The notes under the pieces: model-generated
Database searches by the model: none
What the model saw: only the letters and a program-made list of their open reading frames with translations
What the model was told of the DNA's origin: nothing
Position numbers and translations under genes: made by a program
NCBI RefSeq assembly: GCF_039538065.1
Contig: NZ_BAABBR010000001.1
Location: 1,712,501 to 1,776,500 of the forward strand
DNA length: 64,000 nucleotides
DNA from: Sphingomonas rosea
GTDB taxonomy: Bacteria; Pseudomonadota; Alphaproteobacteria; Sphingomonadales; Sphingomonadaceae
Reading direction: 5' to 3'
Part shown: positions 1 through 64,000 of the stretch, one piece after another
Layout of the letters: every line of letters starts with the position of its first letter
Numbering within the stretch: the stretch's first letter is position 1

Positions 1-470
1 AGGACGAGACCGACTACAAGTGGCGCGGGCGGCTCGACTTCACCGACAACGGGATCGACAATCGCTCGGGCACGATCCGGCTTCGCGCCGTGGTGTCGAA
101 CCCGACGCAGTTCCTGACGCCGGGCATGTTCGGCAACCTGCGGCTTGCCGCCGGCGGCACGACGAATGCGTTGATGGTGCCCGATGCGGCGGTCCAGACC
201 GACCAGGCGCGCAAGGTCGTGACCGTGGTCGGCAAGGACGGCAGCCTGTCGCCGCGGCCGGTGGTGGTGGGGCCGCTGCTCGACGGCTTGCGGGTCATCC
301 GCTCGGGCCTGTCCCCAAGCGACCGCGTGGTCATTGCCGGCGCGCAGCTCGCGATGCCGGGGGCCAAGGTGAACGTGAAGCCGGGCGTGATCCGTCCGGC
401 GCCCTCGCCGGCCGCGGCAAGCGCGCAACCGACCCAGCCGGCGGGCGAGGCGACCTTCTCGGCGCCTTGA
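1..470 (+). CDS. RND efflux periplasmic adaptor, C-terminal part
   Basis: The reading frame is open from base 3 and ends at TGA 468-470; the start lies left of the window. About 155 residues remain. They match the beta-barrel and membrane-proximal domains of MexA/AcrA-type adaptors, with the typical stretches NGIDNRSGTIRLRA and LTPGMFGNLRL. The tail is Pro/Ala-rich. The protein would bridge the inner-membrane pump and the outer membrane channel in the periplasm. It is followed after 57 bp by the pump gene and then the channel gene, so it is the first visible gene of a complete tripartite operon. Family assignment is firm; the substrate is unknown. Confidence 0.9.
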   Translation, partial: DETDYKWRGRLDFTDNGIDNRSGTIRLRAVVSNPTQFLTPGMFGNLRLAAGGTTNALMVPDAAVQTDQARKVVTVVGKDGSLSPRPVVVGPLLDGLRVIRSGLSPSDRVVIAGAQLAMPGAKVNVKPGVIRPAPSPAAASAQPTQPAGEATFSAP

Positions 471-527
471 GCCCAGCCGCCTTCATTCGATCCAACTGAA
501 CCCACGCCCCGGCGAGGAGCCGCACCC

Positions 528-3500
528 ATGCGCCTGTCCCGTTTCTTCATCACGCGGCCGATCTTCGCCGCCGTGCTCGCCATCCTCATCACGGTGATGG
601 GCGGGATCGCCTATTTCGCGCTGCCGGTGTCGCAATATCCCGACATCGTGCCGCCGACCGTGACGGTGAGCGCAAGCTATCCGGGCGCCTCGGCCGAGAC
701 CGTGTCCGAAACCGTCGCCGCGCCGATCGAGCAGGAGATCAACGGCGTCGACGACATGATCTACATGTCCTCGCAATCGACCGGCGACGGGCGGCTGACG
801 ATCACGGTCACATTCAAGCAGGGCACCGACCTCAACGCCGCGCAGGTGCTGGTCCAGAACCGGGTCGCGATTGCCGCGCCGCGCCTGCCGCAGGAAGTGC
901 AGCGATTGGGCGTGGTCACGCGCAAGACCTCGCCCGATTTCCTGATGGTGGTGAACCTCGTCTCGCCGGGCAACAAACTCGATCGCGGCTACATGTCCAA
1001 CTATGCGCTGACGCAGGTCCGCGACCGGCTGGCGCGGCTCGACGGGGTGGGCGACGTCCAGCTGTTCGGCGCGCGCGACTATGCCATGCGGGTGTGGATC
1101 GACCCGACGCGGGCGGCCGCGCTCAACCTGACGGCCGGCGAGATCGTCGCGGCGCTGCGCGCGCAGAACGTTCAGGTGGCCGCGGGCACGCTCGGCCAGC
1201 CGCCCTACAACACGGGCGCGGCCTATCAGCTCAACGTCGAGACGCAGGGCCGCCTCGCCGACCCGTCGCAGTTCGCCAATGTCGTCATCCGCAGCGATGC
1301 CGACGGGCGGCAGGTGCGGGTGTCGGACATCGGGCGGGTCGAACTCGGCGCCGCCGATTATGCCTCGAACACCTATCTGTCGGGTGAGCCGACGGTGCTG
1401 CTTGGCGTCTTCCAGCGGCCGGGCTCGAACGCGCTCGCCGCCGCCGAGCTGGTCAAGCAGGAGATGGAATCGGCGTCGAAGAGCTTTCCGCCGGGACTCG
1501 AATATCGGGTGATCTACAATCCGACCGAATTCATCGCGCAGTCGATCGACGCGGTCGGCCAAACGCTGCTCGAGGCGGTATTCCTCGTGGTGCTGGTGAT
1601 CCTCGTCTTCCTCCAGCGCTGGCGCGCGGCGCTGATTCCGGTGCTCGCCATTCCGGTTTCGCTGATCGGCACCTTCGCGGTGCTGCAGATGGTCGGCTAT
1701 TCGCTCAACAACCTGTCGCTGTTCGGACTGGTGCTGGCGATCGGGATCGTGGTCGACGACGCCATCGTCGTGGTCGAGAATGTCGAGCGCAATCTCGCCA
1801 AGGGGATGACCGGGCTGGAGGCGGCGCGGACCTCGATGGATGAGGTGGCCGGGGCGCTGGTCGCGATCGTGCTGGTGCTGTGTGCGGTGTTCCTGCCGAC
1901 GCTATTCCTCAACGGGCTGTCGGGTGCCTTCTACCACCAGTTTGCGGTGACGATTTCGGCGGCAACGCTCATCTCGCTGCTGCTGTCGCTGACGCTGTCG
2001 CCGGCGATGGCCGCGCTGCTCCTGAAGCCGCACGGTCACGAGCCGCCGAAGAACCGCCTTGCCGCGCTGGCGCAGGGCGCGGGCGACCGCTTCAACCGCG
2101 CGTTCGAGCGGTTCGGCGAGACCTACGCCAGGCTGACCCGGCGGCTGGTGCAGGCGCCCAAGCGGATGATGACGGCCTATGGCGTGCTGATCGCGCTGAC
2201 GGTGGGGATCTTCGTGATCACCCCGACGGGCTTCATCCCGGCGCAGGACCAGGGCTATTTCCTGACCGTCATCCAGTTGCCCGCGGGCTCGTCGCTCGAG
2301 CGCACCGACGCGGTGATGCGCAAGGTTGCCGCCCGAATCACGCCCATTCCGGGGGTGAAGGGCGCGGTCATGCTCGCGGGCTTCGACGGCGCCTCGCAGA
2401 CGCAGGCCCCCAACGCCGCCGCGGCCTATATTCCGCTCCAGTCGTTCGAGGAGCGCAAGAAACTCGGGGTGTCCCTGAAGGACATCATGGCCGAGGCGCA
2501 GAAGCGCACCGCCGACATCAACGAGGCACGGCTGCTGATCGTGCCACCGCCGCTCATCCAGGGCATCGGCTCGGCGGGCGGCTACCGGATGATCGTGCAG
2601 GATACCGGTGGCCACAGCTTCCAGGAGCTGAACGGCCTGTCGTGGGCGCTGATCGGCAAGGCCAACCAGACTCCGGGCCTTGCCCAAGTCTACACCCTGT
2701 TCGATGTCACGACGCCGCGCGTCTATGCCGACATCGACCGGGTGAAGGCCGACATGCTGGGCGTGCCGCCCGAGCGGATTTTCGAGGCGCTGCAGGTCTA
2801 TCTGGGCTCGGCCTTCGTCAACGACTTCAACCTCCTCGGCCGGACCTACCGCGTGACCGCGCAGGCCGACGCGCCCTATCGTGCGAGCGAGGCGGACATC
2901 GCCAACCTCCGCGCCCGGTCGAACAGCGGTGCCATGGTCCCGGTGGGCTCGGTCACGACCTTCCAGGACCGGACGGGGCCGTATCGCGTGTCGCGCTACA
3001 ACGGTTTCCCGGCGGTCGAGATCGACGGCGACACCGCGCCGGGATTCTCGTCGGGGCAGGCGCTGACCAAGATGGAGGGCCTCGCTGCCGGGGTGCTGCC
3101 CGCGGGCTTCCGGACCGAATGGACCGGGATCGCCTACCAGCAGAAGGCCGCCGGAAGCACGGCGACCCTCGTCTTCGGGCTCGCCGTCCTGTTCGTCTTC
3201 CTTGTGCTGGCGGCGCAGTTCGAGAGCTTGGTCCTGCCGCTGTCGATCATCCTGATCGTGCCCATGTGCCTGCTCGCGGCGATGGTCGGCGTGAACCTAC
3301 GCGGCATGGACAACAATGTCCTGACGCAGGTCGGGCTGGTTGTGCTGATCGCGCTTGCGGCCAAGAACGCCATCCTGATCGTCGAGTTCGCGCAGCAGGA
3401 CGAGGAAGCGGGGATGAGTCCGATCGAGGCGGCGGTGCGCGCCGCCCGCGACCGGCTGCGGCCGATCCTGATGACGAGCTTCGCCTTCATCCTGGGCTCG

Positions 3501-3701
3501 GTGCCGCTGCTGATCGCCGACGGGGCGGGCGCGGAGCTTCGCCAGGCGCTGGGGACGGCGGTGTTCTTCGGAATGGTCGGGGTGACCGCCTTCGGACTCA
3601 TCTTCACGCCGACCTTCTACGTCGTTTGCCGGAGCCTCGCGGAGAAGCTTCGCCGCCGTCGCGGGTCGGCACCCGAGCCCGCCCTGCTCCCGGCCGAATG
3701 A
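528..3701 (+). CDS. RND (HAE1/AcrB-type) multidrug efflux permease
   Basis: Encodes 1057 residues, the normal length for proton-driven hydrophobe/amphiphile exporters of the inner membrane. The N-terminus (FFITRPIFAAVLAILI) is the classic first helix. The proton-relay aspartates lie in GIVVDDAIVVVENVER at about residues 410-411 and the partner lysine in ALAAKNAILIVEFA at about 946. Two large periplasmic loops follow TM1 and TM7, as in AcrB. The ATG at 528 has a GAGGAG site just upstream. The gene sits between the adaptor and the outer membrane factor, so all three parts of one pump are present. Substrate range cannot be read from sequence. A divergent two-component operon lies downstream, but control by it is only a guess. 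Confidence 0.96.
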   Translation: MRLSRFFITRPIFAAVLAILITVMGGIAYFALPVSQYPDIVPPTVTVSASYPGASAETVSETVAAPIEQEINGVDDMIYMSSQSTGDGRLTITVTFKQGTDLNAAQVLVQNRVAIAAPRLPQEVQRLGVVTRKTSPDFLMVVNLVSPGNKLDRGYMSNYALTQVRDRLARLDGVGDVQLFGARDYAMRVWIDPTRAAALNLTAGEIVAALRAQNVQVAAGTLGQPPYNTGAAYQLNVETQGRLADPSQFANVVIRSDADGRQVRVSDIGRVELGAADYASNTYLSGEPTVLLGVFQRPGSNALAAAELVKQEMESASKSFPPGLEYRVIYNPTEFIAQSIDAVGQTLLEAVFLVVLVILVFLQRWRAALIPVLAIPVSLIGTFAVLQMVGYSLNNLSLFGLVLAIGIVVDDAIVVVENVERNLAKGMTGLEAARTSMDEVAGALVAIVLVLCAVFLPTLFLNGLSGAFYHQFAVTISAATLISLLLSLTLSPAMAALLLKPHGHEPPKNRLAALAQGAGDRFNRAFERFGETYARLTRRLVQAPKRMMTAYGVLIALTVGIFVITPTGFIPAQDQGYFLTVIQLPAGSSLERTDAVMRKVAARITPIPGVKGAVMLAGFDGASQTQAPNAAAAYIPLQSFEERKKLGVSLKDIMAEAQKRTADINEARLLIVPPPLIQGIGSAGGYRMIVQDTGGHSFQELNGLSWALIGKANQTPGLAQVYTLFDVTTPRVYADIDRVKADMLGVPPERIFEALQVYLGSAFVNDFNLLGRTYRVTAQADAPYRASEADIANLRARSNSGAMVPVGSVTTFQDRTGPYRVSRYNGFPAVEIDGDTAPGFSSGQALTKMEGLAAGVLPAGFRTEWTGIAYQQKAAGSTATLVFGLAVLFVFLVLAAQFESLVLPLSIILIVPMCLLAAMVGVNLRGMDNNVLTQVGLVVLIALAAKNAILIVEFAQQDEEAGMSPIEAAVRAARDRLRPILMTSFAFILGSVPLLIADGAGAELRQALGTAVFFGMVGVTAFGLIFTPTFYVVCRSLAEKLRRRRGSAPEPALLPAE

Positions 3702-3713
3702 GGACCTCAATCG

Positions 3714-5111
3714 ATGACCAAGAACCTGCTCCTCGCCTCGCTGTCGGCGATGACCCTCGCGGCCTGCGCCAGCGGTCCGGATTATGGGCCCAAGCCCGTC
3801 ACCGCCTCGGCCGCCGCGCCCTTCGTTCACCAGCAGGGGGCGGCGGTGACCCCGGCCGAGCCGGTCGGCAACTGGTGGCAGCTCTATCGCGATCCCGTGC
3901 TCGACGGGCTGGTCGGTGACGCGCTTGCCGCCAATACCGACGTTCGGGTGGCGGTCGGTCGGCTGGCCAAGGCGCGGGCACTGCTGCGCGAGACTCGCGG
4001 CAATCGCGAGCCGCAAATCGGCCTTGGCGGGTCGGCGCAATATGGCCGGCTGCCCGGCCCCGACCTCGGCCAGAAGCGCGAGGATCTGCAGGTCGATGTC
4101 GGGCTCGACGTCGCTTACGAGGTCGATCTATTCGGACGCGTGTCGCGCGGGATCGAGGCGGCGCGTGGCGACGTCGCGGCGGCGCAGGGCGACACCGATG
4201 CGGTGCGCGTCGCGGTGGTGGCCGACACCACGCGGGCTTATGCCGACGCGGCCTCGGCCGCCGAGCGGCTGGCGGTTGGAGAAAGCATCGTCGCGCTGCT
4301 CGACCGGTCGCTCAGCCTGACCGAGCGGCGTCATCAGGTCGGGCTTGCCAATGGGCTCGACACCGCCCGGATCGCGGCGCTGCGCGACCAGCGCCGGGCC
4401 GAGCTGCCGCGCATCGCGGCCGAGCGCGAGGCGGCGCTACTGCGCCTCGCGACTCTGACAGGGCGGGCGCCGCGCGACCTGCCGGTCGTTGCTGCGGCGC
4501 GGACGAGCACGTTGCGGCTCGATCGCCCCATTCCCGTCGGTGACGGGGCAGGGCTGCTGGCAAGGCGCCCCGACGTTCGTGCGGCCGAGCGGAGGCTCGC
4601 CGCCGCCACCGCTCGGATCGGGGTCGCGACCGCCGACCTCTATCCGCGGATCACGCTCGGCGGATCGGTCGGATCGAGCGGGGCAGGGCTCGGCAACCTG
4701 TTCGGTGCCAATCCGCTGACCTGGCTCGTGGGGCCGCTGATCAACTGGACCGCCAACCGCAGCGCCGCGCGGGCGCGGGTCGCCGGGGCCGAAGCGGATA
4801 CGCAGGTCGCGCTCGCCCAGTTCGACGGAGCGGTGCTCGGCGCGTTGCAGGAGACCGAGACGGCGCTCTCGGCCTATCGCCGGGCGCTCGAACGCCGGGC
4901 CGCGCTCCAGTCGGCGGCGGCCGAAGCGGAGAAGGCGGCGCGGATCACCCGCGCGCAGCAGCGCGAAGGGGCGATCGGCTCGCTCGAACTACTCGATGCC
5001 GAACGCACCGCGGCGGATTCGCGGGCGGCGCTGGCCGAGGCCGATGCGCGGATCGCCGACGCGCAGATCGACCTGTTCCGCTCGCTTGGCGGAAGCTGGA
5101 CGGCGGCCTAA
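3714..5111 (+). CDS. Outer membrane efflux lipoprotein, NodT/OprM type
   Basis: Encodes 465 residues of the TolC-like outer membrane factor family. The N-terminus is a lipoprotein signal with lipobox LAAC (Cys18), so it is probably acylated and sorted to the outer membrane. Two repeated helical hairpin and strand blocks follow, with typical segments NWWQLYRDPVLDGLV near residues 53-67, LARRPDVRAAERRLAAA and ATADLYPRITLGGSVG. The ATG at 3714 follows the pump stop by 12 bp with a GAGG site, so translation is likely coupled in one operon. It would form the exit duct of the pump encoded upstream. Confidence 0.95.
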   Translation: MTKNLLLASLSAMTLAACASGPDYGPKPVTASAAAPFVHQQGAAVTPAEPVGNWWQLYRDPVLDGLVGDALAANTDVRVAVGRLAKARALLRETRGNREPQIGLGGSAQYGRLPGPDLGQKREDLQVDVGLDVAYEVDLFGRVSRGIEAARGDVAAAQGDTDAVRVAVVADTTRAYADAASAAERLAVGESIVALLDRSLSLTERRHQVGLANGLDTARIAALRDQRRAELPRIAAEREAALLRLATLTGRAPRDLPVVAAARTSTLRLDRPIPVGDGAGLLARRPDVRAAERRLAAATARIGVATADLYPRITLGGSVGSSGAGLGNLFGANPLTWLVGPLINWTANRSAARARVAGAEADTQVALAQFDGAVLGALQETETALSAYRRALERRAALQSAAAEAEKAARITRAQQREGAIGSLELLDAERTAADSRAALAEADARIADAQIDLFRSLGGSWTAA

Positions 5112-5122
5112 CGCTGGCATCG

Positions 5123-6109
5123 ATGAGCAAGCGCAATCCCTATTACGCCGGGCCGGTCTCGGACCATTTCGACGGGCTGCGCTTCTTCAATCCGGGGCAG
5201 GGCTCGACCGACCGGGGACTGCGCGACATCCTGAAGTGGCAGCTCGGCGGTGGCCGGGCGAAATGGCCCAGGTCGGTGGCTGTCACGCCGACGAAACCCG
5301 AGCCGCGGATCGAGGGCCTCGCGGTGACGATGGTCGGGCATGCGAGCGTGCTGATCCAGGTTGAGGGGACGAATATCCTCGTCGATCCGGTCTGGTCGGA
5401 GCGGGCCAGCCCGGTCGGCTTCGCGGGGCCCAGGCGCGTCACCGCGCCGGGGATCGCGTTCGAGGATCTGCCGCCGATCGACCTCGTGCTCGTGACGCAC
5501 AATCATTACGACCACCTCGACCTCGCGACGCTCCGTCGGATCGAGGCCACGCATGCGCCGCTGGTCGTCACCCCGCTCGGCAACGACGTCGTCCTGCGGC
5601 GCGCGGTGGCCGCGGAGCGGATCGTGACGCTCGACTGGCATGGCGAGCATGCGGCGGGGGACGTGCGGATCACTTGCGTGCCCGCCAACCACTGGTCATC
5701 GCGGGGACTGGGGGACCGGCGGATGGCCTTGTGGGGCGGGTTCATGGTGCGCACGGCCAGGCGCCTCGTCTACAATGTCGGTGACACGGGCTTCGGCGAC
5801 GGGCGGATCTTCAGCGAGGTGAAGGCGCGACACGGGGCGCCCGACCTCGCGATCATTCCGATCGGGGCCTATGCGCCGCGCTGGTTCATGAAGGACCAGC
5901 ATGTCGATCCGGCCGAGGCGGTGCGGATCATGGAAGCATGCGGGGCGGCCTGCGCGGTCGGCGTTCATTGGGGGACGTTCCAGCTCACCGACGAAGCGCG
6001 CGACGAGCCGCGCCTGCGCCTCGCCGAGGCGGTTCGGGCGAGCGGCCATGACGCCGAGGCCTTCGTCGCGCTCGAACCCGGTCAGTGCTGGTCGATGGCG
6101 GCCGGCTGA
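5123..6109 (+). CDS. Metallo-beta-lactamase-fold hydrolase (NAPE-PLD/UlaG-like)
   Basis: Encodes 328 residues with the metal-binding motif HNHYDH (within LVTHNHYDHLDLATLRRI), a downstream NHWSSRG histidine, the bridging aspartate in NVGDTGFGDG and the late histidine in VGVHWGTFQLTDE. This pattern fits the COG2220 group that includes UlaG and N-acyl-phosphatidylethanolamine phospholipase D. The substrate is not predictable; a phospholipid or lactone-type ester is possible. It begins 11 bp after the efflux channel gene and so probably belongs to that operon, which is an unusual partner for a pump. Its 3' end overlaps the convergent sensor-kinase gene by 28 bp. No signal peptide is seen. Confidence 0.9.
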   Translation: MSKRNPYYAGPVSDHFDGLRFFNPGQGSTDRGLRDILKWQLGGGRAKWPRSVAVTPTKPEPRIEGLAVTMVGHASVLIQVEGTNILVDPVWSERASPVGFAGPRRVTAPGIAFEDLPPIDLVLVTHNHYDHLDLATLRRIEATHAPLVVTPLGNDVVLRRAVAAERIVTLDWHGEHAAGDVRITCVPANHWSSRGLGDRRMALWGGFMVRTARRLVYNVGDTGFGDGRIFSEVKARHGAPDLAIIPIGAYAPRWFMKDQHVDPAEAVRIMEACGAACAVGVHWGTFQLTDEARDEPRLRLAEAVRASGHDAEAFVALEPGQCWSMAAG

Positions 6110-7467
6110 GGGTTGCGGGCGACGAGGATTGTCGCGCGCAGACCGGGTTCGGCATCCTCGAGGAGGAGTTCGCCGCCGTGAAGGTGCGCGATGGCATTGA
6201 CGAGCGCGAGCCCGAGGCCCGCGCCGTGGCCATGGCGGGCGGGGTCGAGGCGACCGAAGCGGGCCAGCGCAAGGTCGCGCTGATCGGGAGCGATGCCGGG
6301 GCCGCGGTCGCTCACGGCGAAGGCGGTGCCGTGCGGCGTCTCGGCGACCGACAGCGAGAGGGCGCCCGGCTCGGCATAGCGGAGCGCATTCTCGATGAGA
6401 TTGCCGAGCGCCTGCGACAGCAGCTGGCGATCCGCGGCGATGGCGGGCGCCGAGCCCTCGACGGTGAGGGTGAAGCCCTTCTCCTCGGCGACGGGGCCGT
6501 AGAGGTCCTCGAGGTCGAGAAGCAAAGCGGCGGGGTCGACGGGGGCGAAGCGCTCGCGGCCCGCGCCAGCTTCCAGCCGCGCGATCTCGAGCGCAGTGGT
6601 GACGATCCGCAGCAGGAGGCGGGTCTCGCCGTCGGCCTTGGCGAGATCGGCCTGAGCTTCGGGATCGTCGGTCCGGGCAGAAACCCGTTCGAGATTGGCG
6701 CGCAGGCGGGTGAGGGGTGAGCGCAGGTCGTGGGCGAGGCCGTCGGTGACGAGGCGGAGTTCGGAGACGAGATGCTCGATCCGCTCGAGCATGAAGTTGA
6801 TGCTTCCGCCCAGTCGGTCGAAGGCGTCGCCGCTGCCCCGGTCGGGAACCCGCTGCGACAAGGCGCCGCCGGCGACCGCGCGCGAGGTCTGCTCGAAGCT
6901 TCGGATCCGGCTGGTCACGAGGCGCGTGATGATGAAGGCGCCGGCGGCGGCGAGCAGCAGGCCGAGCAGCATCGCGCCGGTCAGCACCTCGCCGACGATC
7001 TCGGTGAGCTGCGCCTCGTCGTCGACGACATAGCCGTTCAATAGCCGCGCGCCGTCGGCGAGGCGGGTGCCGACGAGGAGCATCTGCTCGGGTGCCTCGC
7101 GGTCGGCACGGAACAGCGCGGCGTGCTGGAAGCTGCCGTCGGCGCGGATGGTCGGCGGCCAAGCGGCGATATTGCCCGCGAGGCGCCGGCCCTGGGCATC
7201 GACCAGCAGCAGCGCGAGGTCCTTGTCGTCGGGCATGGTGCTGCGCGCCTCGACCACCGCCTTGAGGCCGTTCGCGCCCTCCGCCCGGTAGGTGGTGAGG
7301 AGGTCGTCGCGCAGCTCGTCGACGAGGGTGCGGGTGCCGGCGTCGATGCGCTGCTCGACGAGCTGCCAGATGCCGACCACGAGGATCGCCGCCGAGACGA
7401 TCTGGAGCACGAGCGTCAGGACGAACAGCTGGCCCGTGATCGAGCCGCCGCGGCGCGGGCTGGTCAG
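6082..7467 (-). CDS. Sensor histidine kinase (HAMP, HisKA, HATPase)
   Basis: A membrane sensor kinase. Visible parts in order: TM1 (FVLTLVLQIVSAAILVVGI), a periplasmic domain of about 130 residues, TM2 (MLLGLLLAAAGAFIITRLV), HAMP, the phospho-acceptor box DGLAHDLRSPLTRLR, the N box QALGNLIENALRYA and the G boxes DRGPGIAP and GAGLGLALV. The reading frame stays open far into the upstream regulator gene. I place the start at a CTG (7465-7467) that overlaps the regulator stop as CTGA, but a GTG at 7408-7410 is also possible, so the start is uncertain. It is the last gene of the PDZ-regulator-kinase operon. The signal is unknown. Confidence 0.92.
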   Translation of the reverse strand: MTSPRRGGSITGQLFVLTLVLQIVSAAILVVGIWQLVEQRIDAGTRTLVDELRDDLLTTYRAEGANGLKAVVEARSTMPDDKDLALLLVDAQGRRLAGNIAAWPPTIRADGSFQHAALFRADREAPEQMLLVGTRLADGARLLNGYVVDDEAQLTEIVGEVLTGAMLLGLLLAAAGAFIITRLVTSRIRSFEQTSRAVAGGALSQRVPDRGSGDAFDRLGGSINFMLERIEHLVSELRLVTDGLAHDLRSPLTRLRANLERVSARTDDPEAQADLAKADGETRLLLRIVTTALEIARLEAGAGRERFAPVDPAALLLDLEDLYGPVAEEKGFTLTVEGSAPAIAADRQLLSQALGNLIENALRYAEPGALSLSVAETPHGTAFAVSDRGPGIAPDQRDLALARFGRLDPARHGHGAGLGLALVNAIAHLHGGELLLEDAEPGLRATILVARNPQPAAIDQH

Positions 7468-8147
7468 GGTTCGAGCCCCAGCCGGTAGCCCGCGCCGCGC
7501 ACGGTGTGCAGCAACGGGGGCTGACCGGGCAATTCGATCTTCTTGCGCAGGCGGCTGACGTGGACGTCGATGACGTTGGTCCCGGGATCGAAATGATAGT
7601 CCCACACGCCTTCGAGCAGCATGGTCCGGGTGACGACCTCGCCGCTGTGGCGGAGGAGGAATTCGAGCAGGCGAAGCTCGCGCGGCTGGAGCGTGATGGC
7701 GAGGTTGCCGCGTCTGACCTTGCGGGTGAGCAGGTTGAGTTCAAGGTCGGCGCAGGTGAGGACGGTCTCGACCGCCTTGGCCGACCCGCGTCGCTGGAGG
7801 TTGGCGATGCGCGCGAGCAGCTCGGCAAAGCCGAACGGTTTGACGAGATAGTCGTCGGCGCCCTGCTCGAGCCCCTTCACCCGTTCGTCGAGCGAGGCCA
7901 TGGCCGAGAGGAAGATGACCGGCGTATCGATCCCCGAGGCACGGATCGCGCTCAGCACCGACAGCCCGTCGAGGCCGGGAAGCATGCGGTCGAGGATGAT
8001 GACCGAATAGGTCCCGTCGGTCGCGTGGAAGAGGCCGTCGCGGCCGTTGTCGGCATGGTCGACGACAAAGCCCGCCTCGGTCAGGCCCTTGACCACATAG
8101 TCGGCCGTGCTCCGGTCGTCTTCGACCAGCAGGATCTTTCGCGACAT
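7464..8147 (-). CDS. OmpR-family response regulator
   Basis: Encodes 227 residues: a receiver domain with acidic pair VEDD (10-11), phospho-acceptor Asp53 in ILDRMLPGLDGL and switch lysine in LVKPFG, then a winged-helix DNA-binding domain with the end motif SRLRKKIELPGQPPLLHTVRGAGYRLG. The ATG at 8147 has AGGAG 8 bp upstream; longer versions in this frame are not supported. It is the partner of the kinase encoded next. The 71-bp gap to the PDZ gene upstream and the same direction suggest a three-gene operon. Target genes cannot be read from the sequence; the neighbouring efflux operon on the other strand is a candidate only. Confidence 0.94.
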   Translation of the reverse strand: MSRKILLVEDDRSTADYVVKGLTEAGFVVDHADNGRDGLFHATDGTYSVIILDRMLPGLDGLSVLSAIRASGIDTPVIFLSAMASLDERVKGLEQGADDYLVKPFGFAELLARIANLQRRGSAKAVETVLTCADLELNLLTRKVRRGNLAITLQPRELRLLEFLLRHSGEVVTRTMLLEGVWDYHFDPGTNVIDVHVSRLRKKIELPGQPPLLHTVRGAGYRLGLEP

Positions 8148-8218
8148 CGTTTCTCCTGGCGGCATGGCTAGGTCAAAGGGGGGCGCGCGCACAAGGGTGG
8201 GCGCGGATGGGGCGGGGG

Positions 8219-8647
8219 TCACCGGCTGACCATCGGCGCCAGCCGCGCACGGCCGCGGTGGACGTCGAGCGCGACGCGCGCATGGCGGCTCCGGATCACC
8301 CGGACGAGGTCGGACGGAGTTGCCACGGGTTTGCCGTCGACCCGTGCGACGACGTCGCCGACCCGGAGCGGCGGGTCGGCGCTGCGCCGATGGTTGGCGA
8401 CGCTGGTGACGAACAGTCCGGCTTCGCCCGGCGGCAGGTGCGAGGTGCGGGCGACCTCGCTCGTCACCGGCTGGACGGTCGCGCCGACCATCCGGTCGAA
8501 CCGGAGCAACGCTTCCGCCTGTTGCCGCCCGCGGGTCATGCGGGTGCTGACGAGGACCAGTGCCATGCCCACGATCAACGCCGCCAGCAGCAACGGCGCG
8601 GCATAGTCGCGCAGGCTGGTGAGGAGGGAGCGCGGGGGCGGGGCCAT
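8219..8647 (-). CDS. Membrane-anchored PDZ-domain protein
   Basis: Encodes 142 residues: a short cytoplasmic start, one membrane helix (about 15-34, PLLLAALIVGMALVLVS), a linker, and a single PDZ domain over roughly residues 65-140 with the hallmark PPLRVGDVVARVDGKPV. There is no protease domain, so it is not a complete DegP/HtrA, although the layout looks like the PDZ end of one on a membrane anchor. It heads the operon that continues with a response regulator and sensor kinase. The PDZ part would face the periplasm and could bind misfolded or C-terminal peptides and feed the kinase; that role is inference. I do not recognise a named family. Confidence 0.75.
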   Translation of the reverse strand: MAPPPRSLLTSLRDYAAPLLLAALIVGMALVLVSTRMTRGRQQAEALLRFDRMVGATVQPVTSEVARTSHLPPGEAGLFVTSVANHRRSADPPLRVGDVVARVDGKPVATPSDLVRVIRSRHARVALDVHRGRARLAPMVSR

Positions 8648-8790
8648 GGCCCTTCATGGCCGAGCGCGCTTGTCCGCAGCCTGTTGGCATCATGACAATT
8701 TGCTCATGGTCGCTCCACCGCGCGTTCGGGCCAAGAGGGGCAAAGCCGTCTCATGGTTGGGATGCGGTTTCGGTGCCCGAGGGGGCGTTC

Positions 8791-9498
8791 ATGAAGCGGG
8801 CGCTCGTCGTGCTGTTGGTCGTGGCGGCGGCCATTGCGGGTTTCCTCGCCTATCTCGGCTATTTCGGCGGACCGGTGTTCACCCGCGTCGCCGCCGACAA
8901 TCCGCGGCCGCGCACTGCGGTGTTGCTGCTGTCGGGTGACATGGGCTTCCGGGTCGGCATGGGACCGCCGGTCGCGGCGCGGCTCGCCGAGGCGGGCGTC
9001 CCCGTCATCGGGGTGAATTCGCTGACCTTCTTCCGGGTGAAGCGCACGCCGGCCGAAATCGGGCGCTTGCTGCGCGCGGGGCTGGCGCGGACGCAGTCGC
9101 TGGCACCGGGCCGAAAGCTCGTCGTCGTCGGCCAGTCGTTCGGCTCGGACATGCTGGTCGCGGGGCTGTCGCAGCTGTCGCCGGCCGAGCGCGCGCGAAT
9201 CGCGACGGTGGTGCTGGTCGTCCCGTCGAGCACGATCGAGTTTCGCGCCTCGCCCTCCGAACTGTTCAGTTTCGCCAGGCCCGATGCCGAGGCCCTGCCG
9301 CTGGCGCGCAAACTCGACTGGGTCCAAATCACCTGCATCCACGGTGCGCTCGAGACCGGCAGCCTGTGCCCGCTGTGGCATGCGCCCAACGTGCGCGTGC
9401 TGACCCTGCCCGGCGGGCATCACCTCAACCGCGACAGCGACCGCCTCGCGAGGACCGTCCTCGCGGCGATCGCCGCCGCCATCGGAAAGACCGCATGA
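8791..9498 (+). CDS. VirJ/AcvB-like serine hydrolase
   Basis: Encodes 235 residues with an N-terminal membrane helix or signal (about 4-24), then a small alpha/beta hydrolase. The nucleophile elbow is GQSFGSDML and a late catalytic histidine fits GGHHLN. This is the bacterial virulence protein VirJ family (PF06057). In Agrobacterium the related AcvB is a periplasmic hydrolase of lysyl-phosphatidylglycerol and is encoded with lpiA/mprF. Here the gene overlaps a DUF2147 gene (ATGA) that in turn overlaps mprF, which strongly supports the same role. The ATG at 8791 follows a GAGGG site; an upstream in-frame ATG at 8656 would add an unlikely extension. A link to type IV secretion is not supported. 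Confidence 0.82.
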   Translation: MKRALVVLLVVAAAIAGFLAYLGYFGGPVFTRVAADNPRPRTAVLLLSGDMGFRVGMGPPVAARLAEAGVPVIGVNSLTFFRVKRTPAEIGRLLRAGLARTQSLAPGRKLVVVGQSFGSDMLVAGLSQLSPAERARIATVVLVVPSSTIEFRASPSELFSFARPDAEALPLARKLDWVQITCIHGALETGSLCPLWHAPNVRVLTLPGGHHLNRDSDRLARTVLAAIAAAIGKTA

Positions 9499-9905
9499 TG
9501 ATGAGAATGCGACTGCTGGCCTTGGCCGGCATCCTGGGGGCGGCGGCGGTGCCCGCGCAGGCCGGCAACAGCCCGATGCTCGGCACCTGGATCAACCCGC
9601 ACCACAGCGTGGCGGTACGAACGTCGCCCTGCGGCGATGCGCTGTGCGGGTGGGTCGTGTGGGCGAACGAGGAAGCCAAGGGCGACGCGCGGGCGGCCGG
9701 TGTGGCCTCCTTGGTCGGGACCCAGCTCCTCAGCGACTATCGCGCGACGGGCCCCAATCATTATGCCGGCACGGTCTTCGTCCCCGATCATGCCCGGCAT
9801 TTCGCCTCGAGCCTCAGCCTGCTCGGGCCGGGGCAGTTGCAGATCAAGGGCTGCATCCTCGGCGGGCTCATCTGCCGGTCGCAGATCTGGCACCGCGCCG
9901 CATGA
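9495..9905 (+). CDS. Secreted DUF2147 protein
   Basis: Encodes 136 residues: a cleavable signal peptide (about 1-23, ending AVPAQA) and a DUF2147 domain, seen as LGTWINPHHSVAVRTSPC near the start and IKGCILGGLICRSQIW at the end. Four or more cysteines may form disulfides. The function of the family is unknown; the fold is a small lipocalin-like barrel in related entries. The ATG overlaps the stop of the VirJ-like gene and its own stop overlaps the mprF start, so all three are translationally coupled. Envelope lipid work is therefore the best guess. This is inference from context alone. Confidence 0.8.
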   Translation: MMMRMRLLALAGILGAAAVPAQAGNSPMLGTWINPHHSVAVRTSPCGDALCGWVVWANEEAKGDARAAGVASLVGTQLLSDYRATGPNHYAGTVFVPDHARHFASSLSLLGPGQLQIKGCILGGLICRSQIWHRAA

Positions 9906-12517
9906 TCCCAGGCTGGTGGAATCGCCATCGCGGCGCGCTGACGGTCGCGGCCGTGGCGCTGGTCGCGGTGCTCGCCTTCGCCGCGATCCACCGGCTTATC
10001 GCTACCATCCGCTTCGCCGACGTCCGCGCGGCGGTGGAGCGGATCGGGCTCGCGCGACTCGTCGCGGCGCTGGCGCTGACGGCGTGCAGCTATCTCGCGC
10101 TCACCGCTTACGACGTGCTGGCGCTGCGCGCGATCGGACGACCTCTGCCGTGGCCGACCGCCGCGCTCGCCTCGTTCACCAGTTATACGCTGAGCCACAA
10201 TCTCGGCCTGTCGCTGCTGACCGGCGGATCGGTGCGGATGCGGATCTACACCAGGGCCGGTCTGAGGCCGGGGGAGGTGGCGCAGGTCATCCTGCTTGCG
10301 AGCCTCGCCTTCTGGGGCGGGGTCGTGCTGCTGGCGGGGACGGCGCTGCTGCTGCGCCACCGCTCGCTCGACGTCGCTGGCCTTTTGGTGCCGACCACGA
10401 CGCAGCATCTCGTGGGGGCGCTGCTGGTCGTCGGGTGCGCTGCGCTGCTGCTGCTCGGCGGGCGGCGCGGCAAGGCGGTGACGGTGCTCGGCTGGACGCT
10501 GCCGCTTGCCCCCGCGCCGGTGGCGCTCGCGCAGGTCGGGATCGCGGTTATCGACCTCGCGGCGGCGACCGCGGCGCTGTTCATGCTCGTCCCCGGCCTT
10601 GCCGCGCACGCCTTTCCGCTCTTCTTCCTCGCTTATGCGCTGGCGATGATCGTCGCGCTGGTGACCCATGTGCCGGGCGGGATCGGGGTGTTCGAGGCGG
10701 TGCTGCTGGCGCTGGGTCCGAGCGACAAGGCGGCGCTGCTGGCCGCGGTGATCGCCTATCGCATCATCTACTATCTCATTCCCCTGGGGGCCGCGCTGGC
10801 GATCCTCATCCTGCGCGAGGGGCGAAACGTTGCGCGGCCGATCGCGCGCGGGGTCGGTGTCGCCAGGGGCATTGCGAGCGCGGTCGCGCCGACGGCGCTC
10901 AGTCTCCTCGCCTTCGCGGCGGGCTGCGTGCTCCTCGCCTCGAGTGCGCTTCCGGCCTTGCCCGAGCGGTTGCACCTCCTGTCGGGCATCATCCCCTTGT
11001 CGCTGATCGAGGCATCGCATCTCGGGACCAGCCTCATCGGGACGATCCTGCTGCTGCTGGCGCCGGGGCTCTACCGGCGGCTCGACGGGGCGGCGTGGCT
11101 GGCCTCGATCCTGCTGATGGCGGGCGCGATCCTGTCGCTCGCCAAGGGGCTGGATTATGAGGAGGCGAGCATCCTGACGGCGGTCGCGGCGCTGCTGCAC
11201 TGGCTTCGGCCCGCCTTCTACCGCCGGACGCGGCTCACCGCCGAGACGCTGAGCGGGGGATGGCTTACCGCCGCCGCGCTCTCGATCGCGGCCTCGGTGT
11301 GGATCGGCCTCTTCGCCTATCGCCATGTCGCGTATCAGGATTCGCTGTGGTGGCGCTTTGCGCTTCACGCGGATTCGTCGCGCTTCCTGCGGGCGAGCCT
11401 GGTGGCCTCGGCGACACTGGTGACCTTGAGCCTGTGGCACCTGCTGCGCGCGCCGACAGCAAGCGCGGGGCGGCGCGCAATCGATCCGGCGACGCTCGCG
11501 AGCGCGCTTGGCTATGCCACCCGGACCGACGCGATGCTCGCGCTGACCGGCGACAAGAGCTTCGTCGAGGCGCCGTCGGGCGAGGCCTTCGCCATGTACG
11601 GCGTGGCGGGAAAGACCTGGGTGGTGATGGGCGATCCGGTGGGACGGCCGGAGGAATGGCCCGCCCTCCTGTGGCAGATGCGCGCTGCGGCCGATGCGGG
11701 GTCTGGCCATCTCCTCCTCTACGAGATCAGCCCGCAATCGCTCGGTCTCGCGGTCGAGCTCGGGCTCGCCATCATCAAGTTTGGCGAGGAGGCAGTGGTC
11801 GAGCTACCGGGCTTCGACCTCGCCACGCCCGCGCTTCGCAGCGTCCGGCGGGCGAGCCGGCATGCGGCCAAGGCGGGGGCGGCGTTCCGGGTCGTGGCGG
11901 CGGCGGAGGTTCCGGCCCTGCTGCCGCGGCTGCGCGGGGTGTCGGACGAATGGCTGCGCGCCAAGGACGGGCGCGAGAAGAGCTTCAGCCTCGGCGCCTT
12001 CGACGAGGACTATCTCAGCAAGTTCGATTGCGCGCTGGTTGAGCGGGACGGCGAGATCCTCGCCTTCGCCAACGTCTGGAAGACGGCAGGGCGGCAGGAA
12101 TTGTCGGTCGACCTGATGCGGCACCGGTCGGACATTCCGCAGGGGACGATGGACCTCCTGTTCGCCGGGCTGATGGAGTGGGGGCGCGAGGCGGGCTATG
12201 CGCGCTTCTCGCTCGGCATGGCGCCGCTGACGGGGATCGACGCCCGGGCGCTGGCGCCACGCTGGGCGAAGGTCCTGGCCTTCCTGTCGCAGCATGGCGA
12301 GCGCTTCTACGGCTTTCGCGGGCTCCGGGCCTACAAGGCGAAGTTCAATCCAGTGTGGGAGCCGCGCTATCTCGCGGGGCCGCCGGGCCTGGCGATGATG
12401 GCGGCGCTGATCGACCTCAGCCGGCTGATCGGGCGCGAACGGGCCGAGCCCCTGCCGCAACCTAACAGAAACGTAAGTTGCCCTTCACCCCAGCGCATGG
12501 CGGCGGCCGCCATATGA
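9902..12517 (+). CDS. mprF: Bifunctional lysylphosphatidylglycerol synthase/flippase
   Basis: Encodes 871 residues. About residues 1-520 form many membrane helices with the flippase block (LSHNLGLSLLTGGSVRMRIY, VTHVPGGIGVFEAVLLAL). The C-terminal soluble half (about 530-850) is the DUF2156 aminoacyl-transferase domain, with GEAFAMYGVAGKTWVVMGDP and GFRGLRAYKAKFNPVWEPRY. MprF moves an aminoacyl group, usually lysine, from tRNA to phosphatidylglycerol and flips the product to the outer leaflet, lowering surface charge and sensitivity to cationic peptides. The amino acid used cannot be told from sequence. The start overlaps the DUF2147 stop (ATGA), so it ends a three-gene operon with the likely matching lipid hydrolase. 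Confidence 0.92.
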   Translation: MIPGWWNRHRGALTVAAVALVAVLAFAAIHRLIATIRFADVRAAVERIGLARLVAALALTACSYLALTAYDVLALRAIGRPLPWPTAALASFTSYTLSHNLGLSLLTGGSVRMRIYTRAGLRPGEVAQVILLASLAFWGGVVLLAGTALLLRHRSLDVAGLLVPTTTQHLVGALLVVGCAALLLLGGRRGKAVTVLGWTLPLAPAPVALAQVGIAVIDLAAATAALFMLVPGLAAHAFPLFFLAYALAMIVALVTHVPGGIGVFEAVLLALGPSDKAALLAAVIAYRIIYYLIPLGAALAILILREGRNVARPIARGVGVARGIASAVAPTALSLLAFAAGCVLLASSALPALPERLHLLSGIIPLSLIEASHLGTSLIGTILLLLAPGLYRRLDGAAWLASILLMAGAILSLAKGLDYEEASILTAVAALLHWLRPAFYRRTRLTAETLSGGWLTAAALSIAASVWIGLFAYRHVAYQDSLWWRFALHADSSRFLRASLVASATLVTLSLWHLLRAPTASAGRRAIDPATLASALGYATRTDAMLALTGDKSFVEAPSGEAFAMYGVAGKTWVVMGDPVGRPEEWPALLWQMRAAADAGSGHLLLYEISPQSLGLAVELGLAIIKFGEEAVVELPGFDLATPALRSVRRASRHAAKAGAAFRVVAAAEVPALLPRLRGVSDEWLRAKDGREKSFSLGAFDEDYLSKFDCALVERDGEILAFANVWKTAGRQELSVDLMRHRSDIPQGTMDLLFAGLMEWGREAGYARFSLGMAPLTGIDARALAPRWAKVLAFLSQHGERFYGFRGLRAYKAKFNPVWEPRYLAGPPGLAMMAALIDLSRLIGRERAEPLPQPNRNVSCPSPQRMAAAAI

Positions 12518-12564
12518 AGGACGCCCCAGTCGGGCAGAGCAATCGCATGCAAGGAGTGACAATC

Positions 12565-12756
12565 ATGATCCGCAACACCCTGATCGGCCTCAGTGCCCTC
12601 GCGCTCGCCGGTGCGCCCGCGCTCGCCGCCGCCGCGCCGGCGCCCGCCAAGCCCGCCGCCGCCTCGACCAAGAGCGTCAAGAAGGTCCAGGCCCATAAGA
12701 CCGCCGCCAAGTCGACCGCCAAGAAGCCCGCCGCCAAGTCGCAGAAGCGTCGCTGA
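12565..12756 (+). CDS. Small secreted Ala/Lys-rich protein
   Basis: Encodes 63 residues from ATG 12565, which has a strong AAGGAG site 10 bp upstream; an open frame further left lacks such a site. Residues 1-23 are a signal peptide (LSALALAGAPALA). The mature part is a low-complexity run of Ala, Lys and Pro with KTAAKSTAKKPAAK, similar in style to acid-shock (Asr-like) or histone-H1-like basic tails. It is probably a highly charged periplasmic protein, perhaps binding anionic surfaces. No family can be named with confidence. A hairpin terminator follows directly. Confidence 0.7.
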   Translation: MIRNTLIGLSALALAGAPALAAAAPAPAKPAAASTKSVKKVQAHKTAAKSTAKKPAAKSQKRR

Positions 12757-12769
12757 GCCACGCGTGATC

Positions 12770-12805
12770 GAGGGCCGGTTTCACCCTGGGCCGGCCCTCG
12801 TGTTT
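12770..12805 (+). terminator. Rho-independent-like terminator
   Basis: A perfect 9-bp stem (GAGGGCCGG with CCGGCCCTC, 12770-12778 and 12791-12799) with a 12-base loop lies 14 bp after the small Ala/Lys-rich gene and is followed by GTGTTT. It separates this gene from the convergent otsA and could act on both strands. Confidence 0.65.
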
Positions 12806-12848
12806 CCACCCATGGTGGGCGCCAAGAATGCTCGGGCGCGGGCGGTCG

Positions 12849-14228
12849 TCAGCCCGCCACGCTCTGCTCGAGGGCTTCGGTGAAGCGGCGGCGCCACCAC
12901 AGCACGTCTTCCCTGCAGATGATTTCGAACATGGCCTGCCAGCGGCGGATGCGCTCGGCCTTGGGCATGGCAAGCGCCGTGCGGATCGCGTCCGCCATTT
13001 CCTCGGCGCTGTAGGGATTGATCAGCAGCGCCTCGGTCAGCTGCACGGCGGCGCCGGCGAAGCGCGAGAGGATGAGAACGCCGGGGTCGGCCGGATCCTG
13101 CGCGGCGACAAATTCCTTGGCGACGAGGTTCATGCCGTCGCGGATCGGGGTCACCAGCGCCATCCGGGCGGCACGGTAGACGCCGGCAAGAACGGCGCGG
13201 GGATAGCCTTGGTTGACGTACCGGATCGGGACCCAGTCGAGGTCGGCGTGCTCGCCGTTGATGCGGCCCGACAATCCTTCGAGGCTGCTCCGGATGCGCT
13301 TGTAGCTTTCCACCGTCTCGCGCGAGGGCGGGGCGATCTGGAGAAGGAAGACTTCCTTCCGCTCCTCTGGGCTTTCGACGAGGAAGCGCTCGTAGCCGAG
13401 GAAGCGCTCCTCGAGGCCCTTCGAATAGTCGAGACGGTCGACCCCGACGATCATCGCCCGGCCGTTGGCGCTCTCGCGCATCTGGCGGAAGGTGGCCTGC
13501 GCTTCGGGGCCCGTCGCCAGCGTCGCGAATTCGTCGCTGTCGATCCCGATCGGGCAGATGATCAGGCGGATCTGCCGGCCCTCGAGCTTGAGGATGCCGT
13601 CCTCGTAGACGCCGCCGCTCTCGAAGACGACGAATTCGACGAACGACTGGAGCCATTCGTCCGTGTGGAAGCCGATGACGTCGTAGGCGAACAGGGTCGC
13701 GACGAGATCGGAGGCTTCGGGCAACGTCAGGAGCAGGCGCCGGGGCGGCCACGGCGTGTGAAGGAAGAAGCCGATCCGGTTGCGGCAGCCGCGCTTGCGC
13801 AGCTCCTGGCCGAGCGGGATCATGTGATAATCCTGGACCCAGACCATGTCGTCGGCCTCGATCAGCGGGATCACCGTCTCGGCGAAACGCTCGTTGGTGC
13901 GCTGGTAGCCGTCGGCGAAACCGCGCTCATATTCGGCCAGGTCGACGCGGTAATGGAACAGCGGCCACAAGGTGCGGTTGGCGTAGCCGTTGTAATATTC
14001 CTCGACGTCCTGTTCCTCGAGGTCGAGCGTGGCGGTGGTGACCCCGTCCTCGCGGTGGAAGCTGATCTGGCCGGTGAATTCGTCGGTGACGTTGCCTGAC
14101 CAGCCGAACCAGAGACCGCCGCTTTCGCGCAACGCGGAGGTGAGCGCGACCGACAGGCCGCCCTGCGCCCCGGCCGCGCCGCCGGTCGCGGCGGACACGC
14201 GGTTCGAAATGACGATCAGGCGGCTCAT
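12849..14228 (-). CDS. otsA: Trehalose-6-phosphate synthase
   Basis: Encodes 459 residues of the GT20 family, which joins UDP-glucose and glucose 6-phosphate to make trehalose 6-phosphate in the cytoplasm. Visible signatures are the N-terminal VISNRV, the phosphate loop region GGLSVAL, VWVQDYHMIPLG, the sugar-binding GVDRLDYSKGLEERF and the late DGMNLVAKEFVAAQ. Length is usual. The ATG at 14228 overlaps the glucoamylase stop (ATGA). It is the last gene of the otsB-glucoamylase-otsA operon under an EcfG-type promoter, which fits trehalose as an osmotic and drought protectant. Confidence 0.96.
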   Translation of the reverse strand: MSRLIVISNRVSAATGGAAGAQGGLSVALTSALRESGGLWFGWSGNVTDEFTGQISFHREDGVTTATLDLEEQDVEEYYNGYANRTLWPLFHYRVDLAEYERGFADGYQRTNERFAETVIPLIEADDMVWVQDYHMIPLGQELRKRGCRNRIGFFLHTPWPPRRLLLTLPEASDLVATLFAYDVIGFHTDEWLQSFVEFVVFESGGVYEDGILKLEGRQIRLIICPIGIDSDEFATLATGPEAQATFRQMRESANGRAMIVGVDRLDYSKGLEERFLGYERFLVESPEERKEVFLLQIAPPSRETVESYKRIRSSLEGLSGRINGEHADLDWVPIRYVNQGYPRAVLAGVYRAARMALVTPIRDGMNLVAKEFVAAQDPADPGVLILSRFAGAAVQLTEALLINPYSAEEMADAIRTALAMPKAERIRRWQAMFEIICREDVLWWRRRFTEALEQSVAG

Positions 14229-16006
14229 CGGACCGAACTCCACGGCTTGCTGAGAAGGACGGCACAATTGATGGTGCCGACCAGCGAATAGGTTTGCGGG
14301 TAATTGCCCCACAATTCGCCGGTCTGCGGATCGATGTCTTCCGAAAGGAGGCCGGCGGCGGTGCGCCGGGTGAGCATCTCCTCGAACAGGACCCGGGCGT
14401 CGGCTTCGCGTCCGGTCGCCTGAAGCGCCTCGATCAGCCAGAAGGTGCAGACGTTGAAAGCGGTCTCGGGCAGGCCGAAATCGTCCTCGGTCGCATAGCG
14501 CAGCATGTGCGAACCGCGACGCAAGCCCTCCTCGACGGCCTTCAGGGTCCCGCTGAAGCGCGGGTCGTCGGGGGTGAAGAAGCGCAGGTCGAGGAGCTGG
14601 ATCAGGCTGGCGTCGAGGTCGTCGCCCTCGAAGGTCGCCGAGATGCGCTGGCTGTCTTCCCGCCAGGCGGCCTGTTCGATCCGTTGGCGGACAAGCGCGG
14701 CGCGGTCCGACCAGTGCCTCGCCCGCTCGCCAAGCCCGAGCGCCTCCGCGGCATGGGCGAGCCGATCGCAGGCCGCCCAGCACATCGCTGCCGAATAGGT
14801 GTGCACGTGGCGGCGCGTGCGCAGTTCCCACAGACCGGCGTCGGGCTGGTCGAACAGGGCGAAGGCGCGGTCCCCGACCTTTTCGAGCGCGACGAAATCC
14901 TCTTCGGTCGCCATCCGGAACAGGCGCTGGTCGAAGAAGGCCTGGACGTTGGACAGGACGATCTGGCCATAGGCATCGTGCTGCACCTGCTCGTAGGCCT
15001 GGTTGCCGACACGGACCGGGCCCATGCCACGATAGCCGGGCAGGCCCGTCTCGATCCGCTCTTCGAGACGCGCCTCGCCGCCGAGCCCGTAGAGCGGCTG
15101 GATGTGCCCGCCCTTGGCCTCGTCGACGATGTTGCGCAGGTAGCTCAGATAGCCCTCGAGCACGTCGAGCGCGCCGAGCCGGTTGAGCGCCTGCACGGTG
15201 TAATAGGCATCGCGGATCCAGCAGTAGCGATAGTCCCAGTTGCGCTCGGAGCCGGCATGCTCGGGAATCGAGGTGGTGAGGGCGGCCACGATCGCGCCGG
15301 TTTCCTCATGCTGGCAAAGCTTGAGCGTGATGGCGGCGCGGATCACCGCTTCCTGCCATTCGACCGGGGTCGCCAGTCCGCGCACCCATTCCTGCCATTC
15401 CTCGGCAGTGCTGCGGAGCATCTCGCTGGTGGCGTTCGAAAGATTGTCGGTGAACGGCTCGTCGGGGCCGAGGAAGAAGACGAGGGGACGCTCCAGCCGG
15501 AACAAATGCTCCTCGCGCACGAAGGTGACCGGGGCATCGGTGGTCAGCCGCATCGGCAGGGCGGGAAGGTCGTAGCGGATGTGGTTCGATCCGCCCGGCA
15601 ATGGCTCGGCGGCCGTGCCCCAGCCTTGCGTTGGACGCAGCCTGACCCGGATCCGCGGGCTTCCGGAGAGCGGGCGGACGAGGCGCACGAAGGCCGCGGG
15701 GCGATAGGTGCGGCCGAGGCGCTGGAAGCGCGGACAGAAGTCGATGATCTCGATCGCGTTGCCGGCGCGGTCGGTCTTGCGGGTGACCAGGATCGGGGTG
15801 TTGCGGCGATAGGATTGCTCGACCTGCGCTTCCTCGTCGAGATCGATCGCCCACAGGCCCTGTTCGGCCTCTTCGCCGCCCATCAGGCTCGAGAAGAGCG
15901 GGTCGCCATCGACGCGCGGGACGCAGCCCCAGACCATGGTGCCGGCGCGGTCGACCAGCGCGCTGACCTGGCAATTTCCGATCGGCCAAAGATCGAGCGA
16001 ACTCAT
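14225..16006 (-). CDS. Glycoside hydrolase family 15 glucoamylase-like protein
   Basis: Encodes 593 residues of the GH15 (alpha/alpha)6-barrel family. The N-terminal domain has the usual LWPIGNCQVSALVDRAGTMV, the barrel part contains NWDYRYCWIRDAYYTVQAL, and the C-terminal part carries the general-base region LLSEDIDPQTGELWGNYPQT. Such enzymes hydrolyse terminal alpha-glucosidic bonds; bacterial members near ots genes are often suspected to act on trehalose or related alpha-glucans. The ATG at 16006 has AGGAG upstream and overlaps the otsB stop (ATGA); the frame is open a little further left but without support. It lies between otsB and otsA, so it could break down trehalose or supply glucose. 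Confidence 0.93.
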   Translation of the reverse strand: MSSLDLWPIGNCQVSALVDRAGTMVWGCVPRVDGDPLFSSLMGGEEAEQGLWAIDLDEEAQVEQSYRRNTPILVTRKTDRAGNAIEIIDFCPRFQRLGRTYRPAAFVRLVRPLSGSPRIRVRLRPTQGWGTAAEPLPGGSNHIRYDLPALPMRLTTDAPVTFVREEHLFRLERPLVFFLGPDEPFTDNLSNATSEMLRSTAEEWQEWVRGLATPVEWQEAVIRAAITLKLCQHEETGAIVAALTTSIPEHAGSERNWDYRYCWIRDAYYTVQALNRLGALDVLEGYLSYLRNIVDEAKGGHIQPLYGLGGEARLEERIETGLPGYRGMGPVRVGNQAYEQVQHDAYGQIVLSNVQAFFDQRLFRMATEEDFVALEKVGDRAFALFDQPDAGLWELRTRRHVHTYSAAMCWAACDRLAHAAEALGLGERARHWSDRAALVRQRIEQAAWREDSQRISATFEGDDLDASLIQLLDLRFFTPDDPRFSGTLKAVEEGLRRGSHMLRYATEDDFGLPETAFNVCTFWLIEALQATGREADARVLFEEMLTRRTAAGLLSEDIDPQTGELWGNYPQTYSLVGTINCAVLLSKPWSSVR

Positions 16007-16728
16007 TCCATCTCCTCGCATGCGTCGCGCAGCCAGCGGTGGACGTGATCGACATCATCCAGCCTGAAGCTTGCAGCAGTGTTCCGTTCGTCCCCGACGA
16101 GAATCGCCGCGCCGCCAAGCGCGCGGACGGCGGCGAAGCCGTCTTCGTCGGTGATGTCGTCGCCGATGAACAACGGCTTGTGGCCGGTAAAGGCGGGCAG
16201 GGTCATCAGGGCGCTGATCGCGGTCCCCTTGTTGCCGTCGGCGGGCTTGATCTCGAACACCATCTTGCCCGGGAGGACCTGCATTCCCGCTTTCATGGCC
16301 AACTCAGCGGCAGCGCCGCGACAAACTTCTTCGGCCTGGGGGGATTCGCGAAAATGGATGGCGACACCGAAGGGCTTCTCCTCGATCGCAACGCCGGGGT
16401 GGCGCGTCTGGAGTTCGCGAAGGTCGGGGAGCGCTTGGTCGAGCGCGGCCGGGCGAGCGATGGCGAGGCCGTCGCGTTCGAGCCCATGGCTCCCCACGAC
16501 GGCAATCTCCGGAGGGACGAGCCATTGCCGGATGTCGGCGGTGGCCCGCCCGCTGACCACCACCAGCCGTCCATCGAGCTTGCGGCTCAAGCCTTGCAGG
16601 AGCGGCAGGAGCGAGGGCGCCACGGTGATGGCATCGGGCCGGTCCGCGATCGCGACCAGCGTGCCATCGAAATCGAGAAAGAGCGCGCAATCCTGCAGTA
16701 ACGAACGTGGCGGGGCGGGTAGGGGCAT
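16003..16728 (-). CDS. otsB: Trehalose-6-phosphate phosphatase
   Basis: Encodes 241 residues of the HAD superfamily. Motif I is FLDFDGTLV (nucleophile Asp near residue 18), motif II is VVSGR, and motif IV is FIGDDITDEDGF with the magnesium-binding aspartates. The enzyme removes phosphate from trehalose 6-phosphate. The ATG at 16728 was chosen because upstream frame lacks homologous sequence and crosses the promoter. It is the first gene of the otsB-GH15-otsA operon, with a GGAAC-N16-CGTT promoter about 65-90 bp upstream. Confidence 0.95.
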   Translation of the reverse strand: MPLPAPPRSLLQDCALFLDFDGTLVAIADRPDAITVAPSLLPLLQGLSRKLDGRLVVVSGRATADIRQWLVPPEIAVVGSHGLERDGLAIARPAALDQALPDLRELQTRHPGVAIEEKPFGVAIHFRESPQAEEVCRGAAAELAMKAGMQVLPGKMVFEIKPADGNKGTAISALMTLPAFTGHKPLFIGDDITDEDGFAAVRALGGAAILVGDERNTAASFRLDDVDHVHRWLRDACEEME

Positions 16729-16791
16729 GATCCTCGCGCTGCTAAGGGACCGGTGACAGGGCGGGCGACCGAATGCGTCGTACCCCCCTAG

Positions 16792-16816
16792 AACGAGGCC
16801 CCGCCGAGGCTGTTCC
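16792..16816 (-). promoter_or_regulatory. EcfG-type general stress promoter before otsB
   Basis: On the minus strand the bases read GGAAC, 16 bases, CGTT. This exactly matches the -35/-10 consensus of the alphaproteobacterial general stress sigma factor EcfG (GGAAC-N16/17-CGTT). It lies 64 bp upstream of the otsB start and points at it. The position leaves a leader of roughly 55 bases. Trehalose genes are known EcfG targets in related bacteria. Confidence 0.82.
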
Positions 16817-16890
16817 GAACCATCGCGATGCGCCTGGAAGGACGGCGGCGTATCAGGGATTTCTGGTGGACCGCGACGCAAGTGCGAAAA

Positions 16891-16966
16891 TGGTGACCCC
16901 TACGGGACTCGAACCCGTGTTTTCGCCGTGAGAGGGCGACGTCCTAGACCGCTAGACGAAGGGGCC
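16891..16966 (-). tRNA. tRNA-Glu (anticodon CTC)
   Basis: A 76-base cloverleaf on the minus strand with encoded CCA (16891-16893). The acceptor arms GGCCCCT and AGGGGTC pair with one G-U. The anticodon stem TCGCC/GGCGA encloses the loop CTCTCAC, giving anticodon CTC. The T-loop is GTTCGAGTC. It reads GAG codons. Confidence 0.95.
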
Positions 16967-17024
16967 GTGCGGCATGAATGCTCGCGGCAGGCGCGCATAT
17001 GACGCGCCATTGGCCGTTCGTCAA

Positions 17025-18146
17025 TCAGGCGACGTGCGCTGCATGCCGCCCGCGTTGGCGGACCAGCCATTCCTCGACGATCGCCGCGATGCGCGGGGCG
17101 GCCTTGCCGTCGCCGAAGGGCAGCGCCGGCACCGCCATCGCCCGGTAGGCCGCGCCGTCGTCGAGCAGGCGGCGGACTTCGCTTACGATCCGGTCGCGGT
17201 CGCAGCCGACGAGGATGCTGTTGCCGCTGGCGATTCCTTCGGGTCGCTCGGTCTTGCTGCGCAGGACGAGGAGCGGAACGCCGAGTGCGGGGGCTTCTTC
17301 CTGGATTCCGCCCGAATCGCTCAGCACAAGCTGCGCCGAGCGCATCGCGCCGATCATGCTGCGATGATCCATGGGCGGGATGAGCCGGAGGCGCGGATGG
17401 CCGCCAAGCAGCAGCCGCGCGGACGAGGCGACGGCGGGATTGCCGTGCAGCACCACGTCGATCTTGAGCCAGGGGGAGCGGGCGAGTTCGGTCAGCGCCA
17501 TGGCGATCGGAGTAAAGGCCGTGCCCCAATTCTCGCGGCGGTGGCAGGTGACGAGGAGGTGCGGAAGCCCGCCGCTCTCGGCCCTGCGCGGCGGAAGGTG
17601 GCCGAGCACCGCGAACAGGGCGTCGATCGCAGTATTACCGGTGACGTGCACCTCGCCGCCAAGCCCTTCGTCGGCGAGGTTGGCTGCGTTGTCGGCGGTG
17701 GGGGCGAAGAGCAGGCTGGCGAGCCGGTCGATCGCGACGCGATTTCCTTCCTCGGGCCAGGGCAGCGACGGGTCGTGGCTGCGCAGCCCCGCCTCGACAT
17801 GGCCGAGCGGCACCCCGGCGGCTTCGGCGGCCAGCGCGCCGCCGAGCGCGCTCGACGTATCGCCCTGCACGATGAGCAGGGCGGGCCGGCCTTCACCGCG
17901 CAGGTGCGGGGCAAGCGTGGCCGCGACCGCCTCGGCGTGGAGCCGCGGATCGTCCTGAGAACGACAGCGAAGTCGAAGGGCCGGCAGGTTGCCGAGACCG
18001 TAAGCGGCCGGGTCCAAGTTGGGATGCTGGCCGGTGAAGGCGAGGATCACCCGCATCTTGCGCGCGACAAGGGCCTCGGCGACGGGCGCCAGCTTGATCG
18101 CCTCGGGACGGGTCCCGACCAGAAGCATGACTGAGGTGTGCGGCAC
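17025..18146 (-). CDS. wecB: UDP-N-acetylglucosamine 2-epimerase (non-hydrolysing)
   Basis: Encodes 373 residues of the GT-B-fold epimerase that interconverts UDP-GlcNAc and UDP-ManNAc for polysaccharide synthesis. Signatures are VGTRPEAIKLAPV near the start, GHVEAGLRSHD, VTGNTAIDAL and the SDSGGIQEEAPALGVPLLVLR block that binds UDP. The GTG at 18146 has GGAG upstream and was preferred over an ATG six codons in. The gene stands alone between tRNA-Glu and the complex I subunit gene, so the glycan it feeds cannot be told from here. Confidence 0.95.
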   Translation of the reverse strand: MPHTSVMLLVGTRPEAIKLAPVAEALVARKMRVILAFTGQHPNLDPAAYGLGNLPALRLRCRSQDDPRLHAEAVAATLAPHLRGEGRPALLIVQGDTSSALGGALAAEAAGVPLGHVEAGLRSHDPSLPWPEEGNRVAIDRLASLLFAPTADNAANLADEGLGGEVHVTGNTAIDALFAVLGHLPPRRAESGGLPHLLVTCHRRENWGTAFTPIAMALTELARSPWLKIDVVLHGNPAVASSARLLLGGHPRLRLIPPMDHRSMIGAMRSAQLVLSDSGGIQEEAPALGVPLLVLRSKTERPEGIASGNSILVGCDRDRIVSEVRRLLDDGAAYRAMAVPALPFGDGKAAPRIAAIVEEWLVRQRGRHAAHVA

Positions 18147-18232
18147 CGGCGCTCTCCATCGAGCGATCCGGCGGCGCCAAGTATTAGACTAACATCGGGT
18201 GAGTAACAATCCCGATGATTGACTGCGCGATC

Positions 18233-18514
18233 TCAGCGGAAATTGTCGGCGTAAGCCTGAAGCTTGAGCTTTACCGGCGGTGCGGTGACGACATGATAGT
18301 CGAAGCCGTTCTTTTCCGCATAAGCGATCGCCAGTTCCTTTGTCGCGAAGGCGAGACGGACCTGGGTGCTGGTTGAGGCATTACCGACCCAACCAGTCAG
18401 CGGATCGTGCTTCTGCGCGCGATCGCTCTCGAATTCGAGAGTCCACTTGCCGGCCTTGGCGCGGCCCGACTGGGTGGTCTTGCGATCCTGTTCGATGATC
18501 CGGGCGGTCGGCAT
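18233..18514 (-). CDS. Complex I NDUFS4-like subunit (ETC_C1_NDUFA4 family)
   Basis: About 93 residues. The typical signatures are QSGRAKAGKWTLEFE, the substituted DPLTGWVGNASTSTQVRL and the end block YAEKNGFDYHVVTAPP then LQAYADNFR. The family is the alphaproteobacterial homologue of the mitochondrial accessory subunit NDUFS4 of NADH:ubiquinone oxidoreductase, which helps assemble or stabilise the peripheral arm. I chose ATG 18514 because family members begin about here; a TTG at 18550 that overlaps the hrpB stop (TTGA) is an alternative. It is far from any nuo genes in this window and follows hrpB directly. Confidence 0.88.
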   Translation of the reverse strand: MPTARIIEQDRKTTQSGRAKAGKWTLEFESDRAQKHDPLTGWVGNASTSTQVRLAFATKELAIAYAEKNGFDYHVVTAPPVKLKLQAYADNFR

Positions 18515-18546
18515 GGGCCGCGAGGTGGCCGAAGCGGCGGCCGAAA

Positions 18547-20991
18547 TCAAGACCGCGGTTTGGCCCGAAGGGTCGGTGCGGCGCTGGCGGGATCGTCGGG
18601 CCAGGGGTGGCGGGGATAGCGGCCGCGCATTTCCTTGGCGACTTCGCGCCAGCTTCCTGCCCAGAAGCCGGGGAGGTCGCGGCTGGTCTGGATCGGGCGG
18701 CCGGCGGGGGAAGTGATGGCGAGCGTCAGGGGCAGGCCGCGGCCGACGGTGGGATGGACGGCGAGGCCGAACAGCGCCTGCGCCCTGACTTCGACTGTTG
18801 GGCCGCCGGGCGCGGCATAGTCGATCGGGTGGGCCGAGCCGGCGGGCGAGCGGAAGTGCGAAGGGAACAGCTTGTCGAGCTTCTGCTGCCCGTCCCAGCC
18901 AAGAAGGTTGTGAAGGGCCTGGGTGAGCGCGCCGGGAGCGATGTCGGACAAGCGGCGCTTGCCTTCGGTGAGCGCGGGGAGCCAGTCGTCCAGGCGCTCG
19001 AGGAGCGCCTCGTCGCCGAGGTCGGCAAGGCTCTCGTCATGGCCGCGGGCGAAGGCGAGGCGCTGGCGCAGCGCGATGGCGTCTTCGCTCCACGGGAGAT
19101 GGGACAGGCCATGCTCGCGCACGCCTTCGACGAGGGCTGCGGCGATGGCCTGGGGGTCGGGCTTGGGATCGGGGCCGGAGGCGAGGCGGATGGCGCCGAG
19201 GCGGCGGCTGCGGGTCGGGGTGACCGCGCCCGTCGCCGGATCGAAGGCGCCGTCATGGCGGATCTCGACGCTGTCGCCGAACAGCGCCAGGACCTGCGCC
19301 TCGTCGATCGCGGCGGCGGCAAGGATGCGCGCGCCCGCCGCGCTTCCGGCGACTTCGGCGACCGCGAGCCATGACGCCGAGGTGAGGCTGGAGCTTGGAT
19401 CGAGGCGAAAGCCGCGGCCACCGACCGATTGCCAATGCTCGCCCGAGGAATCGCGGCGGCGGGCAAGGCGGTCGGGAAAGGCAAGGGCGAGGGCGGCGGC
19501 GAGATAGTCTGCGGTTGGCCCCAACGACGGCGCTTGCGGGATCTGCTTCATCCAGCGCCGGGTTAGAGAGCGTGCCGCGTCCGCGCGCTTGCCGCGATCG
19601 CTTCGCCAGCGGCGATGGCGCTGCTCGAGGTCGGGGTCGTTGCCGCCGAGGCCGCGCTCGGTGAGGAGGACGGCGGCGTCGGCAGCGGCGTCGAGGAAAC
19701 CTCGGGCGGCGGCCTCGATCAGCATGTGCGCGAGGCGCGGGTCGAGCGGCAGGCAGGCAATGGCTCGGCCGTGGTCGGTGAGGCGCCCGTCGCCGTCGAT
19801 CGCGCCAAGGCTAGCGAGGCGCTGGCGGGCTTCGGCGATGGCGGGGGCTGGCGGCGGATCGAGGAAAGGCAGGCGCGAAGGCTCGGCCTCTCCCCACTGG
19901 AGGCACGTCAGGAGCAGGCTCGACAGGTCGGCTTCGAGAATCTCGGGCGGGTCATGCGCGGGAAGGGCAGCGGTCGCCGCTTCCTCCCACAGACGATAGG
20001 CGGTGCCCGGCATCTGCCGCGCGGCACGGCCGGCGCGCTGGGTGACCGCAGCGCGGCTGGCGCGCTCGGTGACGAGGCGGGTGAGGCCCGCGTCGCGATC
20101 GTAGCGCGGACGGCGCGCGAGGCCGCTGTCGACCACCGCCGCGACATGGTTCAGCGTGACACTGGTCTCGGCAATGCTGGTTGCGAGGACGAGCTTGCGG
20201 GTTCCGGGCTCGGGCGCGGCGAGGGCGAGACGCTGCGCGGCGGGATCGACCTGACCGTGGAGGCGGTGGAGGATGACGCCGGGCGGCAGGCTGCCGAGCG
20301 CGGCGGCGGTGCGCTCGATCTCCGCCACGCCGGGCAGGAAGGCGAGGACCGAGGCATGCTGTTCGGCGAGCGCGAGGCGGCAGGCGGCGGCGACCTGCGG
20401 CTCGATCCGCGCGGCGGCGTCGCGCCCGAGGTGGCGAAGAGTGAGAGGAAAGCTCTTGCCGTCCGAGCGGATCAGCGGGGGATCGCCGAGGAGCCGGGCG
20501 AAGCGCTCGCCGTCGAGCGTCGCGCTCATGGCGACAAGGCGAAGGTCGGGGCGCAGCCCTTCGGCCGCATCGAGGGTCAGGGCGAGCGCGAGGTCGTTGT
20601 CGAGGCTGCGCTCGTGGACTTCGTCGAACAGGACCGCGGACACGCCGGCGAGTTCGGGGTCGGCCTGAAGGCGCGCGAGATAGACGCCGTGCGTCATGGC
20701 GACGAGGCGAGTGGCCTTGCCGACGCGGCTGTCGAGGCGGGTCTGGTAACCGACGGTTTCGCCGGGTTGCTCGCCGATCTGGCGGGCGATGAACTCGGCC
20801 GCGGCGCGCGCGGCGAGGCGGCGGGGAACGAGGAGCAGGACCTGCCCGGTGCACCAGGGCTGGTCGAGGAGCGCGGGAGGAACGGCGGTGGTCTTGCCCG
20901 CGCCGGGCGGCGCGATGAGGAGCGCACGCGGATCCTCGCGGAGCGTGGCGAGGAGGTCGGGAAGAACGTCGTGGATCGGCAGGGCGCTCAC
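18547..20991 (-). CDS. hrpB: ATP-dependent helicase HrpB
   Basis: About 814 residues of a DEAH-box helicase. Motif I is APPGAGKTTAVP, motif II DEVHERSLDND, motif III SATLDG and motif VI QRAGRAARQMPG. The C-terminal HrpB-specific domain is present (WSEDAIALRQRLAF, PIDYAAPGGPTVEVRAQALFGL). RNA remodelling is likely; the exact cell role of HrpB is unsettled in the family. I prefer the GTG at 20991 because it has GAGG 8 bp upstream and gives the family start SALPIHDVLPDLL; ATG at 21003 is possible. The stop lies 32 bp before the complex I subunit start. Confidence 0.92.
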   Translation of the reverse strand: MSALPIHDVLPDLLATLREDPRALLIAPPGAGKTTAVPPALLDQPWCTGQVLLLVPRRLAARAAAEFIARQIGEQPGETVGYQTRLDSRVGKATRLVAMTHGVYLARLQADPELAGVSAVLFDEVHERSLDNDLALALTLDAAEGLRPDLRLVAMSATLDGERFARLLGDPPLIRSDGKSFPLTLRHLGRDAAARIEPQVAAACRLALAEQHASVLAFLPGVAEIERTAAALGSLPPGVILHRLHGQVDPAAQRLALAAPEPGTRKLVLATSIAETSVTLNHVAAVVDSGLARRPRYDRDAGLTRLVTERASRAAVTQRAGRAARQMPGTAYRLWEEAATAALPAHDPPEILEADLSSLLLTCLQWGEAEPSRLPFLDPPPAPAIAEARQRLASLGAIDGDGRLTDHGRAIACLPLDPRLAHMLIEAAARGFLDAAADAAVLLTERGLGGNDPDLEQRHRRWRSDRGKRADAARSLTRRWMKQIPQAPSLGPTADYLAAALALAFPDRLARRRDSSGEHWQSVGGRGFRLDPSSSLTSASWLAVAEVAGSAAGARILAAAAIDEAQVLALFGDSVEIRHDGAFDPATGAVTPTRSRRLGAIRLASGPDPKPDPQAIAAALVEGVREHGLSHLPWSEDAIALRQRLAFARGHDESLADLGDEALLERLDDWLPALTEGKRRLSDIAPGALTQALHNLLGWDGQQKLDKLFPSHFRSPAGSAHPIDYAAPGGPTVEVRAQALFGLAVHPTVGRGLPLTLAITSPAGRPIQTSRDLPGFWAGSWREVAKEMRGRYPRHPWPDDPASAAPTLRAKPRS

Positions 20992-21068
20992 GTGGCGCCT
21001 CATGGGCAAGCGCGCGGCGCATGGCAATGCGGGGCGGGAGCGCGCGATGCCGCTCCCACCCCAGGGGA

Positions 21069-21380
21069 TCAGGGGACGCCCATGTCCCAGGCAAAGACCA
21101 GCGCGGCGACGGCCAGCGCCGCCGATACGAGCCAGAAGCCGCGTTCCTTCCAGCTCATCCGGAAATGGGTCGGGTGGTCGCGGCGGTAGAGTTCGGCCTG
21201 CGGCCAGGCCGAGGCGTTGGACGAGAGGAGACCCATGTCGAGCGGGCCGGTGCTTCGAAGAAGCGTGCCGATCTCGGCATTTTCGGCCGGGCTCACCGCG
21301 GGATAGCGAATGAGCAGGTCCTCGAGACGGGCAAGCGAAATGGGGTCGTTCGCCACGCGGGCGCGACTGGCGGTGGTCAT
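21069..21380 (-). CDS. Conserved tail-anchored membrane protein, unknown
   Basis: Encodes 103 residues. The soluble N-terminal part (1-78) has a helical region ISLARLEDLLIRYPAVSPAENAEIG, and a single helix near the C-terminus (about 81-99, FWLVSAALAVAALVFAW) would anchor it in the membrane with almost nothing outside. I do not recognise a family. Codon use and length conservation style look real, and the ATG follows a weak site. It lies between hrpB and a YdcH-like gene, all on the minus strand. Confidence 0.65.
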   Translation of the reverse strand: MTTASRARVANDPISLARLEDLLIRYPAVSPAENAEIGTLLRSTGPLDMGLLSSNASAWPQAELYRRDHPTHFRMSWKERGFWLVSAALAVAALVFAWDMGVP

Positions 21381-21402
21381 GGTGATTACTCGCTACAAAG
21401 AG

Positions 21403-21432
21403 GCGCGGGCAGGGGTCGTGCCCCGCCCGCGC
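21403..21432 (-). terminator. Hairpin terminator after the YdcH-like gene
   Basis: GCGCGGGC (minus strand 21432-21425) pairs with GCCCGCGC (21410-21403), with a GGGG/CCCC inner stem and one bulge; CTCTTTG follows on the minus strand. It lies 30 bp after the stop of the small gene at 21462. Confidence 0.5.
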
Positions 21433-21461
21433 TGGTCAGTTCGGTGAATGAAAGGGAGCGG

Positions 21462-21629
21462 CTAGCGCCGGCGCCGGAAGAGCCGGTTGAAGCGCTCCTT
21501 CAGGGTCGCGCGGACCCGCCGGAGACGGAAGATGCGCAGGGGGTCGGGCCGCGACTTGCGCAGTTCCCCGTCCAGCGCGCGCTCGATGTCGTAGCGCAGC
21601 GCATTCAGCCTGATGGCGTGCGTGCTCAT
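21462..21629 (-). CDS. Small DUF465/YdcH-like protein
   Basis: Encodes 55 residues from ATG 21629, which has a strong AAGGAG site 9 bp upstream. The sequence is basic and helical: it starts STHAIRLNALRYDIERAL, has the pivot RPDPLRIFRLRRVRATLKERF and ends in Arg-rich FRRRR. The charge pattern and the short two-helix form with a proline turn match the DUF465 (YdcH) family, whose function is unknown. The longer open frame over the same DNA in another register is not the gene. Easy to miss because of size. Confidence 0.7.
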   Translation of the reverse strand: MSTHAIRLNALRYDIERALDGELRKSRPDPLRIFRLRRVRATLKERFNRLFRRRR

Positions 21630-21705
21630 GGAATTTCACTCCTTGCCGTACCGCAGCGGCGCGGGCCGGCTGCGGAATTGATCCGTGTGGTCGATGGGTG
21701 ATCGA

Positions 21706-22065
21706 TCAGACGGTCGGCGGCGCCCTTGCACGATAGGGGAGGAAGACGGCGCCGGCGCGCGGCGCGGCGGTGCGCGTGGTGGAAGCCCCGAGCGGGCGGA
21801 ACAGGCGGGCGGTGACCGGCGCGGCGGCGGTCGGGAGAAGGAGCGGGCCGGGCGTGGGCCGCGGCGCCTTGAGGAAGGACTTGCCGCTCTTCGCCGCAAT
21901 CGCGATGCCGGGATGGCCGTCGAGCGTGAGGGCGATGGCCTGCGCGCGGGCCTGTGCCGGCAGGGGATTGAAGAAGGATCCGCCGAACAGGCCATAGAGC
22001 AAGGCTAGCAGCAACGCTGCGCCGCGGGCCCTGGTCAGCCGTGAAGGAGGAGCGAAATCGTCCAT
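21706..22065 (-). CDS. Hypothetical protein with N-terminal signal/membrane helix
   Basis: Encodes 119 residues from ATG 22065. A basic start is followed by a helix (about 13-33, GAALLLALLYGLFGGSFF) ending in PLPAQARA, which could be a signal peptide. The rest is Pro/Ala/Arg-rich with LTLDGHPGIAIAAKSGKSF. I recognise no family. It is transcribed away from the small gene at 22260, with 194 bp between them. Confidence 0.5.
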   Translation of the reverse strand: MDDFAPPSRLTRARGAALLLALLYGLFGGSFFNPLPAQARAQAIALTLDGHPGIAIAAKSGKSFLKAPRPTPGPLLLPTAAAPVTARLFRPLGASTTRTAAPRAGAVFLPYRARAPPTV

Positions 22066-22259
22066 CGCGTCATCCCCATATGGGCCGGTGAAGATGAACC
22101 GCAACCGACGAAGCGGCGTGAAATGAGCGGTCGTTGCCGCTGCGAAATGGCGCTCGGGCATGAAGCGGGCTTGAACGCGGCGTTCCGGCGAAGGTCAGGC
22201 GACTGCCGGCAGAAACGTAGCCGCAGTCAGTGTGTCGCTGCGGTTGCCGGAGTTTGCTT

Positions 22260-22526
22260 ATGCCGATCCTTCTCGTCGTCCTGCTGATCTGGCTGGCTCC
22301 CGCAGCGTTGCTCGGCGTGTTGTTGGGGATCAGCATCCTTCGCGAGCGGCGACTGCGCGCGGCAGGTCCGTCTTCGCCTGCTGACGACCGGAAGCCTCGC
22401 TCAGAAAAGCAGCGAGACTACCCAGAGAAGGAAAAGCCACAGGAACAGCGAGGTGGCGATCAAGATGATCAGACGCCGCCCCCGCAACTCCATGCCGCCA
22501 AGGTCGGGCATGAAATTCATGAATAA
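22260..22526 (+). CDS. Small protein with N-terminal membrane helix, unknown
   Basis: Encodes 88 residues from ATG 22260, with CCGGAG about 8 bp upstream. The first 25 residues are a strong membrane helix (LVVLLIWLAPAALLGVLLGI), followed by a basic and then very polar tail (Arg, Glu, Asp, Gln, Pro). The second half lies antisense to the small gene at 22401-22520, so part of its odd composition may reflect that overlap, or translation could be real only for the first part. No family recognised. Confidence 0.45.
   Translation: MPILLVVLLIWLAPAALLGVLLGISILRERRLRAAGPSSPADDRKPRSEKQRDYPEKEKPQEQRGGDQDDQTPPPQLHAAKVGHEIHE
22401..22520 (-). CDS. 39-residue single-pass membrane protein, candidate
   Basis: An open frame of 39 residues on the minus strand from ATG 22520 (or ATG 22511, three residues in). 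It has a short polar head with PDLGG and ELRGRR and then one long helix of about 22 residues rich in Leu, Ile, Phe and Trp, reaching the C-terminus. The plan of basic residues before a helix that ends the protein is typical of real small membrane proteins. No clear ribosome site is seen. It overlaps the 3' half of the plus-strand gene at 22260. It follows the alcohol dehydrogenase gene by 160 bp. Confidence 0.4.
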   Translation of the reverse strand: MNFMPDLGGMELRGRRLIILIATSLFLWLFLLWVVSLLF

Positions 22527-22527
22527 A

Positions 22528-22633
22528 CAATAGGTTATCGGCAGCGCTCAAGACAGGAGCAAGAGATCGGCTTGCCGCGCCGATCCCTCGCCCTGTCCCG
22601 CTTTCGTCCGGAATGGATGAAGCTAACCTATTG
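22528..22633. repeat. Intergenic element bounded by 10-bp inverted repeats
   Basis: CAATAGGTTA (22528-22537) and its exact complement TAACCTATTG (22624-22633) bound 106 bp. Inside is GATCGGC-N7-GCCGATC, and just outside (to 22670) is a second hairpin with arms GGCGCCGA and TCGGCGCC. No target duplication and no gene is seen. The stretch lies between the alcohol dehydrogenase stop and the small membrane protein gene. Confidence 0.5.
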
Positions 22634-22680
22634 ATTTGGCGCCGAAACGGCGGACCGAATCGGCGCCAGCATTGCGAAGA

Positions 22681-23796
22681 TCAGTCCTCGTCGGCCTCTT
22701 CCTTGTCGAGGCTGGCCATGTCGATGACGTAGCGGAAGCGTGCGTCACCCTTCTCGACCTTCTTCATCGCACTGTTGATATCCTGCGCCGGAATGACCTC
22801 GATCTCGGGCGCAATGCCGTGCTCGGCGCAGAAGTCGATCACTTCTTGGGTTTCGGCGATCGAGCCGATCAGCGAGCCCGCGACCGAGCGGCGGTGGAAG
22901 GCGACCTGACTGTTGTCGACTCCCGCCATCGGCTCGAGCGCGCCGACGATCACCAGCGTCTTGTCGCGCTTGAGGAGTGCGATGAACGGGTTGATGTCGT
23001 GCTTTTCGGGTACGGTCGAGATGATGAAGTCGAAGGTGCCGGGCACCGCCGACAGTTTCTCGGCTTCCTTCTTGAGGTCCTTCTCGATCGTGACGTGGGT
23101 CGCGCCGAGCTTTTCGGCCTCGTCCTTCTTCTCGGGGCTGGTGGTGAAGACGGTGACCTCCGCGCCGAGCGCCTTGGCAAGCTTCACCGCCATGTGCCCG
23201 AGGCCGCCGAGGCCGACGACGCCGATCTTGTCACCCTTCTTTACGCCCCAATGCTTCATCGGCGAATAAGTGGTGACGCCGGCGCACAGGATCGGCGCGG
23301 CTTCTTCCGGCTTGAGGGCGTCGGGGATCGCGATGACAAAGTCCTCGCGGCAGACGATGTTCGAGGAATAGCCGCCGTAGGTGTTGTCACGGCCGTACAT
23401 GTTCTCGCCCGTTGCGGCCTTGGCGGCGGGGATGAAGGGGCCGTTGTAGGTGGCGAGGAATCCGTTCGGGCCCTCGCAATATTGCTCGTCGCCTTCCTCG
23501 CACGGCGCGCAGGACTGGCAGCTGTCGACCATGCAGCCGACGCCGACGATGTCGCCGACCTTGTACTTGCCATTATTCGCCGCCTTGGCGACGCGACCGA
23601 CGACCTCGTGACCGGGAACGCAGGGATAGACGGTGTTCGACCACTCGTTCTTCACCTGGTGGATGTCCGAATGGCAGACGCCGCAATAGAGGACGTCGAT
23701 GAGGACCTCGTTGTCCTTGGGTTCCTCGCGCTCGAAGCGGAAGGGCTTGAGGCGGCTGAAGCTGTGCTTGGCGGCGTAACCGATCGTGTCGACCAT
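22681..23796 (-). CDS. Zinc-dependent alcohol dehydrogenase (YahK/cinnamyl type)
   Basis: Encodes 371 residues of the medium-chain dehydrogenase family. The catalytic zinc motif is CGVCHSDIH with GHEVVGRV, the structural zinc cysteines are in CMVDSCQSCAPCEEGDEQYC, and the cofactor loop is GLGGLGHMAVKLAKALGAEVTVF. The pattern matches the NADP-dependent aldehyde reductases such as YahK and plant-type cinnamyl alcohol dehydrogenases. A cytoplasmic role in reducing aldehydes is likely. ATG at 23796 follows AGAAGAG. It stands alone, 94 bp after exbD. Confidence 0.93.
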   Translation of the reverse strand: MVDTIGYAAKHSFSRLKPFRFEREEPKDNEVLIDVLYCGVCHSDIHQVKNEWSNTVYPCVPGHEVVGRVAKAANNGKYKVGDIVGVGCMVDSCQSCAPCEEGDEQYCEGPNGFLATYNGPFIPAAKAATGENMYGRDNTYGGYSSNIVCREDFVIAIPDALKPEEAAPILCAGVTTYSPMKHWGVKKGDKIGVVGLGGLGHMAVKLAKALGAEVTVFTTSPEKKDEAEKLGATHVTIEKDLKKEAEKLSAVPGTFDFIISTVPEKHDINPFIALLKRDKTLVIVGALEPMAGVDNSQVAFHRRSVAGSLIGSIAETQEVIDFCAEHGIAPEIEVIPAQDINSAMKKVEKGDARFRYVIDMASLDKEEADED

Positions 23797-23844
23797 GGAT
23801 GCTCTTCTCTGTCTCGCGTGGGTGAGACTGGGAAAGCTGGCTGC

Positions 23845-23864
23845 GCGGGGGAATGTTCCCCCGC
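23845..23864 (-). terminator. Hairpin after exbD
   Basis: A nearly perfect palindrome, GCGGGGGAA and TTCCCCCGC around two bases, lies 26 bp after the exbD stop on the minus strand. No clear T-run follows, so it may be a weak terminator or an mRNA end barrier. Confidence 0.4.
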
Positions 23865-23890
23865 ACGGGCCTTGGTCGCGGTCAGGCGGG

Positions 23891-24316
23891 CTAGAACCGG
23901 GCGTAATTCTCGTTGCCGACGAAGCCGACGCGGTTGAGGTGCGCCTGGCGGACCGCGACGAGCACCTCGTCGACCGCGCCATAAGGGGCGAGGGCGGCGG
24001 GCTGAAGCTGGAGTTCGGGCTCGTGCGCGAGCTGGCCGGTCGCGTCGAGGAGCGCGCGGAGTTCGGCCCGGTCGACCGGCCGCCCGTTGAACAGGAGCGC
24101 GCCGGCTTCGGTGATCACGACCTTGTTCTTGTCGAGGAGCGGGGGATTCTTGAGCGGTGGACCGGTCGGGAGATCGAGGCTGACCGAGTGGGTCTGCGAG
24201 GGAATGGTGATGATCAGCATGATGATGAGCACCAGCATGACATCGATCAGCGGGGTGGTGTTGAGGTCCACCATCGGCTCGGGGGTGGGCTGCGGCGTGA
24301 AGGCAAGTGCGGCCAT
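23891..24316 (-). CDS. ExbD/TolR-family biopolymer transport protein
   Basis: Encodes 141 residues: a short cytoplasmic start, one membrane helix with the proton-channel aspartate in VDLNTTPLIDVMLVLIIML (Asp near residue 25), and a periplasmic domain. ExbD works with ExbB in a proton-driven motor that powers TonB. No exbB or tonB lies nearby, so this is a lone extra copy; sphingomonads often carry several. ATG 24316 has GAGGAG upstream. A 20-bp palindrome lies 21 bp upstream of the start. Confidence 0.92.
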   Translation of the reverse strand: MAALAFTPQPTPEPMVDLNTTPLIDVMLVLIIMLIITIPSQTHSVSLDLPTGPPLKNPPLLDKNKVVITEAGALLFNGRPVDRAELRALLDATGQLAHEPELQLQPAALAPYGAVDEVLVAVRQAHLNRVGFVGNENYARF

Positions 24317-24336
24317 GCGAGCGACTCCTCATCTAT

Positions 24337-24356
24337 GAGACAGTGTAACGTCTCAC
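24337..24356. promoter_or_regulatory. Palindromic operator candidate before exbD
   Basis: TGAGAC (24337-24342), eight bases, GTCTCA (24351-24356) form a perfect 6+8+6 inverted repeat 21 bp upstream of the exbD start. Size and symmetry suit a dimeric repressor of the TetR kind. No regulator is identified. Confidence 0.45.
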
Positions 24357-24449
24357 GATCGATCGCGCGGTGCAAGCGGGCGCTTCAAGGGTCGGGAAGG
24401 TGATCCGCTCGGCGGGCGTGCGACGAGAGGGATTCGACTGCGATATATG

Positions 24450-24845
24450 TCAGGCTAGTGCGCTGCGGTCGGCTGCGGAAACGCGCGACATCAGGAGGCC
24501 GAGGACCGCGGCGACGAGCAGCAGGGCGGGTACGTCGCCAAGCAGATGCCCGTGGCTCATCGGTGTCCGCAGGGCGGCCAGGGCCATGACCGCAGCATGC
24601 GCGACGCTCGACCAGACGGTGAACCAGATGAGCGAAGCGTTGCCGGCGGGGTTCGTCGCGGCGCGGACCAGGAAGATGCCGAGCACGGCATAGACGGCGA
24701 CGATCATCAGGAAATAATCGTTCGCTGCAGGACTGCCCTCGTGCCAGGCCCAGCCGCTCGGCCAGACCATCGCGAGTGGGTAGATCAGGCAGAAAATCAC
24801 ACCGAAGATCAGCAGCGCGGCGCGCAGCATCCGGTCATTCGCCAT
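24450..24845 (-). CDS. Four-helix membrane protein, DUF6632-like
   Basis: Encodes 131 residues from ATG 24845, with four predicted membrane helices. Characteristic stretches are VWPSGWAWHEGSPAANDYF, IWFTVWSSVAHAAVMAL and HGHLLGDVPALLLVAAVLG. These resemble the DUF6632 family as I remember it; function is unknown. It is a single gene between exbD and the polyprenyl synthase gene, on the minus strand. Confidence 0.75.
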   Translation of the reverse strand: MANDRMLRAALLIFGVIFCLIYPLAMVWPSGWAWHEGSPAANDYFLMIVAVYAVLGIFLVRAATNPAGNASLIWFTVWSSVAHAAVMALAALRTPMSHGHLLGDVPALLLVAAVLGLLMSRVSAADRSALA

Positions 24846-24929
24846 CGTGTTCCCCCGCAAGCCCCCTCGGCCTGCAGCCGAAGAATACCACCTTTTCCGC
24901 CAATCCCGAAACGATCTGAGGGGGACAGA

Positions 24930-25937
24930 TCAGTAGGCGCGCGCGACCGCGAATTCGACCGCCTGGGTGAGGGCGGCCTTGGCCTTGCCGCCGGGGAAGG
25001 GGGCGAGGCAGTCGAGCGCGCGGCGGGCGTAGGTCCGGGCGCGTTCAAGGGTTTCGGCAATGGCGCCGGTCTTTTCGAACAGCTGGATCGCGTGAGCGAG
25101 ATCGGCGTCGCTCGTGCGCTCGCCGCCGACGGCCTCGCGCCAGAAGCGGCGCTCCTCGTCAGAGCCGCGGGCGTAGGCGAGGATGATGGGGAGGGTCATC
25201 TTGCCCTCGCGGAAGTCGTCGCCGAGGTCCTTGCCGCTGGTCGCGCTCTCGCTGGTGTAGTCGATCGCGTCGTCGACCAGCTGGAAGGCGATGCCAAGGT
25301 TGCGGCCGAAGCCGCCGAGCCGTTCCTCGGCCTCCTCGCCGGCCTCGGCGACGACCGGCGCGATCTGGCAGGCGGCAGCGAAGAGGGCCGCGGTCTTGGC
25401 CTCGATGATCTGGAGGTAGGTGTCTTCGCTGGTCGCGATCTGGCGCTGGGCGGTGAGCTGCGCGACCTCGCCCTCGGCGATCACGGCCGAGGCGCGGCTG
25501 AGGATCTTGAGCACCTTGAGGCTGCCGTCCTCGACCATCAGCTCGAAGGCGCGGGAAAAGAGGAAGTCACCGACCAGCACGCTCGCGGGATTGCCCCAGA
25601 TGAGATTGGCGGTGCGCTTGCCGCGGCGGGTGCCCGAGCCGTCGACCACATCGTCGTGGAGGAGCGTCGCGGTGTGGATGAATTCGACCGCGGCGGCGAG
25701 CATGTGCTGGCGGCTGCCGGGATATTGGCACAGCGCGGCGCTGGCGCAAGTCAGCATCGGCCGCATCCGCTTGCCGCCACCGGCGATCAGGTGGCCGGCG
25801 AGCTCGGGGATGAGCGGGACCTCGCTCTGCATCCGCGAGAGGATGACTTGGTTCACCGCATTCATGTCGGCGGCGGTGAGCGCCACCAGCGGATCGAGGC
25901 TGGGCGCGGGGGTGAGGCTGTGGAGGGTCGCGGTCAC
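24930..25937 (-). CDS. Polyprenyl diphosphate synthase (ubiquinone side chain)
   Basis: Encodes 335 residues of the trans-isoprenyl diphosphate synthase family. The first aspartate-rich motif is LLHDDVVDGSGTRRGKRTAN (Asp95, Asp96, Asp99) and the second is QLVDDAIDYTS. Small residues before the first motif and the overall similarity to IspB suggest a long product, C40-C50, for the ubiquinone tail (UQ-10 in sphingomonads, known for the group rather than seen here). The start is a GTG at 25937. It stands alone between DUF6632 and M13 peptidase genes. Confidence 0.93.
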   Translation of the reverse strand: MTATLHSLTPAPSLDPLVALTAADMNAVNQVILSRMQSEVPLIPELAGHLIAGGGKRMRPMLTCASAALCQYPGSRQHMLAAAVEFIHTATLLHDDVVDGSGTRRGKRTANLIWGNPASVLVGDFLFSRAFELMVEDGSLKVLKILSRASAVIAEGEVAQLTAQRQIATSEDTYLQIIEAKTAALFAAACQIAPVVAEAGEEAEERLGGFGRNLGIAFQLVDDAIDYTSESATSGKDLGDDFREGKMTLPIILAYARGSDEERRFWREAVGGERTSDADLAHAIQLFEKTGAIAETLERARTYARRALDCLAPFPGGKAKAALTQAVEFAVARAY

Positions 25938-26014
25938 GGTGGCTGGCGGTTACGCGCGGGACGAGCGTCGGGCAAGAGCGGGGCGGCCGCGGGTGGCGCG
26001 GCCGCCCCGGCTCC

Positions 26015-28033
26015 TTACCAGACGTGGACCCGGTCGGCCGGGGCGAGATAGAGCTTGTCGCCGGGCTTCACGTCGAACGCGCGATACCATTCGTCCATGT
26101 TCCGGACGACGCCGTTGACGCGATACTTGGCCGGGCTGTGCTCGTTGGTGAGGAGCTGTGCGCGAAGGGCGCCCTCGCGCTGCTTGGTCTGCCAGCTGTA
26201 GCCATAGGCGATGAAGAACCGCTGGTCGCCGGTCAGGCCGTCGATCACCGCGGGTTCGCCATGCTGGGCGACGTAGCGGCGATAGGCGGCGTAGGCGACT
26301 TCGAGGCCGCCGAGGTCGCCGAGGTTCTCGCCCAGCGTGAGTTCGCCCTTGATGTGGACGCCCGGGAGCGGCTCGTAGGCGTTGTACTGGGTGACGAGGC
26401 GCTGCGCCTTGGCGGTGTAGAGCTTGGCGGTCTGCGGGCTCCACCAGTCGCGCAGCCGGCCCTGGCCGTCGAACTTGCGGCCCTGGTCGTCGAAGCCGTG
26501 ACCGATCTCATGGCCGATGGTCGCGCCGATGCTGCCGTAGTTGGACGCGGGGTCGGCCTTGGGGTCGAAATAGGGCGGCTGGAGGATCGCAGCCGGGAAA
26601 GTGATCTGGTTCTGGGTCGGGTCGTAATAAGCGTTGTTGGTCTGCGGGAGCATGTCCCACAACGTGCGGTCGACCGGCTTGGGGAAGCGCGAGAGCTGGA
26701 GCTTCCAGCCGAAGTCGTCGGCCCGGATGGCGTTGCCGAGCAGGTCGCCGCGCTTCACCTCGAGGCTCGAATAATCGATGTAGTTCTTGGGGTGGCCGGT
26801 ACGCGGATCGAAGGCGTCGAGCTTGGCGATGGCGGCCTTCCTGGTCGCCGCGTCCATCCAGCCGGCCCGGTCGATCTTGTCGGCGAGCGCCGCTCGAATG
26901 TTGGTGATGAGCTCGCCCATCTGCCGGTCGCTCTCGGCCGGATAGTGGCGCTGGACATAGACCTGTCCGACCGCCTCGCCGAGCGCGCCATTGACGAGGT
27001 CGACGCCGCGCTTCCAGCGGGCGCGCTGCTCGGGCACGTCGCGCAGGGTCTTCGAATAGAAGCCGAATTTGGCCTCGTCGAACGCCTTGGGGAGATATTG
27101 CGCGTTGTTGCTGACGAAGTGGAAGGCGCTCCAGTCCTTCCAGGTCGACAGCGGCGTCGAGGCGAGAAGCCGGGCCTCGCCGGCGATGGCGCTCGGCTGC
27201 CCGACGATAAGCTGCCTGGCCTGCGTCAGGCCGAGGTTCTTGATCATCCGCGCCCACGGCAGCTGCGGCGCGAAGGCGTTCAGCTGCGCGAGGTTCTTGG
27301 GGTTATAGCCCTTGTCGACGTCGCGGCTCTGCTCGGGCGTCCAATGGATCCTGGCGATCTGGGTCTCGAGCGCGAGGATTCGATCGGCCTTGGCGGCGGC
27401 ATCGGAAATGCCGGCAAGCTGCTGAATCCGGACGATATAGTCGCGATAGGCCTTGCGATATCCGACATATTTGTCGCCGGTGAGCAGGTAATAGTCGCGG
27501 TTCGGAAGCCCGAGCCCGCCCTGGCCGACGTAGGCCGAGTAACGGGTCGGGTTCTTGAGGTCGGCGTAGATGCCGATGCCGATCGGACTGTCGAAGCCGG
27601 GCGTCGTGAAGAGGTCGACGAGGCCGTTGCGGTCCTTCACCGCGTTGATGCGGGCGAGATAGGGCTTCAGCGGCGCGGCGCCTTGGGCCTCGATCCCGGC
27701 CTCGTCCATCCAGCTGGCGTAATAGTCGCCGACCTGTTGGCCGAGGCGGCCGGCCTTCTGGGGATCGCGGGCCAGGTCCTCGACGATGGCGCGGACGTCG
27801 CGGTCGATCTTGTCGTTGAGGACGCTGTCGATGCCCGCGAAGGTCCGGTCGGCGGCGATCGGCGTGTTCTTATCCCAGCTGCCGTTGACGAAGGCGAAGA
27901 AGTCGTCACCGGGTTTCACCGAGCGGTCCATCGAGGCGGCGTCATAGCCCCAGGTGCCGAAGGCCGGCTGGGCGATGGCGGGGGCGGCGAGAAGCGAGAC
28001 TACGGCGGCGCTGCTGATCAGGACTCGGAACAT
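26015..28033 (-). CDS. M13-family zinc metallopeptidase (PepO/neprilysin-like)
   Basis: Encodes 672 residues. A signal peptide (1-21, ending APAIAQP) directs export. The zinc site is in IGATIGHEIGHGFDDQG near residue 505 and the third ligand glutamate in GENLGDLGGLEVAY near 560; NAYYDPTQNQITFPAAILQPP is the substrate-binding region typical for M13. It would cut small peptides in the periplasm or outside. Length is normal and all catalytic residues are intact. ATG at 28033. It follows the PepSY-regulator-kinase operon in the same direction after 83 bp. Confidence 0.95.
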   Translation of the reverse strand: MFRVLISSAAVVSLLAAPAIAQPAFGTWGYDAASMDRSVKPGDDFFAFVNGSWDKNTPIAADRTFAGIDSVLNDKIDRDVRAIVEDLARDPQKAGRLGQQVGDYYASWMDEAGIEAQGAAPLKPYLARINAVKDRNGLVDLFTTPGFDSPIGIGIYADLKNPTRYSAYVGQGGLGLPNRDYYLLTGDKYVGYRKAYRDYIVRIQQLAGISDAAAKADRILALETQIARIHWTPEQSRDVDKGYNPKNLAQLNAFAPQLPWARMIKNLGLTQARQLIVGQPSAIAGEARLLASTPLSTWKDWSAFHFVSNNAQYLPKAFDEAKFGFYSKTLRDVPEQRARWKRGVDLVNGALGEAVGQVYVQRHYPAESDRQMGELITNIRAALADKIDRAGWMDAATRKAAIAKLDAFDPRTGHPKNYIDYSSLEVKRGDLLGNAIRADDFGWKLQLSRFPKPVDRTLWDMLPQTNNAYYDPTQNQITFPAAILQPPYFDPKADPASNYGSIGATIGHEIGHGFDDQGRKFDGQGRLRDWWSPQTAKLYTAKAQRLVTQYNAYEPLPGVHIKGELTLGENLGDLGGLEVAYAAYRRYVAQHGEPAVIDGLTGDQRFFIAYGYSWQTKQREGALRAQLLTNEHSPAKYRVNGVVRNMDEWYRAFDVKPGDKLYLAPADRVHVW

Positions 28034-28116
28034 CGGCGGACCTTCAAGAGAGGATGTGGCAGCGTCTTTCCCTAAGTCGCTGCGATTGAACAGGGGCTTT
28101 CGGCAAACGGCGGGGC

Positions 28117-29529
28117 TCAGCCGAGCGGTAGGCTCAGCTTGGCGAGTAGCCCGCCAAGGTCCTCGCTCTCCTCGAGCGTGATGCGGCCGCCGTAGATTTC
28201 GGCGACGTCGCGGACGATGGCGAGGCCGAGGCCGGTGCCCGGCTTGCCGGTGGTGTCGAGCCGCTTGCCACGGATGAACAGCTCGTCGCGCTGTTCGGCG
28301 GGGATGCCGGGGCCGTCGTCCTCGACCAGAATGTCGACGAAGGGCGCCGACTTCTCCACCGTCACGAACACCCGGCCCGAGCCATATTTGGCGGCATTCT
28401 CGACGAGGTTGCCGAGCATTTCATCGAGGTCCTGCCGTTCGACCCGGACCTCGACCTTCTTGTCGCCGGCGATGTCGACGGTGACGCCTTCGTGCATGGT
28501 GGTGACCGCGCGCTGGACCGCGCACAGGCTGTCCCACACCGCGGCACGGGCCTGCGAGGAGGCGCGGCGGCCGATCGCGCGGGCGCGGGCGAGATGGTGG
28601 TCGACCTGCCGCCGCATGGTCGTCGCCTCGCGGCAGACGGTGTCGGCGAGATCCTCCGAGCGGGCGGTCGCGGCGTTGGTGATGACGGTCAGTGGCGTTT
28701 TCAGCGCGTGCGCGAGATTGCCCGCGTGGCGGCGCGCTTCCTCGGCCTGCTCCTCATTGTGGGCGAGGAGCTGGTTGATCTCGTCGGTGAGCGGGCGAAG
28801 CTCGTTGGGAAAATCCTCGGAGACGCGGGTCTTGGCGCCCGAGCGGATCGCCGCCACCTCGCTTCGCACCCGTCGCAGCGGCCACAGCCCGTAGAAGGTC
28901 TGGAGCGCGGCGAGGATGATGAGGCCGAGGCCAAGCACCGCGAACGCCCAGACGAGCGTGGTGCGCAGCTCCTTCAATTGCGCGTCGAGGTTCTCGCGGC
29001 TCTGCGCGACCTGGAAGCGCCATTTGACGGGGGAGCCGGGAATGATGACGTCGCGCTCGACGATCCGCAGCGGCTCGCCGGCGAACTGGAAGCTGTCGTG
29101 GATCTGGGTGCTGCTGTGGTCGTGCTTGGTGTCGATCTCGAGCCGCCGGTCCCACAGCGAGCGGGACGGGAAGTCGGCGACGCTCGGCACCTTGCCGTCA
29201 GCGCCCGGGAGCGGGCTGATGTAATAATAGCTGCCCGAATAGGCTTCGATGAAGCGCTGGTCCGCGGGCGGCCGCGAGAAACGGATCTCGCCTTCGGGGC
29301 CGACCTCGGACGAGCCGATCATCGAGCGCAGGATCAGTTCGAGCTGCTCGTCGAAGTTGCGCACCAGGCTGTTGGTCAGCACCCGGTCGAGGGCGAAGCC
29401 GCCCGCGAACAGGAGGATGACGATCCACACGCCCGCAATGACGATCATGCGGCGGTTGAGCGATCCGGTCCTGTTCTGCCCGCGCCTGGTGGGCAAGGTC
29501 CCGGCCTGCGCCGGGACGAGGTCTGTCAC
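28117..29529 (-). CDS. Sensor histidine kinase (PhoQ-like)
   Basis: Encodes 470 residues from a GTG at 29529 that overlaps the regulator stop (GTGA). After a short head come TM1 (MIVIAGVWIVILLFAGGFAL), a periplasmic sensor domain of about 135 residues, TM2 near residue 190-210, and the kinase core: LAHALKTPLTVITN (H box), MLGNLVENAAKYG (N box), VEDDGPGIPAEQR and GTGLGLAIV (G boxes). The first dozen residues (LVPAQAGTLP) are encoded by a palindromic repeat. It is the third gene of a PepSY-regulator-kinase operon. The signal is unknown; PhoPQ-like systems often sense cations or envelope peptides. Confidence 0.93.
   Translation of the reverse strand: MTDLVPAQAGTLPTRRGQNRTGSLNRRMIVIAGVWIVILLFAGGFALDRVLTNSLVRNFDEQLELILRSMIGSSEVGPEGEIRFSRPPADQRFIEAYSGSYYYISPLPGADGKVPSVADFPSRSLWDRRLEIDTKHDHSSTQIHDSFQFAGEPLRIVERDVIIPGSPVKWRFQVAQSRENLDAQLKELRTTLVWAFAVLGLGLIILAALQTFYGLWPLRRVRSEVAAIRSGAKTRVSEDFPNELRPLTDEINQLLAHNEEQAEEARRHAGNLAHALKTPLTVITNAATARSEDLADTVCREATTMRRQVDHHLARARAIGRRASSQARAAVWDSLCAVQRAVTTMHEGVTVDIAGDKKVEVRVERQDLDEMLGNLVENAAKYGSGRVFVTVEKSAPFVDILVEDDGPGIPAEQRDELFIRGKRLDTTGKPGTGLGLAIVRDVAEIYGGRITLEESEDLGGLLAKLSLPLG
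29498..29517. repeat. Short palindromic repeat inside the kinase start
   Basis: GTCCCGGC-CTGC-GCCGGGAC is a perfect 8-bp inverted repeat of the CCGGGAC type common in sphingomonad genomes. Here it codes for the early kinase residues VPAQAGT. A related palindrome, ACCCCGGC-TCAC-GCCGGGGT, lies at 54939. Confidence 0.6.
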
Positions 29530-30188
29530 GCAGGCTCCTCCAGCGAGTAGCCGAGGCCGCGGATGGTGGTGATGACGTCAGGCCCGAGCTTCTTGCGAAT
29601 GCGGGTGACGAACACCTCGATCGTGTTCGAATCGCGGTCGAAGTCCTGATCGTAGATATGCTCGATGAGCTCGGTCCGGCTGACCACCTTGCCTTTGTGG
29701 TGCATGAGGTAGCTCAGGAGCTTGTACTCCTGCGCGGTGAGCTTCACCGGCTCCCCGGCCTTGGTGACCTTGCCCGATCGGGTGTCGAGGCGAATGTCGC
29801 CGGCGATAAGCTCGGACGAAGCGTTACCCGACGCGCGGCGGATGAGCGCGCGCAGGCGGGCGATCAGTTCCTCGGTCTGGAACGGCTTGGCGAGATAGTC
29901 GTCGGCGCCCGCATCGAGGCCGGCGACCTTGTCGGACCAGCTGTCACGGGCAGTGAGCACGAGGACGGGCATGCGCTTACCCTCCTTGCGCCAGCGATCG
30001 AGCACGGTCAGGCCGTCGACCTCGGGCAAGCCGAGGTCGAGGACGACCGCGTCGTAGTTTTCGGTCTGGCCAAGATAATGGCCATCTTCGCCGTCAGTGG
30101 CGAGGTCGACGGCATAGCCGGCGCCTTCCAGCGTCGAGCGGAGCTGGCGGCCGAGCGAGGGTTCGTCTTCGACGATGAGGACGCGCAT
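29526..30188 (-). CDS. OmpR/PhoP-type response regulator
   Basis: Encodes 220 residues: receiver domain with VEDEP, phospho-acceptor Asp51 in VVLDLGLPEVDGL and the lysine in LAKPFQTEEL, then a winged-helix domain with VEVFVTRIRKKLGPDVITTIRG-like end (RIRKKLG, GLGYSLEEP). ATG at 30188. The stop overlaps the kinase start. An 11-bp direct repeat lies upstream of the PepSY gene that begins the operon and could be its own binding site. Confidence 0.94.
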   Translation of the reverse strand: MRVLIVEDEPSLGRQLRSTLEGAGYAVDLATDGEDGHYLGQTENYDAVVLDLGLPEVDGLTVLDRWRKEGKRMPVLVLTARDSWSDKVAGLDAGADDYLAKPFQTEELIARLRALIRRASGNASSELIAGDIRLDTRSGKVTKAGEPVKLTAQEYKLLSYLMHHKGKVVSRTELIEHIYDQDFDRDSNTIEVFVTRIRKKLGPDVITTIRGLGYSLEEPA

Positions 30189-30264
30189 GAAGGTTCTTCT
30201 CCTTTGGAGAGGTCAAACACGTGCCAAGATGAACGGTTGCAGACTCGAAATGAAGTGGGGGCGG

Positions 30265-30555
30265 TTATTCGCCGCTTCGCCCCACGATCCGGCCGGTCTG
30301 CGCGTCGACGTCGATCCAGATCACCCGTCCGCCGCGCATGAATTTCAGGCGGTAGGTGCGGCCGTTGAATTCAGGTCCGAGATAGTCGGCGCCGTTCATC
30401 ATCGGCAGGACGCGCCGCTCGATCTGCGGGAGCGGCATCGAGCGTCCCTCGCGGAACGCCTCGAACGCACGGTCCTGATCGCGCGGGCGCGGCTGCGCCT
30501 CGGCGGTGCTGGTGACGGCGGCAAGCGCCAGGAACAGGGCGGTGAATGTACGCAT
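30265..30555 (-). CDS. Periplasmic PepSY-domain protein
   Basis: Encodes 96 residues: signal peptide (1-20, ending TAEAQ) and a small PepSY domain with LGPEFNGRTYRLKFMRGG and VIWIDVDAQTGRIVGR. PepSY proteins often inhibit proteases or modulate a sensor. It is the first gene of the operon with the regulator (76 bp downstream) and kinase. A role as a periplasmic accessory to the kinase is likely but not shown. Confidence 0.88.
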   Translation of the reverse strand: MRTFTALFLALAAVTSTAEAQPRPRDQDRAFEAFREGRSMPLPQIERRVLPMMNGADYLGPEFNGRTYRLKFMRGGRVIWIDVDAQTGRIVGRSGE

Positions 30556-30588
30556 ATCGTGTCTTGGACCGCTTCTAGCACAAGCCGT

Positions 30589-30605
30589 TGAATGTGTTGT
30601 GAATG
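30589..30605 (-). promoter_or_regulatory. Direct-repeat operator candidate for the OmpR-type regulator
   Basis: On the minus strand CATTCA occurs twice, at 30605-30600 and 30594-30589, exactly 11 bases apart (CATTCACAACACATTCA). This head-to-tail 11-bp spacing is typical for OmpR/PhoB-family dimers. It lies 34-50 bp upstream of the PepSY start. Confidence 0.5.
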
Positions 30606-30684
30606 GTATTGTCAGTTGCCTGTCACCCGGGACTTTTGGGTAGCGGGATGACGGGAGCGTGCCACATCGCTATCTGCGCCCCAC

Positions 30685-32469
30685 ATGGCCGCTCCTCCCA
30701 TTCTCTCCTTCGAAGACCTCGGCCTCGTGCAGGGCGAAGGCTGGCTGTTCCGGCATCTCGATGTCCATGTCGGGCCGCGCGACCGGCTGGCACTGATCGG
30801 GCGCAACGGTGCCGGCAAGACGACGCTGCTCAAATGCCTCGCGGGCGTGATCGACACCGACGAAGGGCGGCGCATGGTCGTGCCGGGCAAGAAGGTCGTG
30901 CTGCTCGAGCAGGATCCGCCGATGGCCGGCCATGCGACCCTCGAGGATTGGGTGCTCGGCGGCGAGGATCCGCCTGAGGCGCATGCGGCGGCCGCGATCG
31001 CCGACCAGCTCGGCATCGATCTCGCCCGCACGACCGGCACGGCGAGCGGGGGCGAGCGGCGGCGGGCGGCGATCGTCCGGGCGCTGGCGCGCGAGCCCGA
31101 CCTCCTCTTCCTCGACGAGCCGACCAACCATCTCGACCTGGCCGCGATCGACTGGCTCGAAAGCTGGCTCAATCGCTTCCAGGGCGCCTTCATCGTCATC
31201 AGCCACGACCGCACCTTCCTGACGCGACTGACCAAGAGCTGCCTGTGGCTCGACCGCGGGCAGATCCGGCGGGCCGAGGTGGGCTTCGGCGGGTTCGAGG
31301 CGTGGACCGAGCGCGTCTATGCCGAGGAGGAGCGCGCGGCCGAGAAGCTCGACGCCAAGCTCGCGATCGAACTCCACTGGCTGCAGCGCGGCGTGACCGC
31401 GCGGCGGCGGCGCAACCAGGGGCGGCTGGCGAAATTGAACGAAATGCGCGCGACGCGGGCGGCGATGATCGGCGGGCCCGGCGTCTCGAAGCTCGGCCTC
31501 GCCAAGGACGACGCCAAGACCAAGACGGTCATCGACGCCGAGCATGTCACCAAGAAATTCGGCGAGCGGACGATCATCAAGCACTTCAGCCTGCGCGTTC
31601 AGCGGGGCGACCGGATCGGGATCGTCGGGTCGAACGGCGCGGGGAAGACGACCCTGCTCAAGCTGCTGACCGGCGAACTCGCGCCCGACGAGGGCAAGGT
31701 CGTTCAGGCCAAGACGCTGTCGGGGATCGTGATCGACCAGCAGCGCAAGCTGATGGCGCCCGAGAAGAAGGTCCGCGACGTGCTGGCCGATGGCGGCGAC
31801 TGGATCGAGGTGCGCGGCACCAAGAAGCACATCAAGGGCTATCTCAAGGAATTCCTTTTCTCGCCGGAGCTGACCGAGGCGCCGGTGGGCAGCTTGAGCG
31901 GCGGCGAGCGGTCGCGGCTACTCCTGGCGCGCGAGTTCGCGCGGGCGTCGAACCTCCTGGTCCTCGACGAGCCGACCAACGACCTCGATCTCGAGACGCT
32001 CGATCTCCTGCAGGAGGTGATCGCCGATTATGAAGGCACGGTGATGATCGTCAGCCACGACCGTGACTTCCTCGACCGCACGGTGACAGTGACCCTGGGG
32101 CTCGACGGGTCGGGGAAGGTCGACGTGGTCGCGGGCGGCTATGAGGATTGGGCCAAGCGGCGGGCGCCGCCCAAGGCGGTCGCGGCAAGACCGAAGAAGG
32201 TCGAGCAGCCGGCGTCGAAGCCCGCGGCGGCGACCAAGCTCAGCTACAAGGACCAGCGCGACCTCGACCGCCTGCCGGGGGAGATCGAGAGGATCGAGGC
32301 GGAGATTGCGGCGGACGAGAAGGCGCTCGCCGACCCCGATCTCTATACGAAGGATCCCAAGCGCTTCGCGGCGCTGATGGCGGCGATCGAGAAGAAGCGC
32401 GCCGCTAAGGACGCCGCTGAAATGCGCTGGCTCGAGGTCGCCGAAATGGCCGAGGGGCTCGCCGGCTAG
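30685..32469 (+). CDS. ABC-F family ATPase (Uup-like)
   Basis: Encodes 594 residues with two ATP-binding cassettes and no membrane part. Walker A motifs are GRNGAGKTTLLK and GSNGAGKTTLLK; signature/Walker B blocks are SGGERRRAAIVRALAREP with LFLDEPTNHLDL and LSGGERSRLLLAREF with LVLDEPTNDLDL. A C-terminal coiled coil (about 515-590) starts YKDQRDLDRLPGEIERI, as in Uup. ABC-F proteins act on ribosomes or, for Uup, in DNA transposition precision and ribosome work. ATG at 30685. It ends 4 bp inside the convergent DUF885 gene. Confidence 0.93.
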   Translation: MAAPPILSFEDLGLVQGEGWLFRHLDVHVGPRDRLALIGRNGAGKTTLLKCLAGVIDTDEGRRMVVPGKKVVLLEQDPPMAGHATLEDWVLGGEDPPEAHAAAAIADQLGIDLARTTGTASGGERRRAAIVRALAREPDLLFLDEPTNHLDLAAIDWLESWLNRFQGAFIVISHDRTFLTRLTKSCLWLDRGQIRRAEVGFGGFEAWTERVYAEEERAAEKLDAKLAIELHWLQRGVTARRRRNQGRLAKLNEMRATRAAMIGGPGVSKLGLAKDDAKTKTVIDAEHVTKKFGERTIIKHFSLRVQRGDRIGIVGSNGAGKTTLLKLLTGELAPDEGKVVQAKTLSGIVIDQQRKLMAPEKKVRDVLADGGDWIEVRGTKKHIKGYLKEFLFSPELTEAPVGSLSGGERSRLLLAREFARASNLLVLDEPTNDLDLETLDLLQEVIADYEGTVMIVSHDRDFLDRTVTVTLGLDGSGKVDVVAGGYEDWAKRRAPPKAVAARPKKVEQPASKPAAATKLSYKDQRDLDRLPGEIERIEAEIAADEKALADPDLYTKDPKRFAALMAAIEKKRAAKDAAEMRWLEVAEMAEGLAG

Positions 32470-34289
32470 ACGCGTGCCGCCGTCCGTTCGCGGATCCGCC
32501 GCTCGAGGATGGTGAGCGGCATGGCACCTTCCTTGAGCACTTCGTGGAAGGCCTTGAGATCGAAGCGCGCGCCCAGCGCCTTTTCGGCATCGGCGCGGGC
32601 GCGGGTCCAGGCGATGTGGCCCATCTTGTAGCTGCAGGCCTGCCCGATCTGGGTGCAGTAACGCTCGACCTCCCGCTGCGAGCGGGCGCGGGCGAAGCCG
32701 GTGGTGGCGACGAGATAGTCGGTCGCCTTCTCCCGGCTCCAGCGCTTGGTGTGGATGCCGGTGTCGACCACCAGCCGCGCGGCGCGGAACAGATAGGACT
32801 GCAAGAAGCCCGCCCGCTCGATCCCGTCATAGCCGCCAAGCTCGTCGGCGACGCTCTCGGCGTAAAGCGCCCAGCCCTCGCTGTAGGCCGAGAAGCCGCC
32901 GAGCTTGCGCAAGGTGGGGATGTCGGCCGATTGCTGAGCGAGGCTGATCTGCAGGTGATGGCCGGGGACGCCCTCGTGATAGGTCAGCGCGGGCAGGCTG
33001 TATTTCGGCCAGTCGCCGGTGTCCTTGAGGTTGATGAAGTAGATTGCCGGGCGCGAGCCATCGAGCGAGGCGCTGCGGTAATAGCCGTTCGACGCGCCGT
33101 CCTGGATCTCGACCGGGACCGGACGGATCTCGAGCGGTTGCGTCGGGATGGTGGCAAACGCGCGGGGAAGCTGCGCGCTCATCTTGGCGACGCCGGCATT
33201 GAGGCTGGCGAGGAGCGCGGCGCGGCCGGCATCGGTCGCGGGATAGATTTGCGCCGGGTCGGTATTGAGCTTGGCCAGCCGCTCGCCGACCGTCCCTTGG
33301 GTATAGCCGGCGGCCTTGAGGATCGTGTCGAGCTGGGCGCTGATCTCCGCCACCTGCGCGAGGCCGAGGCGATGGACCTCGTCGGGCGTGAAGCGGGTCG
33401 TCGTCATTTGCTCGAGTGCGACGGCGTAGATCGCCTCGCCGTTGGGGAGGCGCCAGGCGCCGTCGCCGGGCCGGGTGGTGGGCCGGAGCGCGGTCATCGC
33501 GGCGATCTGCCGGTCGAGCGCGGGATAGACCTGCCGCTCGACGATCGCGGTGGCGCGGCCACGCCAGTCGCCGGCGAGGTTCTTGGCGGCGGCGCGGCTG
33601 ACGAGCGAGCCGACCATGGTGCTGGTCGACGCGGGCTGTTCGCGCAGCTTCTTCATCTGACCGAGCGTCAGGTCGAGCGACCAGCCGGGCGCGAGGAAGC
33701 CGCGCGCGGCCTGCGCACGCTGTTCGGCGGTGTCGTTGTCGAGCAGCGTCGCGAATTGGGCGAGGCGCGACAGATAGGCTTCAGCGTCTGTCGCGTCATT
33801 GATCGTGTGCGCGGTGTTGAGGAAGTCGGGCGTCGAGAAATAGGCGCCGCCCTGCTGGAAAATGGGATAGGGGCGCACGGCGCTGTCGATCCCGAACTGG
33901 GCCGGCGCCTTCGCACCTTGCGCCATCTGATAGAGCACGACTTCGCGGTTGAGCTTGCTCGACGCCGACAGGCTGGCGACGGGGATAGCCTGGATGCGGC
34001 TCTGCTCGGCCCGGAGGATGCGAAGGTCCTCGGTGCGCTGCGCGACGGCGGTGCGGGTGTCGAATTGCGCTTTCAGCGGCGCAAGCTTGCCCTTGTCGAG
34101 CCCAAGCGAGGTGGCGAGTTCGGGCGAGCGGGCGACGCGGTCGTTGAAGACCTGCTCGAACAGTTCGTTCAGTCGCGCGTCGCCACTGCCGGGTCTGGCC
34201 GCTGCCTTACGCGCGCTTTGGGCGGGTGCGGCGGTTGCGGCGAGCCCGAGCGCGGCGGTCGAGCTGGCGAGGAAATGACGGCGGTCCAT
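32466..34289 (-). CDS. DUF885 family secreted protein, probable metallopeptidase
   Basis: Encodes 607 residues with a twin-arginine-like start (MDRRHFLASSTAALGLAATA), so it may be exported folded. The DUF885 signature TYHEGVPGHHLQI near residue 435 has a HExxGHH pattern that probably binds zinc. Other family marks are SLDGSRPAIYFINLKDT and the end block AFHEVLKEGAMPLTILERRI. The family is annotated as peptidase-like with little direct evidence. It lies between the ABC-F gene (convergent, 4-bp overlap) and the phosphate transporter gene. Confidence 0.88.
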   Translation of the reverse strand: MDRRHFLASSTAALGLAATAAPAQSARKAAARPGSGDARLNELFEQVFNDRVARSPELATSLGLDKGKLAPLKAQFDTRTAVAQRTEDLRILRAEQSRIQAIPVASLSASSKLNREVVLYQMAQGAKAPAQFGIDSAVRPYPIFQQGGAYFSTPDFLNTAHTINDATDAEAYLSRLAQFATLLDNDTAEQRAQAARGFLAPGWSLDLTLGQMKKLREQPASTSTMVGSLVSRAAAKNLAGDWRGRATAIVERQVYPALDRQIAAMTALRPTTRPGDGAWRLPNGEAIYAVALEQMTTTRFTPDEVHRLGLAQVAEISAQLDTILKAAGYTQGTVGERLAKLNTDPAQIYPATDAGRAALLASLNAGVAKMSAQLPRAFATIPTQPLEIRPVPVEIQDGASNGYYRSASLDGSRPAIYFINLKDTGDWPKYSLPALTYHEGVPGHHLQISLAQQSADIPTLRKLGGFSAYSEGWALYAESVADELGGYDGIERAGFLQSYLFRAARLVVDTGIHTKRWSREKATDYLVATTGFARARSQREVERYCTQIGQACSYKMGHIAWTRARADAEKALGARFDLKAFHEVLKEGAMPLTILERRIRERTAARV

Positions 34290-34347
34290 GGCTGAGCGTC
34301 CCCTGTTGTGAGGGGCATGCTAGCCGTCGCACCGCCATCGGCAAGGC

Positions 34348-35361
34348 CTAGAACAGCGTCGTGATCCAGTAGATGGCCGCGGCGACGCTGGCGCTGGCGG
34401 GAATGGTGATGAGCCAGGCCATGACCACGCTCTGCGCGACGCCCCAGTTGACCGCGCTGGCCCGCCGCGCGACGCCCGCGCCGATCACTGCGCCAGTGAT
34501 GGTGTGGGTGGTCGAGACCGGAATGCCGAACCAGCTCGCGCCGAACAGCAGGAACGAACCGCCGGTCGAGGCGGAGAAGCCCTGGTGCTGGTCGAGCTTG
34601 GTGATGCGGCTGCCCATGGTCTCGATGATCTTCCAGCCGCCGGTCATCGTGCCCAGCCCGATCGCGATGTAGCAGCTGATCGCGACCCAGTGGGGGACTT
34701 GGAATTCGCCCTTGAGATAGCCGGTCGAGAAGAGAAGCACGGTGATGATGCCCATCGTCTTCTGCGCGTCGTTGAGGCCGTGGCCGAGCGAGTAGGCGGC
34801 CGATGAGACGAGGTGGAGCGCGCGGAAGCTCTTGTCCGCGCCGCGCATCGTCGCCCGCCGTGCAAGCCAGCTCGAGACAAGCATGACGAGCATCGACATC
34901 GCCATACCGAGCAGGGGGGCGAGCGGGATGAATAGGAGGGTCTTCGAAACGCCGCTCCACTGGATCGTCCCGAGTCCGGCCGAGGCGAGGCCGGCGCCGA
35001 CGATACCGCCGACGAGCGCATGGCTCGACGAGGACGGAATACCCTTGAGCCAGGTGACGACGTTCCAGAACATCGCCCCGATCAGCGCGGAGAACACGAC
35101 CGCGGGGGTGACGAGGTCCTTGTCGATCAGTCCCTTGCCGACCGTGTCCGCGACCTTGTGCAGCGCCGGGAAGGCGAGCGTCAGAAAGTAGGCGGCGAAG
35201 TTGAAGAACGCGGCGAAGGCCACCGCCTGAACGGGCCCAAGAAGGCGGGTCGCGACCACGGTGGCGATCGAGTTGGCGGCGTCGTGGAGGCCATTGAGGA
35301 AGTCAAAGGCCAGTGCGACGATGATCAGTCCCACCAGCAGCGGGAAAGCAAGCTCGTGCAT
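34348..35361 (-). CDS. PiT-family inorganic phosphate transporter
   Basis: Encodes 337 residues with about ten membrane helices. The duplicated PiT signature is present in both halves: DFLNGLHDAANSIATVV and SLGHGLNDAQKTMGII, with GIPSSSSHALVGGIVGAG and GIPVSTTHTITGAVIGAG. It carries phosphate with a cation across the inner membrane at low affinity. The ATG shares one base with the stop of the upstream Nudix-DUF47 gene (TGATG), so the two are translationally coupled, as is usual for PiT and its DUF47 partner. Confidence 0.95.
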   Translation of the reverse strand: MHELAFPLLVGLIIVALAFDFLNGLHDAANSIATVVATRLLGPVQAVAFAAFFNFAAYFLTLAFPALHKVADTVGKGLIDKDLVTPAVVFSALIGAMFWNVVTWLKGIPSSSSHALVGGIVGAGLASAGLGTIQWSGVSKTLLFIPLAPLLGMAMSMLVMLVSSWLARRATMRGADKSFRALHLVSSAAYSLGHGLNDAQKTMGIITVLLFSTGYLKGEFQVPHWVAISCYIAIGLGTMTGGWKIIETMGSRITKLDQHQGFSASTGGSFLLFGASWFGIPVSTTHTITGAVIGAGVARRASAVNWGVAQSVVMAWLITIPASASVAAAIYWITTLF

Positions 35362-36521
35362 CAGGCGTGATCGATGACGATGCCGTCGATCTCGTTCGCG
35401 ACGTCCTCGAACGCGTCGACGATCCGCTCGAGATGCTTGAAGATCTCGCGCCGGACGGTGAAGCGCATCGCGCCCGCCGGGTCGCTTCCGAAGCGCTGGA
35501 AGGCGCTCTTGAGGCCGGCGCGGTGAAGTTCGTCGGCATGGCCTTCCATCCGGACGAGCCGTTCGGTCAGTTCGTGGAGACGGGTGGCGTTGGCGCCGAC
35601 GTCGCGCAACAGCGGCAGCGCCTCGGCGACAAGGCGGCCCGAATCGATGATGATGGCGACCATGTCCTTCATCTCGGGCTCGAACTCGTCGAAGTCGTAG
35701 AGATCGACCGCATTGGCCGCGGCCTGCATCTCGTCGACTGCATCGTCCATGGCGCCGATCAGCGAAGTGATCGCCCCGCGATCGAAGGGCGTGAGGAAGG
35801 TCCGGCGAACGGTGCCGAGCGTCTCGCGGATGATATTGTCCGCGTCATGCTCGCGCTCATTGATCTCGCGGATATGCTCGGCGCGCGCGCTGCCGTCGGT
35901 GAACAGGCGGCCAAGCGCCTGACTGGCGCCGCACACGCTTTGCGCGTGCGTTTCGAACAGGGTGAAGAAGTCGCCGGTCTTCGGCAGGAGATTTTGAAAC
36001 CAGGCAAACATGGGTCCAACCTTTGATCGTTCGGCGATTGCCGACAGGAGGCTGCGGCGACGCGCCGCGCTGTTGAATTCGGCCGCGTTGAAGGAGCGGA
36101 TGAGATCGGCGAGATCGGGCTCCTCGACCTTGTCGGCGGCTTCGGCGAGGCTGAACCACTGTCGGGTCCGCTCGCCTGCTTCCTTCCAGTCGGCCAGTTC
36201 CTCGTCGACCGACAGCGGATAGACCTCGACGTCGAACATCAGGCTCGCGCCGGTCTTGCGCCGCTTGCGGTAGCGATAGGAGCCCAGGGGCACCGGGCAG
36301 ACCGAACCGCGCACTCCGGCCTCTTCCTCGGCTTCGAGGGCGGCCGCGGCATGCGGCGCGGTGCTCCCCATGGGATTGCCCTTGGGAATGACCCAGCGCT
36401 TGGTCTCGCGCGAGGTGACGAGCAGCACGCTTACCGGCGCATCGAGGTTCGCTCCCCGCGCACGGTAGGGAAGGGCGGCAATCTGGCGAATGGCGTGAAA
36501 CCCCGAACTGGCCGCCGGCAC
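35361..36521 (-). CDS. Nudix hydrolase-DUF47 (PhoU-like) fusion
   Basis: One open frame of 386 residues joins two domains. Residues about 10-145 are a Nudix domain with RWVIPKGNPMG and the box ALEAEEEAGV (first Arg of the usual REUxEE replaced by Leu); this resembles the group that cuts diadenosine polyphosphates or inositol pyrophosphates. From Met171 on it is a complete DUF47/PhoU-like helical domain (FQNLLPKTGDFFTLFETHA to FEDVANEIDGIVIDHA). The GTG start has GGAG upstream. An internal ATG at 36011 with AAAGG upstream could also make DUF47 alone. It is coupled to pit, whose activity DUF47 proteins are thought to control. Confidence 0.85.
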   Translation of the reverse strand: MPAASSGFHAIRQIAALPYRARGANLDAPVSVLLVTSRETKRWVIPKGNPMGSTAPHAAAALEAEEEAGVRGSVCPVPLGSYRYRKRRKTGASLMFDVEVYPLSVDEELADWKEAGERTRQWFSLAEAADKVEEPDLADLIRSFNAAEFNSAARRRSLLSAIAERSKVGPMFAWFQNLLPKTGDFFTLFETHAQSVCGASQALGRLFTDGSARAEHIREINEREHDADNIIRETLGTVRRTFLTPFDRGAITSLIGAMDDAVDEMQAAANAVDLYDFDEFEPEMKDMVAIIIDSGRLVAEALPLLRDVGANATRLHELTERLVRMEGHADELHRAGLKSAFQRFGSDPAGAMRFTVRREIFKHLERIVDAFEDVANEIDGIVIDHA

Positions 36522-36543
36522 GCCCGCGCGGCCGGTCTCCTAG

Positions 36544-36561
36544 GTCACGGCGAAATGACAG
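36544..36561 (-). promoter_or_regulatory. Pho-box candidate before the Nudix-DUF47-pit operon
   Basis: On the minus strand CTGTCAT (36561-36555) is followed 11 bases later by CCGTGAC (36550-36544). This resembles the PhoB binding site (two CTGTCAY repeats at 11-bp spacing), the first copy exact and the second 5 of 7. It lies 23-40 bp upstream of the GTG, where binding would repress. In Sinorhizobium the matching DUF47-pit operon is repressed by PhoB. Confidence 0.4.
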
Positions 36562-36565
36562 AAAT

Positions 36566-36580
36566 CTTGCAATTTGCAAG
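36566..36580. promoter_or_regulatory. Perfect 15-bp palindrome
   Basis: CTTGCAATTTGCAAG, with 7-bp arms around one base, lies between the prsR stop and the Nudix-DUF47 start and next to the Pho-box candidate. It could be an operator for that operon. No regulator is known. Confidence 0.4.
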
Positions 36581-36600
36581 GGCGCGGGAAGGCGTCCGGC

Positions 36601-37971
36601 TCAAGCCTGCAGCTGATATTGCTTGAGCAGGTCGTAGAGCGTCGGTCGGCTGATGCCGAGGAGCTTGGCCGCGCCCGAGATATTGTGCTCGGCCCGGATC
36701 AATGCCTGGTGGATCGCGCGGCGGTCGGCCTTTTCGCGGGCGGCGCGCAGGTTGATGGCCTCGAACGCCTCCTCGGACATTTCGGTGATGTCGAGGTCGA
36801 GCGCACCGAGGAGCTTGCCCTCGGCCATGATCACCGCGCGCTTGATTCGGTTCTCGAGCTCACGGACGTTGCCTGGCCAAGCGTAACTGTCGATCGCGTC
36901 GACCGCGTCGGGAGCGAGGCCGGTGATGGGCGAACCAAGCTCGCGGGCGAAGCGGCGGGTGAAATGACGCGCGAGGAGCACGGCGTCGCCGGGGCGCTCG
37001 GCAAGCGCGGGGATCGGGACGACCATCTCGGCGAGGCGATAATAGAGGTCCTCGCGGAAGCGGCCGTCGGCCTGCATCGCGTGAAGGTCCTGATGAGTCG
37101 CGCAGACGATGCGGATGTCGACCGGGATCGTCGCGCGACCACCGATCCGTTCGATCACGCGCTCCTGAAGGAAGCGCAGGAGCTTGACCTGCAGCGGGAG
37201 CGGCACGTCGCCAATTTCGTCGAGGAAGAGGGTGCCGCCCTCGGCCAGCTCGATCTTGCCGGGCGTGGTCTTGACCGCGCCGGTGAAAGCGCCGCGCTCG
37301 TAGCCGAACAGCTCGGCTTCGAGTAGGTTCTCGGGAATGGCCGCGCAGTTGATCGCGACGAAGGGCTTGCCCGCACGGCGGCTCTTTTCGTGCACGGCGC
37401 GGGCGAGAAGTTCCTTGCCGGTGCCGCTGGCGCCCAGCAGCATCACGGAGACGTCCGCCGGGGCGACGCGCTCGATCGTGCGTGCGACCTTGAGCATCGA
37501 TGGGCTGGCGGTGATGATCGAGCCGAGCACGGTCCCGCCCTCGGCCGCCTGCGCTTCGAGGCGATGGTTCTCCGCCTCGAGCGCGTGCAGGTGGAAGGCG
37601 CGGGCGACGATCAGGCCCAGCTCGTCGATGTCGACCGGCTTCTTGTAGAAGTCGTAAGCGCCGAGCGCGATGGCGTTCAATGCACTCTCTCGGGCGCCGT
37701 GACCCGAGGCGACGATGACCTTCGTGTCGGGCTTGAGGCGGAGGATGTCGGTGAGCGCGGCGAAGCCCTCGGTGGTGCCGTCGGGGTCGGGCGGAAGGCC
37801 GAGGTCGAGCGTGACGACCGCGGGCTCATGGAGGCGGAGCAGTTCGAGCGCTTCGGCGCGGTTGAACGCGCTGACGACGCGATAACCCTCATAGGCCCAT
37901 TTCAATTGGCGCTGCAGGCCCTCGTCATCCTCGACGACGAGCAGGACGGGAAGGTCGGCGGGATCGCTCAT
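36601..37971 (-). CDS. prsR: Sigma-54-dependent response regulator PrsR
   Basis: Encodes 456 residues: receiver domain (phospho-acceptor Asp56 in [13 protein letters not shown]), AAA+ domain with Walker [14 protein letters not shown], the sigma-54 contact loop GAFTGAV and [11 protein letters not shown], and a Fis-type helix-turn-helix at the end ([20 protein letters not shown]). It matches PrsR, the regulator tied to PEP-CTERM/exosortase and exopolysaccharide loci. The ATG overlaps the prsK stop (ATGA). No PEP-CTERM or polysaccharide genes are in this window. Confidence 0.92.
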
Positions 37972-40055
37972 GCGGACAATCTTTCAAGGCTGACGGAGGG
38001 GGCCGGATCGAGCGGCAGGGTGATTGTGAAGCGGGTGCCTTGGCCGGGGCGGCTGTCGACGCCGAGCTGGCCGCCCATGGCGTGGACGAGGCTGCGGGCT
38101 TCATAGGCGCCGATGCCGAAGCCGCCCTGCTTGGTCGAGGCGAAGGGCGCGAACAGGCGGGTGGCGACGAAATCGGCGTCCATGCCGGGGCCGGCGTCGC
38201 TGATCTCGATCCGGGCGCGGGTGCCGGCGCGCGAGACGCGAACGGTGACGGGTTCGGCGATCGGGCTCGCTTCGACCGCATTGGCGAGAAGATGGCCGAG
38301 CGCCTGCTCGAGCCCGACCGGATCGGCAAGTACCTCGAGCCCGCTATCGCCGAGCAGCCGGACCTCGTGGTTGCTGCGGTGCGCGGTGATGGTGGCCGCG
38401 AGGAGGGGGCGAAGCTCGGTCGCGCGAAGCGGCGGCCGGGCGGCGGGCGCGGCGGCGGGGGCGAGGCGGGCGAGGAGGTCGTTCATCTTGCCGACCGATC
38501 CCTGCAGCGTCGCGACCATGTCCTTGCGCCATTCGGGATTGTCGGCGTGGCGCTCGGCATTGCGGGCGAGCAGCTTCAGCTGGCTGACGAGGTTCTTGAT
38601 GTCGTGGAGGATGAAGGCGAAGCGGCGGTTGAATTCGTCGAAGCGCTGGGCTTCGCCAAGCCGCTGCTGGCCGATCGCCTCGGCGAGGCTCGATCCCGCC
38701 TGGCGCCCGGCGGTCCGGAGGAGGTCGAAATCCTCCCAATCGAGCGGGCGGCGCAGTTCGGGCGCGGCGAGGAGGACGAGGCCGACGGTGGTCTCGCCGT
38801 GGACGAGCGGGATCCCGATCCAGAAGGTGGCGTCGTCGAGCAGCCAGCCGGGCAGCGGAAGCGCGAGGTCGGCGGCCGAGCCCCAGCGATAGCGATGCGC
38901 GTCGAGCTCAAGGATCCGGCCCTCGTCGAGCTGCGGCCAAAGGGCGCCGAAACCTTCGCCGCCAAGCGCGCCGGCGGGGACGCGGCCGGGCCATTGCCAT
39001 GATCCCGCAACCCCGAAGCCGCCGAGCTCGTCGGGCGCGACGAGCAGGCCGGCGGGCGCTTCGAGGATGTCGGCGAAGGCGCGGACGAGGCGGCTGGCGA
39101 GCGGCGTGTCGTTGCCGCGCGCGCCGAGTGTTGCGGCGAAGCGCAGCCATTCGGCGCGATAGTCGTAGCGATGCTCGAAGAAATGCTTGGCGATCTTGAC
39201 CCGGGTCCAGCTGCGCGCGCGCCGGCTTGGCAGCAGGACGGCGAGCGCGACGGTCATGCCGGCGAGGACGAGGATCGCGAGCGAGCGGAGCCAGTCCCAT
39301 TCCCCCGTCCGAAGCGCCGCCGAGAGCAGCGCCATGATCGCGAAATAGGAGCAGAGGGCGAGAAGCGACAGCGACTGGAAGGTCGCGGCGCGCGACAGCT
39401 TGGGGCGCCAGGCCGTGCTGTCGCTGCGGGTCAGCGCGAAGAACGGCGCGGCGAGCGCGACGAGGCCGCCGCGCACCTCGGCGAGGTCGTTGCCGGTCGG
39501 CACGTGCAGCATCTGCAGCGTGTAGAGGTTGAGGTCGTAGACCCAGAGCAAGGCGAGGCCGAGCATGGGCAGCCGGATCGGACCGCGGCTGGCGGCGGCG
39601 CTCTGGCCGTAGAGGTTGTGGACGAGGATGAGCGCGCCCGATGCCGCGATGGTCCGGAGCACGTTGCCGGTGGCGAGGAGCGACGCACGGTCCTCGGGGC
39701 GGGCGAAGGGCGCAAGCGTGTCGATCAGCGCCTGTGCGCCGAGCACCAGGGCGACTGCGCCATAGACGAGGCTGACGCCGCGCTGGCGCTTGCCGTCCTC
39801 GGCATTGTCCGAAAGGACGAACAGCATCGCGACCCAGATGAGGTTACGCGCGGTCTCGGCGTGCGCGGCAAGCATCGTGCCGGGCGAGACCGCCCAGAAC
39901 CAGGCGGCCGCGGCGGTCGTGAGGAGTCCCGCGAGGAGGAGCTTTTGCGCCGGACCGGAGGCCCAGCCACGTAGTTGCCACAGCAGGACCGCCGAGACCG
40001 CTACGGCGCCAAGCGCGTGACTCCAGAAGGCGAGCAGGCTGTCCACGGCCCGCAC
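37968..40055 (-). CDS. prsK: PEP-CTERM system histidine kinase PrsK
   Basis: Encodes 695 residues. The first 270 or so hold about eight membrane helices, then a GAF domain (about 300-450, with VAPDELGGFGVAGSWQWPG) and a kinase core: FAFILHDIKNLVSQLKLLAR with the phospho-acceptor histidine, GHLLANAVEAS, ISDAGPGMD and GGFGIGAYEARSLVHAMGGQ. This order is that of PrsK. Start is a GTG at 40055, with a second GTG three codons in. It works with PrsR, encoded directly downstream. Confidence 0.91.
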   Translation of the reverse strand: MRAVDSLLAFWSHALGAVAVSAVLLWQLRGWASGPAQKLLLAGLLTTAAAAWFWAVSPGTMLAAHAETARNLIWVAMLFVLSDNAEDGKRQRGVSLVYGAVALVLGAQALIDTLAPFARPEDRASLLATGNVLRTIAASGALILVHNLYGQSAAASRGPIRLPMLGLALLWVYDLNLYTLQMLHVPTGNDLAEVRGGLVALAAPFFALTRSDSTAWRPKLSRAATFQSLSLLALCSYFAIMALLSAALRTGEWDWLRSLAILVLAGMTVALAVLLPSRRARSWTRVKIAKHFFEHRYDYRAEWLRFAATLGARGNDTPLASRLVRAFADILEAPAGLLVAPDELGGFGVAGSWQWPGRVPAGALGGEGFGALWPQLDEGRILELDAHRYRWGSAADLALPLPGWLLDDATFWIGIPLVHGETTVGLVLLAAPELRRPLDWEDFDLLRTAGRQAGSSLAEAIGQQRLGEAQRFDEFNRRFAFILHDIKNLVSQLKLLARNAERHADNPEWRKDMVATLQGSVGKMNDLLARLAPAAAPAARPPLRATELRPLLAATITAHRSNHEVRLLGDSGLEVLADPVGLEQALGHLLANAVEASPIAEPVTVRVSRAGTRARIEISDAGPGMDADFVATRLFAPFASTKQGGFGIGAYEARSLVHAMGGQLGVDSRPGQGTRFTITLPLDPAPSVSLERLSA

Positions 40056-40098
40056 TGTCGGAGAAATTTACAAAGGAAGCGTGAACGACCGGGCGGGA

Positions 40099-41382
40099 TC
40101 AGCCCTTCTTGAGCTCCGCCAATGCCGCCAAGGTCATGGCCTCGGTCGCGGTGGCGATCACCGTCTCGGCCTCGGGCGCCCAGAAGGGCGAATGCAGCGA
40201 GGGCAGCTTGGCGGGATCACCTCCCGCCTTGTCCCACGCCGCCTGCGGCACGCCGCCGACCCAGAAGATGAGGCTGTCGATCTTCTGGTCGGCAAGCCAG
40301 AAGCGGCTGAAATCCTCGCCGCCCATCACCGCCGGGACCTTGCGCGCGCGCTCGGCGCCGAAGCGCTCCTGTAATAGCGCGAGGGTCCGGTTCGACAGCG
40401 CTTCGGTGTTGAAGGTCGAGGGCGTGAACATTTCTTCGTGGACCTTGACCTCGGGCATGCGGTCGGCGGGCATGCCGGCGGCGATCGCCTCGCCGCGCGC
40501 GATCCGGGCGATGCCGTCGAGCAGCAGCTTGCGGACCTCGGGCGTGTAGCTGCGGACGGTGAGCTGGAGCTTGGCTTCGTCAGGAATGATGTTGTGCTTG
40601 GCGCCGGCATTGAAACTTCCGACGGTCACGACCGCAGGGTCGAGCGGGCTGTTCTCGCGGCTGACGAGGGTCTGCAGCGCCATCACGATCTGGCTGGCCA
40701 GCACGATCGGGTCCTTGGTCGTCTGCGGATAGGCGCCGTGGCCGCCTACGCCCTTCACCAGGATGTCGACGCTGTCGACGTTGGCGAGCGCATAGCCCGG
40801 CGTCACACCGATGGTGCCGGCGGGCAGGCTTGCGCTGTCGTGGAAGGCGATGGCGGTGTCGGGCTTGGGGAAGCGGTTGTAGAGGCCTGCGTCGAGCATC
40901 GCCTTGGCGCCTTCACCCGTCTCCTCGCCCGGCTGGAGGACGATGACGAGCGTGCCGCTCCAGCCCGCCTTTTGCGCGACGAGGCGGCGGGCGGTGCCGA
41001 TCATCGCGGTCATGTGCGTGTCGTGGCCGCAAGCGTGCATGACGCCGGTCTCGACGCCCGAGCGTGCGGTCGCGCGGACCTTGGAGGCGAAGGGCAGGCC
41101 GGTCTGCTCGACCACCGGGAGGCCGTCCATGTCGGCGCGCATCAGCAGGGTCTTGCCGGGCCCGTTGCGGAGAACCGCGACGACGCCGGTCCCGCCGACC
41201 TTCTCGGTCACGGTGAAGCCGAGCTTCCTGAGTTCGGGCGCCAGCCTCGCCGCGGTTTTGACTTCCTGCATGGATAGCTCGGGCGCAGCGTGAAGCTCGC
41301 GGTAGAGCGCCATGAGATCGGAGGAAACCGGCGGTACCGGCTGGGCGGCGAGGGCGGCGGCGGCCAGGAGCGAGCTGATCAT
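40099..41382 (-). CDS. M20-family amidohydrolase, exported
   Basis: Encodes 427 residues. A signal peptide (about 1-18) is followed by the M20 dinuclear metal peptidase fold with MRADMDGLPVVEQTGLPF, the metal ligands in MHACGHDTHMTAMIG and the catalytic Glu in LQPGEETGEGAKAM. The GDF end motif (VMGGEDFSRFW) and the dimerisation domain are present. Such enzymes remove acyl groups from N-acyl amino acids or similar amides, here in the periplasm. The gene is likely on its own. Confidence 0.92.
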   Translation of the reverse strand: MISSLLAAAALAAQPVPPVSSDLMALYRELHAAPELSMQEVKTAARLAPELRKLGFTVTEKVGGTGVVAVLRNGPGKTLLMRADMDGLPVVEQTGLPFASKVRATARSGVETGVMHACGHDTHMTAMIGTARRLVAQKAGWSGTLVIVLQPGEETGEGAKAMLDAGLYNRFPKPDTAIAFHDSASLPAGTIGVTPGYALANVDSVDILVKGVGGHGAYPQTTKDPIVLASQIVMALQTLVSRENSPLDPAVVTVGSFNAGAKHNIIPDEAKLQLTVRSYTPEVRKLLLDGIARIARGEAIAAGMPADRMPEVKVHEEMFTPSTFNTEALSNRTLALLQERFGAERARKVPAVMGGEDFSRFWLADQKIDSLIFWVGGVPQAAWDKAGGDPAKLPSLHSPFWAPEAETVIATATEAMTLAALAELKKG

Positions 41383-41419
41383 TCCGACAATCTATCGGGA
41401 ACGGAACGCCCGTCCATCC

Positions 41420-42040
41420 TCAGTTTTGGGGGACCAGCTCCACCACGTCGGTCAGGCTTTCGAAGCGCGGCGAGGGAATCACGAGCCGCCAGCGCCGCTC
41501 GCCGATGCGCTCGACCCAGCCGGCGAGGTCGCGGTCGCCGTCGGCGCCATAGGGTAGCGCCTTCTGCTCGTCGCCGAGGACCAGGGTTCCGAGGAACACC
41601 GAGCGCAAGCGATCGTGCGCGAAGATCGAGCCGACCTGGCGCTGCGAGCCTGTCAGCTTGGCGAATTGCTGGAGACGCCCGTTCTGGTCGATCCGGCAGG
41701 CGAAACTCGGATAGGCGATATAGGGCAGCATGCCCGCGCCGCGGGCGCCGAGCTTGGTCATGCGGCAGCGATAGTTGCCGTTGGGAATGCCCCCGCCGAG
41801 TGCGGCATCGGGCTGAAGCAGGGCGCCCTCGCGGTCGATCTCGGCGCCGTGACCGGCGGCACGCGCCTGGCGCAGGCCCTCGACGAAAGAGGGTCGCCAG
41901 TCGCGCAGGCGCCGACGGTCCTGCGTAGTCGCGACCGTGTGCCAGGCCGACGCGATCGCGACCGGGCCGGCGGTCGGCCGCTCGGTCGGCGTGCAGGCGG
42001 TGAGCGCAAGAAGCGGCAGGACGGGAAGAAAGCGACGCAT
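41420..42040 (-). CDS. DUF4893 lipoprotein
   Basis: Encodes 206 residues from ATG 42040. The start has a lipobox LTAC (Cys16). The body has the DUF4893 style: WRPSFVEGLRQARAAGHGAE, GNYRCRMTKLGARG, YPSFACRIDQNG and WRLVIPSPRFESLTDVVEL. The family is unknown in function. It lies between the M20 amidohydrolase and the hydroxybutyrate dehydrogenase genes, all on the minus strand with small gaps. Confidence 0.8.
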   Translation of the reverse strand: MRRFLPVLPLLALTACTPTERPTAGPVAIASAWHTVATTQDRRRLRDWRPSFVEGLRQARAAGHGAEIDREGALLQPDAALGGGIPNGNYRCRMTKLGARGAGMLPYIAYPSFACRIDQNGRLQQFAKLTGSQRQVGSIFAHDRLRSVFLGTLVLGDEQKALPYGADGDRDLAGWVERIGERRWRLVIPSPRFESLTDVVELVPQN

Positions 42041-42078
42041 GACCACGATCCTTAGTCCGTTTCCTCGCCCGCGCGAAA

Positions 42079-42864
42079 TCATTGCGCGGTCCAGCCGCCG
42101 TCCATGCTGAGATTGGCGCCGGTGATGCTGCCCGCCTCGGGGCGGCAGAGGTAGAGCGCGAGGCTGGCGACCTCGACCGGCTCGACGAAGCGCTTGGTTG
42201 GCTGGGCGGCGAGGAGGACGTCGTTCATGACCTGCTCGCGGGTGAGGCCGCGGGCCTTCATCGTGTCGGGGATCTGGTTCTCGACCAGCGGGGTCCAGAC
42301 GTAGCCGGGCGAGATGCAATTGACGGTGACGCCGTCCTTGGCGGCCTCGAGCGCGACCGACTTGGTGAAGCCGGCGACCCCGTGTTTGGCCGCGACATAG
42401 GCGCTCTTGTTGGGCGAGGCGACGAGGCTGTGCGCGCTTGCGGTATTGATGATCCGGCCCCAGCCGCGCTGGCGCATCGAGGGAAGACAGAGGCGGGTGG
42501 TGTGGAACACCGCCGACAGGTTCACCGCCATGATCATGTCCCACTTTTCGGGCGGGAAGTCGTCCACCGGCGCGACATGCTGGACACCGGCATTGTTGAC
42601 GAGGACGGAGGGGCTGCCGAGTTCATTGGTGCATTGCGCGACCAGCTCGTCGATCGCTTCCGGGTTTGAGAGGTCGGCGTCCGAGAAACCGGCGCAATCC
42701 TGTGACAGCGCAGCGAGTTCCTCCTTGAGCGCGAGATTGGCGTCGCGGTCGCCGAAGCCGTGGAGCATGACCCGCGCACCCTCGGCGGCGAGCGACCGGG
42801 CGATGGCGAGGCCGATGCCGCTGGTGGAACCCGTGACCAGCGCAACCTTGTCCTTGAGGATCAT
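42079..42864 (-). CDS. 3-hydroxybutyrate dehydrogenase (SDR family)
   Basis: Encodes 261 residues of the short-chain dehydrogenase family. The cofactor loop is TGSTSGIGLAIA, then NNAGVQHVAPVDDFPPEKWD, and the active site Ser-Tyr-Lys in INTASAHSLVASPNKSAY followed by VAAKHG. The QHVAPV and HSLVASP stretches are typical for D-3-hydroxybutyrate dehydrogenase (BdhA), which feeds ketone or polyhydroxybutyrate breakdown products into acetoacetate. ATG at 42864. A REP-like repeat begins 27 bp upstream. Confidence 0.9.
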   Translation of the reverse strand: MILKDKVALVTGSTSGIGLAIARSLAAEGARVMLHGFGDRDANLALKEELAALSQDCAGFSDADLSNPEAIDELVAQCTNELGSPSVLVNNAGVQHVAPVDDFPPEKWDMIMAVNLSAVFHTTRLCLPSMRQRGWGRIINTASAHSLVASPNKSAYVAAKHGVAGFTKSVALEAAKDGVTVNCISPGYVWTPLVENQIPDTMKARGLTREQVMNDVLLAAQPTKRFVEPVEVASLALYLCRPEAGSITGANLSMDGGWTAQ

Positions 42865-42890
42865 GCTTCACTCCCGTTGTTCGTCGCTCC

Positions 42891-42967
42891 GGCTGTCGAT
42901 CCGGCAGCCCGCGTCATGCGCGAATCCCAAGAAGAAGCGGGCTGCCGGGTCAAGCCCGAGGAGACGA
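42891..42967. repeat. REP-like palindromic element, copy A
   Basis: About 77 bp with a long inverted repeat: GATCCGGCAGCCCGC (42899-42913) against GCGGGCTGCCGGGTC (42937-42951, one mismatch). It shares the order (T)CATGCG, AAGAAGAAGC, CCGGGTCAAGCCCG and GACGAA with the element at 44981. It ends just before the promoter area of the metalloprotease gene. Confidence 0.6.
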
Positions 42968-43028
42968 ATTGCATCGCTTGCAACTTCGCGTGGCCGCCGA
43001 TCATTATGGGGGCGAAAGGGAGAGGCGG

Positions 43029-43919
43029 ATGCGTATTGGCGGCGACGGGAACGACGGAGATTTCATCGACCGTACCGGGCAATCGGGCGGCGGCGGCTTT
43101 TCGCTTGGTGGTGGGGGCGGCATCCTCGGAATGCTCATACCGCTGGTGCTGAGCCGGTTCGGGTTCGTCGGCCTGCTCATCCTGGCGCTCGGCTATTGCG
43201 CGCTGAGCGGTATCGGCGGCGGACTCGGTGGCGGTGTCGCGCCGACGCAGCAGGGCTCGGAAGCCGCATCGCGCCTCTCGCCCGAGCAGCGCAACATGCT
43301 CGTCAACACGCTCAAGAATACCGACGCGGTGTGGACCGACATCTTCCGGCAGAGCGGCGCGCAATATCGCCAGCCCAAGCTCGTCGCCTATACCGGCGGC
43401 ACGCAGACCGCGTGCGGTGCGGGGCAAGCCGTGATGGGCCCGTTCTACTGCCCGGGCGACCAGAGCGTGTACATTGATCCCAGCTTCTTCGAAGAGCTCC
43501 GTACCCGCTTCGGCGCGACCGGTGACTTCGCCCCGTATTACGTGCTCGCGCACGAAGTCGGGCACCATATCCAGAATCTCGAGGGAACGCTCGACCGCGC
43601 CAGCCGTGCGCAGCAGGCGCGGGGCGGGGCCGAAGCGAATGCGGTGCAGGTCGGCGTCGAGCTGCAGGCCGATTGCTATGCCGGCGTCTGGGCCAATCGC
43701 GCCAAGGCGCCGGATGGGACCAGGGCGATCGATCCGGGCGATCTGGAGGAAGGTCTGCGTGCGGCCTCGGCTATCGGCGACGACGCGCTGCAGCAGCAGG
43801 CGGGCCAGGCGATTCGGCCCGAGAGCTTCACCCACGGATCGAGCCAGCAGCGGATGGAAGCGCTGCGTCGTGGCCTGACCTCGGGCGACCCCGCGCAGTG
43901 CAATTATAATCGGGTGTAA
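43029..43919 (+). CDS. Neutral zinc metallopeptidase, YpfJ/KPN_02809 family
   Basis: Encodes 296 residues. The start MRIGGDGNDGDFIDRTG and a Gly-rich stretch lead to one membrane helix (about 43-62), a linker and the C-terminal catalytic domain with VLAHEVGHHIQ (HExxH), GPFYCPGDQSVYIDPSFF and ELQADCYAGVWA. The pattern is that of the zinc metallopeptidase family named after YpfJ. Substrates are unknown. ATG 43029 has GGGAGAGG upstream; an open frame further left was rejected. A bidirectional terminator follows. Confidence 0.92.
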   Translation: MRIGGDGNDGDFIDRTGQSGGGGFSLGGGGGILGMLIPLVLSRFGFVGLLILALGYCALSGIGGGLGGGVAPTQQGSEAASRLSPEQRNMLVNTLKNTDAVWTDIFRQSGAQYRQPKLVAYTGGTQTACGAGQAVMGPFYCPGDQSVYIDPSFFEELRTRFGATGDFAPYYVLAHEVGHHIQNLEGTLDRASRAQQARGGAEANAVQVGVELQADCYAGVWANRAKAPDGTRAIDPGDLEEGLRAASAIGDDALQQQAGQAIRPESFTHGSSQQRMEALRRGLTSGDPAQCNYNRV

Positions 43920-43925
43920 GGAGAA

Positions 43926-43956
43926 GCCTCCCCGCCGCAGCCTGCGGCGGGGAGGC
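43926..43956. terminator. Bidirectional terminator between convergent genes
   Basis: A perfect 14-bp stem (GCCTCCCCGCCGCA with TGCGGCGGGGAGGC) with a 3-base loop lies between the stops of the metalloprotease (+) and the oxidoreductase (-). It has no long T-run but is very stable on both strands. Confidence 0.65.
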
Positions 43957-43963
43957 GAATGGC

Positions 43964-44956
43964 TTAGAGTTTGACCAGCATCTTGCCGGTGTTGGCACCG
44001 CTGAACAGGCCGAGGAACGCGTCGGGGGTCTTCTCGAGACCTTCCATGACGGTCTCGCGGCTCTTCACCTTTCCGGTGGCGACGAGCTGGCCCATGTCGG
44101 CGAAGAACTCGGCGTTGCGCGGCAGGTAGTCGGTATAGATGAAGCCCTTGAGCATCATCCGCATCGCGATCACCCGCATGATGTAGCGGAGGCTGGTCGG
44201 CTCGCCGCTGTTGTAGCCGTCGATCATGCCGCAGATGGCGAAGCGCGCATCCTTGCGGCCGTGGGCCAGCGCGGCATCGAGATGCTCGCCGCCGACATTG
44301 TCGAAATAGACGTCGATGCCCTTGGGCGCGACTTCGCCGAGCGCCTTCACGAGGCTGGTGCCGCTCTTGTAGTCGATCACCGCGTCAGCGCCGAGTTCCT
44401 TGACGAACGCGCATTTGTCGGCCCCGCCGGCCGAGCCGATCACGGTCATGCCCTTGGCCTTGGCGATCTGGACCACCGCCGAGCCGACCGCGCCCGCGGC
44501 AGCCGACACGAAGACGATGTCGCCTTCCTTGGCCTGCGCGGCGTCGAGCAGGCCCCAGTAAGCGGTGCCGCCGGTCAGCCCGAGGTTGCCGAGGAAGTCC
44601 TTGATCTCGATACCGGAGATGGCCGGCAGCTTGTTGAGCGCCTGCGCCGGGATCACCGCCTCGTCGCGCCAGCCCATCATGTGGAGCACCTTGTCGCCGG
44701 GCTGAAAGTCGGGCGACTTGCTCTCGACCACCTCGCCGACCGCGCCGCCCTCGAGCGGCTCGCCGATCTGGAACGGCGGGACATAGCTCTTCACGTCGTT
44801 CATCCGGCCGCGCATGTACGGGTCGACCGACAGATAGTGGTTGCGGACGTGGACCATGCCGTCGCCGAGCGCGGGGAGGGCGGTTTCCTTATATTCGAAA
44901 TTCTCCGCGGTGGGCATGCCGTGGGGGCGGCTCTTGAGGTGCCAGGCGTGGGGCAT
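43964..44956 (-). CDS. NADP-dependent oxidoreductase, CurA/MDR family
   Basis: Encodes 330 residues of the zinc-free medium-chain reductase group (CurA, leukotriene B4 12-hydroxydehydrogenase-like). Signatures are YLSVDPYMRGRM, LGLTGGTAYWGLLDAAQAK, VSAAAGAVGSAVVQIAKAKG, DVYFDNVGGEHLDAAL and the end block GLFSGANTGKMLVKL. Such enzymes reduce activated double bonds with NADPH. ATG at 44956. A REP-like element begins 25 bp upstream. Confidence 0.93.
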   Translation of the reverse strand: MPHAWHLKSRPHGMPTAENFEYKETALPALGDGMVHVRNHYLSVDPYMRGRMNDVKSYVPPFQIGEPLEGGAVGEVVESKSPDFQPGDKVLHMMGWRDEAVIPAQALNKLPAISGIEIKDFLGNLGLTGGTAYWGLLDAAQAKEGDIVFVSAAAGAVGSAVVQIAKAKGMTVIGSAGGADKCAFVKELGADAVIDYKSGTSLVKALGEVAPKGIDVYFDNVGGEHLDAALAHGRKDARFAICGMIDGYNSGEPTSLRYIMRVIAMRMMLKGFIYTDYLPRNAEFFADMGQLVATGKVKSRETVMEGLEKTPDAFLGLFSGANTGKMLVKL

Positions 44957-44980
44957 GTCTGCTTCTCCTGCTCATCGGTC

Positions 44981-45059
44981 CGAGCCTGACCCGGAACCCG
45001 TTGTTATGCGAGACCGGAGAAGAAGAAGCCGGACCCCGGGTCAAGCCCGCGGCGACGAA
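44981..45059. repeat. REP-like palindromic element, copy B
   Basis: About 79 bp that align with copy A at 42891: TATGCG, AGAAGAAGAAGC, CCGGGTCAAGCCCG and GACGAA occur in the same order and spacing. Arms GACCCGG (44988) and CCGGGTC (45036) make the hairpin. Like copy A it sits 25-30 bp upstream of a minus-strand oxidoreductase start. Confidence 0.6.
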
Positions 45060-45079
45060 AAGGCGGCGTTTCGGGCATG

Positions 45080-45110
45080 AAAAAGCCCGACCACCTCGCG
45101 GCGGCCGGGC
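45080..45110 (-). terminator. Rho-independent terminator
   Basis: On the minus strand GCCCGGCCGCC pairs with GGTGGTCGGGC (11 bp, two G-U) around the loop GCGA, followed directly by TTTTT. It lies 27 bp after the stop of the disordered-protein gene. Confidence 0.8.
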
Positions 45111-45136
45111 CTCTCCCGATCAGGTGAGCCTAGGGC

Positions 45137-46504
45137 TTACTTGGTCTCGCTGCTGTCGTCGTACGTGCCCGAAAAGCTCTTATCGAGCATGTGCGGGCCG
45201 TCCGACGACTGGCCGGTGGTGCCGGTGGTCGAGGTCGACGTGGTCGACAGCGACGAGGCCGAACGATCCTGCTGGCGGTCGTTGTCCGAGCCGCCGAACA
45301 GGCCGCCCATCATGCCGCCCTGCTGACCCTCGTCACGCTCTTCCTGAAGACGCGAACGGATGCTGTCCTTGGTGCCGCTCAGCGTGACCTTGCCGTCCTC
45401 GACCTTCTCGAGGAGCGAGCAAGTGAAGCTGCGGTGGACGCCATTGGCTTCCGGATCGTTCTTGGTCAGGATGATCTTGTCACCGCGGACCTTGTCGACG
45501 GTGCCGATGCGCTCGCCATTTTCGTCGACGACTTCGGCATGCTCACGGATCTGCCCGAGCATCTGGCGCTTGGTCTGGCGGGTCGCGCGGAAGCTCGAGA
45601 ATTCGTTCTCGAACCGGCTCTGATGCTCGCGGCGATATTCGTCATAGTCGCGGTCGAGATCCTCGATCTGGCGCTGGCGCCAGCTCGAATAATGGTCGTC
45701 GTGCGTGCCGCGACCGAACTGCGTCTGGCCGCCGAACATCGACGAACGGCCCGTGTCGCGATCCTGGTCCTGGAAGCGGTCCTGGCGGCCATATTGCTGC
45801 TGGCCATAATCCTGGCTTCCGAAGCCCGACCCGCGGTCCGACTGGCCCCGGCCATAGTCGCCGGTCATCGGGCGATAGCGATCGCCACCCTGGCTCTGAT
45901 GGCCGCGACCCTGCAAGTCGTCGCGGTTGCGGTCGAACGACTGGCTCTGACCGAAGGAAGAGTTACCCGACTGGCCGTAGGACGACGAGCGGCTGCCATA
46001 GTCGCTCCGGCTTGAATCCTGCCGGCCGTAGTTGCCGCCGCCGAAGCCGCCGCTTTCACCGCCGCCGCGACCATACTGGTTCTGATAGTCGCCCTGGTCG
46101 CGGCCACGGCCATAGCTGCTCGACTGGCCGCCGCTGAAGAAGGCCGAGCGATCATTGTCGCGGCCATAGCGTCCGCCGCTCTCGCTCTCGTCATAGGCGC
46201 GCGGTTCATAGGTGCTGCTGCTGCTGCCCCAGCCGCCTTGGCCGGCGGTGTAGCCGCGCTGCTCGTTGTCGCTGCGGGTCTCGTAGCGGCGGCTGCTTTC
46301 GTTGCTGCGGCCGTAGCGGTCGTCGCGCTCGCGGCGTCCGCCCGAGCTTTCATCGCCGAACCAGCTGGAAACTTCGTCGGCCGCGCGCTGGAAAAAGCCG
46401 CGGTCGTCGCCGTCGTTGTTCCGATAGCCGCTGCGATCATCGCGCGAGCGGTCGTCACGGTAGCCGCGGTTCTGGTCGCGGCTGTCGTACCGATCGTAAG
46501 CCAT
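45137..46504 (-). CDS. Long disordered Tyr/Gly/Ser/Arg-rich protein with DUF2171 domain
   Basis: Encodes 455 residues from ATG 46504, which has GGAGGAG upstream. Residues 1-45 are Arg/Asp/Tyr-rich; ADEVSSWFGDE (42-52) is a motif also seen in sphingomonad BON-type stress proteins. Residues 53-270 are low complexity, made of Gly, Ser, Tyr, Arg, Asp and Gln with repeated YGR, DYG and RGG-like units. Residues 273-312 form a charged helix (IEDLDRDYDEYRREH). A DUF2171 (PRC-like) domain follows at about 320-380 (AEVVDENGERIGTVDKV), then a Ser/Thr-rich tail. No signal peptide. An EcfG promoter lies upstream and a terminator downstream, so it is a single stress gene. The composition suggests a protein that condenses or coats; that is inference. 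Confidence 0.85.
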   Translation of the reverse strand: MAYDRYDSRDQNRGYRDDRSRDDRSGYRNNDGDDRGFFQRAADEVSSWFGDESSGGRRERDDRYGRSNESSRRYETRSDNEQRGYTAGQGGWGSSSSTYEPRAYDESESGGRYGRDNDRSAFFSGGQSSSYGRGRDQGDYQNQYGRGGGESGGFGGGNYGRQDSSRSDYGSRSSSYGQSGNSSFGQSQSFDRNRDDLQGRGHQSQGGDRYRPMTGDYGRGQSDRGSGFGSQDYGQQQYGRQDRFQDQDRDTGRSSMFGGQTQFGRGTHDDHYSSWRQRQIEDLDRDYDEYRREHQSRFENEFSSFRATRQTKRQMLGQIREHAEVVDENGERIGTVDKVRGDKIILTKNDPEANGVHRSFTCSLLEKVEDGKVTLSGTKDSIRSRLQEERDEGQQGGMMGGLFGGSDNDRQQDRSASSLSTTSTSTTGTTGQSSDGPHMLDKSFSGTYDDSSETK

Positions 46505-46556
46505 TGATACTCCTCCATGGGGATCCGCCAAGGGGGCGGCGGGTCCATGGAAGACA

Positions 46557-46581
46557 AACGTCATGAAGGGGGTGCCGTTCC
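46557..46581 (-). promoter_or_regulatory. EcfG-type promoter before the disordered-protein gene
   Basis: On the minus strand GGAAC, 16 bases, CGTT matches the general stress consensus without mismatch, in the same form as the otsB promoter. The -10 part lies 52 bp upstream of the start codon at 46504. Confidence 0.8.
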
Positions 46582-46697
46582 GGCCCGAAAGGTCAGGGTA
46601 AGGTCCCGCAGGGCCGAAACGAGATCCTTCGTCGCCGAGACGAAAAGCGCGTTGCGCTCTGCGTAAAGCACCGCTAGAGGCGCCCAAGAACCGGTGC

Positions 46698-46773
46698 GGG
46701 GCTGTAGCTCAGATGGGAGAGCGCTGCAATCGCACTGCAGAGGTCAGGGGTTCGATTCCCCTCAGCTCCACCA
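46698..46773 (+). tRNA. tRNA-Ala (anticodon CGC)
   Basis: A 76-base cloverleaf with encoded CCA (46771-46773). Acceptor arms GGGGCTG and CAGCTCC include the G3-U70 pair that marks alanine tRNA. The anticodon stem CTGCA/TGCAG encloses ATCGCAC, so the anticodon is CGC. The T-loop is GTTCGATTC. Confidence 0.95.
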
Positions 46774-46909
46774 TCCGCGCCGGTTTCGAAATCTTCCCCT
46801 GATGCCTAGAGACGACGACGCGGGGTTCCCGTGTTGGATCGGTCTGATGCTTTCACTCCGATCCGACTGATCGACGGCATCCCAGCGACTGCTGGCGCGT
46901 TTGAGTGCT

Positions 46910-47200
46910 ATGGCGGATACGATCGAGACCCTTCAGCGGAAAATGGAGCGGGCCGCGCTCGCGCTTGATTTCGAGGAAGCGAAGCGCTGTCGTGACCGGA
47001 TCGCGATGCTGCGCGGCGGGGCGACGCCCGATGAGGCGGCTCGAGCCGATTTCACAGGCATCGAGCGCCAGGAACCCGGCGCCATGGGGCTGGGCACCAG
47101 CCAGCAGCGGCTTACCCCGCCGCCGGGCTGGAAACGGCCACCCAAGCCCGATCCGATGACCACCGGGCGATCGTCGAAGGGGCGTCGTCGGCAGCCATGA
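46910..47200 (+). CDS. UVR-motif (UvrB/UvrC-like) small protein
   Basis: Encodes 96 residues from ATG 46910 (an in-frame TTG lies three codons earlier). The N-terminal UVR motif spans about residues 2-34, with LQRKMERAALALDFEEAKRC and RDRIAML. The rest is Pro/Arg-rich with GWKRPPKPDP. Such stand-alone UVR proteins may interact with UvrB-type or Clp-like partners; the role is unknown. Its stop overlaps the start of the DUF3253 gene (ATGA), so the pair is coupled. Confidence 0.8.
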   Translation: MADTIETLQRKMERAALALDFEEAKRCRDRIAMLRGGATPDEAARADFTGIERQEPGAMGLGTSQQRLTPPPGWKRPPKPDPMTTGRSSKGRRRQP

Positions 47201-47472
47201 CGGCGGACGCGCGCACGACGACATTGGCCATGCTCGCCAATCGAAAACCAGCCTACACGATCTGTCCGAGCGAAGTCGCGCGGGCGCTGGCTTCGGGCGA
47301 AAATTGGCGTGCAGCCATGCCGGAAGTGCATTCGGCGGTGGATTGCCTGCTCGACGAGGGCGCGATCCGGTTGAGCTGGAAAGGACAGCAACTGGTGTCG
47401 CGCGCCGGTCCTTATCGGATCGGCATCGCCGCTGCCCAGACTGATCGGAGCTGCAAGCCGGCAACCGATTAG
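47197..47472 (+). CDS. DUF3253 protein
   Basis: Encodes 91 residues. The DUF3253 signature is clear: TICPSEVARALASGENWRAA, then VDCLLDEGAIRLSWKGQQLV and a GPYRIGI end. The domain looks like a small winged helix. Function is unknown; members often sit next to DNA-related genes. It overlaps the UVR-motif gene by 4 bp. Confidence 0.85.
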   Translation: MTADARTTTLAMLANRKPAYTICPSEVARALASGENWRAAMPEVHSAVDCLLDEGAIRLSWKGQQLVSRAGPYRIGIAAAQTDRSCKPATD

Positions 47473-47547
47473 CCGCGAGCGACCATCGTCGACTGCCAAC
47501 AGGCGCGTACGCGCCCCGTCTCCAACGCAAGCGATTGTCGGTCTGCA

Positions 47548-47573
47548 GGAACATCGAGGAGAGCGGGGCCGTT
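47548..47573 (+). promoter_or_regulatory. EcfG-type promoter before the iron-oxidase-like gene
   Basis: GGAAC (47548-47552), 17 bases, CGTT (47570-47573) matches the general stress consensus in its 17-base spacer form. It lies 31 bp upstream of the ATG at 47605 and points at it. Confidence 0.72.
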
Positions 47574-47604
47574 CTCTCGGCATCCTCCAGCTTGCGAGAT
47601 TTCC

Positions 47605-48507
47605 ATGGCCACCCGCTTCCAGTCGACGCTTTCGGGGTCGCAGTTCACCAATGGCGTGTTTCAACAGGCGTTGAGCCACTGGAACCGCGAGCGCCTCGCG
47701 CCTTCCGTGCCCGGCGCGGGATCGGCCGCCCGCATCGACCGTGACGCGCGGATGCAGCGGCTCGAACTGGGCTTTCTCGAGGAACTGCGCGACGACATTC
47801 GGGCCCAGGCCGCGGATGCGCCGACCGACGCCGACGGGTTCATCGCCTGGTTCGAAGGCCTCGAGCGGACCGGTCCTGGTCAGCATGACAAGCTGTTCGA
47901 CTGGCTGGAGACTTCGGCAAACCTCGACGACCTCGAGCTCTTCCTGACGCAGGAAGCGGCGGGGGAGGCGGGATTCGACGATCTGGTCGCGCTGACCCAG
48001 ATCCGGCTGCCCGATCGCGCGAAAATGGAACTTGCGCGCAATTACTGGGACGAGATGGGCCGCGGTAACATGAAGGGCATGCACGGCCCGATGCTGCATT
48101 ATGTCGTCGACGCGCTCGGGCTCGAGCCGACCATCGAGCGCACCTGCTGGGAAAGCCTCGCGCTCGCCAATGCGATGACCGGCATGGCCACGAACCGTGA
48201 CTATGCCTGGCATAGCGTCGGTGCGCTCGGCGTGATCGAGCTGACCGCTCCGGCCCGCTCGGCGGCCGTGTCGAAGACGATGCGCCGGCTGGGTTTCGAG
48301 CCGAGGCTGCGGCGCTATTTCGACCTCCATGCCACGCTCGACATCAAGCATAGCGAGGAGTGGAACAGGGAAGCGATCCGCCCGCTGCTTGAGGACGAGG
48401 CGGAAGGTCCGCTGCGGGCCCGTGCGATGGCAGAAGGCGCGCTGATGCGCCTGACCTGCGGCGAGCGCTGCTTTGCGCGCTATCGCGACATGCTCGGGGT
48501 CGACTGA
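47605..48507 (+). CDS. Iron-containing redox enzyme, haem-oxygenase-like diiron type
   Basis: Encodes 300 residues. The C-terminal two thirds match the iron-containing redox enzyme family (PF14518, haem-oxygenase-like fold, HDO). The hallmark YFDLHATLDIKHSEEW near residues 245-260 carries His, Asp and His ligands of the HxxxDxxH type; further candidate ligands lie in LARNYWDEMGRGNMKGMH and GLEPTIERTCWESLALAN. Known HDO enzymes use oxygen to cut C-C or oxidise N. The substrate here is unknown. An EcfG promoter lies directly upstream and a methyltransferase gene starts 46 bp downstream. Confidence 0.85.
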   Translation: MATRFQSTLSGSQFTNGVFQQALSHWNRERLAPSVPGAGSAARIDRDARMQRLELGFLEELRDDIRAQAADAPTDADGFIAWFEGLERTGPGQHDKLFDWLETSANLDDLELFLTQEAAGEAGFDDLVALTQIRLPDRAKMELARNYWDEMGRGNMKGMHGPMLHYVVDALGLEPTIERTCWESLALANAMTGMATNRDYAWHSVGALGVIELTAPARSAAVSKTMRRLGFEPRLRRYFDLHATLDIKHSEEWNREAIRPLLEDEAEGPLRARAMAEGALMRLTCGERCFARYRDMLGVD

Positions 48508-48553
48508 GGCGCGGACGCTTGCGCTTCGCGATAGCGCCGCTACCCGCTTCGGC

Positions 48554-49480
48554 ATGACCTTTTCCCCCGAACCACTGGCCGGGCTTCTCCAGGAGCTCGA
48601 CAACGAAGGCTATGCCTTCACCACCGTCACGCCCGCGACCCACGCCCGCGTGCTCGGCCGGCGGCGCTACGAGCAGGCGCGCGACCTGCGCGATGTCTTC
48701 GGCTGGAGCATGCCGTTCGCGGCCGATCTGCTGCCGTCCGATATTCTGTCGCTGCTCGAGGAAGGCGGCGCGCTCGACCGGCAGGGCGGCACTTGCCGGA
48801 GCCTCGTTCGCGTTTCGTCGCTGAGCGGACGGCTGTTCCTTCATTCGGCTTATCCGACCGAGGAAGCGGACAGCGTCTTCTTCGGCCCCGACACCTACCG
48901 CTTCGCCCGCTTCGTCGAGGCGCAGGCCGAGGAGATCGCGCCACCGCGGGATCTCGTCGATCTTGGCGCCGGTGCGGGCCCTGGCGGGATCAGTGCGGCC
49001 GGGCTGCTCGAACCCGAACGCGTCACGCTTCTCGACATCAATCCTACAGCGCTCGCGCTGGCTGAAGCCAATGCCATGGCTGCCGGAATGGACGTAGAGA
49101 CGCGGGTCGGCGGGCTTGATCAGGTCGAGGGCGAGATCGACCTCATCATCGCCAACCCGCCCTTCATCGCCGACGCGCAAGGGCGGGCCTATCGCGATGG
49201 CGGCGACATGCTCGGTGCCGGCGTTTCGCTCGACTGGGCGCGGCAGGCGCTTGGTCGGTTGAGTGAGGGCGGCACGATGCTGCTCTACACCGGGAGCCCG
49301 ATCATCGACGGCGAAGACCGGCTTCTATCTGAACTGGCCGAACTGGCTGCCGAAACCGAGGCGCAGCTCCGCTACGAAGAAATCGATCCCGATATTTTCG
49401 GCGAGGAGCTCGACCAGCCGGCCTACGCCGAGGCAGGAGCGGAGCGGATTGCGGCGGTCGGGATCGTCCTCCGCCGCTAG
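48554..49480 (+). CDS. Class I SAM-dependent methyltransferase (HemK-like)
   Basis: Encodes 308 residues from ATG 48554; the frame extends left into the upstream gene without support. The first 130 residues are an all-helical or winged lead domain. The SAM domain has motif I VDLGAGAGPGGISAA, the acidic loop LLDINPTALALAEANA and the NPPF motif in LIIANPPFIAD, which is typical of N-methyltransferases acting on glutamine or nucleic acid bases. It follows the iron-oxidase-like gene and probably shares its stress promoter. The true substrate is not known. Confidence 0.88.
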   Translation: MTFSPEPLAGLLQELDNEGYAFTTVTPATHARVLGRRRYEQARDLRDVFGWSMPFAADLLPSDILSLLEEGGALDRQGGTCRSLVRVSSLSGRLFLHSAYPTEEADSVFFGPDTYRFARFVEAQAEEIAPPRDLVDLGAGAGPGGISAAGLLEPERVTLLDINPTALALAEANAMAAGMDVETRVGGLDQVEGEIDLIIANPPFIADAQGRAYRDGGDMLGAGVSLDWARQALGRLSEGGTMLLYTGSPIIDGEDRLLSELAELAAETEAQLRYEEIDPDIFGEELDQPAYAEAGAERIAAVGIVLRR

Positions 49481-49483
49481 GGA

Positions 49484-50524
49484 TTACGCCGGCTGGAGCG
49501 GTAGCTCGAGGCGGGCGAGTGCCCCTCGCGACGTGGCGGGAAGCAGCGTGAAGGTGCCGCCGAGCTGGCCGGCCAACATGGTGGCGATCTTGAGACCGAG
49601 GCTGTCGCTACCGGCAAGGCTGAAGCCGGCAGGGAGGCCGCGGCCATTGTCCTCGATCTCGACCGCCATCCGCTGATCGGCCATCGGCTGCAACCGGATC
49701 CACAGCTTGCGGTCGGTCTGGTCGTCGGAGAAGCCGTGCTCAATCGCGTTGGCGATGCTCTCGGCGACTACGAGGGCGAGGGGGATCGCCGCCTCGGGTG
49801 CCATGCTGGCGTCCGAATGGCCGGTCACCTCGTGGGTGATCTGCGCGCCGCCGCTCGAATCGATGACGTCGCGGGCAAGGTCGCGCAAAAAGGTCTCGAG
49901 CTTCTGGCCCGACCCCGAGGGATCGTAGAGCTGGCGGCTGATGCGGCCCACGGTCTGGAGACGTCGGGCGGCCTCGTCGAGCGCGGCGCGGGCATTCTCG
50001 TCCTGCAACTGGCGGCGCTGCACGGTGAGGAGCGCGGCGACCATCTGCAGGTTGTTCGAGACTCGGTGCTGGAGTTCGCGAAACAATAGCTCGCGGGTCT
50101 GGGCCAGCCGGGCATTCGCCTCGCGGGAGGCGACCAGAAGGCGATTGGCGCGCTGCATCCAGTGCACCAGCGCGATCTCGGTCGCGGTGATGAAAGCGTA
50201 GAAGCCCATCGCGATGCGCGCGTTATGCTCGAGCATGAAGCTGCGGGCGGGGGGCACGAACCAGTACCAGGCGGCGAGGCCGCAGGTGAGGGCGGTCATG
50301 ATGCCCGCGCGGGTCCCGAAAACGAAGGCGGCGAGGATGACTGCCGGGAAGTAGCTCAGGAACGGGAAACCGGGAGGAAGCTGGTCGTCGAGCGCCGAGC
50401 GGACAACGGTGGCCAGCGCGCACGCGGTCAGCGCGACGAGGACGTCGCCGGCAAAACCGATCCTCGTCATCGGAAAGCGTTCGGTCCAGCGACCACCAAT
50501 TTCTGTGACTTGCTGATCCGGCAC
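49484..50524 (-). CDS. HisKA_2-type sensor kinase with DUF4118 membrane domain
   Basis: Encodes 346 residues from a GTG at 50524 with AGGAA upstream. The first 125 residues hold about four membrane helices of the KdpD-like DUF4118 type (PPGFPFLSYFPAVILAAFVFG). The phospho-acceptor region is FRELQHRVSNNLQMVAALL (His near residue 154), the mark of HisKA_2/HWE-related kinases, and the ATPase part has LVVAESIANAIEHGF, IEDNGRGLP and SLGLKIATMLAGQLGG. Related kinases in sphingomonads phosphorylate PhyR and so start the general stress response. No regulator gene is adjacent. It converges on the methyltransferase gene with 3 bp between stops. Confidence 0.9.
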   Translation of the reverse strand: MPDQQVTEIGGRWTERFPMTRIGFAGDVLVALTACALATVVRSALDDQLPPGFPFLSYFPAVILAAFVFGTRAGIMTALTCGLAAWYWFVPPARSFMLEHNARIAMGFYAFITATEIALVHWMQRANRLLVASREANARLAQTRELLFRELQHRVSNNLQMVAALLTVQRRQLQDENARAALDEAARRLQTVGRISRQLYDPSGSGQKLETFLRDLARDVIDSSGGAQITHEVTGHSDASMAPEAAIPLALVVAESIANAIEHGFSDDQTDRKLWIRLQPMADQRMAVEIEDNGRGLPAGFSLAGSDSLGLKIATMLAGQLGGTFTLLPATSRGALARLELPLQPA

Positions 50525-50569
50525 GACGACTTCCTAACGTTTCGGAACAGAAAAGGAAGCGAAGACAAG

Positions 50570-50600
50570 AAAAAGGCCCCGCGAGTTTCCCCGCGAGGCC
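50570..50600 (-). terminator. Rho-independent terminator after pnp
   Basis: On the minus strand GGCCTCGCG pairs with CGCGGGGCC (one G-U), with an 8-base loop, followed by TTTTT. It lies 42 bp after the pnp stop and ends the expression operon. Confidence 0.85.
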
Positions 50601-50642
50601 CTGTAACTCAACAGCTTAACCTTGGCTAAACAGCCTCGTTCC

Positions 50643-53009
50643 TCAGTCGTCGTTGCCGCCGGTCAGGAACGCGGGAGCGAACTCGGGCGCGGGGCCGTCG
50701 TCGCGGCTGCCGCCGCCGTCACGGTCGCGGCGGGGGCCGCGATCGCCGCGGCCTTCGCCGCGCGGACCACGGTCGCGATCACCGCCACCTTCGCGGCGGG
50801 GACCACGGCCCTCGCGGCGACGGTCGCCGTCGCGGCCACCACGATCACCGCGATCACCGCGGGGACCACGATCGCCGCCTTCACGCGGCTCGCGCGGAGG
50901 ACGGGTGTCCTCCAACTCGGCGCCGGTTTCCTGGTCGACGACACGCATCGACAGGCGGACCTTGCCGCGATTGTCGACCTCGAGCAGCTTGACCTTCACT
51001 TCCTGACCCTCGGTCAGGACGTCGCGGACGTTCTCGACGCGCTCGTTCTTGATTTCCGAGACGTGCACCAGGCCATCCTTGCCGGGCATGAAGGTCACGA
51101 ACGCGCCGAAATCGACGATCGAGGCGACCTTGCCGGTGTAGATGGTGCCGGGCTCCGGCTCCTGGGTGATCCCCTGGATCCAGGCGCGGGCGGCCTCGAT
51201 CTGCTTCACGTCGGACGAGCTGATCTTGATCAGGCCCTCGTCGTCAATGTCGACCTTGGCGCCGGTGGTGGCGACGATCTCGCGGATCACCTTGCCGCCG
51301 GTGCCGATCACTTCGCGGATCTTGTCCTTGGCGATCTGCATGGTCTCGATGCGCGGCGCGTGAGCGGAAAGCTCGGTGCGGGTGCTGTCGAGCGCCTTGG
51401 CCATCTCGCCGAGGATGTGCGCGCGGCCGTCCTTCGCCTGGGCGAGAGCGACCTGCATGATCTCCTTGGTGATGCCGGCGACCTTGATGTCCATCTGCAT
51501 CGTGGTGATGCCCTGGTCGGTACCGGCAACCTTGAAGTCCATGTCGCCGAGGTGATCCTCGTCGCCGAGGATGTCGCTGATCACCGCGAACTTCTCACCC
51601 TCGAGGATGAGGCCCATGGCGATACCCGCGACCGGACGGGCGAGCGGAACGCCCGCGTCCATCATCGACAGCGAACCGCCGCAGACGGTGGCCATCGACG
51701 ACGAGCCGTTGCTCTCCGTGATGTCCGACAGGACGCGGATCGTGTACGGGAATTCCTCGCTGGTCGGGAGCACCGGATGAAGCGCGCGCCAGGCGAGCTT
51801 GCCGTGACCGACTTCGCGGCGACCCGGCGCACCGAAGCGGCCCACTTCACCGACCGAATAGGGCGGGAAGTTATAGTGCAGCATGAAGCGCGAGTAGCTG
51901 AGGCCGTCGAGGCCGTCGATCATCTGCTCGGCGTCCTTGGTGCCGAGGGTGGTGGTGCAGATCGCCTGCGTTTCGCCGCGGGTGAACAGCGCCGACCCGT
52001 GGGTGCGCGGGAGGAAGCCGACCATCGCCTCGATCGGACGGACGGTCTTGGTGTCGCGGCCGTCGATGCGGCGGCCTTCCTCGAGGATCGCGGTGCGGAC
52101 GATGTCCGCCTCCAGAACCTTGACGAGCTTGGCCGCAACGAGCTGCTCCTGCGGCTCGGCCTCGGCAAAGGCTTCCTTGGCCTTGGCGCGGGCGGCGTTC
52201 AGAAGGTCCGAACGCTCGGCCTTGGCGGTGACCTTGTAGGCCGCCGCGATGTCGGCGCCGATGAGGTCCTTGAGCTTGGCCTTGGTCGCGGCCTTGTCGT
52301 CGGCCTGCTTGAGGTCCCACGGATCCTTGGCGGCCTTTTCGGCGAGATCGCAGATCGCGTTGACGACCTTCTTGGCGGCCTCGTGCGCGAACACGACGGC
52401 ACCGAGCATGACTTCTTCCGACAGCTCCTTGGCTTCGGATTCGACCATCATGACCGCGCCACCGGTGGCGGCGACGACCAGATCGAGATCGCCTTCCTTC
52501 ACCTGCTCGGGGCTAGGATTGAGGATGTATTCGCCATTCTGGTAGCCGACGCGGGCGGCGCCGATCGGGCCCATGAAGGGAACGCCCGACAGGGTGAGGG
52601 CGGCCGAAGCGGCGCACATGGCGACGATGTCGGGCTCGTTCTCGCCATCGTAGGAAAGGACCTGCGCGATCACGAGGACTTCGTTATAGAAGCCTTCCGG
52701 GAACAGCGGGCGGATCGGGCGGTCGATGAGACGGCTGGTCAGCGTCTCCTTTTCGGTCGCGCCGCGCTCACGCTTGAAGAAGCCGCCCGGGATGCGCCCG
52801 GCAGCGGAGAACTTCTCCTGATAGTGAACGGTCAGCGGGAAGAAGTCCTGGCCGGGCTTGACGCTCTTGGCGGCGGTGACGGCGCACAGGACGACGGTTT
52901 CGCCCATGGTGGCCAGCACGGCGCCATCGGCCTGACGGGCAATGCGGCCGGTCTCGAGCTTCAGCGTCTTGCCGCCGAGATCGACTTCTACAGTGTTGAT
53001 GTTGAACAT
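50643..53009 (-). CDS. pnp: Polynucleotide phosphorylase
   Basis: Encodes 788 residues. Two RNase PH-like halves ([20 protein letters not shown] at the start; [19 protein letters not shown] with the catalytic acids in the second half), a KH domain ([15 protein letters not shown], about 565-620) and an S1 domain ([18 protein letters not shown], about 625-695) are all present. It degrades RNA 3' to 5' using phosphate. After S1 comes an unusual tail of about 85 residues rich in Arg, Gly, Asp and Pro ([15 protein letters not shown] type). ATG at 53009. It follows rpsO after 157 bp, as in most bacteria, with a hairpin between. Confidence 0.97.
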
Positions 53010-53132
53010 GATTATCCTTTGTCCGGTCGCCGGATGCGAACCGGTGCAGCTTGGCAGACAAGCCGGTCTGCCAGCGGGTGGAGCGTTTTCCTTGCCCCTG
53101 AACGCCCCGCCGGATGCGGGAAGTCCGATAAG

Positions 53133-53159
53133 CGAAGGGCGCCGCTAGGGCGCCCTTCG
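53133..53159 (-). terminator. rpsO-pnp intergenic hairpin
   Basis: A perfect 11-bp stem (CGAAGGGCGCC with GGCGCCCTTCG) and 5-base loop lies 8 bp after the rpsO stop. There is no T-run, so it may be a partial terminator or an RNase III processing site like the one between these genes in Escherichia coli. Confidence 0.55.
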
Positions 53160-53166
53160 AAACTGG

Positions 53167-53436
53167 TTACTTGCGGAGGCCGAGCTTCCCGATCAGGTCG
53201 GTGTAGCGCTGGGCGTCTTCCTTCTTGAGGTAGGCCAGCAGGCTACGGCGCTTATTGACCATCATCAGCAGCCCGCGGCGGCTGTGATTGTCCTTGGCGT
53301 GGCCCTTGAAGTGCTCGGTCAGCGTCTGGATGCGGCTGGTCAGGATGGCGACCTGGACCTCGGGCGAACCCGTGTCCTTCTCGTCGCGCTGGTGCTCCTT
53401 GATCAGCTCGGCCTTGCGCTCGGCAGTGATCGACAT
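53167..53436 (-). CDS. rpsO: 30S ribosomal protein S15
   Basis: Encodes 89 residues, exactly the usual length. The start [20 protein letters not shown], the [15 protein letters not shown] block, [14 protein letters not shown] and the end [12 protein letters not shown] are diagnostic. S15 binds 16S rRNA early in small-subunit assembly. It sits between truB and pnp in the standard order. Confidence 0.98.
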
Positions 53437-53447
53437 CGTGTTACTCC

Positions 53448-54341
53448 TTATTCTGACAGGTTGAACCCGCGCACGATGTCGGTCCCCTCGATCAGAGCGA
53501 CGGGGGTGATGCCCTCGACCGCAACGTGGAGACCGCCCGCAGGCGGAACCCGTTGAAGTCGCTGACCCAGCCGGAGCTGACGCGCTTCTTCGGGGGTGAC
53601 GGGAAAGGCCGGGATGTCGTCCAGCCCTGCTTGCAATGGCAGAAGTGCCCCGTCGAGCGAGCCGCCCTTAGCGTAATCACCCAGAAAGTCCAGCGATATC
53701 GCCTGATCGAGCCCGAACGGACCGGCCTTGGTCCGCCGGAGCATGGTCACGTGGCCGACGGTGCCGAGCGCCAGCGCGAGGTCGCGGGCGAGGCTCCGGA
53801 TGTAGGTGCCCTTGGAGACCGTCGCAGCGAAGGTGGCGGCGTTCTCGTCGGCATCGAGCAGCGCGAGCGCCAGGATCGTGACATGGCGGCTCTTGAGTTC
53901 GACCTCGGCGCCTTCGCGCGCGAGGGTGTAGGCGCGCTTGCCGTCGACCTTAAGCGCCGAATAGGCCGGCGGGACCTGTTCGATCGGTCCGGTAAAGCGC
54001 GGCAGCACGGCCTCGATCTCGGCGCGGGTCGGGCGGTGGTCGCTCTCGGCGATGACCTGGCCTTCGAGGTCGAGCGTGTCGGTCTGCGCGCCCCATGCGA
54101 CGGTGAAGTCATAAGCCTTGGTCGCATCGAGCATTCGCCCGGCAAGCTTGGTCGCTTCGCCAAGCGCGATCGGGAGGACACCGGTCGCAAGCGGATCGAG
54201 CGTGCCGCCATGGCCGACCTTGGTCTTGGCCTGCCCGGCCTCGCGAAGTGCGCGCTTCACCGCGCTCACCCCTTGGGTCGAACCGAGACCGAGCGGCTTG
54301 TCGAGGACGATCCAGCCCGACAGCGGGCGAGGCGGGGTCAT
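53448..54341 (-). CDS. truB: tRNA pseudouridine-55 synthase
   Basis: Encodes 297 residues from ATG 54341, which overlaps the tdk stop (ATGA). [17 protein letters not shown], the catalytic [19 protein letters not shown] (Asp near residue 40) and YEVEVELK-like later parts ([31 protein letters not shown]) define TruB, which makes pseudouridine 55 in the tRNA T-loop. A longer in-frame start further left was rejected because it lies inside tdk. Confidence 0.96.
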
Positions 54342-54925
54342 TCCTCGCTCGCGCGGAGGCGGGCGAAGAAGTGGCGGCGGCACATGGCGACATAACGGTC
54401 ATTGCCGCCGATCTCGGTCTGCTTCCCTTGCGCGACCGCACGGCCCTCGGCATCGACGCGCAAATTCATCGTCGCCTTGCGGCCGCATTCGCAGACGGCC
54501 TTCAGTTCGACGAGGGAATCGGCAAGGGCGAGCAGGGTCGCGCTTCCGGGAAAGAGTTGCCCCTGGAAGTCGGTTCGAAGGCCGTAGCAGAGCACGGGCA
54601 GATCGAGCTCATCCGCCAAGCGGCAGAGCTGCAGGACCTGCGCCTCGGTCAGGAATTGTGCTTCGTCGACCAGCACGCAGTGCAAACGACGGCGCGTAAG
54701 TTCGGCGCCCACCGTCTCGAACAGGTCGGTCGTTCCATCAAAGCTGTGCGCCGCCGCCCCGATGTCGAGCCTGGAGGCGATCCGCCCCGCGCCCGCCCGA
54801 TCGTCGAGCGCGGCGGTCCACAGCATCGTCTCCATTCCGCGCTCGCGGTAGTTGAAGTCGGCCTGCAGCAGGGTCGTCGACTTCCCCGCATTCATCGCGG
54901 CGTAGTAGAAATAGAGCTTGGCCAT
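54338..54925 (-). CDS. tdk: Thymidine kinase
   Basis: Encodes 195 residues of the type II thymidine kinase family. The P-loop is [19 protein letters not shown], the Walker B-like site VLVDEAQFL, the lid region [16 protein letters not shown] and zinc-binding cysteines in CECGRKA and the late CRRH. It phosphorylates thymidine from the medium. It lies between the KGG small gene and truB, a place it does not hold in the classic expression operon. Confidence 0.95.
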
Positions 54926-54938
54926 GGTGGGGCCTTGT

Positions 54939-54958
54939 ACCCCGGCTCACGCCGGGGT
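54939..54958. repeat. Short palindromic repeat
   Basis: ACCCCGGC-TCAC-GCCGGGGT is a perfect 8-bp inverted repeat in the 38-bp gap between the KGG gene stop and the tdk start. It is related in form to the palindrome at 29498. Confidence 0.55.
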
Positions 54959-54963
54959 CCAGT

Positions 54964-55110
54964 TCACTTCTTGGCGGCGGCTTTGCCACCTTTCTTGCCG
55001 AGCTCGGCCTGCGCCGCGGACGACTTGCGGGGGTTCGACTTGCCTTCGTGGGCAGCCTTGGCATTGGCCTTTTGCGCAGTCGCGCTGCCGTGGCCCTTCT
55101 TCTCGGTCAT
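54964..55110 (-). CDS. Small KGG-type stress protein
   Basis: Encodes 48 residues from ATG 55110, with GGAG about 10 bp upstream. It is very rich in Lys, Ala and Gly, has the motif EGKSNPRKSS and ends ELGKKGGKAAAKK; the KKGG unit resembles the KGG repeat of small stress-induced proteins. It is highly basic and probably binds nucleic acid, but no function is established. It lies in the expression operon between the acetyltransferase and tdk. Confidence 0.7.
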   Translation of the reverse strand: MTEKKGHGSATAQKANAKAAHEGKSNPRKSSAAQAELGKKGGKAAAKK

Positions 55111-55192
55111 GATGATGCTCCGTCGCTTGTGATGGAGCGTGAACGAAGCATGGGCCGCTTTGTCCTACCTGCCTTGGGCCACCCCGCGCGCG

Positions 55193-55801
55193 TCAGGGCT
55201 CACCCCGGTCCTCGTTCGCATCGCGGTAGGAGGAGAAGTCGAGCCCGACCCGGCGGCGGAGCGAGGTGGCCGTGGGCCATTCCTCGCGGTGGATCGAGAA
55301 GAGGACAGTGTCGCGGATGTGGCCCGTCCAGGTGATGCGCTCGGCACGGATGATCGCCTCGCAGACGCCGCCAAGCTTGGCCATCGCGGCCTGGCTGCGT
55401 TTGTTGCGGCTGTCGACGCGGAACTCGGCCCGCCGGAACCCGCTGTCGAAGGCGCGGCGCAGCATCATGTCCTTGACCCGGCGATTGAAGCCGGTGCCAC
55501 GCAGGTGCGGGCGATAGTAAGTGCCGCCGATCTCGAGGACGCCACGTTCCTCGTCGATCCCGAGAAAGCTCGACATGCCGGCGAACTCGTTGCCGTCAAA
55601 CAGGACGAAGACCCGCATGTCGGGTTTCGCGAGCCAACCGTCGAGGCTCTGGTCGAAATGATCGGGGTCGAAGCTGATCGAGTAGATCGGCCAGATGTCG
55701 GGATCCTCGGCGCAAGCGGCCTTGAGTCGTGCCCGATAGTCTTCTGCGAAGGGGAGGGCGGAGCAGCCGTCGCCCTGCATGGGCTGGCCGAGCTCGCTCA
55801 C
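55193..55801 (-). CDS. GNAT-family acetyltransferase (RimJ/RimL-like)
   Basis: Encodes 202 residues. The acetyl-CoA binding part is [20 protein letters not shown] and the later motif is [19 protein letters not shown], both typical for the RimJ/RimL group that acetylates protein N-termini. The target is unknown. A GTG at 55801 overlaps the rbfA stop (GTGA), and an ATG seven codons in is the other choice; the overlap favours the GTG. It belongs to the expression operon. Confidence 0.88.
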
Positions 55802-56190
55802 TCTTCGCTCAGATCCTGGCTGACGTGAGGACTGCGCAGGATCTGGTCGATCTTGCCCCCCTCATCGAAGCTCTCGTCGGCGAGGAACTTCAGCTTCGCC
55901 GCATATTTCGTGTTCACCCGCCGCGCGACCTCGCTCTGGAGGAAGGCGGTGTTGGTGCGCAGCGCCTTCAATACCACCGCCTCGTCCTGGCCGAGCAGCG
56001 GCTTCACGAACACGGTGGCGTGACGAAGGTCGGGCGACATGCGGACTTCGGTGACGCTGACGAGGTGGCTCTGCAGCGTATCGTCATGCACGTCACCGCG
56101 GGCGAGCACGTCGCTCAGGACATGGCGGACCTGCTCGCCGACGCGGAGCAGGCGGACCGAGCGGCCTTCGGAAGATTCCTGTTTCTTCAT
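55798..56190 (-). CDS. rbfA: Ribosome-binding factor A
   Basis: Encodes 130 residues from ATG 56190. The KH-like fold is seen in [39 protein letters not shown] and the end [17 protein letters not shown]. RbfA helps late maturation of the small ribosomal subunit. Its ATG shares one base with the stop of the preceding 46-residue gene (TGATG), and its own stop overlaps the acetyltransferase start. Confidence 0.95.
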
Positions 56191-56330
56191 CACGCAAGCA
56201 TCCAAGCGGCAATCGGCGTCAGCAGCAAGCAGGGCAGGAAACAGCCACAACCGTCGATAGTGCATCCTAGGACGGACAGGCCGTCCGCGATGCGATCGAC
56301 GATCGAGTTCCTCCCGCCCTCTTGCGTCAC
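56190..56330 (-). CDS. 46-residue Cys-rich protein between infB and rbfA
   Basis: An open frame of 46 residues fills the infB-rbfA gap exactly. Its GTG (56330) overlaps the infB stop as GTGA, and its TGA overlaps the rbfA ATG as TGATG. The first 20 residues are polar ([19 protein letters not shown]), followed by a four-cysteine cluster [12 protein letters not shown] (23-34) and a hydrophobic end [12 protein letters not shown] that may sit in the membrane. A GGGAGG run inside the first codons could help the next gene. I know no family. The double coupling is strong evidence that it is translated. Confidence 0.7.
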
Positions 56331-59017
56331 AGCGTGCGCGCGCGCTCCTCGACTTCGAAGACTTCAAGGTTGTCGCCAGCCTTGATGTCGTTCGTGTCGG
56401 CCAGCAACACACCGCACTCGAGACCCGCGATGACCTGCGCCACGTCGTCCTTGAAGCGACGCAGCGAGCTGATCGTGGTCTTCGAGACGATGACGTCCTC
56501 GCGGGTGAGGCGGGCATGGAGGCCCTTGCGGATGACGCCCTCGAGCACGAGCAGACCGGCGGCCTTGTCGCGCTTGCCGGCCGGGAAGACCTCCTGCACG
56601 CGGGCACGGCCGACGACCGTTTCGATGATCTCGGGCCCGAGCTCGCCCGCCATCGCACCCTTGGCCCAGTCGGTCAGGTGATAGATGACGTCATAGTAGC
56701 GAAGCTCGACCTTGTTCCGCGCCGCGACCTCGCGCGCCTTGGCGTTTGGACGGACGTTGAAGCCGATGATCGGCGCGCCCGTGGCCGAGGCCAGGGTGAC
56801 GTCGCTCTCGGTGATCGCGCCCACACCCGAAGACAGGATGCGAACCTTGATCTCGTCGGTCGACAGGCGGTTCAGTGCATTGACGATCGCCTCGGCAGAA
56901 CCCTGCACGTCGGCCTTGACCACGAGCGGAAACTCGATGGTGGTCGAGGCACGATTGGCGAACATGTTCTCGAGGCTCATCGGCGCGGCGGTGGTCCGCT
57001 TCCGGTCGAGCACGCCCTGGCGGTAGGCGGCGACCTCGCGGGCACGCGCCTCGTTTTCGACCACGGTGAGGCGATCGCCCGCGCTCGGCACCGAGCCGAG
57101 GCCGAGGACCTCCACCGGCATCGACGGGCCGGCCTGCTTCACTTGGCGGCCATGGTCGTCGATCATCGCGCGGACCTTGCCGCTCGCGGCGCCGACCACG
57201 AACACGTCACCGACCTTGAGCGTACCGCGCTGGACCAGCACGGTTGCGAGCGGACCGCGGCCCTTGTCGAGCTTGGCTTCGATCACGGTGCCTTCGGCCG
57301 CGCGCTCGGGATTGGCCTTGAGTTCGAGGATCTCGGCCTGGAGCGCGATGGCGTCGAGAAGACCGTCGAGGTTGGTGCCCTTGAGCGCCGAGACCTCGAC
57401 ATCCTGGACGTCGCCGCCGAGTTGTTCGACCACGATTTCGTGCTGGAGCAGTTCCTCGCGGACCCGCTGCGGCTTGGCCTCGGGCTTGTCGATCTTGTTG
57501 ATCGCCACGATCATCGGCACGCCGGCGGCCTTGGTGTGGTTGATCGCCTCGACGGTCTGCGGACGAAGGCCATCGTCGGCCGCGACCACCAGCACCACGA
57601 TGTCGGTGACGTTGGCGCCACGCGCCCGCATCTCCGAGAAGGCTTCATGGCCCGGAGTGTCGAGGAAGGTGACTTGGCTGCCATCGGCGACCTTCACCTG
57701 ATAGGCGCCGATGTGCTGGGTGATCCCGCCGGCTTCGCCCGACGCGACCTTGGCGCCGCGGATCGCGTCCAGCAGCGAGGTCTTGCCGTGGTCGACGTGG
57801 CCCATGATGGTGACCACGGGCGGACGCGCCTGCAGCGTCTCGTCGGCATCGACGTCGGTCGCGGTATCGATGTCGATATCGCTCTCGCTGACGCGCTTGA
57901 TGTTGTGCCCGAACTCGGTGACCAACAGCTCGGCCGTATCCTGGTCGATGACCTGGTTGACGGTGACGGGCGTGCCCATCTTGAACAGCGCCTTCACGAG
58001 GTCGGCGGCCTTTTCGGCCATGCGGTTGGCGAGCTCGCCGACGGTGATGCTGTCGGGCACCACGACGTCACGGACCTGCTTCTCGCGCGGACCCGACTGT
58101 GCGTAGGCGCGCTTTTCCTTCTCGCGGGCACGGCGCAGCGCGGCGAGGCTGCGCGCGCGGTCGTCGTCACCCGACAGCGCACGGCTGACGGTGAGCTTGC
58201 CCGAATGGCGGCGATCGTCGCCACGCTGGCCTGGACGGGTCGGACGCGTGGGCTCGGGCCGGCGCGGGCTCGACGAGGAGCCTCCACCACTCGAAGGCTG
58301 GCTCGACGGGGCCGAGGCCTGCGGCTGCGCGCTCGGCTGCGCCTGCTGGACCGGCTGCGGCTTGGGCTGGGGCGGCGGCGGACGGCGCACCGGCTGGAAC
58401 ATCTGCCCCGGGCGCGCGGTCACGGTGCGCGGCGCAGGCGCAGCTGCCGGCGTGGGCTCGACCGGCGCGGCGGCGGCGGGCGCGGCGGGCTCTTCGACCG
58501 GGGCGGGCGCGGCCGCGGCCTGCTCGGCGGCGCGGGCTTCTTCCTCGATCCGGCGCTTGGCTTCGGCCTCTGCCTGACGCGCGGCCTCTTCCTCGGCCTT
58601 GCGGTTTTCCTCGGCGCGACGCTTGTCTTCCTCGGTCGCGTTGACCTTGGCCTGCTCTTCGCGGCGGCGGGCTTCCTCGAGCGCGGCCATGCGCGCTTCC
58701 TCGGCCTCGCGCATCCGGCGCGCGGTCTCTTCCTTGCGCGCGGCGATGTCGTCCGCAGCCGAACGGCGCGGTGCGGGCGCGGGAGCAGGGGCCGGGGGAG
58801 CGACCGGCGCGGGCGCCGGGGCGACGGCCTCGGGCTCGGGCGCGACAGCAGGCGCCTCGCCCGGGCGGCCGAGGATTCGGCGCTTCTTGACCTCGACCAC
58901 GACCGTGTTCGAGCGGCCATGGCTGAAGCTCTGCTTGACCTTGCCAGTCTCTACCGTGCGCTTGATGCCCAGCGGCGGCCGGGTACCCAGCTTCGGCTTG
59001 TCGGTCTGGTCGCTCAT
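56327..59017 (-). CDS. infB: Translation initiation factor IF-2
   Basis: Encodes 896 residues from ATG 59017, which has AAAGGAA upstream; a TTG seven codons earlier overlaps the upstream stop and is less likely. The N-terminal part holds the IF2_N helix ([16 protein letters not shown]) and a long Ala/Pro/Glu/Arg stretch to about residue 300. The GTPase domain has [23 protein letters not shown] and NKIDKP. Domains II-IV follow to the end. IF-2 brings initiator tRNA to the ribosome. Confidence 0.97.
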
Positions 59018-59034
59018 AAATTCCTTTACTTCAC

Positions 59035-59751
59035 TCAATCGTCAGCCGTGCCCGTGCCGACGGCGTCGTCGCCGCGGCCTAGCCCAGCAGGTCCTACAAT
59101 GAAAGCGCGCCAGCGGTTCAGCGCTTGGGCAACGCGGCTGGCAGCTCCCGGGTCGGTCAAGGCGACATGTACCACATTTTCGCGGCCGAGCGCCATGCTC
59201 AAGATGGTGCGTTCGACCGGGATTTCCAAGCCTTGCCGGTAGCCCAAGTCCTCCGACCCGCCGACGCGCCATGCCTGGTCGAGCTTGCGGCGCCCGTCGG
59301 CACCCGCATCCGCGGCGTAAAGGAGCAGGCGAACCTTGCCCATGCGCGCGGCCTGTTCGACCTTGTCCGAGCCGTTGATCAGCGTGCCCGAGCGCGCTTC
59401 CATGCCGAGCCGGTCGAGTGCGGCACGGGCCAGCGCCTGCTCGATCTTGTCCGGAAGATCGGACGCGATGTTCACCGCCTGTGTCCGGAAGGCGCGGGCG
59501 AGCCCGCCCTTGAGCTTGCCCTTGGCGATCGCGGTCTCAAGCTCGGGACGGGTGGCTCCGATCCACGCGCCGCGACCGGGTGCCTTGGCGCGGACGTCGG
59601 GATGGACCTGCCCGTCCGGACCGAGGACGAGCCGGATGAGCTCGTCCTTCGGCGCGGTGCGACGGGTTAGGATGCAGGAGCGCTCGGGGCCATCCCCGAC
59701 CGCTCCCTCAGCGTCTGCCGACTCTAGCGCGTCATTGCGAGGATTCCGCAT
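59035..59751 (-). CDS. YlxR-like RNA-binding protein with L7Ae-like domain
   Basis: Encodes 238 residues. The N-terminal DUF448/YlxR domain has RSCILTRRTAPKDELIRLVL and PGRGAWIGATRPELETAI. The second part (about 100-210) looks like a ribosomal L7Ae/L30e fold (VEQAARMGKVRLLLYAADAG). YlxR proteins bind RNA or RNase P in some bacteria. ATG 59751 lies 20 bp inside nusA, and the gene lies between nusA and infB in the usual order for alphaproteobacteria. Confidence 0.92.
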   Translation of the reverse strand: MRNPRNDALESADAEGAVGDGPERSCILTRRTAPKDELIRLVLGPDGQVHPDVRAKAPGRGAWIGATRPELETAIAKGKLKGGLARAFRTQAVNIASDLPDKIEQALARAALDRLGMEARSGTLINGSDKVEQAARMGKVRLLLYAADAGADGRRKLDQAWRVGGSEDLGYRQGLEIPVERTILSMALGRENVVHVALTDPGAASRVAQALNRWRAFIVGPAGLGRGDDAVGTGTADD

Positions 59752-61369
59752 CGGCGGCCTCCTCGGTCTGCGGCGCTTCGGCCTCGTCCTCGAACCAGTG
59801 GGCGCGGGCGGCCATGATGATCTCGTTGCCCTGCTCTTCGGTCAGGCCATATTCGGCGAGGATCCCGCCCTTGTCCTGCTCCCGCTGCGGCGCATTTTCG
59901 GCGCGGCGGCGCGGCTCCGGACGCTTCTTCTGGACGAGTTCGTCGGTGGCGAGGTCGGCCAGGTCGTCGAGCGTCAGGATCTTGGCCTTGCCCAGCGTCA
60001 CCAGCATCTGCTCGGTGAGGTGCGGAAGCTCGGCCAGCGCATCCTCGACGCCGAGGCCGCGGCGTTCTTCGCGCGAAGCAGCTTCACGGCGCTCAAGCGC
60101 CTCGGATGCGCGCTCCTGCAACTCGGACGCGATGTCATCATCCAGACCCTCGATCGAGGCGATCTCGTCGGCTTCGACGTAGGCCACTTCCTCGAGGCTG
60201 GTGAAGCCCTCGGCGACCAGCAACTGGGCCAGCGTCTCGTCAACGTCGAGCTCGTTCTGGAACGTCTCGGAGCGCTCGACGAATTCCTTCTGGCGCTTCT
60301 CGGAGGCGTCGGCCTCGGTCAGGATGTCGATCTGGCTGCTGGTGAGCTGCGAGGCTAGGCGGACGTTCTGGCCGCGACGGCCGATCGCGAGGCTGAGCTG
60401 GTCGTCAGGAACGACCACCTCGATCCGGCTCTCTTCCTCGTCGATGACGACGCGGGCGACGGTCGCGGGCTGGAGCGCGTTGACGACGAAGGTCGCCGTG
60501 TCTTCCGACCACGGGATGATGTCGATCTTCTCGCCCTGCATCTCCTGGACGACCGCCTGGACGCGGCTGCCCTTCATGCCGACGCAGGCGCCGACCGGAT
60601 CGATCGAGCTGTCGTAGCTGATGACGCCGATCTTGGCGCGGCTGCCCGGATCGCGGGCGGCGGCCTTGATCTCGATGATGCCGTCGTAAATCTCGGGAAC
60701 TTCCTGCGCGAACAGCTTCTTCATGAAGTCGGGGTGCGCGCGGGAAAGGAAGATCTGCGGCCCGCGGGTTTCGCGTGCGACGCGGAGGATCAGGCTGCGA
60801 ACGCGGTCGCCGACGCGGTGCATTTCGCGCGGAATCTGAGCGTCGCGGCGGATGACGCCCTCGGCGCGACCGAGGTCGACGACGACATGGCCGAATTCGA
60901 CCCGCTTGACGACGCCGGTGATGATTTCGCCGACGCGGTCCTTGAATTCCTCGTACTGGCGCTCGCGCTCGGCGTCGCGAACCTTCTGGAAGATGACCTG
61001 CTTGGCGGCCTGCGCGGCAATGCGGCCGAACTCGATCGGGGGCAGGGGATCGACGATGAAGTCGCCGACCGCGGCATCGGCCTTGAGCTTGGCCGCGCCC
61101 TTCAGATCGATCTGCTTGTAATAATCCTCGGGCGTTTCCTCGACCACTTCGAGGACGCGCCACAGGCGCAGTTCGCCGGTCTGCGGATCGAGCTTGGCGC
61201 GGATGTCGTTCTCGGCACCGTAGCGGGCACGGGCGGCGCGCTGGATCGCATCCTCCATCGCCTCGATGACGATGCCGCGGTCGATCAGCTTCTCACGCGC
61301 GACGCTGTCGGCGATGGCGAGCAGCTCGGCCTTGTTGGCCGTGGCGGCGGCGGGAGCGGCAGTGGCCAT
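59732..61369 (-). CDS. nusA: Transcription termination/antitermination factor NusA
   Basis: Encodes 545 residues: N-terminal polymerase-binding domain (1-125), S1 domain, two KH domains (IDPVGACVGMKGSRVQAVV; LSLAIGRRGQNVRLASQL), two acidic C-terminal repeats and a short Glu/Ala tail. NusA rides on RNA polymerase and controls pausing and termination. ATG at 61369, three bases after the rimP stop. Confidence 0.97.
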   Translation of the reverse strand: MATAAPAAATANKAELLAIADSVAREKLIDRGIVIEAMEDAIQRAARARYGAENDIRAKLDPQTGELRLWRVLEVVEETPEDYYKQIDLKGAAKLKADAAVGDFIVDPLPPIEFGRIAAQAAKQVIFQKVRDAERERQYEEFKDRVGEIITGVVKRVEFGHVVVDLGRAEGVIRRDAQIPREMHRVGDRVRSLILRVARETRGPQIFLSRAHPDFMKKLFAQEVPEIYDGIIEIKAAARDPGSRAKIGVISYDSSIDPVGACVGMKGSRVQAVVQEMQGEKIDIIPWSEDTATFVVNALQPATVARVVIDEEESRIEVVVPDDQLSLAIGRRGQNVRLASQLTSSQIDILTEADASEKRQKEFVERSETFQNELDVDETLAQLLVAEGFTSLEEVAYVEADEIASIEGLDDDIASELQERASEALERREAASREERRGLGVEDALAELPHLTEQMLVTLGKAKILTLDDLADLATDELVQKKRPEPRRRAENAPQREQDKGGILAEYGLTEEQGNEIIMAARAHWFEDEAEAPQTEEAADAESSQ

Positions 61370-61372
61370 GTG

Positions 61373-61942
61373 TCAGTCTTCCTCTTGGGTTGTCGGATGG
61401 TCGGCACCGTCAAGCGGCGCCTCGACGAAGTCATCTGCGCCCTCGGAATCGAGCGGCACGGTAGCGGCGATCAGGCGGTCGGTCAGCAGGAGCTTGGCCG
61501 AATGAATGGCGTCGAAAGGAATGGTGCGGGTGCCCTGCGAGCCCGAGATCATCACCTGCTCGCCGTCCACACCCTCGATGTCGCCGGTGACCTGCTTGGC
61601 GCCATCGACCTCGCGGGCGAGCTTGAGGCGCGCCTCATGGCCCTGCCAGTCGGCGAAGTCCTTGAGCCGGGTCAGCGGCCGGTCGATCCCGGGCGAACTG
61701 ACCTCGAGGCGGTAGGCGCCCTCGATCGGGTCCTTGCCCGCTTCCTCCAGCGCGTCGAGTTTCTCCGAAATGCGGCGGGACAGCGCCTCGCAGTCGGAAA
61801 GGTCGAGCTGGCGGGTGTCGGGACGCTCGGCCATGACCTGCAGCGTCGGGTCCGACTTGCCGCCGATCATCGCGACTCGCACGAGATCGAAGCCGAGCGC
61901 CCGGGCCTCGGTGTCGATCAGTGCGGTGAGTGCAGCGTCCAT
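61373..61942 (-). CDS. rimP: Ribosome maturation factor RimP
   Basis: Encodes 189 residues from ATG 61942. Characteristic parts are LGFDLVRVAMIGGKSDPTLQ, the LEVSSPGIDRPLT block and the Sm-like C-terminal domain. It is a little longer than usual because of an acidic tail. RimP helps early small-subunit assembly. First gene of the rimP-nusA-infB operon; the frame continues left but without homology. Confidence 0.95.
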   Translation of the reverse strand: MDAALTALIDTEARALGFDLVRVAMIGGKSDPTLQVMAERPDTRQLDLSDCEALSRRISEKLDALEEAGKDPIEGAYRLEVSSPGIDRPLTRLKDFADWQGHEARLKLAREVDGAKQVTGDIEGVDGEQVMISGSQGTRTIPFDAIHSAKLLLTDRLIAATVPLDSEGADDFVEAPLDGADHPTTQEED

Positions 61943-62032
61943 GCCCGTCCTTGAAAAGTTCAGCCCCCCTCGGACCGCCGCGGGAACCCGGGCAGCCTCG
62001 CCAGCATCGACGATGTGAGGAGGAGCCGTGCA

Positions 62033-62051
62033 CATAGGCGCTTCGCCTATG
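62033..62051. promoter_or_regulatory. Hairpin in the leader region of rimP
   Basis: CATAGGCG-CTT-CGCCTATG, a perfect 8-bp stem with 3-base loop, lies 91 bp upstream of rimP and 17 bp after the methyltransferase stop on the minus strand. It has no T-run. It may be a terminator remnant or a leader structure. Confidence 0.4.
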
Positions 62052-62067
62052 ATCCGCAAGCGGCCCT

Positions 62068-62568
62068 TCAGCCGCCGAGCGCGCCCATTTCGGCCCTGAT
62101 CCGGATCGTCAGCACGATCGCGTTGAGGAGCGAGAAGATGAGCGCGACCTGCCACAGACCGAAGACCAGCGGCAGGACTGCAATCTCGCCGATCACCACG
62201 AGGTAGTTGGGGTGGCGGACGAACCGGAACGGGCCGCCGGTGACGAGCGGCGCGCCCGGGAGCACGATGATCCGCGTGGTCCAGCGAGGCCCGAGCGTGC
62301 GCAGGACCCACAGCCGTCCGGCCTGAAGCAACAGGAAAATCCCGAACAGCCACCAGTGGATGGACTGGCCCGGCGCCAGCCAGAACAGCGAGGCCAGCCA
62401 GCCCGCATGCACGGCGACGATCAGCGGATAATGGCCCGGCGCATGTTCATAGGCACCCATTGCCAGCAGCCGCGCGGTGTTGGCGCGCGCGATGACAAGC
62501 TCGGAGAGGCGCTGGAACAGGACGAAGAAGAGGATCGCATAATGCGGCCACATCGGAGTCATGGTCAT
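62068..62568 (-). CDS. Isoprenylcysteine carboxyl methyltransferase-like protein
   Basis: Encodes 166 residues from ATG 62568, with about four to five membrane helices. The SAM-binding signature of the ICMT family is GGPFRFVRHPNYLVVIGEI. The start overlaps the polyketide synthase stop (ATGA). In Streptomyces the same pairing (SrsA with SrsB) makes methylated phenolic lipids, the second enzyme methylating the ring hydroxyl. Here the methyltransferase probably modifies the resorcinol- or pyrone-type product of its partner. That link is inference from coupling and family knowledge. Confidence 0.88.
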   Translation of the reverse strand: MTMTPMWPHYAILFFVLFQRLSELVIARANTARLLAMGAYEHAPGHYPLIVAVHAGWLASLFWLAPGQSIHWWLFGIFLLLQAGRLWVLRTLGPRWTTRIIVLPGAPLVTGGPFRFVRHPNYLVVIGEIAVLPLVFGLWQVALIFSLLNAIVLTIRIRAEMGALGG

Positions 62569-63611
62569 GGCCGTTCCAGCGTCAGCGCGGCGCAGGTGAA
62601 GCCGGGGCCGAAAGCGGTCAGCAGGGTGCGCTCGGGAATGCCACGCTCGAGCAGGCGTTCGAGGACGAACAGCACCGTCGGCGCGCTCATGTTGCCGTGA
62701 TCGCGGAGCACTTCGCGCTCGAGGTCGAGTGTGCCCTCCGGAAGCGCCATCGCCTGCTCGATCGCGGTGACGACCTTGGCGCCGCCGGGATGCGAGCACA
62801 GCCGGTCGATATCGCCGCGCGCGAGGCCGAGTTCGGCGAGGATCGAGTCGACGGCGTCGGCCAGCTCGGCGGTGACGAAGGGCGGGATGGCGCGGTCGAA
62901 GACCACTGCGAGTCCGGGATCCTCGACCCGCCAGCCCATGATCCCGAGGGTGTCGGGCCAGAGCCGCTCGCCCGCGCCGGTGATGATTCCGAGCCCGGTG
63001 CCCTCGGTCGAGACCACGGCCGCGGCAGCGCCGTCACCGAACAGCGCGGTCGCGACCAGGGCTGCGGGATCGTCGGTGTCGAGGCGGATCGAGATCGAAC
63101 AGGTCTCGATGCAGACGAAGAGAAACGGCTTGCCGGGCTCGGCCGCAGCCATGCGCGACGCCAGCGCGAGCCCGCTGACGCCGCCCGCGCAGCCGAGGCC
63201 GAAGACGGGCACACGGCGGACCGAGTCGCGCAGCCCGATTTTCGGTCCGACCCGCGCCTCGAGGCTCGGGGTGGCGATGCCGGTGGTCGATACGGTGACG
63301 ACGCCGGCAATGTCCTGCGGCGTCAGCCCCGCACGGGTGATGGCGGCGAGCGCGGCTTCCTCGAACAAGCGCTCGGAAGCGTTGAGATAGAGCGCGTTTC
63401 GCGACTGCCAGCCATGATCCTCGGCATACCATTCGAGCGGTGCGACGATCGCGCGCTCGCGGATCCCGGCATTGTCGAACACTCCCGAAAGACGATCGAA
63501 GAGCGCCTTGCGGCCGGCGAACAGCTCGCGTCCGGTCGCTTTCGCTTCGTCCTGGGTGATACGGTAGGGAGGCAGCGCCGTGGCGAGGCCGAGGAGTTTG
63601 ACGGGCTGCAC
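62565..63611 (-). CDS. Type III polyketide synthase
   Basis: Encodes 348 residues of the chalcone/stilbene synthase superfamily. The catalytic triad is Cys141 in VFGLGCAGGVSGL, His274 in LCSHPGGAKV and Asn307 in DHGNMSAPTVLFVLERLL. Such enzymes extend an acyl starter with malonyl-CoA and cyclise it to alkylresorcinols or alkylpyrones. Start is a GTG at 63611 with AGGAAG upstream. It is coupled to the ICMT-like methyltransferase. The starter and product cannot be predicted from here; a membrane phenolic lipid is likely. Confidence 0.93.
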   Translation of the reverse strand: MQPVKLLGLATALPPYRITQDEAKATGRELFAGRKALFDRLSGVFDNAGIRERAIVAPLEWYAEDHGWQSRNALYLNASERLFEEAALAAITRAGLTPQDIAGVVTVSTTGIATPSLEARVGPKIGLRDSVRRVPVFGLGCAGGVSGLALASRMAAAEPGKPFLFVCIETCSISIRLDTDDPAALVATALFGDGAAAAVVSTEGTGLGIITGAGERLWPDTLGIMGWRVEDPGLAVVFDRAIPPFVTAELADAVDSILAELGLARGDIDRLCSHPGGAKVVTAIEQAMALPEGTLDLEREVLRDHGNMSAPTVLFVLERLLERGIPERTLLTAFGPGFTCAALTLERP

Positions 63612-63633
63612 CAGGCGGATTGCTTCCTATATC

Positions 63634-63655
63634 GTGCCCCTGAGCGGGCACTTTT
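63634..63655 (+). promoter_or_regulatory. Inverted repeat in a divergent promoter region
   Basis: GTGCCC-CTGAGC-GGGCAC followed by TTTT lies between the divergent polyketide synthase and sugar dehydrogenase genes. It has terminator form, but no plus-strand gene ends before it, so an operator or attenuator is equally possible. Confidence 0.35.
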
Positions 63656-63681
63656 CTCATAACCGTTGGAGATACGTAAGG

Positions 63682-64000
63682 ATGCGGCGCACGGCTTCAC
63701 AAGCACTATTCGCCTTTGGACTGGTTCTGTCGTCCTGCGGCAGCCCAGCGGTCAGCCAAGCGGAACGGCCCGCGGCGGCGGGCGCCAAGCCCTTTGTCGT
63801 CACGCCGCTCGGCACGTTCGATTCGCCATGGGCGATGACGTTCCTCCCGGGCGGCAGCGCGCTCGTCACCGAAAAGGGCGGGCAGGTGAAATGGTGGCAG
63901 CCCGACGGCAAGGTCACCGCCGTCGCCGGCGCGCCCAAGGTGCAGGCGGGCGGGCAGGGCGGTCTGCTCGACATCGTTGCCGCGCCCGACGTCGCGACGA
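63682..64000 (+). CDS. PQQ-type sugar dehydrogenase lipoprotein, N-terminal part
   Basis: Starts at ATG 63682 with AAGG upstream and runs off the window; 106 residues are visible. It begins with a lipoprotein signal (VLSSC, Cys19), then the family start GTFDSPWAMTFLPGGSALVT and EKGGQVKWWQPDGK, and GGQGGLLDIVAAPD. This matches the soluble aldose sugar dehydrogenase (glucose/sorbosone dehydrogenase, Asd/YliI) beta-propeller family, which uses PQQ. The full domain and cofactor residues lie outside the window. Confidence 0.87.
   Translation, partial: MRRTASQALFAFGLVLSSCGSPAVSQAERPAAAGAKPFVVTPLGTFDSPWAMTFLPGGSALVTEKGGQVKWWQPDGKVTAVAGAPKVQAGGQGGLLDIVAAPDVAT

Follow-up and report, generated by a model that had tools for sequence, protein, structure and literature searches.

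What might a bacterial protein do when nearly half of it is a predicted disordered stretch of about 200 residues, lysine-free and rich in arginine and tyrosine, set between conserved elements and behind a putative stress promoter? The question is raised by a gene in the window, the 64,000-nt stretch of Sphingomonas rosea DNA analysed here, which a sequence-only reading had taken to encode a FUS-like low-complexity protein under general stress control.

Gene, domains and predicted structure

The gene is an open reading frame of 455 codons for amino acids. The frame proposed earlier was confirmed, and its strand, left unstated then, is minus. Its features, in window coordinates, are as follows.

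46557..46581, minus strand: EcfG-type promoter GGAAC-N16-CGTT, 5′ end 77 nt upstream of the ATG (pattern match and conservation)
45137..46504, minus strand: gene of the 455-aa SWFGD / low-complexity / DUF2171 protein (ATG at 46504, stop at 45139-45137)
46322..46408, minus strand: SWFGD domain, residues 33-61 (NF033157, 40.8 bits against a cut-off of 35)
45704..46321, minus strand: disordered Y/G/S/R/D/Q region between SWFGD and core, residues about 62-267 (AlphaFold2 and composition)
45551..45697, minus strand: long conserved helix, residues 270-318, 49 aa (AlphaFold2 and conserved alignment columns)
45359..45550, minus strand: DUF2171 (PF09939), PRC-barrel-like domain, residues 319-382 (Pfam, 61.7 bits against a gathering cut-off of 25)
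45161..45187, minus strand: C-terminal motif LDKSFSGTY, residues 440-448 (invariant alignment columns)

At the start assigned here, aligned homologues share a MAYDRYD-like N-terminus, and a GGAGG-type ribosome site lies immediately 5′ of the gene (by eye). The profile scores bear out the SWFGD motif and the DUF2171 domain that had been read from the sequence. AlphaFold2 predicts helices at residues 37-49 and 270-318 and a small beta barrel, while pLDDT is below 50 across nearly all of residues 50-265; the low-complexity region (LCR) is thus modelled as disordered, a point on which the earlier reading could have failed. The SWFGD helix (37-49) is predicted to be amphipathic, with a hydrophobic moment of 0.50. 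Fold comparison of the DUF2171 domain (Foldseek/VIA-align) gave tentative matches to PRC barrels, that of the ribosome maturation factor RimM among them. The Pfam scan of the 455-aa protein gave DUF2171 and a sub-threshold PRC match only, with no RNA-binding domain; no solved structure related by sequence was found at E <= 1, and no PADLOC profile matched at E <= 0.001. Antisense to the gene runs a 274-aa Ala/Val/Leu-rich open frame (window 45191-46015, plus strand), probably a by-product of GC-rich sense codons.

Residues 53-270 comprise 47 G, 36 S, 31 R, 23 D, 23 Q, 16 Y, 9 F, 8 E and no K, with Y, G, S, R, D and Q making up 81%, and lysine is absent from residues 1-267. The disordered part was defined as the N-terminus up to the core with the SWFGD module removed; in this protein it has 251 residues, among them 40 R, 0 K, 31 D, 9 E and 20 Y. 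Ranked by the richest 150-residue stretch of Y/G/S/Q/N/R/D, the gene came first of 236 roughly called genes of at least 150 aa, drawn from the window and 320 kb sampled from this genome. The low complexity claimed for residues 53-270 therefore stands, as do two of its short motifs, YGR (7 in the disordered part against 0.6 in shuffles) and DYG (3 against 0.5). RGG is not enriched there (1 against 1.5), nor is [GS]Y[GS] (2 against 2.4), and SYG occurs only twice in 53-270. Tandem DNA repeats were rejected as a visible origin of the LCR, the only ones present being short, with 2-5 copies and scores of at most 41. Second of the 236 by composition was a double cold-shock-domain protein of the same genome (C1:812998-813840, minus strand; L094:12998-13840), whose N-terminal region, about 115 residues long and starting MGYDRG, is rich in Gly, Phe, Tyr, Arg and Asp.

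Charge, lysine and aromatic spacing across homologues

A homologue search limited to proteins of 0.55-1.75 times the query length gave 1915 matches among 7993 scored candidates. We combined the best 120 of the 1915 with 43 locus proteins into a set of 163, keeping overlaps between the two; an earlier parse of homologues had handled 122 of 139. The disordered parts of these 163 (best 120 of 1915 included) run from 74 to 311 residues, with mean contents of 18% Gly, 19% Arg and about 11% Tyr+Phe+Trp and almost no aliphatics. They hold 6046 arginines and 41 lysines, and the cores of the same proteins 2265 and 839; K/(K+R) in a 313-gene sample of this genome is 0.30. Their net charge per residue averages −0.0003 (sd 0.011). 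No homologue without a disordered part, which would have told against the earlier reading, was found among these 163, of which 120 came from the length-limited search; the shortest such part has 74 residues. Within at most 35 residues of the end, and often at the very C-terminus, 153 of the 163 (again with the best 120 of 1915) carry an LNRSFSGTY-like tail, perhaps a degron or docking tail.

The neutrality is tighter than chance would give. Thinning to less than 15% shared 4-mers left 36 non-redundant LCRs, whose net charges lie between −3 and +3 despite 30-110 charged residues each. The variance of their standardised net charge z is 0.047, against 1 for independent signs, and Markov nulls of orders 0-3 trained on the same 36 LCRs gave 0.97, 0.71, 0.61 and 0.44, none of 200 simulations per order reaching the observed value. 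Opposite charges are also mixed locally: the variance of net charge in 40-residue windows is 3.24 against 11.4 after shuffling, and for the LCR of this protein 1.47 against 10.4. Aromatics are evenly spaced, with a 20-residue window variance of 0.96 against 1.76 in shuffles. Third-order Markov models partly explain the short-range mixing. At the 10-residue scale 3 of 200 such simulations were at or below the observed value for charge, and likewise 3 of 200 for aromatics; for aromatics at 40 residues the third-order model suffices (51 of 200).

Sequence itself is kept less. In 60 random non-redundant pairs, LCR identity was 0.41, against 0.33 when both members were shuffled, and core identity was 0.57. 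Conservation in the LCR thus concerns composition and charge more than the order of residues, apart from some embedded motifs; one of these, YRPMTGDYGR, lies at about residues 210-219 in the homologue alignment. The expectation that composition would hold while sequence drifts was thereby supported.

These statistics come from homologues, which are not independent of one another, and two controls narrow what they mean. The folded core has a net charge of −3.4 (sd 1.7), and the LCR −0.5 (sd 1.7). Across 69 disjoint pairs, LCRs differ in net charge by an rms of 2.08, where independent changes would give 10.3. Compensation is nonetheless of the same kind in both (mean z² 0.122 in the core, 0.110 in the LCR), which weakens pairwise compensation as LCR-specific evidence. 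Within the LCR it is seen for substitutions (mean z² 0.245) and for indels (0.461), and alignment shifts may add to the signal. Since the core is equally tight, tight charge control by itself is not specific to the LCR. What sets the LCR apart is that its charge settles close to zero, that it has almost no lysine, and that its charges are mixed and its aromatics evenly spread, all in a region of variable sequence and length, where a pair of homologues shows 66 differences that change charge (20 in the core). The second control, 27 other disordered-like segments of this genome with at least 15 charges (rough gene calls), gave a mean z² of 4.68. It is a weak one, because a few extreme segments, some of them probably wrong frames, dominate that mean; the median is near 0.5 (rows judged by eye), and several segments lie near zero, such as the tail of PNPase. 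With that weakness, it indicates that disordered-like segments here are not generally held at zero charge. Its weakness leaves the odds given below unchanged, since they rest on the binomial and Markov nulls. The PNPase gene itself lies in the window (50646-53009, minus strand), and the 102-residue C-terminal tail of its product has 24 R and 25 D+E but no K, which leaves it net neutral, a similar charge rule without the tyrosines.

A second branch of SWFGD proteins serves as a replicate. It has a BON domain in place of DUF2171, and its LCR is N-terminal, ahead of the SWFGD helix. In the 114 of 120 sampled proteins that could be parsed (6 could not), the LCRs contain 2618 R and 20 K. A non-redundant set of 66 has a mean z² of 0.165, where the minimum of 2000 binomial simulations was 0.53. 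Charges are mixed and aromatics even; in all four tests, none of 200 shuffles gave a value as low as the observed one. Net charges range from −8 to +2 with a slightly negative mean (−0.013 per residue), so that the rule is present but looser. Between the two non-redundant sets, the 4-mers common to BON-type and DUF2171-type LCRs amount to 14% at most. With a similar polymer carried on another domain, the combination of LCR and SWFGD has the look of a module common to both branches.

The EcfG-type promoter and the distribution of the family

An EcfG promoter had been claimed upstream of the gene, and a site of the regulon's GGAAC-N16/17-CGTT form is present. The pattern was rejected as stand-alone evidence, as the genome has 31 sites against 37 for a reversed control and the window has 3 against 1.4 expected. 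It becomes convincing, despite this lack of genome-wide enrichment, because it is conserved upstream of homologues. From 52 homologue loci, 50 had the core and 44 were distinct; leaving out this gene and one with a short upstream region gave 42. An exact site occurs within 350 nt upstream in 19 of these 42, starting 78-113 nt upstream in 17 cases and at 57 and 213 nt in the other two. By comparison, no exact motif turned up in 820 further segments of 350 nt from these loci. Among 266 other genes (8 homologue loci and 16 stretches of this genome, scanned from −350 to +60), 2 had one nearby. Because homologue starts were picked by pattern, the upstream region may be misplaced in some cases. In the remaining 23 of the 42, the 350 nt upstream lack an exact site, and stress control may therefore not be universal, or the site may vary.

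The anti-sigma factor NepR is encoded in this genome. Published passages describe EcfG targets bearing GGAAC-N16-CGTT in Sphingopyxis granuli (PMC7083833) and a close variant of the motif in Sphingomonas melonis (PMC6599016), and those of the latter paper name a PRC-barrel gene and several hypothetical genes. Taken together, a placement under an EcfG general-stress promoter is well supported as a prediction from sequence conservation. Expression would then depend on EcfG, in keeping with the general stress control first suggested.

Matches to the SWFGD model occur in 15 of 147 genomes from the order, this one included, and in 4 of 190 from the class, again including this one, 2 of the 4 lying outside the family. 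The helix-plus-barrel core is wider, with some match at E <= 1e-6 in 129 of 249 genomes of the family. Among the matches listed, a count found the long form at 95 bits or more in at least 42 family genomes, this one included, and the weaker core matches listed are mainly DUF2171 or helix alone. NF033157 itself matches 20 of 26 aligned members, this protein among them. A divergent tRNA-Ala(CGC) gene stands upstream in the window (46698-46773, plus strand) and in all seven named loci scanned (L002-L008), and the genes therefore look like orthologues in place. In four loci (L015, L020, L022, L023) the LCR is N-terminal to the SWFGD helix and not after it. This genome also has a stand-alone 90-aa DUF2171 paralogue (L010, C1:1086637-1086888, minus strand), with GGAAC-N18-CGTT upstream (spacing counted by eye).

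Possible functions and comparison with known systems

Our preferred reading, to which we give a probability of about 0.5, is that of a stress protein tuned to condense reversibly through Arg and Tyr. Such a protein would be made in the cytoplasm during the alphaproteobacterial general stress response (EcfG). Selection would keep its disordered region close to neutral and free of lysine, an Arg/Asp polymer along which Tyr/Phe 'stickers' are evenly spaced, and Arg-Tyr and Arg-Asp contacts would permit reversible condensation without strong nucleic-acid binding. The SWFGD helix would most likely be a docking element, and the long helix with the PRC-like barrel would most likely mediate oligomerisation or partner binding, lending the polymer both valency and a target; the whole may serve a protective function. 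Even aromatic spacing, according to Martin and co-workers in 2020, reportedly leads to liquid rather than solid assemblies. A modelling study, in the passages that treat this point, has Arg-to-Lys changes and raised net charge destabilising prion-like condensates (PMC11820118). Near-zero charge, arginine over lysine, mixing and even aromatics are conditions for ready prion-like condensation. We take condensation to be the likeliest function. The condensate idea of the sequence-only reading is thus compatible with the lysine, charge, mixing and spacing rules and strengthened by them, while staying conjectural.

Next, and considerably less probable, comes a soluble hydrophilin or zwitterionic shield, whose neutral Gly-rich region would stay dispersed and protect proteins or water structure in desiccation or osmotic stress. 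Hydrophilins are recognised by glycine above 6% and a hydrophilicity index above 1; the 18% mean glycine of the 163 disordered parts (best 120 of 1915 included) lies well above the first of these, and the scarcity of aliphatics and the general-stress promoter also suit this explanation. Some sources even call SWFGD-BON relatives 'osmotically-inducible protein OsmY', and plain solubilisers can likewise be neutral hydrophilic regions. A mere solubiliser, however, has no obvious need of about 11% of evenly spaced aromatics or of a near absence of lysine.

The same argument bears on a flexible tether, in which the LCR would do no more than hold the SWFGD docking helix at a distance from the PRC-like barrel, and its length and solubility would count, not self-association. 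Conserved ordered parts around a drifting disordered part of 74-311 residues are what a tether would show, but a spacer needs no neutrality, lysine absence or sticker spacing, and the LCR lies outside the SWFGD-core interval in the four loci named above and precedes the helix in SWFGD-BON proteins, which makes this explanation unlikely. Least probable is an RGG-type RNA- or DNA-binding protein coating nucleoid or RNA, for which 19% Arg, much Gly and RimM among the fold matches might speak, but which sits badly with RGG units no commoner than in shuffles, a locally mixed net charge near zero and a Pfam result without an RNA-binding domain; the idea of a nucleoid coat is weakened because the region is net neutral, not positive.

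Condensation may also extend beyond this one protein. Tentatively, and with clearly less confidence than in condensation itself, we suggest that LCR and SWFGD form a sphingomonad general-stress condensation module. Its LCRs would be resilin-like polymers of natural origin, whose sequences drift while selection keeps their charge close to zero, excludes lysine and maintains the even spacing of aromatics. They would be carried on PRC-type and BON-type effectors, so that both types gather in one reversible stress compartment.

The names SWFGD and DUF2171 already stand in public libraries, and our partly narrow queries found no functional study of the family. Literature under SWFGD consisted of air-pollution papers, with nothing on the protein, and that under DUF2171 of Acinetobacter papers whose relevant passages merely name the gene. 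Narrow queries on the BON domain with Sphingomonas and general stress response, and on prion-like regions or bacterial condensates in this context, returned nothing, and titles and abstract openings on conserved charge neutrality gave no such rule. Nor did these partly narrow queries yield an earlier description of the rule for charge and lysine, of its recurrence on two types of domain or of its connection with a stress promoter.

Sticker-and-spacer rules have been drawn mainly from eukaryotic and synthetic proteins. If our reading is true, this would be a bacterial disordered region that conserves a physical property more than its sequence and is tied to a stress sigma factor, and it would offer a natural test bed for those rules. 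It could also give a handle on the unexplained share of the alphaproteobacterial general stress response; in S. melonis Fr1, a passage of PMC6599016 puts about 40% of EcfG-dependent genes without an assignable specific function.

Among known families, NF033157 supplies a domain that scores above its curated cut-off here, in a model that spans 29 residues and leaves the LCR outside; its partner is DUF2171 in this protein and BON in the other branch. DUF2171 also exists in stand-alone forms, the 90-aa paralogue included, to which this protein adds the SWFGD helix, the LCR and the long helix. The prion-like regions of the FET proteins (FUS, EWSR1, TAF15) are disordered and rich in Tyr, Gly, Ser, Gln and Arg, as the LCR is, but the LCR carries many balanced charges and shows no enrichment of GSY or RGG, and the Pfam scan gave no RNA-binding domain. 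'FUS-like' therefore holds for a disordered low-complexity region and otherwise as a loose analogy only, since FET-type motifs and domains do not follow. A tandem octapeptide array of the resilin-like type was not found in the gene, which has only short DNA repeats of 2-5 copies. Synthetic (GRGDSPYS)n resilin-like polypeptides, as described in parts of PMC10491311, phase-separate below an upper critical temperature and share with the LCR a net-neutral combination of Arg and Asp with Gly, Ser and Tyr. The LCR differs in being natural, with little Pro and much Gln, and in being joined to folded domains. On our best reading, the protein resembles these synthetic polypeptides more than it resembles FUS.
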